Assembly: GCF_029258575.1 (NCBI RefSeq)
Contig: NZ_JARHYI010000117.1
Location: forward strand, 1 to 60,184
Source: Brachyspira sp.
Lineage (GTDB): Bacteria; Spirochaetota; Brachyspiria; Brachyspirales; Brachyspiraceae
DNA length: 60,184 nucleotides
Direction of reading: 5' to 3'
This document shows, piece after piece, positions 1 to 60,184 of the stretch (positions are counted from its first letter, which is position 1; the number at the start of each line of letters is the position of its first letter). The notes below the pieces were generated by a model that was not told the origin of the DNA, made no database searches, and worked only from the letters and a program-made list of their open reading frames with translations. A program made the translations under genes and the position numbers.

Positions 1-32
1 TTTTTTTTCTGCTGTGTATTATATTGTTTCAT

Positions 33-90
33 AGATATTCCTTTTTTTTATTTTTAGCAATTTAAATTATAAGGAATATCTGATTTTTTT
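33..90 (+). terminator. Long inverted repeat followed by a T-run
   Basis: An 11-base arm (agatattcctt, 33-43) is perfectly repeated in inverse orientation at 71-81, separated by a 27-base AT-rich loop and followed by seven T residues (84-90). This is the layout of an intrinsic terminator, either of a gene left of the window or as an attenuator in front of the gene starting at 113. The loop is longer than usual, so the call is moderate. Confidence 0.5.
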
Positions 91-112
91 AAACTAAAAG
101 TGTGCAATATCT

Positions 113-586
113 ATGGAACTTAAACAATTATTAGTATTTTTTAGTATTGTAAGTATAGCTTTTTCGCAATATTATTATTCTCCAAGCCCAAGAGTAGGTA
201 ATGTGAAACCATTTGTACCGCCAAGAACTAAAACTACAATACCTCTTTACACTTACAAAAATGATTTAACATCTCCAAGATATTCAAATCCTGGCTATAC
301 TAAAAGCTATTATAGAAATGGAAGATTTCATTATTTTGGAAATGGATATATGAGTTATAGAGAAAGACAGAAGTTAAAGGAAATAGATGGAAGATATTCA
401 CCTAGATATAGAATGCTTGAAAATGAAATGCGTTTGAATAATTCTGCTATAAAATCTCAAATATATCAAAGAAATCCAAATAATAATGTTATAAATAGTG
501 CTGTTAATGATAATTTTAGAATAGAGATGGAAATGCAGATGATTAGAACTTTAAGAGAATTGGATATAAACAGACATTTCAGATAA
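113..586 (+). CDS. Small secreted protein of unknown function
   Basis: This 157-residue protein begins with a short hydrophobic segment ending around FSQ (residues 4-19), typical of a spirochaetal signal peptide, so it is probably exported. The mature part is rich in Tyr, Asn, Arg and Pro (for example YYYSPSPR after the signal) and has no transmembrane segment. I recognise no domain. It stands alone between a terminator-like hairpin and convergent genes. The ribosome-binding site is poor, but the signal peptide begins right at this ATG, which supports the start. It may be lineage-restricted. Confidence 0.6.
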   Translation: MELKQLLVFFSIVSIAFSQYYYSPSPRVGNVKPFVPPRTKTTIPLYTYKNDLTSPRYSNPGYTKSYYRNGRFHYFGNGYMSYRERQKLKEIDGRYSPRYRMLENEMRLNNSAIKSQIYQRNPNNNVINSAVNDNFRIEMEMQMIRTLRELDINRHFR

Positions 587-623
587 TAAAAAGGTGTATT
601 AATAAAAATGATATTATTTTTTA

Positions 624-1202
624 TCAATAATAATCTCTATAATATTTTTTATAATCATCTTCATCATTACTTTCTTCATCATCTTCAATATCTTTATAAT
701 TATTATCAAAAAATTCAAACATGCTATTAATGAATTTATTGCTTATATCCAAATCTCCAAGATGTATATAAAGAGGATTTTCAGATATTATTCTTCCTTT
801 GAATTTCTTTAAATAATAACTTTGAGGATCTTTCAAATATATAAAAAGATAGCTTCCTATAATATCTAAATCTTCTATTTCTTTCCAAAGTACATATATA
901 TAACTTTTTACAAGAAGATTGTTATAATATATTCCTTTATCATCTAGTATAAAACTAGCTTTTTTAAAAAATATACTTCTTATCAAAATTATAGATAGTA
1001 TAATCACTCCAAACATAAAAAAAGATACTACAAATATAATAGCAGCTTTCATATCACTATCAGTTTCTCTGGTAAAAAGTACATGAGTTAAAAGTACAGT
1101 AGTAATTAATCCTATTATCATCACAGCAAAAAATCTCATGTTATTAATATAAACTTTAATAGAAAATTTACTCTCTGAAAATAATTCATGTACATCTTTC
1201 AT
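624..1202 (-). CDS. PH-like membrane protein (STM3941-type), second of a pair
   Basis: The 192-residue protein has two transmembrane helices in its first half (about residues 22-41 and 50-73). A beta-rich cytoplasmic part with the pattern FILDDKGIYYNN...WKEIEDL...FIYLKD follows. This resembles the bacterial PH-like domain of STM3941-type proteins, although I judge that by pattern only. The C-terminal tail is very acidic (DDEESNDEDD). The start lies within the stop of the upstream paralogue (ATGA overlap), with AAGGAG upstream, so the two are translationally coupled. The function is unknown. Confidence 0.6.
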   Translation of the reverse strand: MKDVHELFSESKFSIKVYINNMRFFAVMIIGLITTVLLTHVLFTRETDSDMKAAIIFVVSFFMFGVIILSIILIRSIFFKKASFILDDKGIYYNNLLVKSYIYVLWKEIEDLDIIGSYLFIYLKDPQSYYLKKFKGRIISENPLYIHLGDLDISNKFINSMFEFFDNNYKDIEDDEESNDEDDYKKYYRDYY

Positions 1203-1726
1203 AGTTTTAAATCTCCTTCATAATTATTATTCTCAAAATAATATGTGATGAGATATATTAAAGTATCTCTTTTCATTTTTAATTCTGATATATATAAAAC
1301 AATAGGTTCTTCATTATTTTTTTTATTTTCTAATAATCTGCTTTCTTCTTTTAGATAAATATATATAAATGTTTTTGAAGAAATTATTTCTTTAATATCT
1401 GTCCATTTAATAGATATATTTTTATTTTTTAACAGCATATAATATTTTATACATTTATCATCTAATATAATTACAGGTCTTTGTGATTTTAGCCATTGCA
1501 AAATAAAAATTAAAAGATATATAGTAAAAAATATTAATATAATAATACTTATAATCTCTTCTTTATATTCTTTTCTATTGATAAATAAGAATATAGCTAT
1601 TAATATAAAAATTAAAGCCATAAATGTAAGCATGGATAATTTTCTTTTATTTATATATATTTCAATCTTTGGGAAAGAGTTTTCATTATTAATTAGTATT
1701 TCATTATTAGTTAATTCTTCATTCAT
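1199..1726 (-). CDS. PH-like membrane protein (STM3941-type), first of a pair
   Basis: This is a paralogue of the gene that overlaps its 3' end. It has two transmembrane helices followed by IILDDKCIKYY...IKWTDIKEI...FIYIYLKEE, the same beta-rich layout with the hallmark Trp in the middle of the PH-like region. I place the start at the ATG at 1726. AGGTG lies six bases upstream of it, whereas the longer reading frame would need a GTG three codons earlier. Two tandem diverged copies suggest duplication and possibly a heteromeric membrane complex. No function can be assigned from sequence. Confidence 0.6.
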   Translation of the reverse strand: MNEELTNNEILINNENSFPKIEIYINKRKLSMLTFMALIFILIAIFLFINRKEYKEEIISIIILIFFTIYLLIFILQWLKSQRPVIILDDKCIKYYMLLKNKNISIKWTDIKEIISSKTFIYIYLKEESRLLENKKNNEEPIVLYISELKMKRDTLIYLITYYFENNNYEGDLKL

Positions 1727-2113
1727 AAAAAACACCTATAATTTATTTATATATCAAGTATTATAATAATTCAATAGTTTATAATGTATTTATTGCTATA
1801 GTATGATTTAAAATAATTAATGAAAAATTTTGATAGAAGTATATGTAAGAATAAAAAATAATTAATACTTTTTTTATTGCTTTATTTCAATCCCCACCCT
1901 TTATATTTATTGTTTTATTTTGTTATATGAAATTTTTTTTATATTTTTTATCTATTTTTGCAATTATAAAACCCACCCTAAATTTTATTATGTTTTATAA
2001 TTTTTATACATAAGGAATATATATCTATTAATAATAACATTTAAATTATATAAATAAATTTTGTTAAATTTGCAGTTAAATAGATAAAAAATTTTATTTT
2101 TAATTTATATGAC
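1727..2113. other. Gene-free AT-rich stretch with a repeated cccaccct octamer
   Basis: This stretch has no plausible gene. Against an almost pure A/T background it carries the octamer cccaccct twice (1893-1900 and 1972-1979), 79 bases apart. Read on the minus strand, each lies near the end of a tiny open frame (KGWGLK-stop and LGWVL-stop). They could be the tails of decayed gene copies or a binding-site pair. Nothing else is visible. Confidence 0.4.
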
Positions 2114-2290
2114 TTATAAAGCTTTTATAAATTCATCAATATTTTTTGTCCTTGAACTTTTACAATACGGACATTTTTGTTTATTTAGTTTTATTATCAA
2201 TAAATTTATAGTATGTTTCTTTCTTCTTACTGTGAATTTTCTTTTGCAGCTCTTACATTGATAAAAATATGGAGGTTCATCTAAACGCAT
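2114..2290 (-). CDS. Small zinc-ribbon protein
   Basis: The likely product is 58 residues starting MRLDEPPYF. It holds two cysteine pairs, CKSC and CPYC, about 30 residues apart, which form a probable zinc ribbon, and it is rich in Lys and Arg. I chose the ATG at 2290 because AAGGA sits seven bases upstream. The frame remains open further upstream (to 2410), but that extension would overlap the preceding gene and has no ribosome-binding site. Its site lies downstream of the metallopeptidase gene stop on the same strand, so the two may be co-transcribed. A nucleic-acid-binding or metal-sensing role is possible but unproven. Confidence 0.6.
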   Translation of the reverse strand: MRLDEPPYFYQCKSCKRKFTVRRKKHTINLLIIKLNKQKCPYCKSSRTKNIDEFIKAL

Positions 2291-2345
2291 AAAAATATCC
2301 TTACAAATTATACTTTTATTTATTATCGTAAAACTTTGAATTTTA

Positions 2346-3416
2346 TTAAGAGTTAATATTATGATATAATACCAAAAGCTTAACAACCCTAGAATAACTC
2401 TTAATTCCATCTTTTTGATTATTCGCTTTTAAATATGTATCATTAATTTTTTGGCTTACTCTTGATAAATGCCCCATATAGTTCTGCCAAAATTCATAAT
2501 ATTTTTTTATTTCTTCTTTGGTATCATTATTTAAATTTGACATTAAATGAGCATAGTTTTCATCTCTTTTAACTTCATTTAATACATATAATAATGCTTC
2601 AAAATTGGCAGAATACCTTATGAAAGGATCTGTATGTTTAGAGCATGCTACATACGATATAAAATTAGCTTCATCTTCATAGGCAATACCTATTTGATGT
2701 GATATTTCATGTCCTATAGTAAATGGAATTGAAACGCTAGGAATTAATATATTTACATTAGCCTCAGATGTAAAAGGTGAGTATATACCAGTTATTTGCA
2801 AATAAAGAAATATTTTTGATATCATTATAGGTTTAGTTCTTGAATAATTCATTTCCAAAAAAGGAAAATCTTCAAACACCTTATTATATTCAGCCTCTAC
2901 CATTCTATTTAAAGCCTGATAATTGGTGTTAATTTCTTTATACTTCATTTCATGTTTTATATTATTAATATTTTTTATTAAAGTATCAGCTAATGTATAT
3001 ATATCATTATCATTTATATCTCTAGTATGATAATTTTCTATTAAAGGAAGTCTATGATAATTTAATCCCCATACCAAAATAAATACTATATATAAAATAA
3101 TCATAGAAGATACAAATATATATAAGAAATTTAATGCTGCTTTAGTTTTGTTTGCTAATGTATTTATGTTGGCATTAAAGAAGGATTTCTTCATTGCTAT
3201 TATGAAGAAAATAATGATCGCTACCACAAATAAAAATAACAGTAATTCCCCAATAGAAAAACTAAAATTTGAAGATATTTTATTAATTGTTCCAGATATT
3301 TTTTTATATAATGATCTAGAATAAAAATTTTCTATAAAATTTTTTGATAAAGTTATGATTTTTAATACAAAAACAATAAAAATAAGAGATAATATTAATG
3401 TGATTTTACTTTTCAT
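2346..3416 (-). CDS. DUF3810 family membrane metallopeptidase-like protein
   Basis: The protein of about 356 residues has three hydrophobic segments in the first 120 residues. A long extracytoplasmic or cytoplasmic domain follows, containing HEISH (HExxH zinc-binding pattern) with downstream EDEANF, as in the DUF3810 family of putative zinc peptidases. The substrate is unknown. The start is taken as the ATG at 3416 rather than the TTG at 3443, because a near-consensus promoter lies inside the longer version and would place transcription initiation at or just before this ATG. The gene follows a helical-protein gene at 47 bases. Confidence 0.75.
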   Translation of the reverse strand: MKSKITLILSLIFIVFVLKIITLSKNFIENFYSRSLYKKISGTINKISSNFSFSIGELLLFLFVVAIIIFFIIAMKKSFFNANINTLANKTKAALNFLYIFVSSMIILYIVFILVWGLNYHRLPLIENYHTRDINDNDIYTLADTLIKNINNIKHEMKYKEINTNYQALNRMVEAEYNKVFEDFPFLEMNYSRTKPIMISKIFLYLQITGIYSPFTSEANVNILIPSVSIPFTIGHEISHQIGIAYEDEANFISYVACSKHTDPFIRYSANFEALLYVLNEVKRDENYAHLMSNLNNDTKEEIKKYYEFWQNYMGHLSRVSQKINDTYLKANNQKDGIKSYSRVVKLLVLYHNINS

Positions 3417-3425
3417 CTTAATAAT

Positions 3426-3453
3426 ATTATACAAAAAAAGCAAAAATTGTAAA
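3426..3453 (-). promoter_or_regulatory. Sigma-70-type promoter of the DUF3810 gene, probably leaderless
   Basis: Read on the minus strand, TTTACA (3448-3453) is followed after 16 bases by a perfect TATAAT (3426-3431). The ATG begins nine bases after the -10 box, so transcription should start about two or three bases before the start codon. There is no ribosome-binding site in front of that ATG, which fits a leaderless mRNA. Confidence 0.6.
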
Positions 3454-3462
3454 GCTATAATC

Positions 3463-4266
3463 TTATTTCATTTTTTTGATATCAGCATCCATTTTCTTCT
3501 TCCAAAGATCATACATTTTTTTCTTCTCTTCGGATTCTTCCATTTCATTCAAGTACACATGTATTCTTCTAAGTGAAGCTATGATATTTAGAGCCATTTT
3601 CATATCATCTAATCTTTTATCCTGAAGTTCGTATTTAGTTCTATAGTGTTCAGCGGCAGCAGCTAGTAATTTTTTTACTAATTCCATGAGTTTTACTCTG
3701 AATTTATATCCTTCAATTTCAGGACTTAATTCTTTAATATAGCTTTTAAAATCTATAATATTTTTTGCTATAACTGCAAATCTAGCTTCTATTTCTATAA
3801 AGTTTTGAAGCCATTTAGAATTTTCTCCATAGCAGTATTTAAAATAATCTATAATATATCCAAATGAACAAATAAATTTATATCTCCATTCATCGGATAA
3901 TTTATCTTTGAAATATTCATGCATTTCTTCATTTAATGAAAGTGAATTATCAGTATGATTTCCAAATACTTCTTCCAAAAGCATAATAGCTTTATTTATA
4001 TACCTTCTTCCATCATTAAGCTGATTATCGGAACGCACATCTATATGTTCTATTGCTATATAACAAATAGTAGCAACAAATGATGATGCTTGAATATAAA
4101 GTACAGCAGCCTCTATCTTTTTATTTGCTATTTCAAAATCATCTTCCAAAGTTAGAAGATCTTTTTCCACTTTTACCAATTTAGATTCTACACCTGCAAG
4201 TAAATTCTTGTATTTATTTTGCATTCTAGTACATTCGGCTTTTGCAGCTTCGCTTATTTTTGCCAT
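3463..4266 (-). CDS. Helical cytoplasmic protein of unknown function
   Basis: The 267-residue protein has no signal peptide. It is predicted largely helical by composition, with a coiled-coil-like N-terminus (charged heptads across residues 20-55) and a Lys/Glu-rich C-terminus. I recognise no catalytic motif or known family. GGAG lies nine bases before the ATG. It sits between the three-GAF histidine kinase gene (upstream, 40 bases away) and the DUF3810 gene on the same strand. It may be transcribed with the kinase, in which case a signalling partner role is conceivable, but this is only positional inference. Confidence 0.55.
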   Translation of the reverse strand: MAKISEAAKAECTRMQNKYKNLLAGVESKLVKVEKDLLTLEDDFEIANKKIEAAVLYIQASSFVATICYIAIEHIDVRSDNQLNDGRRYINKAIMLLEEVFGNHTDNSLSLNEEMHEYFKDKLSDEWRYKFICSFGYIIDYFKYCYGENSKWLQNFIEIEARFAVIAKNIIDFKSYIKELSPEIEGYKFRVKLMELVKKLLAAAAEHYRTKYELQDKRLDDMKMALNIIASLRRIHVYLNEMEESEEKKKMYDLWKKKMDADIKKMK

Positions 4267-4306
4267 AATTTACATCTCCACGCTATTTATTATCGGAAAA
4301 TAATTT

Positions 4307-6703
4307 TTAATTGTTTAAATTAATAGGCATAGAAACAAAAAAAGTAGTTATTTTGAAATATTCATTTATACTTTTTATAATCATGCTTCCTCTATGAGCT
4401 TCAACTATTCTTTTTGAAATAGCAAGCCCTATTCCTACACCATGACTTTTTGTTGTGAAAAAAGGTGTAAATATCTTCTCGGCTACTTCAGGTTCTATAT
4501 ATGAATTTGTATTTTCTACTATTATATCAATAATAGAATCTCTATAAGCATTATCATCAAATACTACGCTTATAAAAGAACCTTCTTCATTATCATTGAT
4601 AGCCTCTATAGCATTTATTATAAGATTGAATATTACTTCATTCATTCTATCATAATCCCATCTTACAATATCTTTTTTAGTTACTTTTACAGCATAGAAT
4701 TTTATATTTTTTCCGCTTTTTTTAATATATTCATTTGTCAAAATAGTGAGATATTTTATCATATCATCAATTTTTATATTATCAACTTCCAAATTAATGC
4801 TTTTGGCAAATGATAAATTTCTTTTTAAATAATTTTCTAAATTTTCTACTTCATTCGCTATTATTTGAGCATAGTTTTTAATGTTTTCTTCTTTACTTAC
4901 TTTAACAAGCCTATTAGCAAATCCAGCAATAGGTACTATAAAGTTTCTAAGATTATGAGCCATTGATGAACTCATTTCTCCTATTATAGCTAAACTTTTT
5001 AAATCCAATAAAGTTTTTTCAGCAGCTTTAAGAGCATTATTATTTTTTTCTATTTCATTATAAAGAGAAGAGTATTCCAAAGCAACAGCCGCCTGCCTTC
5101 CGAACATCTTCAAATAATCTAAATCATCTTCAGGTATAGGCTTACCATTATAAGGATTATCAACAACTATCATACCTATACAATTTGTAGCATTCATTAT
5201 AGGTATAATTGCAAAAGGGCAGTCCCCGAATATGTCAGTATACTTTTTTATCTGATATACATCTTCATCATTTATATTAACAATATTAATACTTTTTTTA
5301 TTGTTGTATACATCAAAAAATAATTTGCAGTTTTTATTATTTGGTATAACAGTATTCAAAAATCTTTGATTCAAATCCCAAGAATCTTCCATACTCCTTT
5401 TATCAAAAGAAAGCATTAATTTTTCTCTTAAAGCATATTTATCCAAACTTTTCATATTACTCCATATCATACCAGCATCTTGGGAATTTTTAGGAGCAAC
5501 ACACATTCTTCCTCTAAATACATTGAATTCTTTATCATAAAGAAAAGCAAAAGCTCTATTAAAAGCAAATACATCTCCTATCGTTGTAATAGTAAGAAGC
5601 AGAAATAATATATCTTCAGTTTTTGAACGTTCTAATAAAATATTGCTTATATCGTATAAAGTGTTCAAACGAGACATATGTTTAGTATTTTTTTCATTTG
5701 CTTTGCTTAATTCCACTATATTATAGTGTTCAGACATTCTGCTTGCTATATTTGCCAGAAGAGGGTTGAATAAATTAGAATCATTAAAATCAAAATCACC
5801 TAAAGGATTTTCAGCATCTGGTATCTTATCTATAACAGCAATATATCCGAAACAATCTTTTTTGGTTGGTATTCTATTAAACAATATTGATCTGTTTATA
5901 ATGCCTTTGAATTTATCATAGTATTTATTTTTAGCAACATTGTTTATATAAAATATACCATTATCCCAATATTCATCAGAATATATTTTGTCTTCAAATA
6001 TAGAATAGTCAAAATAATCTGGAAATCCAAAACTAGATCTTGTATAAAAATTATTATTTTCATCTATTAATCGAATAAATGCTTTACTTGATGTGAAAAT
6101 ATTTGCTATATCAGCTGCTAGATTATTTAAATTATTTTCAAAATCATCAACATCGCTTAATTTTAAATATAATTCTCTAACTAATTTTAACTGTTTATCT
6201 CTTTCATTATATGTAACACTTTGAAGCACATTATTGGCATATACAGCAAAATGACCTATAACATTTTTTATTTCTTCTATTATTGAATTGTAAAGCTCTA
6301 TTTTATTTTCTTTATTTCTAAATACTACAACGCCTATAGGATTTGCATAGAAAAATATAGGAAGTATAAACATAGAAGAATAGTTAGAAAATACTTCCAT
6401 ATCTGTATGATTAATATTATCCCCTATAAATATTTTTTGTTCATATAATACATCTTTACAATGATTTGCTAATATTGGAAAATCTACTTTACATACATAG
6501 TATCTGTCTATACCATATACTCCCCTTAATATAAGATAATCACCCTTTGGAAAGTATACTTCCCCGCAATCGAACCCATAATACTGACAAGTTTTTTCTA
6601 AAAATAAATCGACAACTCTGTCTATTTCATTTGTATTTTCTGCAAAAAGCAGTCCCATAGATAAATCTGAAAAAAAACTGTCTATTGATTTTCTATCTTC
6701 CAT
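4307..6703 (-). CDS. Soluble multi-GAF sensor histidine kinase
   Basis: The 798-residue protein has no transmembrane segment, so it senses a cytoplasmic signal. Three GAF-like regions (about 15-160, 175-330 and 345-545) precede a short helix and a HisKA-type dimerisation region with the phospho-acceptor candidate H583 in SSSMAHNLRN. A HATPase_c domain follows, with an N-box (NLIINAIEA, 693-701), an F-box (FTPFF, 745-749) and a G2 box (GVGIGL, 755-760). The usual DxGxG G1 box reads ENTNS (730-734), lacking the Asp and both glycines, so ATP binding may be atypical. No cognate regulator is adjacent. The nearest receiver proteins are at 8326 and 12507. Confidence 0.85.
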   Translation of the reverse strand: MEDRKSIDSFFSDLSMGLLFAENTNEIDRVVDLFLEKTCQYYGFDCGEVYFPKGDYLILRGVYGIDRYYVCKVDFPILANHCKDVLYEQKIFIGDNINHTDMEVFSNYSSMFILPIFFYANPIGVVVFRNKENKIELYNSIIEEIKNVIGHFAVYANNVLQSVTYNERDKQLKLVRELYLKLSDVDDFENNLNNLAADIANIFTSSKAFIRLIDENNNFYTRSSFGFPDYFDYSIFEDKIYSDEYWDNGIFYINNVAKNKYYDKFKGIINRSILFNRIPTKKDCFGYIAVIDKIPDAENPLGDFDFNDSNLFNPLLANIASRMSEHYNIVELSKANEKNTKHMSRLNTLYDISNILLERSKTEDILFLLLTITTIGDVFAFNRAFAFLYDKEFNVFRGRMCVAPKNSQDAGMIWSNMKSLDKYALREKLMLSFDKRSMEDSWDLNQRFLNTVIPNNKNCKLFFDVYNNKKSINIVNINDEDVYQIKKYTDIFGDCPFAIIPIMNATNCIGMIVVDNPYNGKPIPEDDLDYLKMFGRQAAVALEYSSLYNEIEKNNNALKAAEKTLLDLKSLAIIGEMSSSMAHNLRNFIVPIAGFANRLVKVSKEENIKNYAQIIANEVENLENYLKRNLSFAKSINLEVDNIKIDDMIKYLTILTNEYIKKSGKNIKFYAVKVTKKDIVRWDYDRMNEVIFNLIINAIEAINDNEEGSFISVVFDDNAYRDSIIDIIVENTNSYIEPEVAEKIFTPFFTTKSHGVGIGLAISKRIVEAHRGSMIIKSINEYFKITTFFVSMPINLNN

Positions 6704-6741
6704 AAAATAAACGCCCTATAATTCTAACCAATATGTATTTT

Positions 6742-8124
6742 TTAAACAGTAAATATTTTTAATTGATACGGCAATATTTCTATAGTATCATTGATATTCT
6801 CTATTTTATTTTCAAAAGATATATCTTCTTTTATACCATATTTCACCGCGTTCAACTCCCCAATTTTAGATGTTATATTAACTATAATAAGAAGTTTATC
6901 ATTTTCATCTAAACTATATTTATAAAATTTTCTAAAAGGACTCTTTTCTTTTTTTTCTTTTTCATAATATTCATGACTATGTTCATTATTATTTTCTTTT
7001 TTTAATTTATCGAGTTCCTTTTTTTCTTCTATATCTATAGAAACTATTTTACCGCAATTGGCAAGTATACTATTATTTTTTATATAATTAGTCATGTTCT
7101 TTATGTATTCACTAAGATCATAACTTATATTTTCATAGTCCATTTCATTTCCACCTACAACATTGCATCTTTTGAAAAATCCGTATTCATCTCCAGTTGT
7201 AATCATCCACATATCGCATACTATAGCTGTAAATAGGAATGTTTGTTTTACCTTCCAAATATTACCGTCATATTCAGAAATAAGTCTTTTTGTGTCATGA
7301 TTACTAGGGAAAGCTATTTGTCTGCATTTCTCTCTTGCAAGATCATACTGTTCTAAAAACCATTCGCTCTCATAATCCCACCATTTAGCACTGCTTGCTA
7401 CATAATTAAAACCAGCATCTATTAATTTTTTGGTATCTTTGATAGAACAACCCAAGCTTTCTGCAAAGAATATTACTTCATTATTTATTTTTTTAGCATT
7501 ATCTATTAAATATTTCCATAATTCTTTAGGTACTTTATAAGCAGCATCGCATCTAAACCCCATAAAACCCAAATTAAGATTATGTTTTATTAAATCATTC
7601 CAATAATACCATATAGGATTTAATATTTTATCATAATTTATTTGAATTTCTTCATCTTCTTTTTCTTCATTATTATTTTCATCTTTTTCATTAGGATCCA
7701 TTTTATTATTGAATATAGCTAAATCACCCCATTCAATCCATTGTCCATTATCCCAAGCTCCTGGAGATTGTAAAGCACCATCTTTTGTTTTGTACCATTC
7801 AAAATGTTCTTCTGCTAAATTACAGTCTTTAGATGAATGGTTGATAACTAAATCTATCATTACTTTTATTTGTTTATTTTTGCAATATTCCAGAAAAACT
7901 TTCAATTCTTCTTCGGCGGTATTTTTATCAGTACTGCTGAAAAAAGCAGGGTTATATTGATAATAATTTTTGGTGGCATATAAACTTCCGCTAAAACCGG
8001 GATATGTTATTGGATTAATATATACCCATTCAAATCCCATTTCTTTAACTCTGTCAATATGACTGTACCAATTTTTTATATGCCCCAAGAGAGGCGGAAA
8101 TAAATTATATCCAGATGTTTTCAT
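6742..8124 (-). CDS. Glycoside hydrolase family 13 (alpha-amylase type) enzyme
   Basis: The product of about 460 residues starts MKTSGYNLFPP and shows the conserved GH13 regions in order. These are DLVINH (region I), GFRCDAA with the nucleophile Asp (region II), FFAESLG with the acid/base Glu (region III) and SNHDTK (region IV). It should act on alpha-glucans or short maltosides in the cytoplasm, as no signal peptide is convincing. Hydrolase and glucanotransferase cannot be told apart. A Glu/Lys/Asn-rich insertion lies between regions I and II, and another near the C-terminus. I prefer the ATG at 8124 over 8169 because the GH13 fold begins at once and promoter-like boxes lie in between. Confidence 0.8.
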   Translation of the reverse strand: MKTSGYNLFPPLLGHIKNWYSHIDRVKEMGFEWVYINPITYPGFSGSLYATKNYYQYNPAFFSSTDKNTAEEELKVFLEYCKNKQIKVMIDLVINHSSKDCNLAEEHFEWYKTKDGALQSPGAWDNGQWIEWGDLAIFNNKMDPNEKDENNNEEKEDEEIQINYDKILNPIWYYWNDLIKHNLNLGFMGFRCDAAYKVPKELWKYLIDNAKKINNEVIFFAESLGCSIKDTKKLIDAGFNYVASSAKWWDYESEWFLEQYDLAREKCRQIAFPSNHDTKRLISEYDGNIWKVKQTFLFTAIVCDMWMITTGDEYGFFKRCNVVGGNEMDYENISYDLSEYIKNMTNYIKNNSILANCGKIVSIDIEEKKELDKLKKENNNEHSHEYYEKEKKEKSPFRKFYKYSLDENDKLLIIVNITSKIGELNAVKYGIKEDISFENKIENINDTIEILPYQLKIFTV

Positions 8125-8130
8125 ATATAA

Positions 8131-8158
8131 ATTATATATAAATAATAAAAAAAAACAA
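8131..8158 (-). promoter_or_regulatory. Possible leaderless promoter of the GH13 gene
   Basis: On the minus strand TTGTTT (8153-8158) and TATAAT (8131-8136) are 16 bases apart. The ATG at 8124 begins six bases after the -10 box, at the expected transcription start. No ribosome-binding site precedes the ATG. The -35 box is weak and the region is nearly all A/T, so chance is a real alternative. Confidence 0.35.
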
Positions 8159-8325
8159 CTTTTTATCATATTTTTGTGATTATATTTTATAATTCTATAT
8201 AATATATTTATGTGTTATTATACAATAATATTATTATATGATTTGTATATATTATTGATTTTAATTTTTTATATTATATAATTATAGAGTATAAAAGTGT
8301 ATCATTATTATTAGGTATAAGTTTT

Positions 8326-9033
8326 ATGAGAGTATTAGTTTATGATTCATCTATGCAGATAAGAGATAGTTTTATCAGTATACTTATTACTGCAGGATAT
8401 GAGGTAGTTGCTGTAAAGGATAAAAATAATATTTTAAGTATGTTTGGAAAGCTTCCGTTTTCTATTGCTATTATAGAAGCCGATGAAAATGATGAAGATA
8501 TGTGCAATATACTTGAAAAAATTTATTTAGATGACAGATACAGTAATGTTCATGTTATAGTTCATGTTGAAGATCCAAGCAGAGAATTTTTTACTAAGAT
8601 GATGAGAATAGGAGTTTCTGGTTTTTTATTAAAGCCTTTCAATGAAAAAGAGTTTTTGAATAGATTTAAGCTTTTAATAGAAAAAGCTGGAGTTAAATCT
8701 AAAAAATTAAAGCATATAGTTGTAAATAATTTAGATAATTTCAAATTGGTATTCAGACATGAAGGTGCAAGACAGATTCTTCATGGTATGATAATAGAAA
8801 TGTCTCCTATAGGATTAAAATTTATTATGCCTCCTAATGAGCCTGATATAGAAATAGGGGATTCTATAAAAAATGCTTCTATGTCAATTAGTTCTTATAA
8901 AATTAGTTTCACTATTAATATCACAGAAAAGATTGGAAATGAATATATAGGATTATTTGAAGATTTATCTGTTTTTAATTCTAAATTAATATGTAAATTT
9001 ATATATGATAAATATGTTGAAAAAATAAAATAA
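8326..9033 (+). CDS. Degenerate response-regulator receiver with PilZ-like C-terminus
   Basis: Residues 1-115 follow a receiver fold, with D7 in VYDSS, the conserved Lys in LLKPF (K103) and the expected alternating strands. At the phospho-acceptor position the sequence reads IIEAD, with Glu (E51) where Asp is expected. His 80 replaces the usual Thr/Ser. Phosphorylation in the normal way is therefore doubtful, and Glu could mimic the active state. The C-terminal half resembles a PilZ domain (EMSPIGLKF matches the D/NxSxxG signature loosely). The basic part reads RHEGAR, with four rather than three residues between the arginines. It lies 20 bases upstream of thiD. Confidence 0.65.
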   Translation: MRVLVYDSSMQIRDSFISILITAGYEVVAVKDKNNILSMFGKLPFSIAIIEADENDEDMCNILEKIYLDDRYSNVHVIVHVEDPSREFFTKMMRIGVSGFLLKPFNEKEFLNRFKLLIEKAGVKSKKLKHIVVNNLDNFKLVFRHEGARQILHGMIIEMSPIGLKFIMPPNEPDIEIGDSIKNASMSISSYKISFTINITEKIGNEYIGLFEDLSVFNSKLICKFIYDKYVEKIK

Positions 9034-9053
9034 TTAAATGGGGATTTTTTATT

Positions 9054-9863
9054 ATGATAAAAGCTTTAACAATAGCAGGATTTGACGGTTCAGGAGGAGC
9101 AGGAATACAGGCAGATTTAAAAACATTTTCGGCTTTGGGTTGTTATGGAATGTGCGTACTTACTGCATTGCCTGTTCAGAATACTCAAGGAGTAAGAAAC
9201 TGCTATGAGATAGATATTAAAGCTATAAAAGAACAATTAGAATGTATATTTGATGATATTACACCTGATGCCATTAAAATAGGAATGCTTTTTAATAGCG
9301 ATATAATAAAATTAGTAGCAGAGTTTCTAAAAAATAATGCAAAGGATATACCTATAATAGTTGATCCTGTAATGGTAGCAAAAAGCGGAGATAGACTTCT
9401 TTTGGAGGAGGCGGTAGACAGTTTAAAAAAATATATACTTCCTATTTCAACCATTGTAACTCCTAATATACCAGAGGCTGAAGATTTAACTCTAAAAAAA
9501 ATAAAAACTGATGATGATATGATATCTGTTGCTAATGATATACTTGATATGGGAGCTAAAAATGTTATGCTTAAGGGCGGACATTTAGAAGGAGAATTGT
9601 CAAGAGATTTATTTATGAACAGAGATAATAAAGAGTTTTTGGACGCTTTAAGAATAGATACAAAAAATACCCATGGAACAGGCTGTACTCTTTCTGCTGC
9701 TATATGCAGTTATATAGCACATGGAAAAACTCCTCTTGAGGCATCTAAATTGGGAAAAGAATATTTATTTAATGCCTTGAAAGCAGCCAAAATAGATAGT
9801 GTTGGTAAAGGTCATGGTCCTGTTCATCATTTTTATGAGGCTTGGAAACATTTAAATATATAA
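9054..9863 (+). CDS. thiD: Hydroxymethylpyrimidine/phosphomethylpyrimidine kinase
   Basis: The 269-residue protein has the full length of ThiD, a ribokinase-fold kinase that phosphorylates HMP and HMP-P in thiamine pyrophosphate synthesis. Diagnostic parts are AGFDGSGGAGIQAD at the N-terminus, VDPVMVAKSGD in the middle and the anion-hole/catalytic segment HGTGCTLSAA near residue 208. A GGGG run precedes the ATG. It follows the receiver/PilZ-like gene by 20 bases and is probably co-transcribed. No other thiamine-pathway gene is in the window, so it may serve salvage of HMP. Confidence 0.93.
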   Translation: MIKALTIAGFDGSGGAGIQADLKTFSALGCYGMCVLTALPVQNTQGVRNCYEIDIKAIKEQLECIFDDITPDAIKIGMLFNSDIIKLVAEFLKNNAKDIPIIVDPVMVAKSGDRLLLEEAVDSLKKYILPISTIVTPNIPEAEDLTLKKIKTDDDMISVANDILDMGAKNVMLKGGHLEGELSRDLFMNRDNKEFLDALRIDTKNTHGTGCTLSAAICSYIAHGKTPLEASKLGKEYLFNALKAAKIDSVGKGHGPVHHFYEAWKHLNI

Positions 9864-9891
9864 TTTTATGCAATATGAATATTATAAATTT

Positions 9892-9988
9892 TCAATTATT
9901 ATTAGCATAATCGCTAAATTCTTGTCTTAATTTTTTTACTAATAGTATTTATTAATTCTTTATTATCAAATAATTCTTGATCATTCAT
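9892..9988 (-). pseudogene. Short decayed gene remnant
   Basis: A minus-strand ATG at 9988 begins MNDQELFDNKELINTISKK and stops soon. A single-base shift lets the frame continue as LRQEFSDYANNN before a stop at 9892. This looks like the frameshifted 5' end of a former gene. The family cannot be identified from so few residues, and the call is tentative. Confidence 0.35.
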
Positions 9989-10009
9989 TTTTAATTTCCA
10001 TTTTAATAT

Positions 10010-10110
10010 GACTTATTTTTTATATGTTTTATAATGTATAAAATTTCGGTCTTTTTGTTTCTCACCGTAACAATAAAAGAACAGTGGGTTGTGGCAAAGC
10101 TACAATTATA
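10010..10110. other. Less AT-rich intergenic island of unknown nature
   Basis: Between the decayed fragment and the glyS terminator there is about 100 bases with clearly more G and C than neighbouring intergenic DNA (for example ctcaccgtaac and cagtgggttgtggc). It has no credible gene; a minus-strand frame through it has no start signal. It could be one copy of an interspersed repeat or a small RNA. A single window cannot tell. Confidence 0.3.
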
Positions 10111-10113
10111 AAT

Positions 10114-10146
10114 AATGGGACTTTATCTTATCAATAAAATCCCATT
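10114..10146 (-). terminator. Hairpin downstream of glyS
   Basis: The arms aatggga (10114-10120) and tcccatt (10140-10146) pair perfectly, and an inner tttat/ataaa stem extends the hairpin after one mismatch. It lies 23 bases past the glyS stop. The T-run on the minus strand is interrupted, so it may also act as an RNA-stabilising 3' hairpin. Confidence 0.5.
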
Positions 10147-10168
10147 TATAATTATGAATATTCATTAT

Positions 10169-12262
10169 TTATTTTACCAAACTAGAAAAATCAAGCATAT
10201 TCTTGAAAATTTTATCTACTGAAGAAAGTAAGGCTATACGATTATTTTTGATTTTTTCATCATCTACATTAACCATAATATCTTTAAAGAATTTATCCAA
10301 TGGTTCATAAAGACTTGCCAATAAAGCAAATGTCTTTTCATATTCCTTATTTTCCATAAGTTTATTAACTTCATTTGATTTTTCTTTATATATATTGTAT
10401 AAAGATTTTTCAGCTTCTTCTTTTAATAAAGATTCATCTAAATTGGTATCTTTTGATGATTTAATAATATTTTTTACTCTCTTGAATACTAAAAGAAGAT
10501 TTGAGAATAATTCTTCATTTTTCTTTCTGAAAGCATCAATAGCTTCTATTTTTAAGTAAGCATCATACATATCATCTATACCAGTAGAAAGAACTCCAGC
10601 AATAGAATCTTTAGCAAAGTCAATATCATTTTCAAAACGCGATTTAAAGAATTCAAATATATCTTTTATCAAATCTTCGCTTTTGTTATTTCTAGCATTT
10701 TTAGGCATAGAGTTAATAGCATCTTCTATTAATTTTTTTAGATTGATATGATTTTTAGATTTTATAAGTATATTTATAATACCTAGTGCCTGTCTTCTCA
10801 AAGCATTAGGGTCTTGAGAACCAGTAGGTATATCTCCAACATAGAAACCTGCTGCTATATTATCCATTTTATCAAGTATAGCTATAGCCTTTCCCGTATC
10901 ATTAGAAGGTATTTCATCTGCCGCAAATAAAGGTCTGTACTGTTCATTGATAGCCAAAGCAATATCATCATTAAGATTCATAGACTTGGCAAAATAACTG
11001 CCCATTATACCTTGAAGCTCTGGGAAATTATAAACCATATTACTTACCAAATCAGATTTCATATATTTAATAGCTTTAAGTATATTCTCTTTATCTTTTT
11101 CATAGCCTAATAATTTTATTAATAGTTCAGAATTTTTTTCAAGCCTTTTTACTTTATCAGCTACACTTCCTAATTCCTTTCTAAACATAAGTATTTCAAG
11201 TCTTTCATTCATCTCATCCATACCTTTTTTAATATCTTCTTGGTATAAGAATCTTCCGTCTGAAAGTCTTGCTGTTAAAACTCTTATATTTCCTGCTATT
11301 ATTTGAGGAGTTTTAGGCTGATTTGCTGTTATTATAAATAGATTAGTTAAAGTACCGTCCTTTTTGCATAATGGGAAATATTTCTGATGTTCTATCATTT
11401 CACTTGTTAATACTTCTTTAGGTACTTCCAAGAATTTAGAGTCAAACTCTGCAGTAAGAAGATAAGGCTCTTCTGTTAAATCAACAACTATTTCAGATAC
11501 TTTTTTCTTTGAAACAGCTTCATAACCATGTTCTTTTTCAATATTTTCTAATTGATTAATTATATTTTCTAATCTTTTTTCTCTTGATACAATTACATGC
11601 TTTTCTAATAGAATTTTTTCATAATCTTTAGGATTATTTATTTCAGCAAATTCAGGAGATAGAAGTCTATGTCCTGTTATTTTATTATTAGTTTCTATTC
11701 CCGCAATTGAAGTTTTTATAATTTCATTTCCGAATAATGCTAATATATTTCTAATAGGGCGTACGAATGCAAAATCTTTATTTCCCCATCTCATTTTCTT
11801 TTTAAAGTCTATAGAGGCAATTATATTTTCTAATTTTTCTTCAAATAATTTTTTAGTTTCTATACCTTTTTTTTCTTTTTTTACAAAAATATTTTTTTTT
11901 CCATTTACTTCTTTTATATACGGTTTATCAAATGATTCATTTTCATCTATATTTTTTATAGCATTTACATCAATATTATGAGATTTTAAAAATCCTTCTC
12001 CAGCTTTTGTCGGAACGCCATCTTTTACTGCACTTTCAAATAAAGGTCCTCTAAATTCTATAATTTCATCTTTTGATTTTTCTTCAACATCTTCTGCCAA
12101 TACTGCTAATCTTCTTGGAGTAGTATATGAATTTATACAGTTGAAATTAACGCCGTTATTTTTCAATGTGTTTTCTACTATCTTTTTGAAACTTAAACTT
12201 GCATGGTATGCAAAATCGGCTGGTATTTCTTCAACTAATATTTCAATAAGCAAATCTTTCAC
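10169..12262 (-). CDS. glyS: Glycyl-tRNA synthetase beta subunit
   Basis: The 697-residue protein matches the length and layout of the beta chain of the alpha2beta2 bacterial glycyl-tRNA synthetase. The N-terminus LLIEILVEEIPADF and the TPRRLAVLAEDV segment are characteristic, and MRWGNKDFAFVRPIR and the DNIAAGFYVGDIPTGSQDP segment follow. The beta chain provides tRNA binding and anticodon recognition. The start is a GTG at 12262, with AAGGA eight bases upstream. The alpha subunit gene (glyQ) is not adjacent in this window, so the two subunits appear to be encoded separately. Confidence 0.93.
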   Translation of the reverse strand: MKDLLIEILVEEIPADFAYHASLSFKKIVENTLKNNGVNFNCINSYTTPRRLAVLAEDVEEKSKDEIIEFRGPLFESAVKDGVPTKAGEGFLKSHNIDVNAIKNIDENESFDKPYIKEVNGKKNIFVKKEKKGIETKKLFEEKLENIIASIDFKKKMRWGNKDFAFVRPIRNILALFGNEIIKTSIAGIETNNKITGHRLLSPEFAEINNPKDYEKILLEKHVIVSREKRLENIINQLENIEKEHGYEAVSKKKVSEIVVDLTEEPYLLTAEFDSKFLEVPKEVLTSEMIEHQKYFPLCKKDGTLTNLFIITANQPKTPQIIAGNIRVLTARLSDGRFLYQEDIKKGMDEMNERLEILMFRKELGSVADKVKRLEKNSELLIKLLGYEKDKENILKAIKYMKSDLVSNMVYNFPELQGIMGSYFAKSMNLNDDIALAINEQYRPLFAADEIPSNDTGKAIAILDKMDNIAAGFYVGDIPTGSQDPNALRRQALGIINILIKSKNHINLKKLIEDAINSMPKNARNNKSEDLIKDIFEFFKSRFENDIDFAKDSIAGVLSTGIDDMYDAYLKIEAIDAFRKKNEELFSNLLLVFKRVKNIIKSSKDTNLDESLLKEEAEKSLYNIYKEKSNEVNKLMENKEYEKTFALLASLYEPLDKFFKDIMVNVDDEKIKNNRIALLSSVDKIFKNMLDFSSLVK

Positions 12263-12506
12263 TTTAATATTCCTTAAAATAATAATATATTAATGTTTTA
12301 TATTGTATATTTATAGTATAAAAAAAACAATATTTTTTATATATATATCTATAATTTTGTTAACTATTTGTTTATTTGTAAGGTTTTATTTAAAAATGAT
12401 GTAATATTTAGTAAAAATAATTATTATTTGACGATAATATATAATTTAGATATTTATTTTATATAATTAATATAATAATATTAATATAAACGGAAGATTT
12501 TGTAAT

Positions 12507-13799
12507 ATGCAAACAGTAACAACTAAACAAAATATACTAATCATAGATGATGAAGAAGATATACTTATTACCTGTCAGAATATATTAGAAAGTGAAGGCT
12601 ATGATGTAGTGATAGCAAAAAATTATAAAGAAGCAGAATACATTTTTAATAAAAAAAAAATAAATTTGGTTTTTTTAGATGTATGGCTTCCAGACACTGA
12701 TGGATTAGATATTTTATCATATATAAAAGAAAAATATCCTTCTACAAATGTAATTATGATGAGCGGACATGCAGGAGTAGAAACTGCAGTAAGAGCTACT
12801 AAAATGGGAGCTTATGACTTTTTGGAGAAGCCTATTAGTATATCTAAACTTCTCTTAAGTTGTGATGAAGTATTCAAAGAACATAAAAATGAAAATGATA
12901 GTATTGAATATGATAATAAAGAATGTCAGAATATAAAACATAATGGAAAATATAAAATTAAGCAGAGAACTTTAGCTAAAAGTATTGTAGTAAGCGGATT
13001 CGCTTTGATGGAAGGCAGAAAAACTGCTTTGACCTTAGTTCCTGCTGAAGTTAATACAGGAATAGTTTTTATAGATATTAATACAAATACTCGTATAAAA
13101 CTTTCACATGATAATATACTTTCCAAAGATAAATCAGGAGCTGTTAATTCTACAGCATTAATATCAGGAAACAGATACATAAAAACAACAGAGCATTTTT
13201 TGGCTGCTCTTCATATGATGGGAATAACCAATTTAATAGTAAAATGCGATGGAGAAGTTCCTAATGTTGATGGCTCTGCTTTAGTATTTTGTGATGCATT
13301 GAAAGAGGCTGGATTTGTTGAGCAGAATGATTATATAGAACCTATAGTTATAGATGATACATTAACTTACGGAAATGTTAATGATAATGATACTTATATA
13401 ATACTTTCACCTTATGACGGACTTGAAGTTAGTCTTCGTATAGATTTTGCTGGAAGTATAGGCGTTCAGGAATATACTTATAAATTTGAAGATTTTAATC
13501 AATTCACTGAAGAAGTTGGAAGAGCTAGATCATTTAATACTATAGATAATATAGATTATGCTCAGAAAATGGGTATGGCAGGAAGCGGTATGATAGGAAG
13601 TCATATACTTCTTTGTGATGGAAAGGTTATAAATACTAAATTACATTTTGATAATGAGTTTGTAAGACATAAAATCTTGGATATAATTGGCGATTTATAT
13701 ATATTAGCCAGACCTATAAGAGGAAAAATAGTTGCTAATAAATCTTCGCATTCTTTTAATCATTCAGTTGTTCATGATCTTGCAAATAGATATTTATAG
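12507..13799 (+). CDS. lpxC: Response-regulator receiver fused to LpxC deacetylase
   Basis: Residues 8-125 form a complete receiver domain: acidic pair D14/D15, phospho-acceptor D58 in VFLDVWLPDTDGLD, S86 and K108 in LEKP. It resembles NtrX/NtrC-type receivers. After a charged linker (about 126-152), residues 153-430 are LpxC, the zinc UDP-3-O-acyl-GlcNAc deacetylase of lipid A synthesis. E229-H230 (TTEHFLAALH), H388, D392 and D396 (RHKILDIIGD), and H415 (KSSHSFNH) match the zinc ligands and catalytic residues of E. coli LpxC with conserved spacing. Both halves look intact. GGAAG precedes the ATG. A sigma factor gene follows at 52 bases. Allosteric phospho-control of the enzyme is inferred, not shown. 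Confidence 0.92.
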   Translation: MQTVTTKQNILIIDDEEDILITCQNILESEGYDVVIAKNYKEAEYIFNKKKINLVFLDVWLPDTDGLDILSYIKEKYPSTNVIMMSGHAGVETAVRATKMGAYDFLEKPISISKLLLSCDEVFKEHKNENDSIEYDNKECQNIKHNGKYKIKQRTLAKSIVVSGFALMEGRKTALTLVPAEVNTGIVFIDINTNTRIKLSHDNILSKDKSGAVNSTALISGNRYIKTTEHFLAALHMMGITNLIVKCDGEVPNVDGSALVFCDALKEAGFVEQNDYIEPIVIDDTLTYGNVNDNDTYIILSPYDGLEVSLRIDFAGSIGVQEYTYKFEDFNQFTEEVGRARSFNTIDNIDYAQKMGMAGSGMIGSHILLCDGKVINTKLHFDNEFVRHKILDIIGDLYILARPIRGKIVANKSSHSFNHSVVHDLANRYL

Positions 13800-13851
13800 A
13801 GCTTTATTTGAAAAACTGTATGATTAAAAACTAATTTGAAGAGTAGAATAT

Positions 13852-14706
13852 ATGTCAGAAAGCAGACCAAGAACAAATACGGAAGAACAGAATAATATAT
13901 CATTATATTTTGCTGATGCTAAAAAAGAAAATCTTTTAACTAGAGAAGAGGAAATAGAATTAACTAAAAGATTAAAAGAGGGAGATGCAGAAGCAAGATC
14001 CAAACTTATTAGAAGTAATTTGAGATTCGTAATTACAATAGCAAAACAGTATAAAAATAGCGGACTTTTACTTGAAGATTTAATAAGTGAAGGAAATTTA
14101 GGGCTTATAATAGCAGCTGACAGATTCGATCCTGATAAAGGCTACCATTTTATATCTTATGCAGTATATTGGATAAGGCAGAGTATTTTAAGAGCTATTA
14201 ATGAAAAATCAAGACTTATAAGACTTCCTTTGAATAAGGCTATGGACTTGGTTGATTTGGAAAGAGCTGTACATCAATATTATTATAAAAGCGGTTATAC
14301 TCCTGATGTTAATGAACTTGCTACTATATTAAATAAAGATCCTAATGATATTCTTCATATTATGTCTATGAGTACTGAGCATATTTCACTTGAGGGTGAA
14401 TATAATTATGACGGTATGAAAGATAGGCTTATAGATATTATAGAAGATAAAACTTCTGTAAATGTTGAAGAGACTGCTATAAATAAAGAGCTTATGGAAG
14501 AATTAAAAACAGCTATTGAGGGCTTATCGGATATAGAAAAGCAAATCATAAATGCAAGATATGGTATAGATCAGGATAGAAAAACTCTTAAAGAAGTAGG
14601 GGAAATGTTTTCTTTCACCAAAGAGAGAATAAGACAGATTGAGAAAAAAGCATTGAGAAAAATGCATTCTCAGAAATATAGTTCTTTAAAAGATTTCTTA
14701 AAGTAA
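13852..14706 (+). CDS. Sigma-70 family RNA polymerase sigma factor (RpoD/SigA-like, short)
   Basis: The 284-residue protein carries sigma regions 1.2 to 4.2. Region 2 includes NLRFVITIAKQY, DLISEGNLGL and FISYAVYWIRQ, region 3 has RAINEKSRLIRLP, and region 4.2 ends in FTKERIRQIEKKALRKM. It lacks the long region 1.1 and non-conserved insert of the primary sigma factor, so it is a group 2-like or RpoS/RpoH-size alternative factor that recognises a -10/-35 promoter similar to the housekeeping one. It follows the receiver-LpxC gene closely on the same strand and may be expressed with it. The regulon is unknown. Confidence 0.88.
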   Translation: MSESRPRTNTEEQNNISLYFADAKKENLLTREEEIELTKRLKEGDAEARSKLIRSNLRFVITIAKQYKNSGLLLEDLISEGNLGLIIAADRFDPDKGYHFISYAVYWIRQSILRAINEKSRLIRLPLNKAMDLVDLERAVHQYYYKSGYTPDVNELATILNKDPNDILHIMSMSTEHISLEGEYNYDGMKDRLIDIIEDKTSVNVEETAINKELMEELKTAIEGLSDIEKQIINARYGIDQDRKTLKEVGEMFSFTKERIRQIEKKALRKMHSQKYSSLKDFLK

Positions 14707-14769
14707 AATTATTTATTTATTTTTCTTTAATTAAGTATTTTTATAAAATTGTTATGGAGGAATATCATT

Positions 14770-16047
14770 TTGAAAGATGCACAACTTTTGGATATACTTA
14801 ATAAATTTTTGAAAGAAAAAGATAATATAATTAATAGCTTAAAAGAAGAAAAAAAAAGAAGAATACCTAAATTCAATATTATAGAATTATGTTCCAATAA
14901 TGAAGTTTATAATACAAAATTATTAGATGAGATGCTTAAAATTGATTTTATTATTGATGATAAGGAAATTAATTTTGCAAAATACTTTTCTAATTATATT
15001 ATTAAAGATAAATTAAATCATAATGATATTAATATAGATAATAATATAAATGTTGATACTGAAGTAATATCAAAAAATGGAAGAAGAATTGATTTGCTTA
15101 TACATAATAATGATTTTGAAATCATTTTAGAAAATAAGATTAATGCAAATGAATTAAAAAATCAATTGCAAGATTATTATAACGAAAGACTTCAGTATAT
15201 TGATGAAGAGAAATTATTTATTATATTTTTAACTAAATATGGTAATGAAGCATATTCATTAAATGAAGATTTAAAATGTAAATTAGAAAAAGATAATAGA
15301 ATTTGTTATTTATCTTATAAAGATATAGCTGACTTTATAGATAAATGTTTAAATGAATATTCATGTATAAAAAGTGATAATTATGTATCCGTTTATTCCG
15401 CTTTAATTCAAATAAGAGATAATCAAAAAAATATAAGTAATAATAGAGTACAGGAGAACAATATGGAAAAAAATACTGTAATAGAAAAGTTATTTAATGA
15501 TAATAATATTTATGAATCATTAAGTAAAATAGATGATATTGAAGAATGTTCTAAATTATTTTTAGATGCTGCTTATTTAATTAAATCAAGAAAAATAGAA
15601 TTAAGTCCTATAAAAGATCAAATAGAAATTATTAATAATACTATTAAATATTTAAGAGATAATGGTTTAGAAAATGAAAATTGCAGATACTTAAATGAAG
15701 AAATATTTAAAGGAAATATTATAAGTAATGCAGATGCAAATTCAACTCCTATTATTATTAATATAAATAATAATCTCACAATTAAATTATTTATAAACAA
15801 AAATACCTGTTATCTTACCATATTTTCAAATAGCAGTAATATTATAAGTAAATTAAATGAAGAAAAAATCAAAGAAGAAATAAAAAATATATTTGGAAAA
15901 TATGAACTTAGAGAGGGAAAGAATGATCCTGAACCTGATGATTATTTATATGTTTATTATTTCTATATCACTAAAGATGATAATTATCAAGAGATAGGAT
16001 ATATCATAATAAAACTTTATAATTACTTGAAAGAACAAAATTTATAA
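14770..16047 (+). CDS. PD-(D/E)XK nuclease superfamily protein
   Basis: The product of about 425 residues contains RRIDLLI and, 13 residues on, FEIILENKI. This is the D...ExK core of a PD-(D/E)XK nuclease fold, with an upstream Glu in VDTEVISKNG. It resembles the family of PD-(D/E)XK proteins often met as defence or accessory genes. A C-terminal domain of about 200 residues is unknown to me. The start is set at TTG 14770, because GGAGG lies eight bases before it; the longer frame starts inside that ribosome-binding site. It ends six bases before hemW. No methyltransferase partner is adjacent. Confidence 0.65.
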   Translation: MKDAQLLDILNKFLKEKDNIINSLKEEKKRRIPKFNIIELCSNNEVYNTKLLDEMLKIDFIIDDKEINFAKYFSNYIIKDKLNHNDINIDNNINVDTEVISKNGRRIDLLIHNNDFEIILENKINANELKNQLQDYYNERLQYIDEEKLFIIFLTKYGNEAYSLNEDLKCKLEKDNRICYLSYKDIADFIDKCLNEYSCIKSDNYVSVYSALIQIRDNQKNISNNRVQENNMEKNTVIEKLFNDNNIYESLSKIDDIEECSKLFLDAAYLIKSRKIELSPIKDQIEIINNTIKYLRDNGLENENCRYLNEEIFKGNIISNADANSTPIIININNNLTIKLFINKNTCYLTIFSNSSNIISKLNEEKIKEEIKNIFGKYELREGKNDPEPDDYLYVYYFYITKDDNYQEIGYIIIKLYNYLKEQNL

Positions 16048-16053
16048 TATACT

Positions 16054-17184
16054 ATGTCTGGGCTTTATATACATATCCCTTTTTGCACTTATAAATGCAG
16101 TTACTGTAATTTTTATTCTATTGTTAATATGAACGATAGGGAAATATATAGAAAATATATAGAAGCATTGATATCAGAATTAAAATTAAGAATAGTAAAT
16201 TATAAATCATATATAGAAACAATATATTTAGGAGGGGGTACTCCCTCTGTATTGAATGTTCATTTATTAAAGTATTTATTAGATAATGTTTTGTATATTG
16301 TATATTCTCATAATAAAAATAAAGAGCTAATTAAAGAAATAACAATAGAATCAAATATCAATAATATTAATGAAGAGTATATAAATTTTTTGGAAAGCAT
16401 AGATAATATAAGGCTTTCTTTGGGAATTCAGACATTCAATGAAAAGAGTTTGGCTATTATAAATAGGCATACGGACAAAAAAGATATTATTGAAGCACTT
16501 AAGCTTATAAATAAATCATCTTTGGAAAATATATCTCTTGATTTTATATGCGGTCTTCCTTTGAATAGTGAAAATCAAATAAAAGATGATATATTATTTT
16601 CATTTGATTTACTTCCTAAAACTAAACATTTTTCACTTTATTATTTGGAATTGACTGAATCATTAAAAAGTAAATGGAATGTTTTTTTGCCAGATGATGA
16701 AAAGTCTGTAATATATTATAAAAAGGCATCTGATACATTGGAGGGGCTTGGATTTAAAAGATATGAAATTTCAAATTATTCTATTGAAAATTATAATTCT
16801 ATTCATAATAGTCATTATTGGCTTTTGAAGGATTATATAGGTATTGGAGTTTCTGCTTCAGGATGCTATAACGACAACAGATACAGCAATATAAAAATTC
16901 TTAAAGATTATTTTGATTATATTGATAAAAATATTCTGCCTATAAAAGAAAATGAATATTTGAATATTGATGATAGAAAGAAAGAATTTATATTCCTTTC
17001 ACTAAGAACAGTAAAAGGAATAGATATCCATAAATATAATAATTGTTTTAATGAAGTGTTTTATGATAAGTATTGTAAAATTATTAATGATAATAAAGAG
17101 TATTTTAATATATCTAATGATTATTTATCTATAAAAAAGTCCTATTTTGATTATGCTGATGAGATTAGTATACTTTTATTTTGA
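16054..17184 (+). CDS. hemW: HemW-like radical SAM haem chaperone
   Basis: The 376-residue protein begins with LYIHIPFCTYKCSYCNFY, which contains the radical SAM CxxxCxxC cluster motif and the extra Cys pattern of HemW/HemN-like enzymes. It then shows YLGGGTPS, LSLGIQTF and the HemW-specific HNSHYW motif. HemW binds haem and is thought to deliver it to targets such as respiratory enzymes. It is not the coproporphyrinogen oxidase HemN, although it is often so labelled. It overlaps the convergent TrpR-like gene by nine bases and is preceded at six bases by the nuclease-like gene. Confidence 0.88.
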   Translation: MSGLYIHIPFCTYKCSYCNFYSIVNMNDREIYRKYIEALISELKLRIVNYKSYIETIYLGGGTPSVLNVHLLKYLLDNVLYIVYSHNKNKELIKEITIESNINNINEEYINFLESIDNIRLSLGIQTFNEKSLAIINRHTDKKDIIEALKLINKSSLENISLDFICGLPLNSENQIKDDILFSFDLLPKTKHFSLYYLELTESLKSKWNVFLPDDEKSVIYYKKASDTLEGLGFKRYEISNYSIENYNSIHNSHYWLLKDYIGIGVSASGCYNDNRYSNIKILKDYFDYIDKNILPIKENEYLNIDDRKKEFIFLSLRTVKGIDIHKYNNCFNEVFYDKYCKIINDNKEYFNISNDYLSIKKSYFDYADEISILLF

Positions 17185-17475
17185 TTTATTTAAAGATTCT
17201 TGAAAGTTTTTATTGCTTATAAGATATTTATCAACTATTATTGCTAAGGCACTGTCTTCTTTTTTTAATTCTTTTGCTCCTCTTGTTATTGAACAAAGAC
17301 TTGCATTTAAATGTTTTGCTATTTCATATTGTGGCATCTTCTTCCTCAATAAGGTGACTATCCTTAGTCTTTGCTGTATCATATCCTGTTCATCTTTAGT
17401 AAAGAGCTCCATTAAAAGTTTCTTAATAAACTCTTCATTAGTTTCAGTTGCTAGAATATGTGCTAATAGTTCCAT
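17176..17475 (-). CDS. Trp repressor family DNA-binding protein
   Basis: The 99-residue protein matches TrpR in length and in its core. It shows LLMELFTKDEQDMIQQRLRI, then a helix-turn-helix region QYEIAKHLNASLCSITRGAK in which the ITRG segment holds the Arg that binds tryptophan in E. coli TrpR. It should be a small all-helical dimeric repressor. AAGGAG precedes the ATG. No tryptophan gene is adjacent, so its targets and co-repressor (tryptophan or another ligand) are open. Its 3' end overlaps hemW, giving convergent transcription. Confidence 0.8.
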   Translation of the reverse strand: MELLAHILATETNEEFIKKLLMELFTKDEQDMIQQRLRIVTLLRKKMPQYEIAKHLNASLCSITRGAKELKKEDSALAIIVDKYLISNKNFQESLNKSK

Positions 17476-17647
17476 CTTTTTTTCTCCTTAAAAATTATTG
17501 CTATAAAATTATTACTATTTAGAATACTACTATATTAAGTATAGAATAAATATTAATTTTTTCAAGTAAATTTCTTATTATTATATATAATAATGTTTTA
17601 TATATTACAAATGAATGAGTATTAATGTTTTTATATAAGGTCATTTT

Positions 17648-18217
17648 ATGAAAAAGAGTAATAAAAATTCAAAGGTAATTAAGAAGATTTCAACAAAAGA
17701 AAAAAGCAATAATAATATATTTCTAATACTTTTTGTAGTATTTATTTTTTTTGCATTATTCATACATTTTTATAATAGAAACTTTTCATCGTCATCATTA
17801 AAGAATATAAATGAAGTTGATTCTTCAGGGCTTACTATAGTGATGAAAGCATTACTTAATGAAAATGGAAAATTAACTATTAATGATATAAAGAAACTTA
17901 TAAGAGATAATAGAAAAAGTATAGATTATAAAATTAGAGATAGCAGCAGTAAAACTCTTTTAATGTATGCTGTATTTTATGGTGATGTTGAAATAATAAA
18001 TGATATAGTAGAGTATGGCGGTCAGATAGATGAGGTAGATAATAATGGAAGAACTGCTTTGCATTGGGCGGTTTATTATAATAAATATAATGCAGTTGTT
18101 GCTCTTATAGAACTTGGGGCTAAAGATTATATAAAAGATAATTATTCTCTTACTCCTATAGATATAGCCCAGTATGAGGGGCATGAGGAGATATATGAAT
18201 ATTTATCTAATTTATAA
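17648..18217 (+). CDS. Membrane-anchored ankyrin-repeat protein
   Basis: The 189-residue protein has a basic N-terminus followed by one hydrophobic helix (about residues 26-42), then an exported or cytoplasmic domain with two to three ankyrin repeats. Signature pieces are TLLMYAVFYGDVEIINDIVEY, in shortened form LLMYAVFYGD, and GRTALHWAVYYNK with TPIDIAQYEGHEEI. Ankyrin repeats mediate protein binding. Brachyspira genomes are rich in such proteins. It lies 136 bases before dnaN. A related decayed fragment lies just after dnaN. Confidence 0.8.
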   Translation: MKKSNKNSKVIKKISTKEKSNNNIFLILFVVFIFFALFIHFYNRNFSSSSLKNINEVDSSGLTIVMKALLNENGKLTINDIKKLIRDNRKSIDYKIRDSSSKTLLMYAVFYGDVEIINDIVEYGGQIDEVDNNGRTALHWAVYYNKYNAVVALIELGAKDYIKDNYSLTPIDIAQYEGHEEIYEYLSNL

Positions 18218-18352
18218 TAAAATAATAATGATTTTTTGATGATGAGTTTATTGTATAAAATATATTGTAAAAAATATTTTTTAATGTTAAAATTGAACAT
18301 CAATTATAGTTAATAGAAATTAATAAAATAAATTAATAAAAAAGAGGAAGCG

Positions 18353-19480
18353 ATGAGATTTAGATGTTTAAAAAAAGATATAGTAAAATCTATTGGCGTT
18401 ACTGAGAATGTTGTTGAGGGTAAAGTAATTTATAATATAGAAAGCAATGTACTTTTTCATCTTGCTGGAAATATGCTTACATTAACAGCTACTGATGGTT
18501 CTGTTTGGGCTAGAAGCAGAATAATACTTGATGATTGCGAGGGTGAGGGTGCTGTTGCAGTATATGCTAAAAAGATAAGTTCTATATTAAAAGAGATGCC
18601 AGACGGACTTATTACAATTAATGTTGAAGAGAATGAAAAAATAAATATAGAATCTGAAAATGGAAAAACTAAACACTTAATTATTGGAATGAAAACAGAT
18701 GATTTTCCTGTTTATCCTGAAAGTAATGGAGATATTAGCTATATAATGCTTCCTACTAAAGAATTAGTTACTATGATTAATAAAACTATTTCTTCTATAG
18801 CTAAAGAACCTTTCAAGCCTGCTTTAAGAGGTATATGCTTTGAAAAAACTGATTCTAAATTCCTTGCTGTTGCCACTGACGGAAGAAGAATGGCTGTAAT
18901 TGAAAGAGAATTTGAGGGTGTTGAAAACGGATCTTTCTCAATAATAATAGAGCCTAAAGTATTAAATGAAATACTCGTTACTGCTAATTATGATGAGGTT
19001 GAGCAGGTAAAAATGGGAGTAGATGGTCAGCAGGTTTATTTCCAAGTTGGTAAATATGATTTTGTATCAAGCCTTATAGAAGGAAAATATCCTAATTTCA
19101 GACAGGTTATACCTAAAGAATTTGCTTATAGTTTCAGAGTGAATAAAAATGATTTGCTTGATGCTATAAGAAGAATTGTTCCTATGATTAATGATGTTCG
19201 TTCAAAAAGAATGATATTAACAGTATCGGAAGAATCTCTTAAAGTAAAAGGTATTAACCAAGAGATGGGAGAATCTTTAGAGGAGATAGATATAAAATAT
19301 TCAGGCGAGGAGCATTCTGTAGCCTACAATTATACTTATATTCAAGATGTTATTAAGCAGATTGATTCTGAGATAGTTACTTTCATGGTTAATAAAGATT
19401 CAAGCCCTACTATGGTAAAAGAGATAGAAAGAGAGGATTATTATTATATTATCATGCCTATGAGTATAGGTGAGGAGTAA
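18353..19480 (+). CDS. dnaN: DNA polymerase III beta subunit (sliding clamp)
   Basis: The 375-residue length and sequence fit DnaN, the ring-shaped processivity clamp. Landmarks are LTLTATDGSVWARSRI with the strand pattern of domain 1, FKPALRGICFEK and TDGRRMAVIERE in domain 2, SLIEGKYPNFRQVIP in the domain 2/3 junction, and a C-terminus YYYIIMPMSIGEE near the normal VMPMRL position. A strong AGAGGAAG site precedes the ATG. It is not flanked by dnaA, recF or gyrB here, so the usual origin-linked cluster is broken up. Confidence 0.95.
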   Translation: MRFRCLKKDIVKSIGVTENVVEGKVIYNIESNVLFHLAGNMLTLTATDGSVWARSRIILDDCEGEGAVAVYAKKISSILKEMPDGLITINVEENEKINIESENGKTKHLIIGMKTDDFPVYPESNGDISYIMLPTKELVTMINKTISSIAKEPFKPALRGICFEKTDSKFLAVATDGRRMAVIEREFEGVENGSFSIIIEPKVLNEILVTANYDEVEQVKMGVDGQQVYFQVGKYDFVSSLIEGKYPNFRQVIPKEFAYSFRVNKNDLLDAIRRIVPMINDVRSKRMILTVSEESLKVKGINQEMGESLEEIDIKYSGEEHSVAYNYTYIQDVIKQIDSEIVTFMVNKDSSPTMVKEIEREDYYYIIMPMSIGEE

Positions 19481-19551
19481 TTAATATATAAACTTCTTAT
19501 AATATCAATTATAATTTTATTGTCTGTTATAAAATATTTTGATAATTTTAA

Positions 19552-19668
19552 GATGGTGCAGATATAAATTCTTCTGACTATCAATACAGAACTCCTTTAA
19601 TGTATGCTGTATCAAACGGAAATGCTGATATAATACTTTATATTTTTGATTTTGTTTTGCATCATTAA
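19552..19668 (+). pseudogene. Ankyrin-repeat gene fragment
   Basis: A 38-codon frame with no start codon and a stop directly upstream encodes DGADINSSDYQYRTPLMYA and then VSNGNADIILYI, one full ankyrin repeat. It ends in a stop at 19668. It resembles the repeats of the intact ankyrin protein at 17648 and is best read as the relic of a second ankyrin gene. Confidence 0.7.
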
Positions 19669-19671
19669 TTG

Positions 19672-19843
19672 TTAATTATGTATTTTCATTTCTATCGAAT
19701 GTTTGTATAAATTATTCGTATCAAAATCATTATCTTCTAAAAATAAATTATAATTATAGAAAACCTATTATATTTGATTTTTCTTTTCGTATATCATAGC
19801 CTTTATATTTCAAATCGCTTAATTTATAAATATCATCATTCAT
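19672..19843 (-). pseudogene. Frameshifted small-gene relic
   Basis: On the minus strand an ATG at 19843 opens MNDDIYKLSDLKYKGYDI and ends after about 29 codons. One frame shift lets it continue with NYNLFLEDNDFDTNNLYKHS to a stop at 19672. The even composition on both sides of the shift suggests a decayed gene of about 57 codons or the end of a longer one. The family is unknown. Confidence 0.5.
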
Positions 19844-19891
19844 TATAGCAAAGCATTTAAAGAATAAATATTATAAAGATTAAATAGTTTA

Positions 19892-20407
19892 TCATTGATC
19901 AACTGTAAATATAACAGATCTGTTTGATTGAGAAGCATTTGTCCAAAACTCTATACTTCTATAAAAATAATCCCAAGTATATTCAAAATCTTCATCATTT
20001 AAAGTATATTCATAATCTTTTTCATCTATTTTAAAATATTTTTCTTTGAACTTTTCTTTTGTTATAGTTTCTATTTTTTTAGCTATATCTTTAACCATAT
20101 TTTCTTTTTTTAAAGTGATAATATAATCTTCCTCATCATCTCCGTTTCCGTATAAAACATCGCCTCCCATTATAATAGATCCTAAAGGATAATTATCATC
20201 ACCAAATACTAAAAGTCCGTCATTAGAAAGACATCTATGCATAGTGTCCCAAGATTTATCTAGTTCATAAACATATTTTGTATGCTTTTCAAAGTAAATT
20301 TCTTCTAAATATTCAGTAACAAAATCGGGTCTTTCAAGTCTTGAAGTTTTTAATAATTTATTTAAATCTTTATCGCTTAAAGCAAAAAACATACCTAAAC
20401 AGCCCAT
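19892..20407 (-). CDS. DUF1877 (YfbM-like) protein
   Basis: The 171-residue cytoplasmic protein begins MGCLGMFFALSDKDLNKLL and contains LDKSWDTMHRCLS followed by PLGSIIMGGD, the pattern of the DUF1877/YfbM family (typically MGMIG..., KRWDFLH..., AVLG). No biochemical function is established for the family. GGAG lies seven bases before the ATG. It has no obvious operon partner; the small membrane protein gene downstream is 66 bases away on the same strand. Confidence 0.75.
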   Translation of the reverse strand: MGCLGMFFALSDKDLNKLLKTSRLERPDFVTEYLEEIYFEKHTKYVYELDKSWDTMHRCLSNDGLLVFGDDNYPLGSIIMGGDVLYGNGDDEEDYIITLKKENMVKDIAKKIETITKEKFKEKYFKIDEKDYEYTLNDEDFEYTWDYFYRSIEFWTNASQSNRSVIFTVDQ

Positions 20408-20473
20408 AAGATAACTCCATAGTAATTTATAATTTAATTATTCTAAAAATAATATTTTTGTCAAAATCATATT

Positions 20474-20737
20474 TTATAGAAAAGTATTAGCTGCAAATAT
20501 TATTATTCCTAAAAATATACTGTATATCAAAGACATTTTTATTTTTATAGATTTAAGGAAATATATAACTAAAAATAAAGCAAAGATTAAAGTAGCTACA
20601 AAATAATATCTTTTAATACCATCATTAGTTACTATTAGAGTTATAGATGCTACTATATTACTAATCATAACTACTCTTGCAAGTATAAGCTGCATGGTTA
20701 TGGCAAGAATATCATCTTTATCTGGTTCTTGATTCAT
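20474..20737 (-). CDS. Small three-helix membrane protein
   Basis: The 87-residue protein is mostly hydrophobic, with three probable transmembrane helices (about 14-35, 43-60 and 64-86) and an acidic N-terminus (MNQEPDKDD). I recognise no family. AAAGG precedes the ATG. It lies between the DUF1877 gene and ftsA on the same strand, 71 bases downstream of ftsA, so it may be expressed from the ftsA transcript. Confidence 0.55.
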   Translation of the reverse strand: MNQEPDKDDILAITMQLILARVVMISNIVASITLIVTNDGIKRYYFVATLIFALFLVIYFLKSIKIKMSLIYSIFLGIIIFAANTFL

Positions 20738-20808
20738 ATTTATATACCTTTATATTTTGTTTCATTATTACATATAAAGGTATAAAAATCAATTGAATTA
20801 TTTGTATT

Positions 20809-22056
20809 TTATCTAAAAAATTCAGAGAAAGGATTTTTAAAATTAAATTTAAACTTACTTTTCTCATTCTGTTTTTTATGAGGTATATTTACCTGAGTAG
20901 CTTCATCTAAACTCATCATAAGTATACCTATAACAGCAGAATAAGCAGGATTATTTGCTATATCTCTGATACCTTCTATTTTGTCAGGCACACCGATTCT
21001 TGCGGTAATAGGAGCAGTACCCTTAACAGCCGTTTGATAAGCTTTAGCAAGCTCAACTAATCCCGGAAGTAAAGCACCTCCTCCAGTAAATACCATTCCT
21101 GCAGAAAGTGAATCAATATATTTCATTTTGCTTAATTCTTTTCCGCATAAGCTGAATATTTCTTCTACTCTAGGCTGTATTATTTCTGTCAATACTCTTT
21201 TAGGTATTGTACGCATTTGTCCGCTTGCAGTAGGTACTTCTATGATTTCTTTTTCTCCTACCATATCTATGAAAGCAAATCCATGATCTCTTTTTAATTT
21301 TTCAGCAGACGGTATGGTTATTCTAAGACCTTCGGCTATATCATTAGTTATATGCTGGCTTCCCACAGGTATAACAGCAGTATGCCAAACTGAACCTTCT
21401 AAATATACCATAATTGAAGTAGTTGAATGTCCTATATCAAATACAACAACTCCTAATTCTTTTTCATCTTCTGTAAGGCATGCTTCAGAACTTCCTCTTA
21501 TATTAACTATAAAATCCTTTCCAGAAAAACGCATTTTATTCAAAGTCTTTTTTAAATGTTCACTTACATGTTTAAGCCCTGTTATTATATGCACTTTAGT
21601 TTCAAGTCTAGTTCCAGACATTCCTATAGGATTTTTTATTTCATCTTGTCCGTCTAAAGAATATTCTTGTTCTATAGCTTCTATTATTTCTCTGTCAGCA
21701 GGTATTAATATATTTTTCGCACTTTCTAATACTCTTTCTATCTCAACAGGTGTAACTTCTTTATCTTTAGTATTAACTCCTATTACACCTTTACTGTTTA
21801 ATCCTTTTATATGATCTCCGCCTATAGCTGCAATTATATCAGGAGCCTGCAATCCAGCCATATGTTCAGCTTCATTTATAGATTTTTCTATAGCATTAGC
21901 AGCAGCATCTATATTGATAATTACACCTTTTTTAATGCCCTCACTTTCACTTTCGCCTATACCTATAACATCTAATTTATCATTATTAACTCGGGCTATT
22001 ACAGTTTTTATTGATGCACTTCCAACATCTAATCCTGCTAAAATTGGCTCTTTCAA
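20809..22056 (-). CDS. ftsA: Cell division protein FtsA
   Basis: The 415-residue protein has the actin-like fold of FtsA: phosphate-1 loop LAGLDVGSASIKTVIA, VVVFDIGHSTTSIMVY (phosphate-2) and MVFTGGGALLPG (adenosine motif). The C-terminus ends in a short aromatic/basic amphipathic segment (FKNPFSEFFR) that fits a membrane-targeting helix. FtsA tethers FtsZ filaments to the inner face of the membrane. The start is a TTG at 22056, with AGGAG seven bases upstream. ftsZ is not directly downstream, unlike in many bacteria. Confidence 0.93.
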   Translation of the reverse strand: MKEPILAGLDVGSASIKTVIARVNNDKLDVIGIGESESEGIKKGVIINIDAAANAIEKSINEAEHMAGLQAPDIIAAIGGDHIKGLNSKGVIGVNTKDKEVTPVEIERVLESAKNILIPADREIIEAIEQEYSLDGQDEIKNPIGMSGTRLETKVHIITGLKHVSEHLKKTLNKMRFSGKDFIVNIRGSSEACLTEDEKELGVVVFDIGHSTTSIMVYLEGSVWHTAVIPVGSQHITNDIAEGLRITIPSAEKLKRDHGFAFIDMVGEKEIIEVPTASGQMRTIPKRVLTEIIQPRVEEIFSLCGKELSKMKYIDSLSAGMVFTGGGALLPGLVELAKAYQTAVKGTAPITARIGVPDKIEGIRDIANNPAYSAVIGILMMSLDEATQVNIPHKKQNEKSKFKFNFKNPFSEFFR

Positions 22057-22181
22057 GGTAAACTCCTAAATAATAATATTATGTTAATATTCTCGGAAAA
22101 AATTAAAGTAGTATTAATATTTTTGCATGATTTATATACGATTAAATTATTAAATAAGTTTATAATTATTTATTTTTTATA

Positions 22182-22682
22182 TTATAATATAACCCATTTA
22201 TCATTTTCATAAGACATTACGAAGGTTTGTCTTGCTTTTGATGTAGTATCTTCCGCTCTGTCGTACACAGAGGAATCAGCATCTATATATGCTTTTTTTC
22301 CTTCCAATTTAATATCATAAACTTTTTCTATTTTAGTTTCAAATTCAAAATCTAATGAAGGATCGCTTTGTACATATTCATCAGCATTTTTTATATTTCT
22401 GCTTTTTTTCAAAATTTCTTTATAGCTTGAAGAATAGAATCTTTCATAAGCTATGCGAACTGTATCCTGATTATAAGGCATAGAATAAAATTCTTTCAAA
22501 GATGATAATGCTAATTTTTTTAATTTTTCTTCATCATATTCTTTTACTTCAATATTTTCTTTGAAATCTTCATCTGCTAAAATAATCTCTATTCTTTTGG
22601 CATTATCTGCATTATCATCTTTACTATTGCATGATATAAAAGATAATAGAGTGAATGATATTAATAATATATATTTAAACAT
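22182..22682 (-). CDS. Lipoprotein of unknown function
   Basis: The 166-residue protein has a short signal peptide ending in a lipobox (LSFISC, Cys at residue 19), followed by an acidic linker. The C-terminal part (KIEKVYDIKLEGKKAYIDADSSVY ending in DKWVIL) resembles the alpha+beta domains of small lipoproteins such as DUF4878-type NTF2-like folds, in pattern only. It starts three bases after the stop of the upstream gene, whose last codons supply the GAAGGA ribosome-binding site, so the two are tightly coupled. Confidence 0.65.
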   Translation of the reverse strand: MFKYILLISFTLLSFISCNSKDDNADNAKRIEIILADEDFKENIEVKEYDEEKLKKLALSSLKEFYSMPYNQDTVRIAYERFYSSSYKEILKKSRNIKNADEYVQSDPSLDFEFETKIEKVYDIKLEGKKAYIDADSSVYDRAEDTTSKARQTFVMSYENDKWVIL

Positions 22683-22685
22683 TAA

Positions 22686-23342
22686 TTAAAGTCCTTCTAA
22701 TATAGATTTTCTAGTTTTTTGGGGAGGAACTTCTTCTTTTTCTTTTATTCTAGTTTGAGAAGTAGTTGTAACATTATTCATATCTATATATTTTATAATA
22801 CTAGGTCTTTCTAATATTATTCTTATATTTCCGTTCTGCCAAGCTACAGTATTAGCATTCAAAAAAGAACCTTTTGTATATTTTGCATTTAAAGCAGAAA
22901 GCAATTCTAAGAAATCAACCTGATTAGGCTGAAAGTTTATAGTTATAGAATATAAGACATCATTTTTAAATATAAAATATCCACTTTTATAGAATTTATT
23001 TTCTTCTAAAGCAAGAAATGTTGCACTTTCTTCTGCATTCAAATCAACAGTACCAGTCATATACTGCTTTGGAAGAGTCATAGTATTATCACTTAATATA
23101 GCATTTATAGTATCTTCTCTTGTAGCACCTAATGTGATATTTTTGAAACCTGTTATAGGAGTATTTATCACAGCGGGCTTTCTTCCCATTATAGCATCAT
23201 TAGTTATATATTCATTATTATTTTGATTATTGTCCTCTGTCTGTGTGTTATTATTATTTGGAACATAAGCATCATTAGTTGCATATTGAGGAAATAAATA
23301 ATATCCAAATAAAAACATCAAAATAAATATATATTTTTTCAT
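22686..23342 (-). CDS. Secreted protein of unknown function
   Basis: The 218-residue protein carries an N-terminal hydrophobic segment (residues 4-17) with a probable cleavage site near FPQYA. An Asn-rich low-complexity stretch (about 27-46) and a compact C-terminal domain (about 60-190) follow. The domain has the pattern NITLGATREDTINAIL...LYSITINF, reminiscent of small periplasmic beta-alpha domains. I know no family for it. It forms a two-gene operon with the downstream lipoprotein and is probably periplasmic. Confidence 0.6.
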   Translation of the reverse strand: MKKYIFILMFLFGYYLFPQYATNDAYVPNNNNTQTEDNNQNNNEYITNDAIMGRKPAVINTPITGFKNITLGATREDTINAILSDNTMTLPKQYMTGTVDLNAEESATFLALEENKFYKSGYFIFKNDVLYSITINFQPNQVDFLELLSALNAKYTKGSFLNANTVAWQNGNIRIILERPSIIKYIDMNNVTTTSQTRIKEKEEVPPQKTRKSILEGL

Positions 23343-23549
23343 TTTTTATTCCTAATTCTTGTTTAAAATATAAATACAATCTTACTATATAGTTTCGGAT
23401 ATATTTTTATTTTCAAATAGTAAAATTATTTTAATATTACAAGTTTATGGTATATTAAATTTGACATTATGTAAATAAATACTATAATTAAAAATTATTT
23501 GTTTTCATTAAAAATTTGAAAAAATTATGAAATATATTATATTTTAAAT

Positions 23550-24260
23550 ATGTGTGGGGTTTTAGATAATATGAGTGATAATAGATACAATAGGGTTACA
23601 ATAGTATGTGGGCATTATGGATCAGGAAAAACTACTTTTTCTATCAACTATAGTATATACATTAGAAAATTTGCATCTAAAGATATTTATATTGCCGATT
23701 TAGATGTTGTAAATCCATATTTCAGATCAAGAGAACATTCTAAATATTTAGAAGATAAAAATATAAAAGTAATAGGAAGTTATTTACCTCAATCAGGTTC
23801 TGATATACCAGCTGTATCTGCAGAAGTTTATTCTATTTTCAATAGAAAAGATATTATAGGAATAGTTGATATGGGAGGCAATTCCACAGGCAGTTTATCT
23901 TTTGCGACTTTTCGTGAGAATGTAGATGTAAATGAAACCGATGTTTTTTTTATTATGAATGCAGGCAGAAATGAAAATTCTACTTTTGAATTGGCTTTGG
24001 GACATTTATTAGATATAGAAGCAACACTTGGATTAAAAATTACTGCTATAATAAATAATACTCATTTGATGGATTATACTAGTTTAGAAGATATAGAAAA
24101 AGGAGAAAAAATCGCTAGTGAATTATCAAAAGAGAAAAATATACCTATAAAATTTACTTGTGTGAATAGTAAATTTTATAATAAAAATTCTAAAATGCAT
24201 AGTCAATATGATTTGTTTTTAATTGATTATGATATAAAAAGTATAGGAAATATTATATAA
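23550..24260 (+). CDS. P-loop ATPase of the MinD/CobQ-like class
   Basis: The 236-residue protein has a Walker A motif (CGHYGSGKTTFSINYS), a switch-like DLDVVNPYFRSREH and a Walker B-type IVDMGGNSTG. These place it among SIMIBI ATP-binding proteins, often seen as unnamed CobQ/MinD-type proteins in anaerobes. The role is unknown. Another possible start is the ATG at 23571, preceded by GTGGGG at eleven bases; I keep the upstream ATG without strong evidence. It is followed after seven bases by a hypothetical gene on the same strand. Confidence 0.7.
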   Translation: MCGVLDNMSDNRYNRVTIVCGHYGSGKTTFSINYSIYIRKFASKDIYIADLDVVNPYFRSREHSKYLEDKNIKVIGSYLPQSGSDIPAVSAEVYSIFNRKDIIGIVDMGGNSTGSLSFATFRENVDVNETDVFFIMNAGRNENSTFELALGHLLDIEATLGLKITAIINNTHLMDYTSLEDIEKGEKIASELSKEKNIPIKFTCVNSKFYNKNSKMHSQYDLFLIDYDIKSIGNII

Positions 24261-24267
24261 TTGATTT

Positions 24268-25032
24268 ATGAATTATAGCGATGTGAGATTATATGAGATA
24301 GCCTCTATGTTATCGCCTAGTGTATATGAAACTATGTTTTATAGCCAGTATCAGGGACGTTCTGATAAAGATGCTATTATTTTGGATGATGAAACTTTTG
24401 AAAGGTATTATATATCAGATAATGTTTATAAGAATTTTTTATTTTCAAATTCTGTAAGACTTGGAAAAAGTGTTGATTATATAGGTGTTAATCAAATGTA
24501 TAGCTCTGTGATAGAGGATATGGAAATAAGAAAAAATGATATTGTTATGAAATTAAATGATACTGCTTTGACTAATTTGGCAAACAGCTTAATAAAAATA
24601 AAATCTATAAATGTTCAGTTAGAGCCTTTCTATATAACTTTTATCTTTAAAGGTATAAATTACTATTCTAATAATTCTTTAGATGAAAATGAAAAATTAA
24701 TACCTATAGATGAAAGTCCTATTAATACTATATATTGTCAGGATCAATTAGTTTTTGTTAATGATAAACATATAGATATGGTTATATCCACTCAATGCTC
24801 TAATACTAATAAATTAAAATACATTATTATAAATTGTAATCATATTGAAGTTATAGAATCGGCTAAAGATGTATGGAAGAATACTTTTAAAAATGATTTT
24901 TCTATGCTTTATGAATATTTTGTAAATATTAGAAAATCTAATAATTTAATAATAGAATGGAGTGTATATAAGAATATAATAACTGGATATGAAAAGTTTA
25001 TGTCTGATTTTATAGATTTAGATGATTGTTAA
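24268..25032 (+). CDS. Hypothetical cytoplasmic protein
   Basis: The 254-residue protein has no signal peptide, transmembrane helix or recognisable motif. Its composition is Asn-, Ile- and Asp-rich with mixed alpha/beta alternation. It is sandwiched between the P-loop ATPase (seven bases upstream) and the GT9 glycosyltransferase (34 bases downstream), and all read the same way, which implies one transcript. Whether it belongs functionally to the ATPase or to glycan assembly cannot be told. Confidence 0.55.
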   Translation: MNYSDVRLYEIASMLSPSVYETMFYSQYQGRSDKDAIILDDETFERYYISDNVYKNFLFSNSVRLGKSVDYIGVNQMYSSVIEDMEIRKNDIVMKLNDTALTNLANSLIKIKSINVQLEPFYITFIFKGINYYSNNSLDENEKLIPIDESPINTIYCQDQLVFVNDKHIDMVISTQCSNTNKLKYIIINCNHIEVIESAKDVWKNTFKNDFSMLYEYFVNIRKSNNLIIEWSVYKNIITGYEKFMSDFIDLDDC

Positions 25033-25066
25033 GTTTATTATATATTTTATAATTGCATTATTATAT

Positions 25067-26056
25067 ATGAAAGATATTAAAAATTTGCTTATACATTCTC
25101 CTAATTGGCTTGGTGATATAATTATGTCTATGCCTACCATTTATCTTATAAAAGAAAAATATAAGGATATTAAAATTACTGCAATGGTAAAAAAATCTAT
25201 GATGGGTATTTTTACAGTTAGTGATTTGGTTGATGATTGTATAGAATTAAAAAATTTTCCAAGTTTAAGAAAATATAATTTTGATGCGGCTTTGATTTTC
25301 CCTAATTCATTTGAAAGTGCATTTAGAATATTCGGTCATGGTATAAAAACTCGTATAGGGTATAAGGCCGATTATAGAAGTTTTATGCTTACTGATGCTG
25401 TAAATAGAAAAGAAGTAAGATGGATACATACATCTGATTATTATGTTAATTTACTTAAGACTCTTGATATAAATGAACAAAGACCTAATTTTACTCTTAA
25501 AATAAAAGATGAGATATTAAATAAAGCAAAAGAATATTTAAAAACTGTAAATCCTGATAATAAAAAGATATTTGCATACGGAATAGGTGCTACAAATAGT
25601 TTTGGTAAGATTTGGAAAGAGGAAAATTTTGCTGAAGTTGCTAACTATTTATCAAATAAATATGATGCTTTAACATTATTCGTTACAACCACTAATGAGA
25701 AAGAAATATCTGATAAAATATCTGCGATGCTATTAAAAGAACCTATAATACCTTATATGTCTTTGGACATGATAGCGGCAATTTTGAGTTTATGTGATGG
25801 TTTTATAGGCAATGATTCAGGTGCTATGCATGTGGCATCTATAGTTGGTATACCTACTTTGGCATTATATTTTGCTACACCTGCATGGCAAAATTATCCT
25901 ATAGGCATTAATAGTTATGTAATAGAAAAAAAACCAGATAATCCTGCCTGTATATGTGGCGGAAAAAAATGCAAATTAGAAACTTTTGAGTGTAGGTATA
26001 TTATAAGTTCAAAAGAGGTTATAAATAAATTTGAAGGGATTATTGATGGATTATGA
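25067..26056 (+). CDS. Glycosyltransferase family 9 (heptosyltransferase-like)
   Basis: About 329 residues follow the chosen start MKDIKNLLIHSPNWLGD. Family hallmarks are SPNWLGDIIMSMPTIYLIKE near the N-terminus and the nucleotide-sugar binding FIGNDSGAMHVASIVGIPT near the C-terminus, as in ADP-heptose:LPS heptosyltransferase II (WaaF type). It should act at the inner membrane surface on lipooligosaccharide core. The longer frame from 25022 adds 15 hydrophobic residues and overlaps the previous gene, so it seems less likely. A Cys cluster (CICGGKKCKLETFEC) near the C-terminus is also seen in WaaF relatives. Its stop overlaps the next gene by 11 bases. Confidence 0.82.
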   Translation: MKDIKNLLIHSPNWLGDIIMSMPTIYLIKEKYKDIKITAMVKKSMMGIFTVSDLVDDCIELKNFPSLRKYNFDAALIFPNSFESAFRIFGHGIKTRIGYKADYRSFMLTDAVNRKEVRWIHTSDYYVNLLKTLDINEQRPNFTLKIKDEILNKAKEYLKTVNPDNKKIFAYGIGATNSFGKIWKEENFAEVANYLSNKYDALTLFVTTTNEKEISDKISAMLLKEPIIPYMSLDMIAAILSLCDGFIGNDSGAMHVASIVGIPTLALYFATPAWQNYPIGINSYVIEKKPDNPACICGGKKCKLETFECRYIISSKEVINKFEGIIDGL

Positions 26057-26822
26057 TGTTAGTTTAGTTATAGTGGCATACAATGAAGAAAAATATTTAC
26101 CTATATTACTTAATTGTATAAAATCTCAGAAAACTAATTTGAAAATCGAAATTATATTGATAGATGACTATTCTACAGATAGAACATTAGAAATAGCAAA
26201 ATCTTATGAAGATGTTAGAATTATTCATAATGATAGGAAATCAGATGTTCAGTATATGAGAAATACAGGACTTAAAGAAGCTTTGGGAAAAGTTATTATA
26301 TTTTTTGATACAGATGTAGCAATATCTGATAATTTTGTAGAAAATATGGTAAGACCTATAATTGATGGCAGAACAGATACAACATTATGTAAAACTTATG
26401 CTGTATTAGAGGCTTTTTATGATGTACTTCCTGAAAAATATTCTAAAAGTTATGTTAAGTTTATAAGGCATTGCCCTAGATTTATGATGAAACGTTTTCC
26501 TGTTCAATTTATTCCATGGATAGGAAGATGGTTCAAAATGATGAAAGATAAAAAAGGATTTGTTAGTATATGGAATGTACCAAATAGAGCTCATACTACA
26601 GGCATAGCTACAAAAACAGAAATTGCAAGAAAATCTGGTGGATGGAAAGTAGGAATAGATGACTGTAATGATGCTCAATATTCAAATGATATATGCGATG
26701 CTAGTAATAAAGTTTTGTGGGTAGGTAAGTGTATATTATTTATTTCAAGAAGAAGGGTTTTCCCTACTGATAATGGCTGGATAACAGATATATTATTTAA
26801 GCCAATTAAGAAATTGTATTAA
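26046..26822 (+). CDS. Glycosyltransferase family 2
   Basis: The product of about 258 residues begins MDYDVSLVIVAYNEEKYL, followed by IEIILIDDYSTDRTLEIA and the metal-binding DxD-type FFDTDVAI. These are the marks of a GT-A fold family 2 enzyme that uses a nucleotide sugar. The ATG at 26046 is preceded by AAGGGA six bases upstream, which decides against the TTG at 26031. It overlaps the GT9 gene, so the pair is translationally linked and probably builds the same surface glycan. Confidence 0.82.
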   Translation: MDYDVSLVIVAYNEEKYLPILLNCIKSQKTNLKIEIILIDDYSTDRTLEIAKSYEDVRIIHNDRKSDVQYMRNTGLKEALGKVIIFFDTDVAISDNFVENMVRPIIDGRTDTTLCKTYAVLEAFYDVLPEKYSKSYVKFIRHCPRFMMKRFPVQFIPWIGRWFKMMKDKKGFVSIWNVPNRAHTTGIATKTEIARKSGGWKVGIDDCNDAQYSNDICDASNKVLWVGKCILFISRRRVFPTDNGWITDILFKPIKKLY

Positions 26823-26878
26823 AGATAAAATCAAAAAGAAAAATGATAATGATTATACTCAACATATAAGATAATATA

Positions 26879-27172
26879 TTATTTATATAATAATTCTTTA
26901 AATAAGAGTATACTTCTATTAACTGCAGAATCGATATTATAATATTTATAATCTCCTAACCTTCCTAAAAAATTTAAATTATCTATATATTTTGATTTAT
27001 TAATATATTTTTGATATAATTCATTTGATTTTTTATTATTAACTGTATAATATATTTCATTTTTTTCAATGTCTTATAGTATAATTTTTAAATATATTTT
27101 CGTATATATATTCATATAAAAATTTTATATCATTATTATTTTTCATACTCCAACTATTAAATATTTATTCAT
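26879..27172 (-). pseudogene. glf: Deleted remnant of UDP-galactopyranose mutase
   Basis: On the minus strand, GAGGA precedes an ATG at 27172 that encodes MNKYLIVG, the N-terminus of Glf, and then a stop. A second frame gives LYEYIYENIFKNYTIRH, matching the Glf segment that normally ends in YTxKQWG, again cut by a stop. A third piece reads EKNEIYYTVNNKKSN and then NFLGRLGDYKYYNIDSAVNR, the conserved Glf C-terminus, ending at 26879. Only about 290 bases of a gene normally near 1.1 kb remain, with deletions and frame changes. The flavoenzyme converts UDP-galactopyranose to the furanose form, so this strain has lost this copy. Confidence 0.85.
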
Positions 27173-27192
27173 AAATTAATCCTCAAATTGTT

Positions 27193-28203
27193 TTATCTTA
27201 TATGAAATTTACTTCTGTTTTGTTTTCCATTTATTAAAGTATTTTTTATCCAAGAACTATTATCATTCATAGGTATCCATCTTCTCTCTTCCACCCTGTA
27301 ATGCCAGTCCTTATCTTCCTGATAATATATTTGTATACTGCTACCCTCATGTATATTTAGTATTTCATTGTCATGATAATTAATTTCATCATAATCAGTG
27401 CATGATTTCTGTCCCATCTCTGAGTAGTATTCATTTAATGACATCAAAGATTCATTTAATTTATCATCCATTTCTTTTACATTTAGACCTAATTTTTTAG
27501 CTTCTCTTATAGTAATAGGGTAATTATGTGAAGGATATGCAGAATTAAGTGAATTTGATATATTATCTATTAATTTTTGATCATTCATATGATATGATAA
27601 TATATCCTTACATAACTTTATAGAAAGACTAGATGCTCTATCAACTGCTCCCAATACTAAAGGATGTATATATTTGTATATATGTTCATAAGGATTATTG
27701 TCATTATCTTTAGACTGCTCTTTCCATAACTTTATAACCCTTGCTAATTCATCTTGACTTACATAAACAAGACTATTGTCTTTATTCACAGGGGATAATT
27801 CATGCTGTAAAGAAGTATCTACTGCTGTTATGAATGCTAAAGGTCCCATTTGTATTTCATCAGCACCTAAACATAGCATAGTTGCCGCACTTGCAGCTTC
27901 TAAAGGTAATAATGCCACAACCTTTTTGCAGGATTGTCTAAGCAAATGAACTATTCTTAAAGAAGCCTGTCCATTTCCTCCTGCACTTTTTATGAAAAAG
28001 TATATTTTATCACATTTTCCTATATGTTTCAGTATATCAGAAAGTACAACAACATCATTTTGACATACACTTCCGCCATTTGAATTCCAATATGCAAGCA
28101 AAGGAGCATCGAGCTGTTTTGTAATTTTACCAATGATTTCCTGAGTTTTTGAAAATAGTATAGGCGGTTTTATAGTTTTAGTTTGTGATTTTTTATCTGT
28201 CAT
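27193..28203 (-). CDS. Serine dehydrogenase-type (ClpP-fold) proteinase
   Basis: The product of about 336 residues resembles the SDH proteinase family, a ClpP/crotonase-fold group of membrane-independent or membrane-associated serine proteases. It contains KIYFFIKSAGGNGQASLRIV, then LEAASAATMLCLGADEIQMG with the candidate nucleophile Ser, and FITAVDTSL. The C-terminal 90 residues are an unknown tail. The start at 28203 (MTDKK) is favoured over 28209 because AAGGG lies eight bases before it. The gene reads away from flaA. The ruined glf gene begins 21 bases downstream. Confidence 0.75.
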   Translation of the reverse strand: MTDKKSQTKTIKPPILFSKTQEIIGKITKQLDAPLLAYWNSNGGSVCQNDVVVLSDILKHIGKCDKIYFFIKSAGGNGQASLRIVHLLRQSCKKVVALLPLEAASAATMLCLGADEIQMGPLAFITAVDTSLQHELSPVNKDNSLVYVSQDELARVIKLWKEQSKDNDNNPYEHIYKYIHPLVLGAVDRASSLSIKLCKDILSYHMNDQKLIDNISNSLNSAYPSHNYPITIREAKKLGLNVKEMDDKLNESLMSLNEYYSEMGQKSCTDYDEINYHDNEILNIHEGSSIQIYYQEDKDWHYRVEERRWIPMNDNSSWIKNTLINGKQNRSKFHIR

Positions 28204-28306
28204 AGACATATCCCTTTTTTAATTTACATAATTACATTTTTTTAATAGATTTTACATTATTAATAGATAATGTCAAATATTGGTTTATTTTTTTGATTAA
28301 ATTTGC

Positions 28307-28335
28307 TTGACAAATTAAGAAATTTAGTGTATAAA
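28307..28335 (+). promoter_or_regulatory. Promoter of flaA
   Basis: A perfect TTGACA (28307-28312) and TATAAA (28330-28335) are separated by 17 bases. AAGGAG (28366-28371) lies eleven bases before the flaA ATG. This is a strong housekeeping-type promoter, and no sigma-28-type sequence is visible, which fits class of FlaA sheath genes transcribed by the main sigma factor. Confidence 0.8.
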
Positions 28336-28382
28336 AGTTATATTATTATGCTTATTAATTAGTACAAGGAGTGCAATAAATT

Positions 28383-29342
28383 ATGAAAAAGTTATTCGTA
28401 GTATTAACTTCCATTTTTATCGCTGCATCTGCTTACGGTTTAACAAACTCAACTTTGATTGATTTTGCTTTAACAGGTAATGCTGATAACTTACAAGCTG
28501 GAGAAGGTGATACAAATGAATTAGTTCCAGTTGCAGAAAATCTTTATAATGATAACTGGGTAGTATGGTTGAATGAATCTGCTAGATTAACAGAGAATCG
28601 CAGAAATTCTTATGTTACTAATGTAGACAGTAAAGGTAACAATGGTGCTTGGGAAGCAGGTAAAGTTCTTGGTATAAGAGTACATTTCCCATTAGCAGCT
28701 TGGAACAGTTATGCTTTAGTAAAACCAGTATATGAACTTGAAATGTATGGCGGTGCTGACGGCACTAAATATACAGAAGGTAAAGGTGTTATACATAATA
28801 TTGGCGAAATCAAATCTATTAGTTCTTGGGTTTATGGCCGCAACTATTTAGTTAGCTACTTTGTAAACTTACAGAATGAATTCGGTGAATTAAAGTCTTA
28901 TCCTATGGGTAATATTTACTTCAATGGTTGGAGACAAGTAAAATGGGAAAACAGAGAGTACTTACCTAATGTTCGCGACAGAGTATTAGTAAGAGAGCCT
29001 CTTTATCCTAGAATGATTCCTTCTGTTAAATTAGATTCTTTAGGTTTCTATAGAACTAAAGATACTCATGGTGGAGATTTCATCACTTATGTTAAAGATG
29101 TAACAATTGAGTATGATGTAGTAGTTGTTGATCCTGAAGGGGATATCGATGATGAAGGTACTTGGCAGATCTTAAAAACAGAAAACGATAGAAAACAAGC
29201 TATCGAATCTGCTAGAATACGTGAACAAGCTGAGTTAATAGATCTTGAACAGAGACGTATCGGTGATGGTACTGCTACTGGTGATCAAGGCACTGCTGCT
29301 ACTGGTGATCAAGGTGCTACTGCTCAAGAGCAAGCTCAATAA
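28383..29342 (+). CDS. flaA: Flagellar filament outer-layer (sheath) protein FlaA
   Basis: The 319-residue protein has a classical signal peptide ([19 protein letters not shown]) and the FlaA fold signature: [33 protein letters not shown] and [17 protein letters not shown]. FlaA forms the sheath over the FlaB core of spirochaetal periplasmic flagella, so the protein acts in the periplasm. The C-terminus has a short ATGDQG repeat tail. Codon use is less extreme in A/T than in its neighbours, as expected for a highly expressed gene. It is transcribed alone between its own promoter and terminator. Confidence 0.93.
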
Positions 29343-29381
29343 TAGTTAGTTTTGGTAATTAAAAAAGCTAATTAATAAATT

Positions 29382-29412
29382 AAGAGGAAGCTGTTAAAGT
29401 TTCCTCTTTTTT
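29382..29412 (+). terminator. Intrinsic terminator of flaA
   Basis: The arms aagaggaa (29382-29389) and ttcctctt (29401-29408) form a perfect 8-base stem with an 11-base loop, and T residues continue to 29412. It lies 40 bases after the flaA stop. Confidence 0.85.
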
Positions 29413-29473
29413 ATTTGTATTTTTTATCATTTTAGAATATAATTTATAAAAATATAAAATAAAGGAGTTATTT

Positions 29474-30037
29474 ATGAGATTAATGAAAGAACCTTTGATT
29501 AATAAAGATGATACTTTATATATTTGTATTGATGAACAGGCTAAATTGGTGCCTGCTGTATGTGATGTTGATGAAGTTATAAAAAATACAAATATGCTTT
29601 TTAGAGTTGCTGATATGCATGATATACCTGTTTTAATTACAGAGCAATACCCTAAAGGGCTTGGTGGCACTGATGAAAGATTAAAATTTCCTAAAAATTA
29701 TAAATTATTTGCAAAAGATTATTTCAGTATATTTGGTACAGAAGATTTTGTGAATGAATTTAATTCTATTAATAAAAAAAATATTGTAGTTTTTGGTATA
29801 GAGACACATGTTTGTGTATATTATAGTGTTGTACATTTACTTGATAATGGTTATAATGTATATGTTGTGGCAGATGCTTGTGCTTCAAGAACTAAAGAAA
29901 ATAAGAATATAGCTTTGGAAAATATGAGAAAACTTGGAGCTAATATTGTAAGTACAGAAATGATAGTATTTGGTCATATAGAAAATTGTAAGGTTTCTTG
30001 TTTCAAAGATGTTAGTAAATTATTGAAAGATAATTAA
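29474..30037 (+). CDS. Isochorismatase-family cysteine hydrolase
   Basis: The 187-residue protein fits the isochorismatase-like hydrolase family. The catalytic triad candidates are the Asp in YICIDEQAKL, the Lys in the FAKDYFSIF region and the nucleophile Cys in GIETHVCVYYS, and TEQYPKGLG is a typical family segment. Members include nicotinamidases and hydrolases of unknown substrate; the substrate here is unknown. AAAGGAG precedes the ATG. It is 26 bases upstream of tpiA and may be co-transcribed with it. Confidence 0.85.
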   Translation: MRLMKEPLINKDDTLYICIDEQAKLVPAVCDVDEVIKNTNMLFRVADMHDIPVLITEQYPKGLGGTDERLKFPKNYKLFAKDYFSIFGTEDFVNEFNSINKKNIVVFGIETHVCVYYSVVHLLDNGYNVYVVADACASRTKENKNIALENMRKLGANIVSTEMIVFGHIENCKVSCFKDVSKLLKDN

Positions 30038-30063
30038 TATATATTAAAATATGGGGGATAAAA

Positions 30064-30825
30064 ATGGCTAGAAAAAAACTTATTGCTGGTAACTGGAAAA
30101 TGAATAATTCTAATAAAGAAGCTTTGGAATTGGTTAACAGTTTAAAAGATTTAGTCAAAGATGTAAAAGATAGAGATATTATGATAGCTCCTACATTTAC
30201 TTGTTTAAGTGATGTTCATAATGTTATTAAAGGTACTAATATTAAATTAGGTGCACAGAATTTATATTTTGAAGAGAAGGGGGCTTTCACAGGACAGATT
30301 TCAGCTGATATGCTTTTAGCTGTTGGATGTGAATATGTTATTATAGGACACTCTGAATGCAGAGATATATTCGGGGAAAAAGATGAATTTATTAATAAAA
30401 AAGTAAAAAGGGCATTGGATAAAAATCTTATACCTATTTTATGTGTAGGCGAGCATTTGGAAGAGAGAGAAAAAGGAATTACTTCTGATATAGTTAGTGG
30501 TCAAACTAAAGAAGCATTTAAAGGTTTAACTGAATCTGAAGCTAAAAAAGTTGTTATAGCTTATGAACCTGTTTGGGCAATAGGTACAGGTAAAACAGCT
30601 ACACCTCAAGATGCTGATGATGTTCATAAAACTATTAGAGAAACTTTGAAATCACTTTACAATGACAGTGTTGCTGATGGTATGATTATACTTTACGGCG
30701 GAAGTGTTAATGAAAAAAATGCTGATGATTTACTTAATATGCCTAATATAGATGGTGCTTTAGTTGGTGGTGCATCTTTAGTTGCTGATAAATTTGCAAG
30801 AATAGTTAATTATGTAGCTAAATAA
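30064..30825 (+). CDS. tpiA: Triosephosphate isomerase
   Basis: The 253-residue TIM barrel interconverts dihydroxyacetone phosphate and glyceraldehyde-3-phosphate in glycolysis. Landmarks are AGNWKMN (Asn and Lys of the active site), the catalytic His in IIGHSECRDIFGE, the catalytic Glu in VIAYEPVWAIGTGKTA with the flexible loop, and ILYGGSVNEKNADDLL for phosphate binding. GGGGGA precedes the ATG. A terminator follows. Confidence 0.97.
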   Translation: MARKKLIAGNWKMNNSNKEALELVNSLKDLVKDVKDRDIMIAPTFTCLSDVHNVIKGTNIKLGAQNLYFEEKGAFTGQISADMLLAVGCEYVIIGHSECRDIFGEKDEFINKKVKRALDKNLIPILCVGEHLEEREKGITSDIVSGQTKEAFKGLTESEAKKVVIAYEPVWAIGTGKTATPQDADDVHKTIRETLKSLYNDSVADGMIILYGGSVNEKNADDLLNMPNIDGALVGGASLVADKFARIVNYVAK

Positions 30826-30846
30826 TATAAATTATTCAATAATTAT

Positions 30847-30888
30847 AAGGGTAATGCTTTGCAGTGTTACCCTTGTTTTATTTTTTTA
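30847..30888 (+). terminator. Intrinsic terminator of tpiA
   Basis: The arms aagggtaa (30847-30854) and ttaccctt (30867-30874) pair perfectly across a 12-base loop and are followed by a T-rich run. It lies 22 bases after the tpiA stop. Confidence 0.85.
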
Positions 30889-30941
30889 TTAAATATATAA
30901 TATTATTATATTTTATTAAATAATTGGAAGAGCATAATAAT

Positions 30942-31991
30942 TTGAAAGTTTATAAATGTTTTTGTATATTAATATTTGTTTTTTACAGTAGTATTTTATT
31001 TTCTCAATCTCCAAAAATTTCTTATAAAAATTTTTATATTTGTAATGGCAATATAGGAGAATCTGAAATATACATGTATTTGTATGTATATGGGAACAAT
31101 GTTAGTGGTAAGTATTATTATAAAGATATAAATCAGTTTATATATATAAAGGGTACTCTCATTCAAAATGAATTATCTCTTGAAGAGAGAGTCAATAATC
31201 GTATAACTGGATATTTTCATGGATATCTTTCAGAGGATTTAGTTTTTTCTGGTGAATGGTCTTCTTATGACGGTAATAATAAATATAATTTTAAATTTGC
31301 AAATGATAAAAGATATCCTATAAATAATTTAGAAATAATAACTTCATCATTGGAAGAAGATTTTGATAATAAGAAATTTGAATCTAGTAAAGATGCTATT
31401 ATAATAAAAAATGAAAAAAGCCTTAATAATTTAGATAGAATTTCATTAGATGTTGATGGGGCTAAATCTTTAAATAAAGAAAGAATGGAATTTCTTCTTA
31501 ATAATTCTGTTATGGAAGAGTATCATAGTTGGAAAACTTCATCATATAGTGAAGATGATTTTTATATGAAAAAGGAGATTAATGTTTCATATTTAGATGA
31601 TAAAATAATATCTTTTTCTATATATAATTATTCTTATGCTGGAGGAATTCATGGCATATACAATTCTTCATCTTATATATATTTGATTTCAAGGGGTGAG
31701 AGAATAGGGAATAATTTATCCGAACTTATAGAAAATAAAAATGATATAGAATTAATTAATCTTATGAGAAAGAAATTACTTAGAAACTATACAGATAAAG
31801 ATTTCTTTGATTTTTATTCTATAGAGTTAAGCAATGTTTTTGATATTACACCTTCAGGTATAAAATTTATATGGCCTTTATATAAAATAGCAGGATATGC
31901 TCAAGGTATTATAGAGATTGATTTTACATATTTAGAACTCAAGCCATTTATAAAAAAAGATTCTAAATTTTTGTACTTATTTGATAAATAA
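30942..31991 (+). CDS. Secreted DUF3298 (RsiV-like domain) protein
   Basis: The product of about 349 residues starts at a TTG with GGAAGAG nine bases upstream and has a signal peptide (KVYKCFCILIFVFYSSILFS). The C-terminal half has the DUF3298 pattern, with YAGGIHGIYNSSSYIYL, a lasso of charged residues, then FDITPSGIKFIWPLYKIAGY and a YLELKPFI end. In RsiV-type anti-sigma factors this extracytoplasmic domain binds lysozyme; here no cytoplasmic anti-sigma part or transmembrane anchor exists. A periplasmic binding role is possible but unproven. It precedes nth by 27 bases. Confidence 0.7.
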   Translation: MKVYKCFCILIFVFYSSILFSQSPKISYKNFYICNGNIGESEIYMYLYVYGNNVSGKYYYKDINQFIYIKGTLIQNELSLEERVNNRITGYFHGYLSEDLVFSGEWSSYDGNNKYNFKFANDKRYPINNLEIITSSLEEDFDNKKFESSKDAIIIKNEKSLNNLDRISLDVDGAKSLNKERMEFLLNNSVMEEYHSWKTSSYSEDDFYMKKEINVSYLDDKIISFSIYNYSYAGGIHGIYNSSSYIYLISRGERIGNNLSELIENKNDIELINLMRKKLLRNYTDKDFFDFYSIELSNVFDITPSGIKFIWPLYKIAGYAQGIIEIDFTYLELKPFIKKDSKFLYLFDK

Positions 31992-32018
31992 TGATTATAT
32001 GATGCAGAGGTTTATTTT

Positions 32019-32705
32019 ATGAATGATAATGATATACATCCAATAATGAAAGAGCTTATTAAGGTTACTAAGGAAATGCCTATGCCTGTTGTAACTGAAA
32101 TAAAAATACTAACCAATAGAGATGCTTATAAAATTTTAATATCTACAATGCTTTCTCTTAGAACTAAAGATCCTACTACTAGAGATGCTTCTATGAGATT
32201 ATTTGAAAAAGCAGGTAATCCTAAAGATATGCTTAAACTCACTGAAGAGGAAATAGAAAAGTTAATATATCCTGTAGGATTTTATAAAGTTAAAGCAAAA
32301 AATATATTGGAAGTATCTCAGATGATAATAGATGATTTTGGCGGAAATGTACCTGATGAGATTGATGAGCTTTTGAAACTTAAAGGAGTTGGAAGAAAGG
32401 TTGCTAATTTAGTTGTAACTGAAGCATTTGATAAAGATGGCATATGTGTTGATACTCATGTTCATAGGATATCAAATAGATTCGGATATGTTAGTACTAA
32501 AACTCCAGAAGAAACTGAATTTGCATTGAGAGATAAACTACCCAAAGAATATTGGAGAGTTTACAATGACACTTTAGTTGTTTACGGACAGAATCTTTGT
32601 AAACCTATTTCGCCTTTATGTTCAAAATGCACTGTATCACAGTATTGCGATTATTTTAAAAATGAATATAAAGAAAAAAAGTCTTCCAAAAAAAATAAAT
32701 TATAG
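32019..32705 (+). CDS. nth: Endonuclease III
   Basis: The 228-residue protein is a helix-hairpin-helix base-excision glycosylase/AP lyase. [13 protein letters not shown] holds the HhH motif and catalytic Lys, [13 protein letters not shown] holds the catalytic Asp, and the C-terminal 4Fe-4S motif has Cys spacing C-x6-C-x2-C-x5-C ([17 protein letters not shown]). It removes oxidised pyrimidines. Its end overlaps the convergent EamA gene by six bases. A Lys/Ser-rich tail follows the cluster. Confidence 0.93.
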
Positions 32706-33617
32706 TTGTTTTTTATTTGTATTTTTCAATAGAAAATCTGTTTGAGATATTATTACACCTAATAATATAAAAATTATTCCTATAATAGCGAATATGGTTA
32801 TATTTTCATTTAATACTATTTTAGATATTATTAAAGTTATTATTGGAATGAAATATATATAAGTATTATTTTTAACAGCTCCGAGTATTCTAGTTGAATA
32901 TGCCCAAGTGATGAAGCATAATGTACATGCTATGAAAGATAGAAATAAAAAGTTAATCAAGTTTATTGGTTTTATATAGTTATTTATATTTATATTAAAA
33001 CCTGTAAAAAACATTATAGGCAACATAAATATTATACCATACATAAATGTTTTTTTTGTTATTAATATAGAATTATGTCCCAAATCTGATATTTTTTTTA
33101 CCAATACAGAATATATACCCCACATAACTGCAGCAAGTAATGCGAACATATCACCTATTGGGCTTATTTTTAATATAAATTTACCATTAAAAGTTATTAT
33201 TGCAATTCCTATTATTGCGAATATAAAGCCTATAAAAAAATTAGGTTTTAATTTTTCTTTTATTAAGAAATAGGCAAATATACCAGTAAATAAAGGACCA
33301 ATTGCCACTAAAATACCTACATTTGAAGCTAGTGAATAATTTAAAGCTATATTTTCAAATAAGTAATAAAGTGTAATACCACTTAAACCTGTAATAGCAA
33401 AAAGTATTTCTTCTTTTTTACTATATATTTTATTGTTTTTAGGATATATTATAAACAATAAAATAAGTCCAAATAAGAATCTTGTAAAGAGTATTTCTAT
33501 AGGAGAAAAATCTGTTAATAATATTTTTGTTGAAATGAAAGTAATGCCCCACATTAATATACTAAAAAATGTACATGCATATGCTTTTATTTTTTGATTG
33601 TTTTTTCCATTTTTCAT
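32700..33617 (-). CDS. EamA/DMT-family transporter
   Basis: The 305-residue protein has about ten transmembrane helices arranged as two EamA repeats, with the family pattern [17 protein letters not shown] at the first helix and [23 protein letters not shown] ahead of the repeat junction (shown here only in part: [12 protein letters not shown]). DMT transporters export or import metabolites such as amino acids or nucleotide-like compounds; the substrate is unknown. It starts seven bases after the small lipoprotein gene, so both share a transcript. Confidence 0.85.
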
Positions 33618-33624
33618 TTTCTAA

Positions 33625-33777
33625 TTATTTAGAAGAATCCTTTACAACATTTTTTATATATTCCTCATCTTCTATAACATTGATAGAATTTTTATTATTT
33701 GTTTCTTTTTTATTTTTATCCGCACAGGATAGTAATAACATGATTAATGTCATCAAACAATATATTTTTCTAACCAT
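33625..33777 (-). CDS. Tiny lipoprotein (50 residues)
   Basis: A minus-strand frame from the ATG at 33777 encodes 50 residues. MVRKIYCLMTLIMLLLSC is a signal peptide with a lipobox (LLSC), and a short Lys/Asn-rich then acidic tail follows, ending VVKDSSK. GGA lies about eight bases before the ATG. The lipobox and correct gene spacing make it credible despite its length. It sits seven bases before the EamA transporter gene in a probable operon. The function is unknown, perhaps as a small envelope lipoprotein. Confidence 0.6.
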   Translation of the reverse strand: MVRKIYCLMTLIMLLLSCADKNKKETNNKNSINVIEDEEYIKNVVKDSSK

Positions 33778-33933
33778 TTATATGTCCGTAAAAAGTTTAT
33801 ATTATATAAACAGTATAATGTTTAAAAATATAAAAAATAATTACTTTATTATTAAAATAGTTTGACAAAATATATAAATATAATATTATTAACATAATAT
33901 TATTGTTTTTTTAATTAACTAAAGGAATATAAG

Positions 33934-34326
33934 ATGAAAAGAATTTCAATGTATTTTATTATTTTTATGCTATTGTTGTTTATTATATCATGCTCTAAAA
34001 AGCCTTATAGTAATATTAATATAGAAAAAGCATTAGAACTAATGGATAAATCTACAAATTTAGTTTTATTGGATGTAAGAACTGAAGATGAGTATATGTC
34101 TGGAAGTGTTCCTAATTCTATTAATATTGATGTACTTAATACAGATTTCAAAAGTAAAATAGATATTCTCGATAAGAATAAAGATTATATAATTTATTGC
34201 AGAAGTGGAAACAGATCAACTATAGCATCGAGTATAATGTCTAGTAATGGTTTTTTGAATGTTTATAATTTGGCTAATATTAATTATTCTGATTTTGTAA
34301 ATGCTGTATTGACTAATGAAAATTAA
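33934..34326 (+). CDS. Rhodanese-domain lipoprotein
   Basis: The 130-residue protein has a lipobox signal (LLLFIISC) and then a single rhodanese domain. LLDVRTEDEYMSGSVPNSINI is the N-terminal signature in which the sequence LLDVRTEDEY is diagnostic, and the active-site loop IIYCRSGNRS carries the catalytic Cys. It should be membrane-anchored on the periplasmic side and handle sulfane sulfur or act in redox chemistry. AAAGGA precedes the ATG. A terminator follows, so it is a single-gene unit. Confidence 0.85.
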   Translation: MKRISMYFIIFMLLLFIISCSKKPYSNINIEKALELMDKSTNLVLLDVRTEDEYMSGSVPNSINIDVLNTDFKSKIDILDKNKDYIIYCRSGNRSTIASSIMSSNGFLNVYNLANINYSDFVNAVLTNEN

Positions 34327-34362
34327 TTTTTGTCGTATATGAAATAATAAAATAATATTAAC

Positions 34363-34387
34363 AAGCAAGGAAAATAAATCCTTGCTT
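34363..34387. terminator. Terminator between convergent genes
   Basis: The arms aagcaagga (34363-34371) and tccttgctt (34379-34387) form a perfect 9-base stem with a 7-base loop. A/T-rich flanks on both sides let it end both the rhodanese gene and the STAS-like gene reading towards it. Confidence 0.75.
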
Positions 34388-34407
34388 CATTATTTTATAT
34401 TAATTTA

Positions 34408-34761
34408 TTATGATGCTTTTATTTCTTTTATAGCTTTTTGTATATTATCATGTATTTTTACTTTTTTATGAGCTTCTAAAGATTTAAAAGACCATTTTGC
34501 ATATTCATTTAAACCTGTAATTATTATATTTCCTCCTCTAAACTCTAAAACCTTTTGAACTTCCATAATTAAATATATAGCATTTGATATTATATATTTA
34601 GTATTGTTTCTAAAATGTATAATAATATTTTTGGCATAATTTTCTAAAAGCCTATTGAATATATTATAAAGTTCATCGTATATACTTAAATTAACATCTC
34701 TTTCTATAACCAATATTATATTTTTATTTACATAGTATTCTCTTATATTTCCAATTTTCAT
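34408..34761 (-). CDS. STAS-domain-like protein
   Basis: The 117-residue protein matches the STAS fold in its strand/helix order: IILVIERDVNLSIYDEL, IIIHFRNNTKYIISNAIYLI, a long helix and NIIITGLNEYAKWSFKSL. In anti-anti-sigma factors the second strand ends in a DSSG motif; here that position reads ISNA, so normal phospho-regulation is uncertain. It is the second gene of a pair with the 78-residue gene at 34785. AAAGGGG precedes the ATG. Confidence 0.6.
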   Translation of the reverse strand: MKIGNIREYYVNKNIILVIERDVNLSIYDELYNIFNRLLENYAKNIIIHFRNNTKYIISNAIYLIMEVQKVLEFRGGNIIITGLNEYAKWSFKSLEAHKKVKIHDNIQKAIKEIKAS

Positions 34762-34784
34762 AAATCAACCCCTTTAAAATTATT

Positions 34785-35021
34785 TTATATTAGATTTCCT
34801 CCTTCTCTAAAATTATCTACTTTTTCTTTCAAAGTGTCATACAGTCTTAGGAAACTCGGTAGAGATAAATATACAGCAGTATCAACATCTACAGTACCTT
34901 CCTCTCTCATTTCATTCCCAAGTAAAAGCACTATTTCTTCATCATTTTGCAGTATGGCACTCCTATTACTGTATATGGCTCTTAATTTTTTCATATTATA
35001 TTTTGTATTGTTTATTTTCAT
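34785..35021 (-). CDS. Small cytoplasmic protein of unknown function
   Basis: The 78-residue protein has no signal or membrane segment. Its middle is acidic (LGNEMREEGTVDVDT), followed by VYLSLPSFLRLYDTLKEKV, a beta-then-helix pattern. AAAAAGGAG lies five bases before the ATG. It precedes the STAS-like gene by 23 bases. I considered DUF3467 as a distant relative but cannot support it. Its partner relation to the STAS-like protein is inferred from proximity only. Confidence 0.5.
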   Translation of the reverse strand: MKINNTKYNMKKLRAIYSNRSAILQNDEEIVLLLGNEMREEGTVDVDTAVYLSLPSFLRLYDTLKEKVDNFREGGNLI

Positions 35022-35337
35022 ATTTTCTCCTTTTTTTATATTTTAAAGTAAAATATAATGTGATTGTTTATCATTATTTTTTATGTATTTAAAATATACT
35101 TTTTATTTTTAATAAGTGTTTAATGTAAAGTAATATATAGTTCTTATAACTTTAAAAAAGTATATATATCGTTTAAAAATGTATATTTCATACTCATTTC
35201 ATATAATAAACGAGTGTGAATTTATTTGTTTTAAATAAAAAAATAAAATACTTGTTTTTTATGTATTTTTATTATATCATACAATATTAATAAAAAATTA
35301 TTTTGAGTCCTAATATAGGGAAAGAGAAAAAGTTATT

Positions 35338-36060
35338 ATGAAAAAAATTTTATTATTTATAATATTGCTGACAGTACAAGCTCATTCACAAATAATGACC
35401 CCAGAAAAAGTGGTAAGTATGATATCCAACAGATTTTTAACTATAAAAGGCTTTTCAGCAAATTTTGTAGAGAGAAATGGAGAAAAAGTATCTTCAGGTA
35501 ATGTTATAACTAAAAATCCTAATTTATTTAGACTTCAGTATTCAAGTGGAGGAAATGGACAATCCGTATATTGTAATGGAGAAACTTTATGGATAATATT
35601 TCCTAGAAATAATGTAGTAGCGGAACAGAAATTAAATTATGGTGATACAGGTTCTATATACACAGCAGAAGGTATTATGAGATTAACTACTAAATTTAAT
35701 ATAGATTTTTATAATGAAAGAGAATTATTATCTGTTAATAGTTTTAATGATTCTGAATTGGGAATAGCTAAATATAATAGTTCTTATGCAGCAAATGATA
35801 CTAGAAAAGCTTATCATATGCTTTTAACTTCCAAGCAGGCTAGTGTTGATAGAACAGGTTTTACTAAAATACATTTATGGGTTGATGATACAGGTATGAT
35901 AATAAGAATATTGGGTATTACTACTACTAATGTTCCAGTGGAATATTTATTTACTTCTATTAGATATAATCCTCAGTATGAAGAAAATAATAAAGATTTT
36001 GAACCAGAGATACCAGAAGATATGCAGGTACTAAAAGATGGTTTGGTTCCTACTAATTAA
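35338..36060 (+). CDS. lolA: LolA-like outer-membrane lipoprotein carrier protein
   Basis: The 240-residue secreted protein (signal peptide to about residue 17) has the LolA pattern: MISNRFLTIKGFSANFVERNG, then SSGNVITKNPNLFRLQY, ETLWIIFPRNN and a C-terminal beta sheet. LolA carries lipoproteins across the periplasm from LolCDE to the outer membrane. In spirochaetes the outer-membrane receptor LolB is usually not recognisable. It heads a run of genes continuing with a RodZ-like gene 14 bases downstream. Confidence 0.8.
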   Translation: MKKILLFIILLTVQAHSQIMTPEKVVSMISNRFLTIKGFSANFVERNGEKVSSGNVITKNPNLFRLQYSSGGNGQSVYCNGETLWIIFPRNNVVAEQKLNYGDTGSIYTAEGIMRLTTKFNIDFYNERELLSVNSFNDSELGIAKYNSSYAANDTRKAYHMLLTSKQASVDRTGFTKIHLWVDDTGMIIRILGITTTNVPVEYLFTSIRYNPQYEENNKDFEPEIPEDMQVLKDGLVPTN

Positions 36061-36074
36061 ATTTAAGGATTTAT

Positions 36075-37406
36075 ATGGAAACTATAGGTCAAATATTAAA
36101 AAATGCCAGAGAAAAGAAAGGACTAACTATAGAAGAATTAGAAGCTACTACTCATATAGTTGCGAAATTTATAAAGGCTTTGGAAAATGAAGAGTTTGAT
36201 ATACTTCCTGGCGAAATATATGTAAAAGGCTTTATAAAGAATTTAAGTGATAAGTTATCATTAGATGCTGATATGGTTCTTGAAAGATATAATTTGCAAA
36301 AGAATGGAAACAAATCTGAACAAGACTTAATAAAAAACAGTAAAGGTCTTAAAGTTATTAAAAAGAATAAAGAACAGGTAAAAGAAAATAAAGAACCTGA
36401 TAATACTAAAGAAGCGGTAAAAGAAACAAGCACTAAAGAAAATATTAATACAGAAAAACATGAAGAAAAAACTATAAAAGAAACAAATAAAAAAAATAAA
36501 AATGTAAATTTAAATAGTAATGCCGAAGCTGATTTGTTATTTATGGCAAGAAGAGATTTATATAAATTAAGAAATAAAAATAAATCTATTGTTCCCACTA
36601 TTATTATTATACTTGCCATTATAGTTGTTATAGCAGTTATAGCAGTCAATTGGAAAAATATAATAGGTTTATTTTCATCAGGAAATAAAAAACAAAATAG
36701 AAATAGAGCAGAGATATCAAAGAATATAGTTGATAGTAAGGCAAAGCAAAGTGTTAAGGTAGGGGATTTAATATACTTCAAGCCACTTGGAATATCCGCT
36801 ACAATAAAATTTAATACAATAGGAAATGTACTTCATATTAATGTAAATGGTCAGGATTTATCATTTTCAAAGAGCAGTCCTATAATATTAGATTTGAATG
36901 GTAATGGAATAAATGATTTCAAGATAAGTGTTATAGAAGTTTATGATAATTCAGCCACTGTGGAGATGGAAAGACTTGAAGAAAACCAAATGGTTAATAC
37001 TGGATATACCAATGATATTGATACAACTGAATTGAATAATACAAATTATAATAACACAATATCTACAAATCTACTAGTAATAAATGGTGAAACTTATATA
37101 GAACAGGATACTGAGAAGGTTGATATTAGAATAGAAATAACAGCTAAGCATTTTGTATATATAAGATATTTTATAGATTCAAACAGACCTGCTACTACAA
37201 ACCTTTTAAGCGGAAAGACATTATATTTAGAGGCTAAAGATGTGGTTATGCTTACTATAGGTAATGCTGGAGAGGTGGTAGTTAAAGTTAATGGAAAAAT
37301 CATCAATGTAGGTGCTGCTGGAGAAACTGTTAATAAGACTATAAAATGGGTTAAGAATTTGAACGATTCCACTAGATATAATCTTATTATGTTGGATACT
37401 AAATAA
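36075..37406 (+). CDS. RodZ-like helix-turn-helix membrane protein
   Basis: The 443-residue protein has an N-terminal xre-type helix-turn-helix (IGQILKNAREKKGLTIEELE, residues 4-70), a long Lys/Glu/Asn-rich linker and one transmembrane helix (about 175-198, VPTIIIILAIIVVIAVIAV). An extracytoplasmic beta-rich C-terminus follows, with a DUF4115-like region (residues about 360-430). RodZ links MreB to the envelope and shapes the cell. The beta domain between 215 and 330 looks extra. AAGGA precedes the ATG. It overlaps no neighbour and lies 29 bases before rimO. Confidence 0.75.
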   Translation: METIGQILKNAREKKGLTIEELEATTHIVAKFIKALENEEFDILPGEIYVKGFIKNLSDKLSLDADMVLERYNLQKNGNKSEQDLIKNSKGLKVIKKNKEQVKENKEPDNTKEAVKETSTKENINTEKHEEKTIKETNKKNKNVNLNSNAEADLLFMARRDLYKLRNKNKSIVPTIIIILAIIVVIAVIAVNWKNIIGLFSSGNKKQNRNRAEISKNIVDSKAKQSVKVGDLIYFKPLGISATIKFNTIGNVLHINVNGQDLSFSKSSPIILDLNGNGINDFKISVIEVYDNSATVEMERLEENQMVNTGYTNDIDTTELNNTNYNNTISTNLLVINGETYIEQDTEKVDIRIEITAKHFVYIRYFIDSNRPATTNLLSGKTLYLEAKDVVMLTIGNAGEVVVKVNGKIINVGAAGETVNKTIKWVKNLNDSTRYNLIMLDTK

Positions 37407-37435
37407 TTTTTATATTTATTAAGAGGATAATTAAT

Positions 37436-38755
37436 TTGCAAAATATATATTTACATAGTTTAGGATGCGAGAAAAATACGGTTGATGGAGAGCATATATT
37501 AGCTATACTTGAGAAAAACGGTTTTAATATTATTGATAATGCTGAAGATGCAGATATTATAATTATAAATACTTGTGCTTTTATAGAGGATTCCAAAAAA
37601 GAATCTATTGATGCTATATTTGATCATTCTATTTATAAGAAATATGGAAAATGTAAGAGATTAATAGTATCAGGCTGTATGAGCGAGAGGTATAAAGATA
37701 ATTTTCTTGATATGTTCAAGGAAGTAGATTCTGCTATAGGTATATATGATTTAGAGAATATATTAAAAGCCGTAGGAAAAGATGGTTTTCATGATGCAAA
37801 AGAAAATATAGAATATAAAGAGTATGGCGATAGGGTAAATACAGGTACTAAGCATAGTGTGTATATAAGAATAAGCGATGGATGTCATGCCAATTGCAGT
37901 TTTTGTGCTATACCAAAAATTAGAGGTGATCATAGAAGCAGAAAGATTGAAGATATAGTAAAAGAGGCTGAAAATTATGCAGCAAGTGGAGCTAAAGAAA
38001 TTAATTTAATAGCTCAGGAAACAACATTTTATGGATATGATATTTACAAAAAATTAGCTTTGCCTGATTTATTAAAGGCTCTTTCAAAGGTAGAAGGTAT
38101 AGAATGGATAAGAGTGCTTTATCAAAATCCTGTTGTTTTAAATGATGAAATAATGGAATCATTTTTTACTATAGAAAAAGTAGTTCCTTATTTTGATATA
38201 CCTTTGCAGCATGTTGATAAAGAAATATTAAAAGATATGAATAGAGGTACTAGAAGCTATAAATTCTATAGGGAAATGATAGAAAAAATAAGAAGCTATA
38301 ATAATGATGCTGTTATAAGAACTTCTCTAATAGTAGGTTTTCCGGGAGAAACTGCTGAATCGTTCAAAAAATTAATAAAATTCGTAAGAAATGCCAAACT
38401 AGATAGGGTAGGAGTGTTTACATATTCAGAGGAAGAAAATACTAATTCCTTGCTTATAGATAAACCTAAAATGAGTAAAAATAAAAAATTAATGCTTAGA
38501 GAAAAACTTATGAAAGTTGCTATAGAAGTATCCGAAAAAAGACTAGAGAGATTTGTAGGAAGAACTATAGATGTATTAGTAGAAAAAAAGGAAGATGATG
38601 GCAGAATTATAGGCAGAAGTATATATGATGCTCCTGAAGTAGATGGTTATGTTGAAATATACAATGAAAATAATAGCAATATAAATATTGGGGATATAGT
38701 TAAAGTTGCCATTACACATAGTACAGAATATGATTTAATAGGCAATGCTATTTGA
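37436..38755 (+). CDS. rimO: Ribosomal protein S12 methylthiotransferase RimO
   Basis: The 439-residue protein has the methylthiotransferase layout. The UPF0004 N-domain (NIYLHSLGCEKNTVDGE, with further Cys at NTCAFIED and SGCMSE) binds one 4Fe-4S cluster. The radical SAM motif follows in GCHANCSFCAIP, and a TRAM domain forms the end. SLGCxKN and the DGE variant of the usual DSE segment are RimO-type rather than MiaB-type. It modifies an Asp of ribosomal protein S12. The start is TTG, with AGAGGA upstream. Confidence 0.88.
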   Translation: MQNIYLHSLGCEKNTVDGEHILAILEKNGFNIIDNAEDADIIIINTCAFIEDSKKESIDAIFDHSIYKKYGKCKRLIVSGCMSERYKDNFLDMFKEVDSAIGIYDLENILKAVGKDGFHDAKENIEYKEYGDRVNTGTKHSVYIRISDGCHANCSFCAIPKIRGDHRSRKIEDIVKEAENYAASGAKEINLIAQETTFYGYDIYKKLALPDLLKALSKVEGIEWIRVLYQNPVVLNDEIMESFFTIEKVVPYFDIPLQHVDKEILKDMNRGTRSYKFYREMIEKIRSYNNDAVIRTSLIVGFPGETAESFKKLIKFVRNAKLDRVGVFTYSEEENTNSLLIDKPKMSKNKKLMLREKLMKVAIEVSEKRLERFVGRTIDVLVEKKEDDGRIIGRSIYDAPEVDGYVEIYNENNSNINIGDIVKVAITHSTEYDLIGNAI

Positions 38756-38771
38756 TTAGGAGAACTGTGAT

Positions 38772-40595
38772 ATGAAGAAAAAAAATATAGAAAATGAATC
38801 CAATAGTAATGAAAAAAAATCGTTGAATAAATATGAAAATAGAGAAGAAGCTTTTAGGGCATATTTTGAAATAGTTACAAAGATTGTTTATACATTGAAT
38901 TTAATATCCGATCGTAATGATATGCCTAGAAGACTTTCAAATAATATTGACAGGGCTTTGGGATATGATGATGAAATGCTCCCAAATAATGAAAAAATAG
39001 TAAATAATATTAATGAAATAGAGATACTAATCAATTCACTTAAAGGAGATGTGAAAAAAATATCCTCTTTTAAAAAATATAATTTTAATATAGAAAGATT
39101 TATATCAGAACAGAATTTAGATTTAGATGAGAGATATATATTGTATTCTGTATTAGTTTATACTATTTATGGGGATTCGATGTCTGCCATATCTATTAGA
39201 AGAATATTAGAACTTATTACATTAAATAATGATATATATATAAATAAATATCATTATTTTGAAAGTAATAATAAATTAATTTCCAGCGGTATATTTAATT
39301 TATCTCATGAACCATATCCAAGCGGTGGAATATTTGAAATTACAAATACACTAATAACATTCGTAAGTTCCAAAGTGATATTTGCATTTTTAGAAAAATA
39401 TAATTATGACATTATATACAATATAATAAATAGTGAAGAAACTACTAAAAAGACTGCATCTGAATATGTAGGAAAATCTTCCAAATCCAGCATTTTAACC
39501 CCTAAAGAAATTATTGCAGAACTTAATAAAACAGTTATAGGTCAGGACGAAGCTAAAAAGGCATTAGCAGTGCATGCTTATTTACATTGTTTGAGAATCA
39601 ACGGTAATAAAGATATACCATTCAGATCAAATATACTTATGATAGGTCCTACAGGTGTAGGTAAAACTTATCTAGTAAAGACATTAGCCGAGATATTAGA
39701 TTTACCTTTTGCAAGGGCAGATGTTACTACTCTTACGGAAACTGGATATGTAGGAGATGATGTAGAAGTTGTTCTTTATAATCTCTATAGAAAGGCTAAT
39801 GGAGATTTGGACAAGGCTCAATATGGTATAGTGTTTTTAGATGAGGTTGACAAAATAGCAAAAGCCGATGCTCATCAATCGACAACAGGTAACCCTTCTG
39901 ACAAAGCTGTTCAGGAAGCACTTCTTTCTATGATGAATGGAGAGGATATAAGAGTTCCTGAATTTGGTGATAGAAGAATGATGCATTCCAGCGACGGTAT
40001 ACTTATGAACACTAAAAACATATTGTTTATATTCGGAGGTGCTTTTGTAGGACTTGATGATATTATAAAAATGCGTTTAAAAGGCGAGAGCAGTTTGGGA
40101 TTTGGTTCCAATGCTGTTATTAATAAACTTCAGAAAAATAGGATACTTAGTCAGGTTGATGTTAAGGATATAGAAAAATATGGTATGATACCTGAATTTA
40201 TAGGAAGAATACCTATAGTAGTAACTTTAAATGATCTTACCAAAGAAAATTTAAAAGATATCTTGACAAAAACTTCAGAATCTCCTATTATAAAATATAC
40301 TGAATTTTTCAAAAGTATAGGTAAAAAATTAACAGTAACAGCAGATGCCGTAAATTTTATAGTGGATAAAGCAGCCAGTATGAATATGGGTGCTAGGTCA
40401 TTAAAAAGTATAGTTGAAACTGCTATGGTAAATATACTTTTTAATTTAGATGGAGTAAAAGGTAATACGTTTACTCTCACTAAATATGATATAGAAAATG
40501 CATTTAGTGAGAAAGAGTTTGTAAATTCAGGCAATGATGATAAAAAAATAGACAATTCCAATAAGAATTTTTCCAAAGAATCATTTATGGCTTGA
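38772..40595 (+). CDS. ClpX-like AAA+ unfoldase without zinc domain
   Basis: The C-terminal 350 residues are clearly ClpX-type. They hold Walker A GPTGVGKT (292-299), pore loop GYVG (325-328), Walker B IVFLDEVD (353-360), sensor/arginine-finger region PEFIGRIP and GARSLKSI (sensor 2). A ClpP-docking-type LGF (442-444) is at the place of the ClpX IGF loop. The N-terminal zinc-binding dimerisation domain of ClpX is absent; instead there is a 240-residue N-terminus without Cys pairs. Part of it (about 120-210) resembles a winged-helix module. This looks like a second, specialised unfoldase that may still work with ClpP. Confidence 0.85.
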   Translation: MKKKNIENESNSNEKKSLNKYENREEAFRAYFEIVTKIVYTLNLISDRNDMPRRLSNNIDRALGYDDEMLPNNEKIVNNINEIEILINSLKGDVKKISSFKKYNFNIERFISEQNLDLDERYILYSVLVYTIYGDSMSAISIRRILELITLNNDIYINKYHYFESNNKLISSGIFNLSHEPYPSGGIFEITNTLITFVSSKVIFAFLEKYNYDIIYNIINSEETTKKTASEYVGKSSKSSILTPKEIIAELNKTVIGQDEAKKALAVHAYLHCLRINGNKDIPFRSNILMIGPTGVGKTYLVKTLAEILDLPFARADVTTLTETGYVGDDVEVVLYNLYRKANGDLDKAQYGIVFLDEVDKIAKADAHQSTTGNPSDKAVQEALLSMMNGEDIRVPEFGDRRMMHSSDGILMNTKNILFIFGGAFVGLDDIIKMRLKGESSLGFGSNAVINKLQKNRILSQVDVKDIEKYGMIPEFIGRIPIVVTLNDLTKENLKDILTKTSESPIIKYTEFFKSIGKKLTVTADAVNFIVDKAASMNMGARSLKSIVETAMVNILFNLDGVKGNTFTLTKYDIENAFSEKEFVNSGNDDKKIDNSNKNFSKESFMA

Positions 40596-40678
40596 TTTTA
40601 CTTTATGTTTGTTTATTTGTTATAAATAATGTATGTATATTTATTATTTAAGACAGGTAATAATTGGAGTTTGTAGAG

Positions 40679-41251
40679 ATGATAGTAACTAAAGAAAAAG
40701 AATTATTAAAAGATTATGAGTTAATAGAAGCACATAAAAAAGGTGATGTAGAAGCATTAGATATATTATTAACAAGATACAAAAATTATATATTTAATTT
40801 ATCATACCGTTTTATGCATAATTATGAAGATGCTATGGATTTAACACAAGATGTATTGATACGCGTATATAAAGCAATAGATAGATATGAAGAACGTAAC
40901 TATTTTAAAGGCTGGCTATATCGTATAATAAGCAATACAGCTATAAATATGTATTCTAAAGCATATAGAAGGGAATCTCCATATTTAGAAAAATTAGAAA
41001 TAGTAGATGATAAAAGGTATAATACAGAAAAAGAATATGAGAGGATATACCTTCAGGAGAAAATATACAATGCTTCTAGAAAACTAAAAGGAAAACAGAG
41101 AGATGTCTTTATATTGAGATATTATGAGAATTACTCATATAAAGAAATAGCAGATATACTAAGTATATCAAGCGATTCAGCTAAGAGTAATTATTCTTAT
41201 GCTCTTAAGAAAATGAAATCGCTATTAGAAAAAGAAAGGACTCTTTTATGA
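40679..41251 (+). CDS. ECF-type (extracytoplasmic function) sigma factor
   Basis: The product of about 190 residues has sigma regions 2 (YKNYIFNLSYRFMHNYEDAMDLTQD in part, LTQDVLIRVYKAI) and 4 (LKGKQRDVFILRYYENYSYKEIADILSIS), without region 3, as in RpoE-like factors. The start is placed at the ATG 40679, with GGAG nine bases upstream; the longer TTG frame begins inside that site. Its stop overlaps the start of a small membrane protein gene by four bases, an arrangement typical of ECF sigma and anti-sigma pairs. Confidence 0.88.
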   Translation: MIVTKEKELLKDYELIEAHKKGDVEALDILLTRYKNYIFNLSYRFMHNYEDAMDLTQDVLIRVYKAIDRYEERNYFKGWLYRIISNTAINMYSKAYRRESPYLEKLEIVDDKRYNTEKEYERIYLQEKIYNASRKLKGKQRDVFILRYYENYSYKEIADILSISSDSAKSNYSYALKKMKSLLEKERTLL

Positions 41252-41565
41252 AATTACATGACATGATGCAATTTAAAAGCAAAATCGAAAAGAAAAGATA
41301 TCATTTTGATTTGCCAAGTTTGCCTGATAGGGAATGGCAGTACATGCTTCAAAGGGCTAAAATGGAAAGTATGAATAAAAAAGAGCTTAATCCAATATAT
41401 GCCTTTATGTGTTCTGTTAGATTATCATTGGCTCTATCAACAGCAATAGTTTTAGTATTGGCTTTGTCATTATTTTATGGAAATGATAATGATACTTCTA
41501 TTAAAGCTAACACTGCATCATCTAATAAGACTACAGTAAATGTAGTTAATAGTAGTTTTATTTAA
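41248..41565 (+). CDS. Putative membrane anti-sigma partner
   Basis: The 105-residue protein has a basic cytoplasmic N-terminus of about 55 residues, one transmembrane helix (LSLALSTAIVLVLALSLFYG, residues 58-77) and a short periplasmic Ser/Thr/Asn tail. It overlaps the ECF sigma gene (ATGA), which strongly suggests it regulates that factor. It lacks the HxxxCxxC zinc anti-sigma motif, so it is a minimal or unusual anti-sigma. The assignment rests on context. Confidence 0.6.
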   Translation: MKLHDMMQFKSKIEKKRYHFDLPSLPDREWQYMLQRAKMESMNKKELNPIYAFMCSVRLSLALSTAIVLVLALSLFYGNDNDTSIKANTASSNKTTVNVVNSSFI

Positions 41566-41591
41566 ATTGTAAATCTATAATAGAAATTTTA

Positions 41592-41627
41592 ATTATACAT
41601 TAACATTTTTTTATGTTAATGTATAAT
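41592..41627. terminator. Perfect 15-base hairpin after the ECF operon
   Basis: The arms at 41592-41606 and 41613-41627 are exact inverse complements of 15 bases around a 6-T loop. The flanks are A/T-rich, so it may end the ECF operon. Another T-rich run follows. It is a strong stem though made almost only of A/T pairs. Confidence 0.7.
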
Positions 41628-41725
41628 TTTATATTATTTATAATAATTATTTCTATTATATCCGATAATTAGTAAAATATTTTTATATATGCTTTGAAAA
41701 AATGGCATATATGTGGGATTATAAT

Positions 41726-44212
41726 ATGTTTCAGTTTCATTTAACAAGTAAAGCAAAAAAAGTTATAGAATTATATGCTCAAGAGGAAGCTAAAAGATTA
41801 AATCATGATATGGTTACTCCAGAACATATACTTTTGGGGTTATTGCATGAATCTGAGGCTTTGGCAACAAGAGTTTTGATGAGATTGAAAATAGATTTAG
41901 ACAGATTAAAGTTAGAATTAGAATCTGTCATGGTAAAATCTTCAACTACAAAAGTATTTGGAACTTTACCTACTGCTCCGAGAGTACAAAAACTTATAAG
42001 TAGATCTGCTGAAGAAGCTAGAGCTTTAAGCCATAACTATATAGGTACAGAACATCTTCTCTTGGGACTTTTAAGGGAAGAGAGTGGTACAGCTTATAAT
42101 GTACTTACAGGTATGGGGCTTGAGCTTACAATATTAAGACAAGAAATATTGAAAATGCTTGGTGTGGCAGGAAGCAGTATATCCTCTTCAGAGCAAACGC
42201 ATCAAGATGATAATGTTAAAAAAGTTAAAACTCCTACTTTAGATCAATTTGCACGCGATTTGACTAAAATGGCTAGAGATAAAGCTTTAGATAGAGTTAT
42301 AGGCAGAGAAAATGAAGTTATGAGAGTTGTTCAAATTCTTTCAAGAAGAAAGAAAAATAATCCTATACTTTTGGGAGAGCCAGGAGTAGGTAAAACTGCC
42401 ATAGTTGAAGGACTTGCAGAGAAGATAGTTGCTGCAGATGTACCTGATATACTTCTTAAAAAAAGAGTTCTTACTCTTGATTTATCTTCAGTTGTTGCTG
42501 GCACAAAATATAGAGGAGAATTTGAAGAGAGAATAAAAAATATAGTATTAGAAATTAAAAAAGCTAATAATATTATAATATTTATAGATGAGCTTCATAC
42601 ATTAATAGGAGCTGGAGGTGCTGAGGGAGCTTTAGATGCAGCTAATATGTTAAAGCCTGCACTTTCAAGAGGAGAGATTCAATGTATAGGGGCTACTACA
42701 ATCAATGAATATAAAAAATATATAGAAAAAGATGGTGCTTTGGTAAGGAGATTCCAGTCCATTAATGTAGAAGAACCTAGTATAGAAGATACTATAGAAA
42801 TATTAAATGGTATAAAATCTAAATATGAAGAGCATCATAAGGTAAAATATACAGATGAGTCTATTAATGCTGCTGCTATTTTAAGTAAAAGATATATTTT
42901 TGAAAGACATTTGCCTGATAAAGCTATAGATTTAATAGATGAGGCAGGTTCTAGAGCTAGACTTCTTAATATGACTAGACCTCAGGAATTCAAAGATTTA
43001 GAGAAGAGAATAGAAGAGCTCAATGAAGAGAAGAAAAATGTTGTGGATAATCAAAATTTTGAAGAGGCTGCTAAAATAAGAGATGAAATAAGTTCATTAC
43101 AGGAAGAACTTTCTAGTAAAGAGGAGAAATGGCGTGAAGAGAGAGAAAAGATTGAAACTTATATAGAAGAAGATGATATAAGACATGTTATATCTGAAAT
43201 AACTAATATTCCTATAAAGAGATTATTAAATTCAGAAAGTAAAAGACTTATAGATATGGAAGAGGAGATTCATAAAAAAGTTGTAGGACAGAAAGAAGCT
43301 ATATCTTCTATATCAAAGGCTATAAGAAGAAGCAGGGCAGGACTTAAAACATCGAAAAGACCACTTGGAAGTTTTATATTTTTAGGACCTACTGGTGTTG
43401 GTAAAACTGCTTTAGCAAAAGTACTTTCAGAGTTCATGTTTGGAGATAGTGATGCACTTATTAGAATAGATATGAGTGAATTTATGGAGAAGTTTGCAGT
43501 GAGCAGACTTATAGGAGCTCCTCCCGGATATGTTGGTTATGAAGAGGGGGGTGGACTTACTGAAAAAGTAAGAAGAAAGCCTTATTCTTTAATACTATTC
43601 GATGAGATAGAAAAGGCTCATCCTGATGTTACTAATATCCTTTTACAGGTACTAGAAGAGGGGCAGCTTACAGATAATTTCGGCAGAAAGGTTGATTTCT
43701 CCAATACTATTATAATTATAACAAGCAATTTGGGTGCTAGAGATATTGTAAAGGGAAGTTCATTAGGTTTTAATGCCGTAGGAAGCGAAAAAGATGCTAA
43801 TGATATTAAAAACTTTGCTTTGGAAGAATTAAAACAAACTTTTAATCCTGAGTTTTTAAATAGAATAGATGATATTATAGTATTCCATACTCTTAGTAAA
43901 GATGATTTGAAAGATATTATTAATATAATGCTTAAAGAACTTAATGATGCTATAAAAGAAAGAAATATAGTTATTAATTTAAGCGAAGAGGCTAAAAATT
44001 ATATTATAGATAAGGGATTTGATAAGAAATATGGTGCTAGAAGTTTAAGAAGGGCTATACAGAAAGAGATAGAAGATTATGTGAGTACCGAGATATTATT
44101 CGGTAATATAGAAGATGGTAATACTATTGATGTTGATGCAAATGACGGCTCTTTGGTATTTTCTTATAGTAAGTCTGTTAAGACTGAAGATAAGGAACTA
44201 TCTAAAAGTTAG
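41726..44212 (+). CDS. clpC: ATP-dependent Clp protease ATP-binding subunit ClpC
   Basis: The product of about 828 residues begins [17 protein letters not shown] and has two Clp-N repeats (residues 1-150). AAA-1 with GEPGVGKT, a UVR-containing middle domain ([18 protein letters not shown]), AAA-2 with GPTGVGKT, and sensor 2 GARSLRRAI follow. A LGF tripeptide (SLGFNAVG) sits where ClpP docks. ClpC is the unfoldase for ClpCP protein quality control. The start at 41726 has GGGA seven bases upstream; the frame can be extended to 41702 but that lacks the site. Confidence 0.95.
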
Positions 44213-44238
44213 TTTAACATACTCCTATAAATATTGAA

Positions 44239-44280
44239 GATGCTTCCAAAATTTTATAATAAAATTTTGGGGCGTCTTTT
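44239..44280 (+). terminator. Intrinsic terminator of clpC
   Basis: A long imperfect stem (gatgc...ccaaaatttta pairing with taaaattttgg...cgtc, 44239-44276) runs straight into four T residues. It lies 26 bases after the clpC stop. Confidence 0.8.
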
Positions 44281-44364
44281 TATAATACTTCAATGATTTG
44301 TTAGTATTTTTCTGATTCTATAATTAGTATAATCTTTTTTACATCATAATCTATAATTATTAAA

Positions 44365-44580
44365 TTAGTCCTCATATTCGTATATCTTTATTATATTATT
44401 AACATCATATCCGTTTATAATTATACCTTTCCATTGCATTTCTGTTTTATTTATACGATATTTTATATTTGGTTTTAGATATTTATTTTCATTAGATGTA
44501 TTTTATCATTTTCATATTTTATATTATATACATTATTGGTTTATTAATATTGTAAGAAAAAAAATAAATATATATTTCAT
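44365..44580 (-). pseudogene. Frameshifted secreted-protein gene
   Basis: The minus-strand ATG at 44580 gives MKYIFIFFLTILINQ, a signal peptide, then a stop. Two further frames continue with VYNIKYENDKIHLM and with LKPNIKYRINKTEMQWKG to a stop at 44365 after KIYEYED. The product would be a roughly 70-residue secreted protein broken by two frameshifts. The rest of the 540-base gap holds the clpC terminator, A/T-rich spacer and the terminator of the gene to the right. Confidence 0.6.
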
Positions 44581-44699
44581 TTTATCGCACTATAATTAAG
44601 AAATATAATTTTTAGTTATATACTTACAACATTTTAAATATTACTTTAAGATTTTTTTATATTAAAATATATCTTATATTTATTAATTATAAAAAAGTT

Positions 44700-44737
44700 A
44701 AAATAAAAGGCCATGTACGATTTCACTCATACATAGC
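44700..44737 (-). terminator. Terminator of the LysM gene
   Basis: On the minus strand GCTATGTA and TACATGGC form an 8-base stem with one U-G pair and a 12-base loop, followed by CTTTTATTTT. It lies 20 bases past the LysM gene stop. Confidence 0.75.
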
Positions 44738-44757
44738 TCTTATTTTTAATTGATTAT

Positions 44758-46560
44758 TTATTGAGCAGCTTCATTAGTATTGTTGTTATTATTATTTTGC
44801 TGCTGATTTTTCAATATTATAGCTTCATCATAAGTTATATATTGCATATTAGGATCATAAGTACCAGCTCTTTCTTCACCATTCATACTAGGTATAGTTA
44901 ATACCTGTCCTGGTAATATTAAATCTGGATTATTAGGGTCTCTTAATACATTTCTGTTAGCCTGATATAATCTATACCATTGAATAGGATTATTATATAT
45001 GAATGAATATCCAGCTATTCTCCATAAAGCATCTGTTAAAGGAGTTCTTTGTACAACTGTGTAATACATAGGAAGTACAGTAACTTTACCTTGAGTATTA
45101 ACAGTTTGACCAGTAGTAGCATCTATAATCTGACCTGTTTCATTATTATTTTCAGTTTCTATTAAATCTCCATCTCCAGGTCTTTTAGGTCCCATTTCAT
45201 ATATAGCATTCATAGTCTTATTAGCTTCTTCTAATTTTTGTTTTGCTAAAGTATTATCATTATTATTTAAAGCATCTTCAGCATCTTTAATTATTTGAGA
45301 AAGATTTTTATCTTCATCACTGTCTGGAATTATATATCCTTCATCTTTTAATTGCTGATATCTAGCTTTAAGATCATCTAATTGTTTTTGATTTTCTTCT
45401 CTATCTATAGTACTATTAGCATTATTAAGTAAATCATCCATAGCTTTAGAAGCTTCTAACGCTTTTTGACTTGCAGTAGTAGGATCAGTTTCTACTACAT
45501 TGTTAGCATCAGCTAAAAGGGTAGATATATTTTTATCTGTTTCATCACCTTTTGTTATAGTGTTATCGTTTACAAGATTATTATATTTTTCCTGAGCATT
45601 AGCTATATCTTGTTTAGCTTTAGCTATAGAATCATTTTTTTCTTTATCAAGAGATTCCTGTTCAGCTTTTAATCTAGCTTCCTCCTCAGCCTTTCTTTTA
45701 GCCTCAGCTTCTGCCTTAGCCTTTGCTTCAGCTTCTGCTTTAGCCTTTGCTTCAGCTTCTGCTTTAGCCTTTGCTTCAGCGGCAGCTTTAGCCTTTGCTT
45801 CAGCTTCTGCCTTAGCTTTAGCAGCCGCAGCAGCTTTCTCAGCCGCAGCCTTAGCGTCAGCCTCCGCTTTAGTTATTCCAGCAAGAGCCGCAGCAACATT
45901 CTGCTGTACACTAGCAAAGTTATCAGTTTGTAAAGCCTCATCAGCTTTAGTTAAAGCACCAGAAACAGCTTTATCATTATTATCACCTGCTTTTATGCTT
46001 TTACCCAAAGCGGCATTGTATTTTCCTCTAGCATCAGCTATAGCTTTAGATGCAGTATCTCTTTCTCTTCCTAAATATCCTTCTTTAACTGTATTAGCAG
46101 AAGCTAATGCATTATCAAAATACTGTAAAACAGTAGTAAAAGTGTTTGAAGCAGTATTAAACTCTTCATCATTTTGAGCAACTGTATCAGGAGAAGGTAT
46201 ACTTCCTATATTAGAATTTCCTTCTTCAAAGTATTTTACAGCCTCTTCATATTGAGTTTTAAATTGATTATCGCTTGCAGCACCCATTTGATTTATTTCA
46301 TTGATAGCATTATTAGCTTCATTTTTTGTTTTATTTATTCTAGCGTTCATAAGTCTGTAGAATAAAGCCATAGAAGCTTTGTCTATACTTGCAGATGCTT
46401 CCTGAGATTTATCATAAGACTGTTGATACTGACCTTCATTTTGCAGAGTATTTGCTTCTTCTGTTATTCTTGCTGCATCCTCATAAGTTTGAGCAGGCAA
46501 GATAGACCATGTAAAAGATAATAAAGCTATAGTAGCTATTATTTTTTTTATTTTCATCAT
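44758..46560 (-). CDS. Secreted LysM-domain protein with Ala/Lys/Glu repeat
   Basis: The 600-residue protein has a signal peptide (residues 5-23), then helical tetratricopeptide-like segments. A TolA-like stretch of repeated AEAKAKAE units (about 235-295) and further charged helices follow. It ends with a C-terminal LysM-type domain (about 495-575: ALWRIAGYSFIYNNP, LYQANRNVLRDPNNPDLILPGQ). It should bind peptidoglycan and reach across the periplasm through the helical rod. The second ATG (46557) sits better after AAGGAG and may be the real start. It lies 14 bases after the lipoprotein gene upstream in a two-gene operon. Confidence 0.8.
   Translation of the reverse strand: MMKIKKIIATIALLSFTWSILPAQTYEDAARITEEANTLQNEGQYQQSYDKSQEASASIDKASMALFYRLMNARINKTKNEANNAINEINQMGAASDNQFKTQYEEAVKYFEEGNSNIGSIPSPDTVAQNDEEFNTASNTFTTVLQYFDNALASANTVKEGYLGRERDTASKAIADARGKYNAALGKSIKAGDNNDKAVSGALTKADEALQTDNFASVQQNVAAALAGITKAEADAKAAAEKAAAAAKAKAEAEAKAKAAAEAKAKAEAEAKAKAEAEAKAKAEAEAKRKAEEEARLKAEQESLDKEKNDSIAKAKQDIANAQEKYNNLVNDNTITKGDETDKNISTLLADANNVVETDPTTASQKALEASKAMDDLLNNANSTIDREENQKQLDDLKARYQQLKDEGYIIPDSDEDKNLSQIIKDAEDALNNNDNTLAKQKLEEANKTMNAIYEMGPKRPGDGDLIETENNNETGQIIDATTGQTVNTQGKVTVLPMYYTVVQRTPLTDALWRIAGYSFIYNNPIQWYRLYQANRNVLRDPNNPDLILPGQVLTIPSMNGEERAGTYDPNMQYITYDEAIILKNQQQNNNNNNTNEAAQ
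45695..45860 (-). repeat. In-gene repeat coding for AEAKAKAE units
   Basis: A 24-base unit coding for alternating Ala, Glu and Lys is repeated with small changes inside the LysM gene, giving several copies of AEAEAKAK-type octamers. It should form a long single helix. Such repeats can expand or contract between strains. Confidence 0.7.
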
Positions 46561-46574
46561 TTACTCCTTAAATA

Positions 46575-47195
46575 TTAATTCTGTTCCTGTTCGAAGACTT
46601 CTATTTCCTGCATCATCTTTTCCAATTGTGCCAGACGCTCTTTTACCAATTTCAAAGCTTCGTCACTTCTATCAAATTGCTCTTTAGTTTTATTGTATAA
46701 ATCTGTATAAGCAACTTTAGCTTGATAAAGTTTATCAACCATAACTCTATAATCTTTAGTTTCAGCTGTATACATTGCATTAGCTTCCTGATATACAGTA
46801 TCAGCCTTAGCGAATTCATCGCCATACATTACACCAGCTTTGATATCAATAGCATTAGTTGCACTTTCATCTGTTTGTTTTTTTAGTATTTCAGAATATG
46901 GTGGCAGACCTTTATCTAAAACCACATTATAATTAGTTTCAGCTGTTAATAATAATTCTTTAGCTTTTGCAGCCTCATCTTTGTTTTCTTCTTTCATTAT
47001 AACATCGGCTTCAGCATATCCTTTCTCAGCTATGTCAAAATCTTCTGGAGCGAATGTTTTTATCTCCGAATATTTGTTTACTACTGTATCTCTTAAAGCA
47101 GTTACTCTCTCATATTCTTTAACGGGTAAACCTCCGCAGGAAATGAGCATAAAAGCTATTAGAGTAATGAAACCTATTTGTATCTTCAATTTCAT
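46575..47195 (-). CDS. Helical lipoprotein (DUF4398-like)
   Basis: The 206-residue protein has a lipobox (FMLISC, Cys at about residue 20) followed by long charged helices, for example VNKYSEIKTFAPEDFDIAEKGYAEAD in part (FAPEDFDIAEKGYAEAD). This is the DUF4398-type pattern met in spirochaetal lipoproteins, and the C-terminus is a coiled coil (LVKERLAQLEKMM). GGGAGG precedes the ATG. It is upstream of and operonic with the LysM protein, so the two probably act together in the periplasm. Confidence 0.7.
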   Translation of the reverse strand: MKLKIQIGFITLIAFMLISCGGLPVKEYERVTALRDTVVNKYSEIKTFAPEDFDIAEKGYAEADVIMKEENKDEAAKAKELLLTAETNYNVVLDKGLPPYSEILKKQTDESATNAIDIKAGVMYGDEFAKADTVYQEANAMYTAETKDYRVMVDKLYQAKVAYTDLYNKTKEQFDRSDEALKLVKERLAQLEKMMQEIEVFEQEQN

Positions 47196-47400
47196 AATCA
47201 GTTTGATCCTCCCAATCTTTATAAAATATATTTTATGGCTTTTAAATTAATAAAACCATAATTATCAAAATAAGAAAAAAATATAATTGTATTTTATAAC
47301 AAAAAAAAATAAATTATGTTAACTATATTATTATTAACGGTATAAAAGTCAAGAACATTCGTAGTTTTTTTGTTTTTTATGTACTTATAAATAAAATAAA

Positions 47401-47431
47401 AAAGGGACTTACAATCAGTTAGTCCCTTTTT
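47401..47431. terminator. Terminator of the glutamate synthase-type gene
   Basis: The arms aaagggact (47401-47409) and agtcccttt (47421-47429) pair perfectly, with A- and T-runs outside both arms, so the hairpin works in either direction. It lies 24 bases past the gltA stop. Confidence 0.85.
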
Positions 47432-47454
47432 AATATCAAAATTAATAAATAAAA

Positions 47455-48855
47455 TTATTTATTAGATAAATATTTATCTATACCTGCAGCAGCTTTTTTA
47501 CCGTCACCTATAGCTAAAATAACGGTAGCAGCACCTCTTGCAGCATCTCCTCCTGCAAATACTCCCTCTATAGAAGTAGCACAAGTTTCTTCATCTATTT
47601 CATAAGTACCTTTTCTAGTTGTTTTTAACTCTTTTACTTTTCTAGCTATAAGAGGATTTGGAGTAGTACCTATTGCTATAACTACAGCATCAACTTCTAT
47701 ATCCTCTGTTTGTCCTTCAACTGGAACGGTTTTTCTTCTTCCATCAGGATCAGGCTCTCCTAATTCCATAACTTGAGTTCTAATAGCCACAACATTATCA
47801 TTTTCATCTCCAAGTATCTCTAAAGGAGATCTTAAGAATCTAAATTCTACACCTTCTTCAACAGCATGGTGAATTTCTTCCAATCTTGCTGGAAGTTCTT
47901 TTTCAGTTCTTCTATATATTATATATACTTTTTCAGCACCTAATCTCACAGCAGTTCTGCATGCATCCATAGCCACATTACCACCACCTAATACAGCAAC
48001 TTTTTTATGTTTTATTACAGGAGTATCTACTTCAGGGAATTTATAAGCACCCATTAAATTAACTCTTGTTAAATATTCGTTAGCAGAATATACGCCACAG
48101 AAATGTTCTCCAGGTACATTTAAGAATACAGGAAGTCCTGCACCTGTTCCTAAAAATACTGCATCATATTCCTTTCTTAATTCTTGAAAATCTAAAGATA
48201 TTCCTGCAACTTCATTTATTTTAAATTTTACGCCGTCTTTTTTAAGGTTTTCTACTTCATGGGCTACTAATTCTTTAGGCAAGCGGAATTCAGGTATTCC
48301 ATACATTAAAACGCCACCTATTGTATGTAAAGCCTCCAATACTGTAACATCATAACCTAATTTTATTAAATCTCCTGCACATGCTAATCCTGCAGGACCA
48401 GCACCTACTATGCACACTTTCTTACCATTTTTTTCTACCTGTAATTTTTCATGTTTAGCATGTTTTCTTTCATAGTCAGCAACAAACATTTCTAATTTAC
48501 CTATAGCAACAGGTTCAAATTTTTTACCAACTACACATCTCTCTTCACATTGCTCTTCTTGAGGACATACTCTGCCGCAAGCAGCTGGTAATGCATTAGT
48601 TTCTTTAATTTTTTTAGCTGCTTCTAAAAATTTCTTTTCTGCTATAAGACCTATAAATTCAGGTATCTTTACTTTAGCAGGACATCCATCCATACAATGC
48701 GGTTTCTTACAATCCAAACATCTTAAAGCTTCTTGATATGCCTGTTCTTCTGTATATCCTAGAGGAACCTCTTTGAAATCTTTTCTTCTTTCTTCTGCAC
48801 TTCTTGTAGGCATTTCTTGTCTAGGTATTTCACCTAATTTTGATCTTTGTGGCAT
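47455..48855 (-). CDS. gltA: NADPH-dependent glutamate synthase-type small subunit
   Basis: The 466-residue protein has the N-terminal dual-cluster domain with Cys motifs (CLDCKKPHCMDGCPAK and CGRVCPQEEQCEERC). Two Rossmann folds follow: VCIVGAGPAGLACAGDL for FAD and VAVLGGGNVAMDACRTA for NAD(P)H. It ends with GVFAGGDAARGAATVI. This is the homotetrameric GltA type; paralogues serve as NfnB in electron bifurcation or as sulfide dehydrogenases, and no partner gene here settles which. AGGAG precedes the ATG. It is transcribed alone. Confidence 0.85.
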   Translation of the reverse strand: MPQRSKLGEIPRQEMPTRSAEERRKDFKEVPLGYTEEQAYQEALRCLDCKKPHCMDGCPAKVKIPEFIGLIAEKKFLEAAKKIKETNALPAACGRVCPQEEQCEERCVVGKKFEPVAIGKLEMFVADYERKHAKHEKLQVEKNGKKVCIVGAGPAGLACAGDLIKLGYDVTVLEALHTIGGVLMYGIPEFRLPKELVAHEVENLKKDGVKFKINEVAGISLDFQELRKEYDAVFLGTGAGLPVFLNVPGEHFCGVYSANEYLTRVNLMGAYKFPEVDTPVIKHKKVAVLGGGNVAMDACRTAVRLGAEKVYIIYRRTEKELPARLEEIHHAVEEGVEFRFLRSPLEILGDENDNVVAIRTQVMELGEPDPDGRRKTVPVEGQTEDIEVDAVVIAIGTTPNPLIARKVKELKTTRKGTYEIDEETCATSIEGVFAGGDAARGAATVILAIGDGKKAAAGIDKYLSNK

Positions 48856-48984
48856 ATATATCTCCTATTTATTTCAGGTATTTTAATATAATTAATAGTG
48901 TATAAATTATACTATAATTCTAAATATAATCAAGGCAATTATTATGTTTAAATGTAAAAATCTTATTATTAATTTAAATAACTA

Positions 48985-49013
48985 TTGACTATAATCGTTT
49001 TTTATAATATAAT
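48985..49013 (+). promoter_or_regulatory. Promoter of rpmB
   Basis: TTGACT (48985-48990) and TATAAT (49008-49013) are 17 bases apart, just before the leader of rpmB. A second overlapping TATAAT starts five bases earlier. This is a near-consensus housekeeping promoter. Confidence 0.75.
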
Positions 49014-49066
49014 TACGAGAATAGTTAGGTAAAAAAAATTATTATCATTTTTATCGGAGGAAAATA

Positions 49067-49258
49067 ATGGCAAGAGTATGTGAAATATGCGGAAAAGGTA
49101 AACAAAACGGTCATAGTGTGAGTCACTCTAATATAAAAACTAAACGTTCTTTTAATGCTAATTTACAAAGCGTGAGAATAGAAGTAAACGGTGCAGTAAA
49201 AAAGGCATTAGTTTGTACTAAATGCATCAAAGGCAATAAAATATCTAAAGCTAAATAA
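49067..49258 (+). CDS. rpmB: Ribosomal protein bL28
   Basis: The 63-residue basic protein matches bL28 ([20 protein letters not shown], then SNIKTKRSF and LQSVRI). It keeps both Cys pairs (CEIC and CTKC) that bind zinc in the C+ form. It is a large-subunit protein. GGAGG precedes the ATG. It is 28 bases before the ispH fusion gene and shares its promoter. Confidence 0.95.
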
Positions 49259-49285
49259 TAAAGGTTTTTTAAATTTCAGAATATA

Positions 49286-51031
49286 ATGAATGTTGATATA
49301 GGTAAATTTGCTGGATTTTGTGACGGTGTTAAATATGCCGTTGAAAATACTTTTTCTCAAGCTGCTAAAAATGACAGTGAAATATATATAGATGGACATT
49401 TAATTCATAATCCTCAAACTCTTAATATGTTGGAAAATATTGGTGTAAAAACATATGAAGATGATGAGGATATGTCTGTTTTGGATAATAAAACTGTTAT
49501 TGTAAGAGCTCATGGTATATCTCCAAAAAGAAGGGATGCTCTTTCTTCTCATGCCAAAAAAATAGTGAATCTTACCTGTAAATATGTAGCTAAAATTCAA
49601 GGTCTTGTAAAAAAACATAGTTCTTTAGGATATAGAATCATAGTGATAGGAAATCCAATGCATCCTGAAATAATAGGGGTTTGCGGATATGCTGATGATG
49701 TTTATGTTGTATATAAAGATGAAGATTTAAATGAACTTCCTGATGATTCTAAAAAAACTTTAATAGTAGCTCAAACCACATTACAAAAGTCTGTTTTTGA
49801 TAAATTTGTAAATCAAATAAAAGATAAATATAAAGATACTGAAATAATAATTAAAAATACTATTTGTATAGCTACTGAACAAAGACAAAATGAAATATTA
49901 GATATTGCTAAAAGAAATGATGTTGTTCTTGTTATAGGAGGCTCTGAAAGTTCTAATACAAGAAATTTATATAATATTGCCTCTGCCATTAAACCAGCTT
50001 TTTATGTTGAATATAAAGAAGATTTAGAAAATATAGATTTATCGAATTATAAAAATATTGGAATTATGGCTGGTGCTTCCACTCCTGATTGGCTGATAGA
50101 GGATGTAGCACAGACTATAAAGGATAAATATGCAAGTAATATAACTAGAATCTTTTCAAAAATATTCGATTTTCTTAATTATGGTTATATTTTCTTTTCT
50201 GTAGGTGCTTTTTTAATGTCATATGCCATATATGATATATTATCACAGCCTTTTCAGTATAAAATTGGTATTATAACTGCATTATATTATTTGTATATGA
50301 GTTTGGGAAATGGATACAGTAATTATACTATTAGAATAAGTGATTATAGAAGATATTTATTCTATCAAACTAATAAAATATTTTTTATTTCATTGATGGT
50401 GGTAAGTGCTTTATTGATGTTTTATTTTGCTTATAAGGTTGATATTGGTATATTAATGCTTTCTATACTATCAAGTTTACTTGGGGTAGGGTATAATATT
50501 AGCTTTGAAAATAAATCTAGATTTGAATCTTCATTTTTCTTTAGATTGTTTAAAAAGCTTATACCATTCAAAGCAATAGTGATATCAGTTGCAGTTGTTG
50601 TATTGTTAAATGGTTCTATATTTATTATGCATAGAGATATATTCAGCAGAAATCCGTTTTTATATTTATTTTCTACTAGCATAGTATTTTTGTTCATGTT
50701 TATAAGACAAGCTTTGATAGAAATAAAATTTTCTCAAAGTGATAAAATAGCAGGGGCAGTAACTTTGACAACATATATAGATTCTCATAAATTAGCTATT
50801 ATTACAGGTATAATACCCATTATATTGGCTTTATTTATGGTAGTTGGTATTATTATAGATAAGTTTTATTTAGAAATCGATAAATTAAAATATTTTGTTC
50901 CTATTATATACAGTAGCATTATATCATTTGTTGTTATGAAGAAGAAAATAATAACTAGCAGACATTTGTTTTCAATTTTAATAGATTCTCCTCTTTATGT
51001 ATTATTTTTAGCGGCATTAATTAATATTTAA
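49286..51031 (+). CDS. ispH: IspH fused to a nine-helix UbiA-like membrane domain
   Basis: Residues 1-285 are a full IspH (4-hydroxy-3-methylbut-2-enyl diphosphate reductase). Cluster ligands are C12, C98 and C194; substrate residues are H41, H76, H126 and E128 (HPE), T164/T165, S222/N224 and S265. It makes IPP and DMAPP in the MEP pathway. Residues 295-581 contain about nine transmembrane helices. Two segments fall where UbiA prenyltransferases carry their Asp-rich motifs: NGYSNYTIRISD (342-353), and RQALIEIKFSQSDKIAGAVTL (474-494), here abbreviated as QSDKIAGAVTL. Several Asp are replaced, so catalysis is uncertain. Free-standing IspH is about 300 residues, so this is a true fusion. Confidence 0.88.
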   Translation: MNVDIGKFAGFCDGVKYAVENTFSQAAKNDSEIYIDGHLIHNPQTLNMLENIGVKTYEDDEDMSVLDNKTVIVRAHGISPKRRDALSSHAKKIVNLTCKYVAKIQGLVKKHSSLGYRIIVIGNPMHPEIIGVCGYADDVYVVYKDEDLNELPDDSKKTLIVAQTTLQKSVFDKFVNQIKDKYKDTEIIIKNTICIATEQRQNEILDIAKRNDVVLVIGGSESSNTRNLYNIASAIKPAFYVEYKEDLENIDLSNYKNIGIMAGASTPDWLIEDVAQTIKDKYASNITRIFSKIFDFLNYGYIFFSVGAFLMSYAIYDILSQPFQYKIGIITALYYLYMSLGNGYSNYTIRISDYRRYLFYQTNKIFFISLMVVSALLMFYFAYKVDIGILMLSILSSLLGVGYNISFENKSRFESSFFFRLFKKLIPFKAIVISVAVVVLLNGSIFIMHRDIFSRNPFLYLFSTSIVFLFMFIRQALIEIKFSQSDKIAGAVTLTTYIDSHKLAIITGIIPIILALFMVVGIIIDKFYLEIDKLKYFVPIIYSSIISFVVMKKKIITSRHLFSILIDSPLYVLFLAALINI

Positions 51032-51108
51032 TTTATAGAGTCCAAAAATTACAAAAACAGAAAAATTCAAATATTATATGCCTTATTAATTAACACCGCT
51101 TAATATCA

Positions 51109-51912
51109 TTAATTTTTTTTCATAAATAATGAAGAAGATGAACCAGCAAGATGATGTCTTCTTAAATCTATAAGTTCGAATATTGTAGCAGAAGATAAAC
51201 TTTCTCTTAAAGCTTTAGGAGATTTTAGTAATTTAATAATCTCTTCATTAACCATCCATTCTTCATCATAAACATTACTCATAGAATCTCTAGGTGCATA
51301 AATCATATTACTTCTAGCCAATACTATAAATCTATTATTTTCATCATAATATCCTAATTCACCTATAAAGTAAGCATGAGGCATAGCTAGATTAACATAT
51401 CTATCACCATAAATGTAATTTACTTCTATTTCTTTATGGATTTCGCCGTTAGTTATATCATAACCAAATACATGGAATATTCTAACTGATATTCTTTTTC
51501 CTTTTAAAGAGTGGTAATTTATATCATCATCAGATATATCCCAATAGAAAAAACACCATTCAGGATCACGCATCATCAGTACTAATTTAGTTTCATTGTA
51601 TCTATCAGGTAATTCTCTGACTATATCTACTTCATCAGGTATATATTTAGGCTCTTGTACTTCTTCTATTTCTTCTACTTTTTCTACATCTTTAACTTCT
51701 TTTTCAACTTTTTTCTTTGATGATACTTTTTTAGTTGTAGTTTTTTTAGCAGTAGTTGAAGTTGTTTTTTTACCAGCTGCAGATTTTACTGAAGCTTTTT
51801 TGGTTGTACTGCTTGATTTTTCTTCTACATCTTTTTTATCAGCTGCAGATTTTTTAGCGGGGGTTTTTTTAGTGCTTTTTTCAGCTGCTTTTTCTGTTTT
51901 TTTAGTAGCCAT
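51109..51912 (-). CDS. DUF4912 protein with Lys/Thr/Ala-rich N-terminus
   Basis: The product of about 267 residues starts MATKKTEKAAEKS and has a highly basic, low-complexity N-terminus (residues 1-75) like histone H1-like tails. A DUF4912 domain follows (about 100-260) with ELPDRYNETKLVLMMRDPEW, the family marker LPxxYxxxxLVLMxRDPxW, and FFYWDIS. The function is unknown; the tail may bind nucleic acid. I place the start at 51912 because GGAG lies seven bases before it, not at the ATG ten codons earlier. Confidence 0.75.
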   Translation of the reverse strand: MATKKTEKAAEKSTKKTPAKKSAADKKDVEEKSSSTTKKASVKSAAGKKTTSTTAKKTTTKKVSSKKKVEKEVKDVEKVEEIEEVQEPKYIPDEVDIVRELPDRYNETKLVLMMRDPEWCFFYWDISDDDINYHSLKGKRISVRIFHVFGYDITNGEIHKEIEVNYIYGDRYVNLAMPHAYFIGELGYYDENNRFIVLARSNMIYAPRDSMSNVYDEEWMVNEEIIKLLKSPKALRESLSSATIFELIDLRRHHLAGSSSSLFMKKN

Positions 51913-52096
51913 TAAATATCTCCATAAACTTATATTTTTCAAAAAATATTATAGAATAAATACTTTTATTGTCAACAATTAAATTTAGTTTTTTACTTTT
52001 TTAGTTTTACTAGATTTTAATTATGACGATAATAAATAAGATTGAAAAAATTTTATATATTATGTATATTTATTTTTATATGATATAGGAGATAAA

Positions 52097-52633
52097 ATGA
52101 AATTAAAGATTAGTATATTTTTATTGTTTATTTTTCATATATTAGCATTTTCTCAAGAATCCTTATCAATACCTGTTACTCCTAGTAAGGATCAGGAATT
52201 GGATAAAATTGTAGGTTATGCTAGAACATTATCCGAATTTGATGGCAGTATAAATGCATATACAAAATTAAAAGCATATTTAAATGTTTTGGACTCTAAA
52301 GGAATGGCAGCTTTGAAATCACATCCTTCATATCCTATACTTGGAGATGTATATATGTATGGTGCTGTTTATCTTTCTAAAGAGTATAAAGAAGATAAAA
52401 TAATTGAATTTTATAAAAAAGCTTTAGAATTAAGGGCAGATCCGAATTCTAATTATAGACTTGCAACAATATACAAAAAAAGATTTGATGAATCTGTAAA
52501 GAAAAATGATACTCAAAAAGAAAAAGAATATGGTAAAAAAGTATATGAGCATTTAAATACATATATGATATTATCAGGAAATAAATCAGCAAAATATAAA
52601 GAAATTCTTCAATATTTTAGTGCATATAAATAA
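52097..52633 (+). CDS. Secreted helical (TPR-like) protein
   Basis: The 178-residue protein has a signal peptide (MKLKISIFLLFIFHILAFS) and a helical body with TPR-like spacing, for example LGDVYMYGAVYLSKEYKE and FYKKALELRADPNSNYRLA. The family is unknown. It is probably periplasmic and could bind a partner. AGGAG precedes the ATG. A tRNA gene with its own promoter follows. Confidence 0.65.
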   Translation: MKLKISIFLLFIFHILAFSQESLSIPVTPSKDQELDKIVGYARTLSEFDGSINAYTKLKAYLNVLDSKGMAALKSHPSYPILGDVYMYGAVYLSKEYKEDKIIEFYKKALELRADPNSNYRLATIYKKRFDESVKKNDTQKEKEYGKKVYEHLNTYMILSGNKSAKYKEILQYFSAYK

Positions 52634-52650
52634 AAAATTATGTTTTAGTA

Positions 52651-52678
52651 TTGACATTTTTTTTTATTATGCTATAAT
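52651..52678 (+). promoter_or_regulatory. Promoter of the tRNA-Asn gene
   Basis: TTGACA (52651-52656) and TATAAT (52673-52678), both exact consensus boxes, are spaced by 16 bases and end 20 bases before the tRNA. It is the best consensus promoter in the window. Confidence 0.85.
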
Positions 52679-52697
52679 GCTGAAATATTAAAAATAA

Positions 52698-52770
52698 TCC
52701 GAGATAGCTCAGTCGGTAGAGCAGGTGACTGTTAATCACCGGGTCGCAGGTTCGAGCCCTGTTCTCGGAG
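52698..52770 (+). tRNA. tRNA-Asn (anticodon GTT)
   Basis: The 73-base cloverleaf is clear. The acceptor arms TCCGAGA and TCTCGGA pair, the D arm GCTC/GAGC encloses AGTCGGTA, the anticodon arm GGTGA/TCACC encloses CTGTTAA with anticodon GTT, and the T arm GCAGG/CCTGT encloses TTCGAGC. The discriminator is G, and the CCA end is not encoded. Confidence 0.96.
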
Positions 52771-52777
52771 CATATTG

Positions 52778-52804
52778 AAGCTCCCATTTCAGGGAGTTTT
52801 TTTA
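52778..52804 (+). terminator. Terminator of tRNA-Asn
   Basis: The arms ctccc (52781-52785) and gggag (52792-52796) pair around a 6-base loop, and flanking A and T residues extend the stem and give a T-run. It lies eight bases after the tRNA. Confidence 0.75.
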
Positions 52805-52809
52805 TTATT

Positions 52810-54486
52810 CTATTTTTTCTTAATATACTTCTTTATAAATCTACTTATAATCATAATAAAACCCATTATAGCCGATACTCCAAAACCTACCATTCCTATA
52901 ACAGATGTTCCATGAAATAGGGGAGGAATATTACTTGTTATTATCAAAGCACTAGCCATAATCAATGAAGCTAGAACTATAGAATAGCTTAATCTATCAG
53001 CTAAAGCATCCAAAGTATTGGATAATGATTCCAATTTTCTATGTTCAAGCTGAATTTTCATGCCTCCTTTTTTTATAACAGTAAGTAAATCTCCTATATC
53101 TGTTGGAAGTTCTTTTAATATGCCAGTATAATCATAAAATAATTTTTTGAACTGTTTAAATAAATTATTAGGCTTCATCTGTTCTCTTACATATTTGAAA
53201 GCAAAAGGTTTAATATGTTCTATCAGCTTTACATCTTTATCCAAATTTCTAGCAACACCCTCAAGTACTATCAAAGATTTGATTAAAAGCATAATATTGC
53301 TAGGTAAAGTTAATCTAAATTCTCTTATTATATAAATAAGCTCATTGAATACATCTTCTATATTAATATTATCTAAAGGCATATCAACATATTTGCTTAC
53401 TAGAACAAATATTGCCATATTAAATTCATCCATATTTTTTATTTCAGCATGATAACATAAATCAAGTATTGCCTTTGATAATTCTAAATAATCACCAGAA
53501 CTGATACTCATGATTATAGAAGAAAATGCTTCTTTAGAATTTGGAGGAATAAACCCTATCATACCGAAATCTAAAAAACATAAAACATTATTTTCTAAAG
53601 CCATCAAATTTCCTGGATGAGGATCAGCATGAAAAAATCCAAGCATAAATATTTGTTCTAATACAGAATCAATACCTATAGATACAAGTTTTTTTCTATC
53701 ATATTTTTCATCATCAGGCGATATATCAGATATTTTTATGCCTTCTATATATTCCATAGTCAATATACTTTTTGTACTGTATTCTTCATATATTTTTGCT
53801 ATTTTTATATTTTTATTATTTTTAAAATATCTTGCAAATTTGAGAGTGTTATTCTTTTCAAAATTGAAATCCAATTCCTGCAAAAGCTGTGCTTTAAAAG
53901 CTGTTATTAATTTCTGAGGCTGCATTAAAACAAATTCCTCATTATACTTTTCTATGATATTTGAAAGCCATGTAATAACCTCTATATCCATAAGTATATT
54001 TTCTTCTATGTTAGGTCTTTTTACTTTAACAGCAACTTTTTCTCCATTTTTTAATACACCAGTATGAACCTGAGAAATAGAAGCACTAGCTTTTGGTTTT
54101 ACATCAAATGTTTCAAAAATTTCATCTATTTTTTTACCTAGATCTGTTTCTATAATATTGATAGCCTCTTTTTCATCAAAAGGCTTTACATGATTTTGAA
54201 GTTTACTAAGTTCATCTATTATATCTCTAGGTAATATATCATTTCTATTAGATAATATTTGTCCTAGTTTGATAAAAGTAGTACCTAAATCTTCGCAGGC
54301 CATTCTAATTCTTTCGCCTCTGCTGTATTTACGCAAATCAATACCATTATGTTTTATATTAATTTTGTCTATTGGATTTTTTATTATTTTCAATATTGGT
54401 GTTATAGATATAATATCTCTGAAACCATAGGATATTATTATAGAAATTATTTCTCTAGCCCTGTTTATAAATTTCATGTTATTCAT
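52810..54486 (-). CDS. ABC1/UbiB family protein kinase-like protein
   Basis: The 558-residue protein belongs to the ABC1/AarF/UbiB atypical kinase family. It carries TTFIKLGQILSNRNDILP with the KxGQ motif, ASASISQVH in the Ala-rich loop, VAVKVKRPNI with the conserved Lys, FHADPHPGNL (catalytic Asp) and LDFGMIG (DFG). Two transmembrane helices at the C-terminus (about 501-519 and 525-549) anchor it. UbiB proteins support quinone or isoprenoid-lipid synthesis by ATPase activity. It is just upstream of nothing else on this strand, converging on the tRNA; the phasin-like gene lies upstream. Confidence 0.87.
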   Translation of the reverse strand: MNNMKFINRAREIISIIISYGFRDIISITPILKIIKNPIDKINIKHNGIDLRKYSRGERIRMACEDLGTTFIKLGQILSNRNDILPRDIIDELSKLQNHVKPFDEKEAINIIETDLGKKIDEIFETFDVKPKASASISQVHTGVLKNGEKVAVKVKRPNIEENILMDIEVITWLSNIIEKYNEEFVLMQPQKLITAFKAQLLQELDFNFEKNNTLKFARYFKNNKNIKIAKIYEEYSTKSILTMEYIEGIKISDISPDDEKYDRKKLVSIGIDSVLEQIFMLGFFHADPHPGNLMALENNVLCFLDFGMIGFIPPNSKEAFSSIIMSISSGDYLELSKAILDLCYHAEIKNMDEFNMAIFVLVSKYVDMPLDNINIEDVFNELIYIIREFRLTLPSNIMLLIKSLIVLEGVARNLDKDVKLIEHIKPFAFKYVREQMKPNNLFKQFKKLFYDYTGILKELPTDIGDLLTVIKKGGMKIQLEHRKLESLSNTLDALADRLSYSIVLASLIMASALIITSNIPPLFHGTSVIGMVGFGVSAIMGFIMIISRFIKKYIKKK

Positions 54487-54568
54487 TTTCCATTCCCTAT
54501 AAAAAAATGCATTATTAAAAGTATATAAATAATTTTAACAATGCATTTATAATCAATTCTGATAATAA

Positions 54569-54880
54569 TTATTGCTTATTCTTTTGCAAAGATTCTTTTA
54601 ATTCTTCTAATTCTTTTCTCATAGAGTCGTATTCTTCTTTTCTTACATAGCCAATTTTATCAATAGCTTTTTTTACTCTCTCATCTATGAATTGAGTTAC
54701 TTCATCTTTAGTTTCAGAAGCTTTGCTTACCATATCCTTTACAAATTTTTCTCCCTCTTCAGCACTTACATTTTTATCTTTAATAAATTCGCGTGCAGCT
54801 TCTTCTAATTTCTCTTTACCTTTAAGCATCATTCCAATGCCTGAATAAAATCCTGATTTAATATCGTCTGATAATGACAT
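54569..54880 (-). CDS. Phasin-like coiled-coil protein
   Basis: The 103-residue amphipathic helical protein contains FYSGIGMMLKGKEKLEEAAR, a patch of Lys/Glu heptads and a C-terminal RKEEYDSMRKELEELKESL coiled coil, as in small phasin-family proteins. It lies 82 bases upstream of the ABC1 kinase gene on the same strand. Such pairs (phasin-like next to AarF/UbiB) occur in other anaerobes, which suggests a functional link. AAGGGGG precedes the ATG. Confidence 0.7.
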   Translation of the reverse strand: MSLSDDIKSGFYSGIGMMLKGKEKLEEAAREFIKDKNVSAEEGEKFVKDMVSKASETKDEVTQFIDERVKKAIDKIGYVRKEEYDSMRKELEELKESLQKNKQ

Positions 54881-55007
54881 GATGTCCCCCTTGTATCTAT
54901 TACTTAATTTTTATCATTACAAAATAAAAAGTCAATATAAAATAATTAACTTTTCTATTTATAAAACCTATTATATGCTATTTTATAAAAGATAAATTAT
55001 TTTTTAG

Positions 55008-55229
55008 TTATATAATATTTTTATCTACAGCATCAAAATAGCAGGCCATAAAATCGCCTTCTCCATTTTCAAAATCATTAACCATAGCAGCAACTTTTTT
55101 ATTAAGTTCTTTTATCATAATATATGCTATTTCCTGAGCCTTACTCTCTGTTATATCAGTATTATTTTTTTGAATATTTTTTATAACTTTATTTACATTT
55201 ACTCTTTTATATACTCCGTCGCTATCCAC
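55008..55229 (-). CDS. Small helical protein of unknown function
   Basis: The 73-residue protein starts at GTG, with AAAGGAG seven bases upstream. It looks helical and acidic (for example NNTDITESKAQEIAYIM), with no membrane segment. It follows the TM2 protein gene after 15 bases, and both are probably co-transcribed. I recognise no family. Confidence 0.5.
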   Translation of the reverse strand: MDSDGVYKRVNVNKVIKNIQKNNTDITESKAQEIAYIMIKELNKKVAAMVNDFENGEGDFMACYFDAVDKNII

Positions 55230-55244
55230 TTCTAAACTCCTTTA

Positions 55245-55979
55245 TTAAATATGACCTTCTTTTTTCAAATTTGATTTAAGTACATCGATATCGCTTACAA
55301 TATCTATAATATCTTCCTTTTGTATATTTTCTAATATATTATTTAAATATTTTGTAACTGATTCTATAGATTCTTCTATGTTAGATTTTATATTATTGGA
55401 ATTTTCAGTATTTGAAGATGATAAATCTATATATGAATTAATGAGTTTCAATGTTGTAGGTATATTATATTCAAGCATTTTTTTCAAATATTTTACTGAC
55501 TGTTCTTTTTTATCATCATCATCATTTATAATTTTGTCTATAATGTATTTAAATATATTATTTAAATTCTTAACTTTAGATGAAAAATTATAGTCATATA
55601 TTTGGCTAACTGAATTATTAATTGATTCGTAATATTCCAATGCTTTTTCAATTACTGGGTTTTCATTTTTGTCTGAATCTTTTTTATTAACATAACTATA
55701 TTCTATATCTATAGCATCATTAAATTTATCATTATTGTATCCATTTTTATTTAAATTTTCTCTATATTCTTTATTATATATGGAATCAAAATCTTTTTCA
55801 CTCATAAATATAAATCTGAGTAAATCTATAATGCATAATAAATATGGTATGCCTGTCCAGAAAAATAAAATATATAATATTCCTCTTTTATTCTGTCCTA
55901 GATAAAATTTTTGTATTCCGATTCCTCCAAATATCAAAGAAAGTGCAGAACATATTATAGCTTTAATTCTTTTTCTCAT
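55245..55979 (-). CDS. TM2-domain protein with long helical tail
   Basis: The 244-residue protein opens with a TM2 domain: basic N-terminus, GGIGIQKFYLGQNKRGILYI with the conserved G-x-FYLG pattern, and two transmembrane helices to about residue 60. The remaining 180 residues are a highly charged, Asn- and Asp-rich helical tail without recognisable domain. TM2 proteins are small membrane proteins of unsettled role. It is the first gene of a pair with the 73-residue gene. Confidence 0.75.
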   Translation of the reverse strand: MRKRIKAIICSALSLIFGGIGIQKFYLGQNKRGILYILFFWTGIPYLLCIIDLLRFIFMSEKDFDSIYNKEYRENLNKNGYNNDKFNDAIDIEYSYVNKKDSDKNENPVIEKALEYYESINNSVSQIYDYNFSSKVKNLNNIFKYIIDKIINDDDDKKEQSVKYLKKMLEYNIPTTLKLINSYIDLSSSNTENSNNIKSNIEESIESVTKYLNNILENIQKEDIIDIVSDIDVLKSNLKKEGHI

Positions 55980-56090
55980 TTATAATAAACCTAAAATATT
56001 TATTGTTATATAATATCAAAGTATTAATTTTTAACAAGTAATTTTTTATATGTACTTTATATTAAATTTTTTATTGAAGCGGATAGAATT

Positions 56091-56831
56091 ATGAAAAAGA
56101 AATTAGAATTACAGACTACAACTCTTTGGGATTATCCATCTCAGCAGTATTTAAAAAGTGAAGAAGAAAAACATAAACATTATATAGGTGCTACACCTTC
56201 ATATATAATATGGAATTTAATTAATAAATATACAAAGGAAAAAGATTTAATTGTTGATCCTATGGCTGGAAGTGGAACTACTGTTGATGTGGCTAGAGAA
56301 CTTGGAAGAAGGGCATTAGGTTATGATATAAACCCTAAAGCATTACAAAGAAAGGATATTTTTAAAGCTGATGCTAGAAAAATACCTATAGAAGATGAAA
56401 AAGTAGACTTTGTATTTATAGATCCTCCTTATAGTACGCATGTAAATTATTCTGATGAGAAAAACTGCATTGGAAAACTTACTGCAAAAGAAAATGAATA
56501 TTATGAAGCTATGGAAAAGGTTATTAGTGAAATATTTAGAATAATGAAAAAAGATAGATATATGTCTTTATATGTTTCTGATTCTTATGAGAAGGGATTT
56601 CCTTTTATGCCTATAGGATTCAAACTATTTGAGATAATGTCTAAATATTTCATGCCAATAGATATAATATCTGTTGTTCGTCATAATAAAAATCTCAATA
56701 AAGGTAATTATCATATAGCAGCAGTGGAAAATAATTTTTATTTGAGAGGATTTAATTATCTTTTTATAATGTATAAAAAAAGCAATAAAACAATAGATAG
56801 AAATGGAAAGCTACATCTTCGAAATTTATAA
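56091..56831 (+). CDS. Orphan DNA adenine/cytosine-N4 methyltransferase
   Basis: The 246-residue protein has motif I as VDPMAGSGTTVDVA (SAM binding) and motif IV as FIDPPYSTHVNY (DPPY catalytic), with SAM motif first and catalytic motif second. DPPY indicates amino-methylation of adenine N6 or cytosine N4. It is short, with little room for a target-recognition domain, and no restriction gene lies beside it. It may be a regulatory or housekeeping enzyme. A DNA- or tRNA-modification role cannot be told apart with certainty. Confidence 0.78.
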   Translation: MKKKLELQTTTLWDYPSQQYLKSEEEKHKHYIGATPSYIIWNLINKYTKEKDLIVDPMAGSGTTVDVARELGRRALGYDINPKALQRKDIFKADARKIPIEDEKVDFVFIDPPYSTHVNYSDEKNCIGKLTAKENEYYEAMEKVISEIFRIMKKDRYMSLYVSDSYEKGFPFMPIGFKLFEIMSKYFMPIDIISVVRHNKNLNKGNYHIAAVENNFYLRGFNYLFIMYKKSNKTIDRNGKLHLRNL

Positions 56832-56858
56832 TTATTTTAATATTTAAAAAATAAAAAA

Positions 56859-56887
56859 GCAGAGAGTATATTTAATCTCTGCCTTTT
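56859..56887. terminator. Bidirectional terminator
   Basis: The arms gcagaga (56859-56865) and tctctgc (56876-56882) pair perfectly around a 10-base loop. A-run on the left and T-run on the right make it work for the methyltransferase gene and for the large gene on the minus strand. Confidence 0.82.
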
Positions 56888-56900
56888 TATTAAAATTTAT

Positions 56901-59900
56901 TTATTTCAAATAATTCATATCTTTAGGAATATAATCATCTATTACCGTAGCTTGTTTTAGATTTCTTCTTCCCTGCATAGACATTATATTATAAGAAGCG
57001 GCACCAACATTTTGATTATCTATAAGTATAGTTCTTTTCTCCATTCTTTCTAAATCTATATTTGAAGTTCTTACCTGATCGAAATATTCACTAGCCAATA
57101 CAAAATGTTTAAATGCTTCTTGTTCATTAATAATATTATTTGTAACAGTGGAATTATGAGCATAAGCCACACCTATATTGTTATAAAGACTAGCTAAATA
57201 ACTTACAAGTATAAAGTCGCTTTCCATACGCATTTCCAATCTTCCCAATCTGTCTCTTTTTGCCAATATTTGACTTAAAGCATTTCTATAAAAACCATTG
57301 GCTAAATTAGCTTTATCCAAATGTAAAAGTGAATTACCCAATGCATAGGACACTACACTATTACTAGGATTTTTTTGGAATAAAGCATTAAATCCTTCAA
57401 AAGCTCTGTCGTATTCACTATCTAAATAATATATCCAAGATAAATTATATAGAAGTTTATCGCTTCTTAAATTAGGAGCTAAATTATCATAAGCCATTTG
57501 ATAATGCTCTTTTGCTTTAGGATAATCTTTTTCTTTATAGAAGTATACATTACCTAAATTATAATTAGCATCTGGATAAGCTGCATTTATAGCCAAAGCT
57601 TCATTAAAGTTTTTAACAGCATTTCCATATTCTCCTAAATTATAATATATCTGACCTAGCATATTATATACATATTCTTTTCCTCTATAGAAAGGATCTG
57701 ATTCATATATAGGCAATGCTGTTGAAGTTAATATTTCTCTAGCTCTGTCATAATGTTTTAATCTAGTTTCATAATCTGCATATCCTATTACCGATTCCAA
57801 ATTTTTAGGATATGCCGCTAAAAGACTTTCAAATAATTTTCTTGAGCCGTAAAAATCATCTTTATCAAGAAGATATTTTGCCAATTTAGGATATACTTCA
57901 TCATCAATATAACCTGATTGTAATAGATTAATATGATTTTGAATAGCTTTCACTTGCTTATAATCATCTTGATAGATTTTTATAAGCATTACTCTTTTTC
58001 TAGGAACAACTCCGTCACCAAAGAAATTAACCATATCTCTGTAATTATTATAGGCTATATCATAATAATCAGGCTCTAACATATTTTTTGCTCTGCTTAT
58101 CATAAGAAGTCCGCGTTCATCATATATGGTTTCTTTTTCTTTTTTCTTCTCAGTATAAACAAGCATATCATTGTAAAGCTCTTCACCTAAAATATAATCT
58201 TCCTGAGAGAATTCTTTTTCTCCTTTTTTTCTATAATAGAATCCGTAAGTTATTCTAGTTTCAAAATCTCTAGGTTTTATATTCAAAGCACTTTGTATTT
58301 TATTATTTGCTTCATTAAATGTTTCTCTAGCAATATAGGCTCTAGCATATTTATTATACCATTTTATTTGTTTAGGCTGATATCTTTCACCTTCAGCAAA
58401 ATTTCTCTCGGCATCATCATAAGTACCTTTTGATATACTCACTAAACCTTGACTATAATATTTATTTGCCATCATAGGTTTATAAATGAATTGGAAAGAG
58501 AATAATACTATTGCTATAAATAATATTAAGAATACAGCAGCAACTCTGATTATTTTAGCATAATCTTTTAATGAATTAGGTATAGGTATTAATTCTAATA
58601 TATTTTTTCTGCCTTCTTCTTGAAGACTCAAACCTAATTTTTTATTCAATAATTCTGTAATGTTTTCACTAGACTCTCCACGTTCTAAAGCATTAAGTAA
58701 ATATTCCATAGAATCTCTGTCTAGTTTTTCATTAAGTATAGCATCCAAAACATGGTATTGTGTAATAGGAGATAGATATCTTATAGAATTAATAACCTTA
58801 TCATGATCTATATTACTACCCAAATCTTCATATTTGGAATTAGGCAAAGAATCAGCAGTTTCAGGAGCAGGAAGAACAGTACCTCCTTCAACTATATTGT
58901 TTGAAGGTATATTACTGTCTTCATTATCTATATCTATATCATTTAAATCTAGCTCATGATCTTCTTCTGATTTATCTTCATCTGCAATATCATCTAAATC
59001 TTCATTACCGTTTTGAGTTTTTTCTTCTTCATCTTTAGTTTCTTCTTGCTCATCTAATATACTATCTAAAGACAAGTCATCATCTTCCTCATCTTTAACT
59101 TCTTCTTGAGTTTTTTCTTCTTCATCTTTAGTTTCTTCTTGCTCATCTAATATACTATCCAAAGACAAATCATCATCTTCCTCATCTTTAACTTCTTCTT
59201 GAGTTTTTTCTTCTTCATCTTTAGTTTCTTCTTGCTCATCTAATATACTATCTAAAGACAAATCATCATCTTCCTCATCTTTAACTTCTTCCTGAGTTTT
59301 TTCTTCTTCATCTTTAGTTTCTTCTTGCTCATCTAATATACTATCTAAAGACAAATCATCATCTTCCTCATCTTTAACGTCTTCTTGAGGTTTTTCTTCT
59401 TTGTCTTTTACTTCTTCTAATAGATCATCATTATTCAATATATTATCTAAATCACCTAAACTAGAATCTTCATCTTCTAATATATCATCTAAATTATCAG
59501 CTATTCCTTCAATATCTAAATCATCAGAAGCATTTTCATCAATATCCATATCAGGAAGATCAGGTAAATCATCATTATTTTCTTTATGTATATTTTCATC
59601 TATATTAGGTAAACTATCAGGTAAAGGTAAATCACCAAATGTAGGTAATTTCTCTGAATGAATATCATCATACTTTTCATTATCTTTGATATCTTTTTCT
59701 ATTTTTTCTTCTAATTCTTTATCTTCAGGTAAATCTAAGCTATCTATATCAGCGGATACTTTATCATTGTCTGAACTATCATCTAAACCTAAATCTTCAG
59801 GCAATCCTAAATCATCATCATCTGAATCTAAATCTTCAGGTAAATCTAAATTATCTATATCAGCGGATACTTTATCATTGTCTGAACTATCATCTAAACC

Positions 59901-60184
59901 TAAATCTTCAGGCAATCCTAAATCATCATCATCATCTGAATCTTCAGGTAAATCTAAATTATCTATATCAGCAGATACTTTGTCATCGCCTAAATCTTCG
60001 GGCAAGTCTAAACCATCGTCAGATTCTTTATTATCATCTAAATCCAAATCTTCAGGTAAATCTAAATTATCTATATCAGCAGATACTTTGTCATCGCCTA
60101 AATCTTCAGGCAAGTCTAAACCATCATCAGATTCTTTATTATCATCTAAGCCCAAATCTTCAGGTAAATCTAAATTATCTATAT
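56901..60184 (-). CDS. Giant acidic-repeat and TPR membrane protein (5' end outside window)
   Basis: The frame is open to the right window edge, so at least 1,093 residues are coded and the start is missing. The N-terminal half is extremely acidic and repetitive, made of units around NLDLPED and of four exact-period 31-residue units containing DDDLSLDSILDEQ. A single transmembrane helix (AAVFLILFIAIVLFSFQFI) follows, then a C-terminal set of TPR repeats (for example AVKNFNEALAINAAYPDANY). The acidic part should be cytoplasmic and the TPR part periplasmic if the N-terminus is inside. The role is unknown, perhaps as a scaffold. Confidence 0.8.
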   Translation of the reverse strand, partial: IDNLDLPEDLGLDDNKESDDGLDLPEDLGDDKVSADIDNLDLPEDLDLDDNKESDDGLDLPEDLGDDKVSADIDNLDLPEDSDDDDDLGLPEDLGLDDSSDNDKVSADIDNLDLPEDLDSDDDDLGLPEDLGLDDSSDNDKVSADIDSLDLPEDKELEEKIEKDIKDNEKYDDIHSEKLPTFGDLPLPDSLPNIDENIHKENNDDLPDLPDMDIDENASDDLDIEGIADNLDDILEDEDSSLGDLDNILNNDDLLEEVKDKEEKPQEDVKDEEDDDLSLDSILDEQEETKDEEEKTQEEVKDEEDDDLSLDSILDEQEETKDEEEKTQEEVKDEEDDDLSLDSILDEQEETKDEEEKTQEEVKDEEDDDLSLDSILDEQEETKDEEEKTQNGNEDLDDIADEDKSEEDHELDLNDIDIDNEDSNIPSNNIVEGGTVLPAPETADSLPNSKYEDLGSNIDHDKVINSIRYLSPITQYHVLDAILNEKLDRDSMEYLLNALERGESSENITELLNKKLGLSLQEEGRKNILELIPIPNSLKDYAKIIRVAAVFLILFIAIVLFSFQFIYKPMMANKYYSQGLVSISKGTYDDAERNFAEGERYQPKQIKWYNKYARAYIARETFNEANNKIQSALNIKPRDFETRITYGFYYRKKGEKEFSQEDYILGEELYNDMLVYTEKKKEKETIYDERGLLMISRAKNMLEPDYYDIAYNNYRDMVNFFGDGVVPRKRVMLIKIYQDDYKQVKAIQNHINLLQSGYIDDEVYPKLAKYLLDKDDFYGSRKLFESLLAAYPKNLESVIGYADYETRLKHYDRAREILTSTALPIYESDPFYRGKEYVYNMLGQIYYNLGEYGNAVKNFNEALAINAAYPDANYNLGNVYFYKEKDYPKAKEHYQMAYDNLAPNLRSDKLLYNLSWIYYLDSEYDRAFEGFNALFQKNPSNSVVSYALGNSLLHLDKANLANGFYRNALSQILAKRDRLGRLEMRMESDFILVSYLASLYNNIGVAYAHNSTVTNNIINEQEAFKHFVLASEYFDQVRTSNIDLERMEKRTILIDNQNVGAASYNIMSMQGRRNLKQATVIDDYIPKDMNYLK
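59020..59395 (-). repeat. Four tandem 93-base coding repeats
   Basis: A 93-base unit is repeated with exact spacing (marker gacaa at 59071, 59164, 59257 and 59350) and few base changes. It encodes 31 residues per copy rich in Asp and Glu. Copy number is likely to vary between strains without breaking the frame. Confidence 0.85.
59690..60184 (-). repeat. Tandem repeats of 108-111 bases at the window edge
   Basis: A second repeat family in the same gene has marker segments (gcggatact or gcagatact) at about 59751, 59863, 59971 and 60079, spaced 108-112 bases. It encodes variants of DDKVSADIDNLDLPED. It continues past the window edge, so the total copy number is unknown. Confidence 0.8.

Follow-up and report, generated by a model that had tools for sequence, protein, structure and literature searches.

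The LpxC of Brachyspira, the committing deacetylase of lipid A synthesis, is joined in a single reading frame to an intact response-regulator receiver (REC) of the NtrX type, and this fusion is the only LpxC of its genome. We describe the REC-LpxC gene in a stretch of 60,184 nucleotides of a Brachyspira genome, referred to here as the window, and propose that it encodes a response regulator with LpxC as its output, in which phosphorylation of D58 by an NtrY-type kinase would control LpxC via a flexible tether. We consider this model reasonably probable, and phospho-control is our best reading of the arrangement, judging from the sequences compared below. LpxC is essential in most Gram-negative bacteria and a drug target of long standing, and Brachyspira species are the agents of swine dysentery and human intestinal spirochaetosis. 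The controls of LpxC that we know of act on transcript or degradation.

The fusion gene (12507-13799, forward strand) starts with ATG, encodes 430 residues and is matched by both Pfam and NCBIfam models. Its receiver (residues 10-116; 12534-12854, forward) scores 102 bits against Pfam Response_reg (PF00072) and keeps the complete phospho-site, namely the acidic pair D14/D15, the phospho-Asp D58 (codon 12678-12680, forward), which is the predicted phosphorylation site and is invariant across all aligned fusions, S86 and K108. A linker (residues 125-148; 12879-12950, forward; dN/dS ~1.1) leads to the LpxC catalytic domain (residues 153-426; 12963-13784, forward), which scores 230.7 bits against PF03331 (cut-off 27) over profile positions 1-267 of 268, and 198.4 bits against NCBIfam TIGR00325 (lpxC), above the curated cut-off of 187.25. 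The zinc and catalytic residues E229, H230, H388, K389, D392, D396 and H415 are all intact. The initial annotation, which read a receiver and an LpxC in one frame, is thus confirmed by both databases, with every residue that it named present at the number given. Compared with LpxC as described by TIGR00325, the fusion has a full-length catalytic domain with all metal and catalytic residues, but differs in its N-terminal receiver, in a tail shortened to 15 residues after H415, and in the residue before F343, which is usually Thr but is Ser in the Brachyspira-class fusion proteins checked. Codons 107-166 of the window's gene contain no ATG, GTG or TTG, so a separate LpxC product made by internal initiation is unlikely. 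An AlphaFold prediction of the fusion, based on an alignment of 13 close relatives, gave a mean pLDDT of 48, with an unusable LpxC part and no REC-LpxC interface to be seen.

The fusion is real, and neither an assembly artefact nor a product of chance, because the same fused frame recurs in 24 further Brachyspira genomes, where the twelve residues checked are identical, and in more distant fusions. We searched for LpxC in 296 genomes, with Spirochaetota as the scope of the profile search, and then in every available member of the two classes in which fusions occur. Exactly one LpxC is present in each of the 31 genomes of the window's class (26 Brachyspira, three others of the family and two of a second family of the order), in frames of 427-458 residues apart from one, L055, which is ended by a contig edge and still reads as REC plus LpxC. 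All four genomes of a second spirochaete class likewise have one LpxC; three of these are intact fusions, and in the fourth (G044) the receiver was found in a different frame on the far side of an NN gap in the assembly, which led us to reject this genome as a standalone exception and makes a fusion there probable. Several genomes, above all in the second class, are fragmented or incomplete assemblies. The receiver was read directly in 20 aligned fusions, in the contig-cut L055, in the gap-broken L057 and in 24 more. The architecture is therefore not restricted to Brachyspira, as had been suggested for checking, but occurs in 35 of 35 genomes from two classes, including all genera examined in the window's class (one contig-cut, one gap-broken). 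LpxC stands alone in the 30 other spirochaete loci from the first search, and the remaining LpxC frames of the phylum are mostly 275-405 residues long, these being judged by frame length only.

The LpxC tree separates the 13 sampled fusions, as a single clade (100/100), from 30 standalone LpxCs of spirochaetes. The fusion thus probably arose once and long ago, and a single fusion clade is not rejected in the REC tree either (p-AU 0.45). One ancient event, kept without exception in the genomes examined, is the simplest reading. A second complete LpxC in the genome, together with an inactive fused copy, had been named as evidence that would refute phospho-control; in the window's genome, which is more than 99% complete, neither a second LpxC nor a decayed copy was found, and the fusion is the sole copy. 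Since this genome also contains LpxB, the fusion is expected to serve as the active LpxC of a lipid A pathway, with deacetylase activity implied. The genome paper of B. hyodysenteriae lists lpxA, lpxB, lpxC, lpxD, kdtA, lpxL and lpxM, and passes over lpxC without comment (PMC2650404).

The receiver is akin to NtrX. Its best curated receiver model is NtrX, with 110.8 bits versus 71.6 for NtrC; the score lies below the whole-protein cut-off of 600, with the match covering the REC and the rest of the protein being LpxC, and the protein lacks the sigma-54 AAA+ and DNA-binding domains that NtrX has. The REC tree joins the fusions to the NtrX-like receivers of spirochaetes (93/91) and sets them apart from the NtrC-like receivers (96/91); the placement of one long-branch row within the fusion group is uncertain. 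Fusion and NtrX-like receivers also have the signature LDxWxP...SGH...EKP in common (QKP or IKP in two of the NtrX-like ones), whereas NtrC-like receivers, including that of the genome itself, have TGH and TKP or LKP. The resemblance to NtrX or NtrC types that had been noted initially can thus be narrowed down: NtrX is upheld by score, tree and signature, and NtrC falls away on the same three counts. The accompanying suggestion of a swapped output agrees with our data, as an NtrX-type receiver carries LpxC in place of the sigma-54 ATPase and HTH.

Which kinase would phosphorylate this receiver? In other spirochaetes, all 30 NtrX-like loci examined have a kinase gene directly upstream. The candidate partner of the fusion is an NtrY-like kinase of 596 residues with HAMP, HisKA and HATPase domains, encoded outside the window on another contig of its genome (G000, contig C7, 8588-10375) and unlinked to the fusion gene. 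It is present in 31 of 31 genomes of the class and has an equivalent in four of four genomes of the second class, and its H-box, WREAAIKVAHEIKNPLMPI, is of the NtrY type. At the ten loci inspected, no phosphorylatable receiver gene lies beside it. The kinase tree places these orphans between the kinases adjacent to NtrX and those adjacent to NtrC, and it neither rejects (p-AU 0.27) nor demonstrates their grouping with the former. Only one gene in Brachyspira genomes reaches the search threshold for NtrX/NtrC, and in G000 this gene is NtrC-like and neighbours an NtrB-like kinase of its own. From this pattern we infer that the NtrX receiver moved onto LpxC and that its kinase, NtrY, stayed in the genome. 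A wider version, in which one spirochaete event let lpxC capture an NtrX receiver minus its transcription output with NtrY kept, is tentative, and we give it slightly less than an even chance; intermediates with lpxC beside ntrX were not found among the loci of standalone genomes checked.

The gene of the NtrY-like kinase has a tail-to-tail neighbour, a receiver-like ORF of 121-138 residues that lacks the phospho-Asp (L079, 1138-1503, forward; also L083, L097 and L104). This ORF is conserved in Brachyspira and its sister genus g2, and absent in g3 and family f2. It is possibly a pseudo-receiver that modulates the NtrY-like kinase.

Three points speak against our model: the NtrY-like kinase gene is unlinked to the fusion gene, its product has an intermediate place in the kinase tree, and the genome encodes further kinases that could act as donors. 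The phosphate might come from a GAF-domain histidine kinase in the window (4307-6703, reverse strand), from the NtrB-like kinase, from CheA or from acetyl phosphate, and such an origin would be compatible with control of either LpxC catalysis or LpxC abundance. The GAF kinase was proposed as donor in the initial annotation; its gene and the fusion gene are ~6 kb apart in the window and no more than 8 kb apart in several Brachyspira, and receivers can indeed take phosphate from small-molecule donors. However, the H-box of the GAF kinase, MAHNLRNFIVPI, is atypical, in the kinase tree the protein is placed apart from the NtrY types, though on a long branch, and its gene is close to another, degenerate response regulator (8326-9033, forward; Response_reg 29.5 bits, just under the cut-off). 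The NtrB-like kinase, for its part, is adjacent to the gene of an NtrC-type partner of its own. Every fusion genome encodes an NtrY-like kinase, and the GAF kinase is possible but less likely as donor, its standing as main donor being weakened by tree placement and H-box, and the NtrY-like kinase appears to be the better candidate; overall, we regard a donor other than the NtrY-like kinase as rather unlikely. The C-terminal half of the degenerate regulator is unassigned, and an amylase-like gene separates it from the GAF kinase gene.

The phospho-site of the receiver is strongly conserved. Among 15 fusions from both classes, 21 of 110 REC columns are invariant, and D14, D15, D58, S86 and K108 are all among them, for which the chance would be ~1.7e-4 if invariance fell randomly. 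Among 11 Brachyspira, dN/dS is 0.088 for the REC, 0.055 for the LpxC domain and 1.13 for the linker. By this measure, purifying selection acts strongly on both domains, and the linker evolves in an effectively neutral way, as a free tether would. A linker without conservation speaks against a rigid helix that transmits the signal, and for docking, dimerisation or recruitment.

In the mechanism that we favour, the membrane-bound NtrY-like histidine kinase, which has no neighbouring NtrX, would phosphorylate D58 in the receiver derived from NtrX. Depending on its phosphorylation state, the receiver would then dock differently, on the LpxC domain of the same chain, on another receiver to form a dimer, or on the kinase, and docking would work across the unconserved flexible tether of ~25 residues. 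The state of the receiver would thereby change the activity, partnering, stability or availability of LpxC and so set the rate of lipid A synthesis. What we observe is the anatomy, conservation and kinship of the fusion and its co-occurrence with the kinase; from these we infer the identity of the donor, the phosphorylation of D58 and the effect on LpxC. A link between NtrYX and LpxC does exist elsewhere, at the transcript level: loss of NtrYX in Rhodobacter raises the lpxC transcript 8.8-fold and increases LPS, apparently indirectly (PMC7240162).

The main rival to control of catalysis is that the receiver may govern stability. Phosphorylation would then expose the protein to, or hide it from, a protease or adaptor, with the receiver replacing a C-terminal FtsH degron. 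In E. coli, this degron resides in the C-terminal tail of LpxC, ~40 residues long, and a tail of that type is absent from the fusion. Beyond the equivalent of the catalytic His265, fused LpxCs continue for 14-21 residues and standalone spirochaete LpxCs for 16-49 (mostly 32-45). The fused tails thus rank with the shortest of the phylum sample, and the receiver may have taken over stability control. There is precedent for such a role, as receivers steer exposure to protease or adaptor in RssB- and CpdR-type systems; the level of LpxC is its classical control point, and a neutral linker would suit a tethered recruitment module. Yet a short tail also occurs in some standalone LpxCs (16 residues in L042), and we judge control of abundance in place of catalysis to be unlikely. 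A purely structural or oligomerisation domain that is never phosphorylated is more improbable still: the extended ornithine, lysine and arginine decarboxylases do offer a parallel, as biosynthetic enzymes with an N-terminal REC "wing" that derives from a single, clade-defining fusion and is needed for oligomer assembly (PMC8503589), but in REC-LpxC neither the phospho-site residues nor the K108-P109 turn vary across the two classes, all fusion genomes retain a kinase of matching type, and the receiver-like ORF described above is an example of a receiver that has lost its Asp in these genomes.

How does REC-LpxC relate to known systems? Response regulators with enzymatic outputs are a known kind, with CheB, PleD and RpfG as examples, and the known outputs are mainly enzymes of signalling or adaptation. 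REC-LpxC resembles these in its order of receiver then enzyme, and the new element is the output, a single-copy LpxC acquired in one ancient fusion. Sequence databases will list REC-LpxC proteins under the LpxC name. The fusion is similar to NtrYX in the sequence, signature and tree position of its receiver and in the retained NtrY-like kinase, but LpxC replaces AAA+ and HTH, the kinase and receiver genes are unlinked, and the presumed target is the enzyme itself and not transcription. In Desulfovibrio, DVU2934 is also a two-component regulator dedicated to LpxC, but it is a separate DNA-binding protein that acts at the lpxC promoter (PMC3333781), whereas in REC-LpxC the receiver is fused to the enzyme. 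We found no description of the REC-LpxC architecture in the open-access literature searched, and the words receiver, fusion and spirochete are absent from a 2025 review of lipid A regulation. If our model is true, a sensor kinase would switch outer-membrane synthesis directly, beyond gene expression or protein breakdown, and in two spirochaete classes the sole LpxC would tie lipid A synthesis to envelope sensing directly, at the post-translational level. This bears on how Brachyspira set their level of lipooligosaccharide, and suggests a route by which the receiver of a transcription factor may be re-used on an enzyme with its kinase retained.

The genomic surroundings of the fusion are less constant than the fusion itself. 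As the initial annotation stated, a sigma factor gene follows closely: it encodes a sigma-70-family protein of 284 residues with regions 1.2-4 (13852-14706, forward), directly downstream of REC-LpxC. This neighbour is conserved only in Brachyspira and the sister genus g2, where it is a probable operon partner; we set it aside as a clue to function, since it is limited to these genera and distant loci differ. In an ORF reading, distant REC-LpxC loci adjoin DNA-repair genes, with a recA-like gene upstream in L048 and a recN-like gene downstream in L045 and L046.

Two further observations concern other genes. The window's own genome encodes a Nudix hydrolase domain fused to a HisKA/HATPase core on contig C74 (L065, 364-1911, forward), and an anti-sigma-type ATPase (L071, 1387-1878) precedes the Nudix-kinase gene. 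Finally, distant second LpxC-like matches of 40-68 bits occur in one spirochaete family, f31 (G175, C30, 31299-32063; G137, C28, 108393-109211; G192, C9, 1672195-1672842; G198, C122, 22170-22985; G186, C51, 43800-44618), and in G186 the distant match is the only LpxC match of the genome.

Follow-up and report, generated by a model that had tools for sequence, protein, structure and literature searches.

The window, a 60,184-nt stretch of Brachyspira DNA, encodes an IspH whose reading frame runs on into a UbiA-like membrane domain. We give an even chance to the reading that this protein is an IspH docked at the membrane, with a UbiA-fold half that probably serves as a degenerate ligand-binding anchor and not as a standard prenyltransferase. 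Its components differ in strength: docking of IspH at the membrane is very likely; that Brachyspirales have lost standard prenyltransferase chemistry is, from the residues, probable; and ligand sensing by the membrane half, which the retained pocket would permit, is a guess. IspH is the final enzyme of isoprenoid-precursor synthesis, normally soluble and a drug target.

The fusion gene, its spread and its descent

The whole fusion gene (49286..51031, + strand) is a single uninterrupted ORF of 581 codons plus stop. Its IspH (LytB) domain, residues 1-282 (49286..50131, +), is present over the full length of the Pfam profile (LYTB, PF02401; residues 7-279, E 8.9e-79, profile positions 5-267 of 267) and scores 257 bits against TIGR00216, where the cut-off is 187.85. 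The three cluster cysteines (C12, C98, C194) and the substrate-site residues H41, H76, H126, E128, T165, S222, S223, N224 and S265 are all in place and invariant in a 16-row full-length alignment, bearing out the preliminary description of a full-length IspH with complete cluster and substrate residues; we take these positions to be equivalent to those of Escherichia coli IspH. The IspH half of the structural model aligns with E. coli IspH (3szu) at Z 31.2 over 278 residues, with 28% identity.

A profile of the C-terminal domain matches 65 of 296 Spirochaetota genomes, in 26 of 138 genera, and its scan of genome contigs gave matches in spirochaetes only; the domain of genome G201, used as query against viral contigs, found no relative there. 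Open frames of 438-662 aa contain the domain in 63 of these genomes; in the remaining two (G138 and G194) the frame breaks at contig ends. None of the 65 showed the domain apart from IspH, which was itself found in 233 of 292 genomes. Fusion-length open frames containing the domain occur in all 26 genomes of the window's genus, and the fusion extends to nine further families. The window's own genome is a 2.66-Mb assembly in 155 contigs (99.26% complete). The suspicion that an assembly or annotation error had merged two genes, raised as a check in the preliminary description, is refuted by this recurrence across families and throughout the genus, where three of the fused genomes (G007, G016, G019) are listed as one contig; we give it virtually no chance.

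In a quick IspH tree of 64 rows, all 42 fused rows group together with the unfused IspH of G074, with weak support (84). A more careful tree of the IspH domain, from which four long-branch unfused rows (L137, L139, L140, L152) were dropped, clusters 41 fused rows with G074 (93/89) and places G201 (L119) apart, and a single clade for all fused rows is not rejected (AU p 0.359). The contig that carries the G201 fusion is 6,175 bases long, in a genome of roughly 670 contigs, and could be misbinned. Both trees omit the fused loci L087, L100, L111 and L112, which are truncated or interrupted, and L116, which duplicates the window. Distribution and IspH-domain tree together suggest that the fusion is old and has been inherited mostly vertically within Spirochaetota. 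Genome G036 has two IspH proteins (loci L115 and L142): one is fused and Brachyspirales-like, the other is unfused and belongs to a different clade.

G074 belongs to the same family as Brachyspira and to the same genus as G066, which has the fusion. Its retained IspH (L117:3920-4849) ends at the domain junction, the whole UbiA-fold domain having been cleanly lost, and at the profile's sensitivity the domain was detected nowhere else in that genome. The surroundings are intact: rpmB lies upstream, and the ispH stop overlaps by four bases a downstream DUF4912-type gene, the gene type that also follows the window fusion. The IspH half is therefore able to exist by itself, and so clean a loss marks the domain as dispensable there and speaks against a vital sensor role. 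Among 15 Brachyspira rows, median omega (NG86; pairs with dS between 0 and 1) was 0.082 for IspH (63 of 105 pairs) and 0.103 for the membrane domain (40 of 105 pairs), and the latter is under purifying selection and not decaying. In the most distant Brachyspira row, identity is 0.47 in the membrane half versus 0.79 in IspH.

Fold and active-site residues of the membrane domain

The C-terminal domain spans residues 283-581 (50132..51028, +). In the AlphaFold2 full-length model (16 rows; pLDDT 87.4, pTM 0.79) it forms nine helices, at 302-318, 325-345, 364-385, 387-405, 417-448, 457-481, 500-523, 531-550 and 559-578, in agreement with the nine-helix membrane domain that had been described in frame behind IspH; the domain was also modelled alone (18 rows; pLDDT 84.9, pTM 0.84). 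Comparison of a predicted structure with UbiA had been set beforehand as a test that could overturn the assignment, and it returned a UbiA fold. With VIA-align, the C-domain model matches 4od5 at Z 17.4 over 255 of 274 residues (rmsd 3.5, 10% identity), the top structures being 4od5, 4od4, 4tq4 and 4tq3 (Z 16.5-17.4; 16.7 for 4tq4), and the C-terminal half of the full-length model gives Z 17.1 against 4od5. Soluble trans-prenyl (farnesyl/geranylgeranyl) synthases rank next, up to Z 13.8, a score also given by 7bpu. The best 12 Foldseek rows against the PDB are all UbiA-superfamily members (probability 0.99-1.00), with a modest best E of 8e-3. On these models the membrane half is predicted to have the UbiA fold.

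Sequence evidence from the relatives agrees: 33 of 44 match the Pfam UbiA family PF01040 at E<=0.01 (best 7.9e-10), and the G126 domain stands above the PF01040 cut-off in the whole-genome search, at 38.6 bits. The window domain, scanned alone, has no match at E<=1 in NCBIfam or in Pfam, PF01040 included. The only three matches of the C-domain profile to PDB sequences at E<=10 are all UbiA-superfamily, with weak E-values of 0.02, 0.02 and 0.44. A profile-profile alignment to 12 canonical UbiAs of spirochaetes speaks against this: it is weak (probability 41.9), has the motifs out of register and was not relied on. An IspH-S1 fusion was excluded, as there is no S1 repeat match and NF000907 covers the IspH part alone (1-280 of 671).

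Residues were tallied over 44 aligned C-domains (mean column identity 39%) and read against AfUbiA positions. According to the available text of PMC4106721, AfUbiA N68, D72, D198 and D202 hold two Mg ions, R22 and K146 contact the diphosphate, and N68, Y139 and S140 flank the cleaved bond; GPP binding is abolished in N68A, D72A, R22A and K146A and weakened 45- and 21-fold in D198A and D202A, respectively, and EcMenA mutants equivalent to N68 and D72 lose function. UbiA-like segments are found at both motif sites, as the preliminary description had it, and its remark that the Asp residues are partly replaced holds at the D72 and D198 positions.

The first motif, aligned with the AfUbiA N68 and D72 positions in the 44 relatives, is N342-G-Y-S-N346 (50309..50323, +) and degenerate: it departs from NxxxDxxxD in having Asn at the D72 position and no Asp at the D76 position. 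Brachyspirales read NGYSN or NNYTN here, keeping the Asn at the N68 position (43 of the 44 rows) and replacing the Mg-binding Asp with Asn. Across the family the D72 position holds Glu (13), Asn (11), Asp (10), Leu (3), Thr (3) and Met, Arg and Gln (1 each), the remainder being gaps, so that it is non-acidic in 21 of 44 rows; all 11 rows with Asn belong to Brachyspirales and G036, and 23 of the 33 non-Brachyspirales rows retain an acid. Asp at the D76 position occurs in 0/44 rows when motif 1 is taken as printed. The active-site Tyr is present: Y403 (50492..50494, +), placed by alignment and by the HMMER register to the 'G-x-x-Y-S' of 4tq3, is the counterpart of Y139 and is Tyr in 43 of 44.

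In the second motif, R474...E479...D486...G490 (50705..50755, +), the alignment of relatives equates D486 with AfUbiA D202, and this Asp is invariant (44/44). The D198 position is Asp in 2/44 and Phe482 in the window (position -4), leaving no DxxxD there, and an acid stands seven residues ahead of the D202 position in 41/44 (E479 in the window), a -7/0 arrangement shared by chlorophyll synthase. R474 and G490 are conserved in every row and K429 in 41 of 44; judging from this conservation, the family-specific Lys and Arg might replace the diphosphate contacts. Placement of the R22 counterpart (Tyr in Brachyspira) and of the K146 counterpart is uncertain.

Gene neighbourhood and cell context

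The gene rpmB (ribosomal protein L28; 49067..49258, +; Ribosomal_L28 E 1.1e-19) ends 27 bp upstream of ispH, and all 31 Brachyspirales genomes examined, among them G074, have it just ahead of ispH; it is likely co-transcribed with the fusion gene. The ribosome-IspH link thus recurs in another form, rpmB lying beside ispH here and S1 being fused to IspH elsewhere. Downstream lies a gene for a DUF4912 protein whose long N-terminus is rich in Lys, Ser and Thr (51109-51942, -), found beside ispH in Brachyspiraceae loci, bar L078 and one locus that ends at a contig end. The UbiB-like kinase gene that had been pointed out nearby is real (52810-54486, -; ABC1 E 8.5e-73), but it is on the opposite strand, and the two genes do not stay close in all loci: among the 12 of the loci L061-L077 with enough downstream sequence (five others are too short), 8 from Brachyspira have it no more than 6 kb away, and L073, L075, L076 and L077 lack it there. 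A functional link to the fusion as a general feature was dropped. The UbiB-like gene, which adjoins a gene for a phasin-like protein (54569-54880, -; PF05597 E 4e-10), occurs in a genome without a recognisable quinone-type UbiA enzyme.

In most loci outside Brachyspirales, the fusion comes after a PilM-like gene and two further genes conserved with it, and shikimate-dehydrogenase or PdxJ/CdaA genes adjoin the locus; these labels rest on six scanned proteins, of which L083:2029-3126 had no match, and PilM_2 alone is confirmed in the trio. The trio may, we presume, be the type II secretion genes gspL/M/N. No prenyl-related neighbours were seen outside Brachyspirales except in G201 (L119:1380-4152), where a polyprenyl-diphosphate synthase gene lies directly upstream of the fusion and the second motif is an intact DxxxD. 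With nothing else prenyl-related in the neighbourhoods, gene context was discarded as a functional clue.

The window's genome encodes IspG and one polyprenyl-diphosphate synthase, and a search that detected all 14 controls found no canonical UbiA in it. In all 29 Brachyspiraceae genomes searched there was no UbiA match above the cut-off, and a quinone role in Brachyspira is therefore unlikely, as far as gene content can tell. Canonical UbiA genes number two in G025 and one in G026, both of the sister family; G036 additionally encodes three.

Proposed function and relation to known systems

The N-terminal half would be an ordinary [4Fe-4S] HMBPP reductase yielding IPP and DMAPP, given its complete residues and fold, and the C-terminal half, with its predicted fold and topology, would hold the enzyme at the cytoplasmic side of the inner membrane. 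In Brachyspirales the membrane half has probably ceased to be a standard Mg-dependent prenyltransferase, since the D72 position is Asn, D76 is gone and AfUbiA D72A cannot bind GPP. Because a conserved pocket (N342, Y403, K429, R474, E479, D486) survives the broken metal site, we propose that it binds a prenyl diphosphate or polyprenyl phosphate without turnover, and the ligand-bound domain might then place IspH beside, or tune it to, membrane isoprenoid use. A bolder version, which we consider unlikely, is that the Brachyspirales UbiA has turned into a pseudoenzyme on IspH, a membrane receptor that senses the polyprenyl carrier or diphosphate and docks or adjusts IspH, coupling supply to the demand for cell-wall carrier lipid.

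An active bifunctional enzyme, the view of Rao et al. 2015, would have IspH feed DMAPP and IPP locally to a UbiA-like half that prenylates some acceptor, perhaps with an unusual metal site. The predicted UbiA fold, the purifying selection on the membrane half and the second motif of chlorophyll-synthase type all agree with it; the retained N342, Y403 and D486 and the acid at -7 would equally suit an active enzyme, and in G201 the upstream polyprenyl-diphosphate synthase gene accompanies a fusion whose DxxxD is whole. An acid still occupies the D72 position in 23 of the 33 rows from outside Brachyspirales, so the family at large may be active, and an Asn at this site is perhaps tolerated. For Brachyspirales we nevertheless hold this view somewhat unlikely: the D72 position is Asn, the Asp at D76 is lost, and loss of function in the EcMenA mutants at N68 and D72 equivalents (PMC4106721, available text) counts against it, as do the single polyprenyl synthase of the window's genome and the lack of any visible acceptor pathway or other UbiA in the 29 Brachyspiraceae genomes.

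The opposite extreme, in which the UbiA-fold half is a mere membrane tether and its pocket has no ligand role, fits the persistence of G074 IspH without the domain, the degenerate first motif and the faster fall of identity in the membrane half (0.47 against 0.79 in the most distant Brachyspira row). We judge it quite improbable: the pocket residues are nearly invariant in the 44 rows despite the low mean column identity, and a tether has no need of an invariant R474, D486 and G490.

Under the reading of a membrane-docked IspH with a degenerate anchor, this genus of gut spirochaetes as a whole appears to have IspH solely in membrane-bound form. Natural contrasts within the lineage, an acidic first motif versus one with Asn and a domain kept in G066 and lost in G074, open the ten-year-old question of the function of IspH-UbiA fusions to testing. 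If the pseudoenzyme proposal is true, serving as an isoprenoid receptor would be a novel task for the UbiA fold; the literature searched yielded no paper pairing 'UbiA' with 'pseudoenzyme'.

The preliminary description knew of no IspH-UbiA fusion, a claim that falls, since the available text of Rao et al. 2015 (PMC4746011) describes 47, primarily from Desulfobacterales and with two DXXXD sites; it suggests membrane localisation with local IPP/DMAPP supply and leaves the function of the fusions unknown. Neither 'Brachyspira' nor 'spirochaet' appears in the main text of that paper, and the literature searched contained no report of spirochaete IspH-UbiA fusions. The fusion itself is therefore known, and the spirochaete branch is, on these grounds, new and partly degenerate. 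Compared with the published description only, and with the available part of it, our protein resembles the Desulfobacterales fusions in its N-terminal IspH, its nine-helix UbiA-like C-terminal domain and its anaerobic host; it differs in the spirochaete host, the broken first motif and the shifted second one, and lacks the two DXXXD sites. With the UbiA superfamily (ApUbiA 4od5, AfUbiA 4tq3, DGGGP synthase 7bpu, chlorophyll synthase 9sau) it shares the fold, the Asn, the Tyr and one Asp, and in the second motif it resembles chlorophyll synthase; unlike the superfamily, with which identity is about 10%, it lacks NxxxDxxxD and sits behind IspH. The IspH-RPS1 fusions, as covered in the available text of Rao et al. 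2015 (PMC4746011), are likewise long IspH proteins of anaerobes with a C-terminal extension, which in the window protein is a membrane domain with no S1 repeat.
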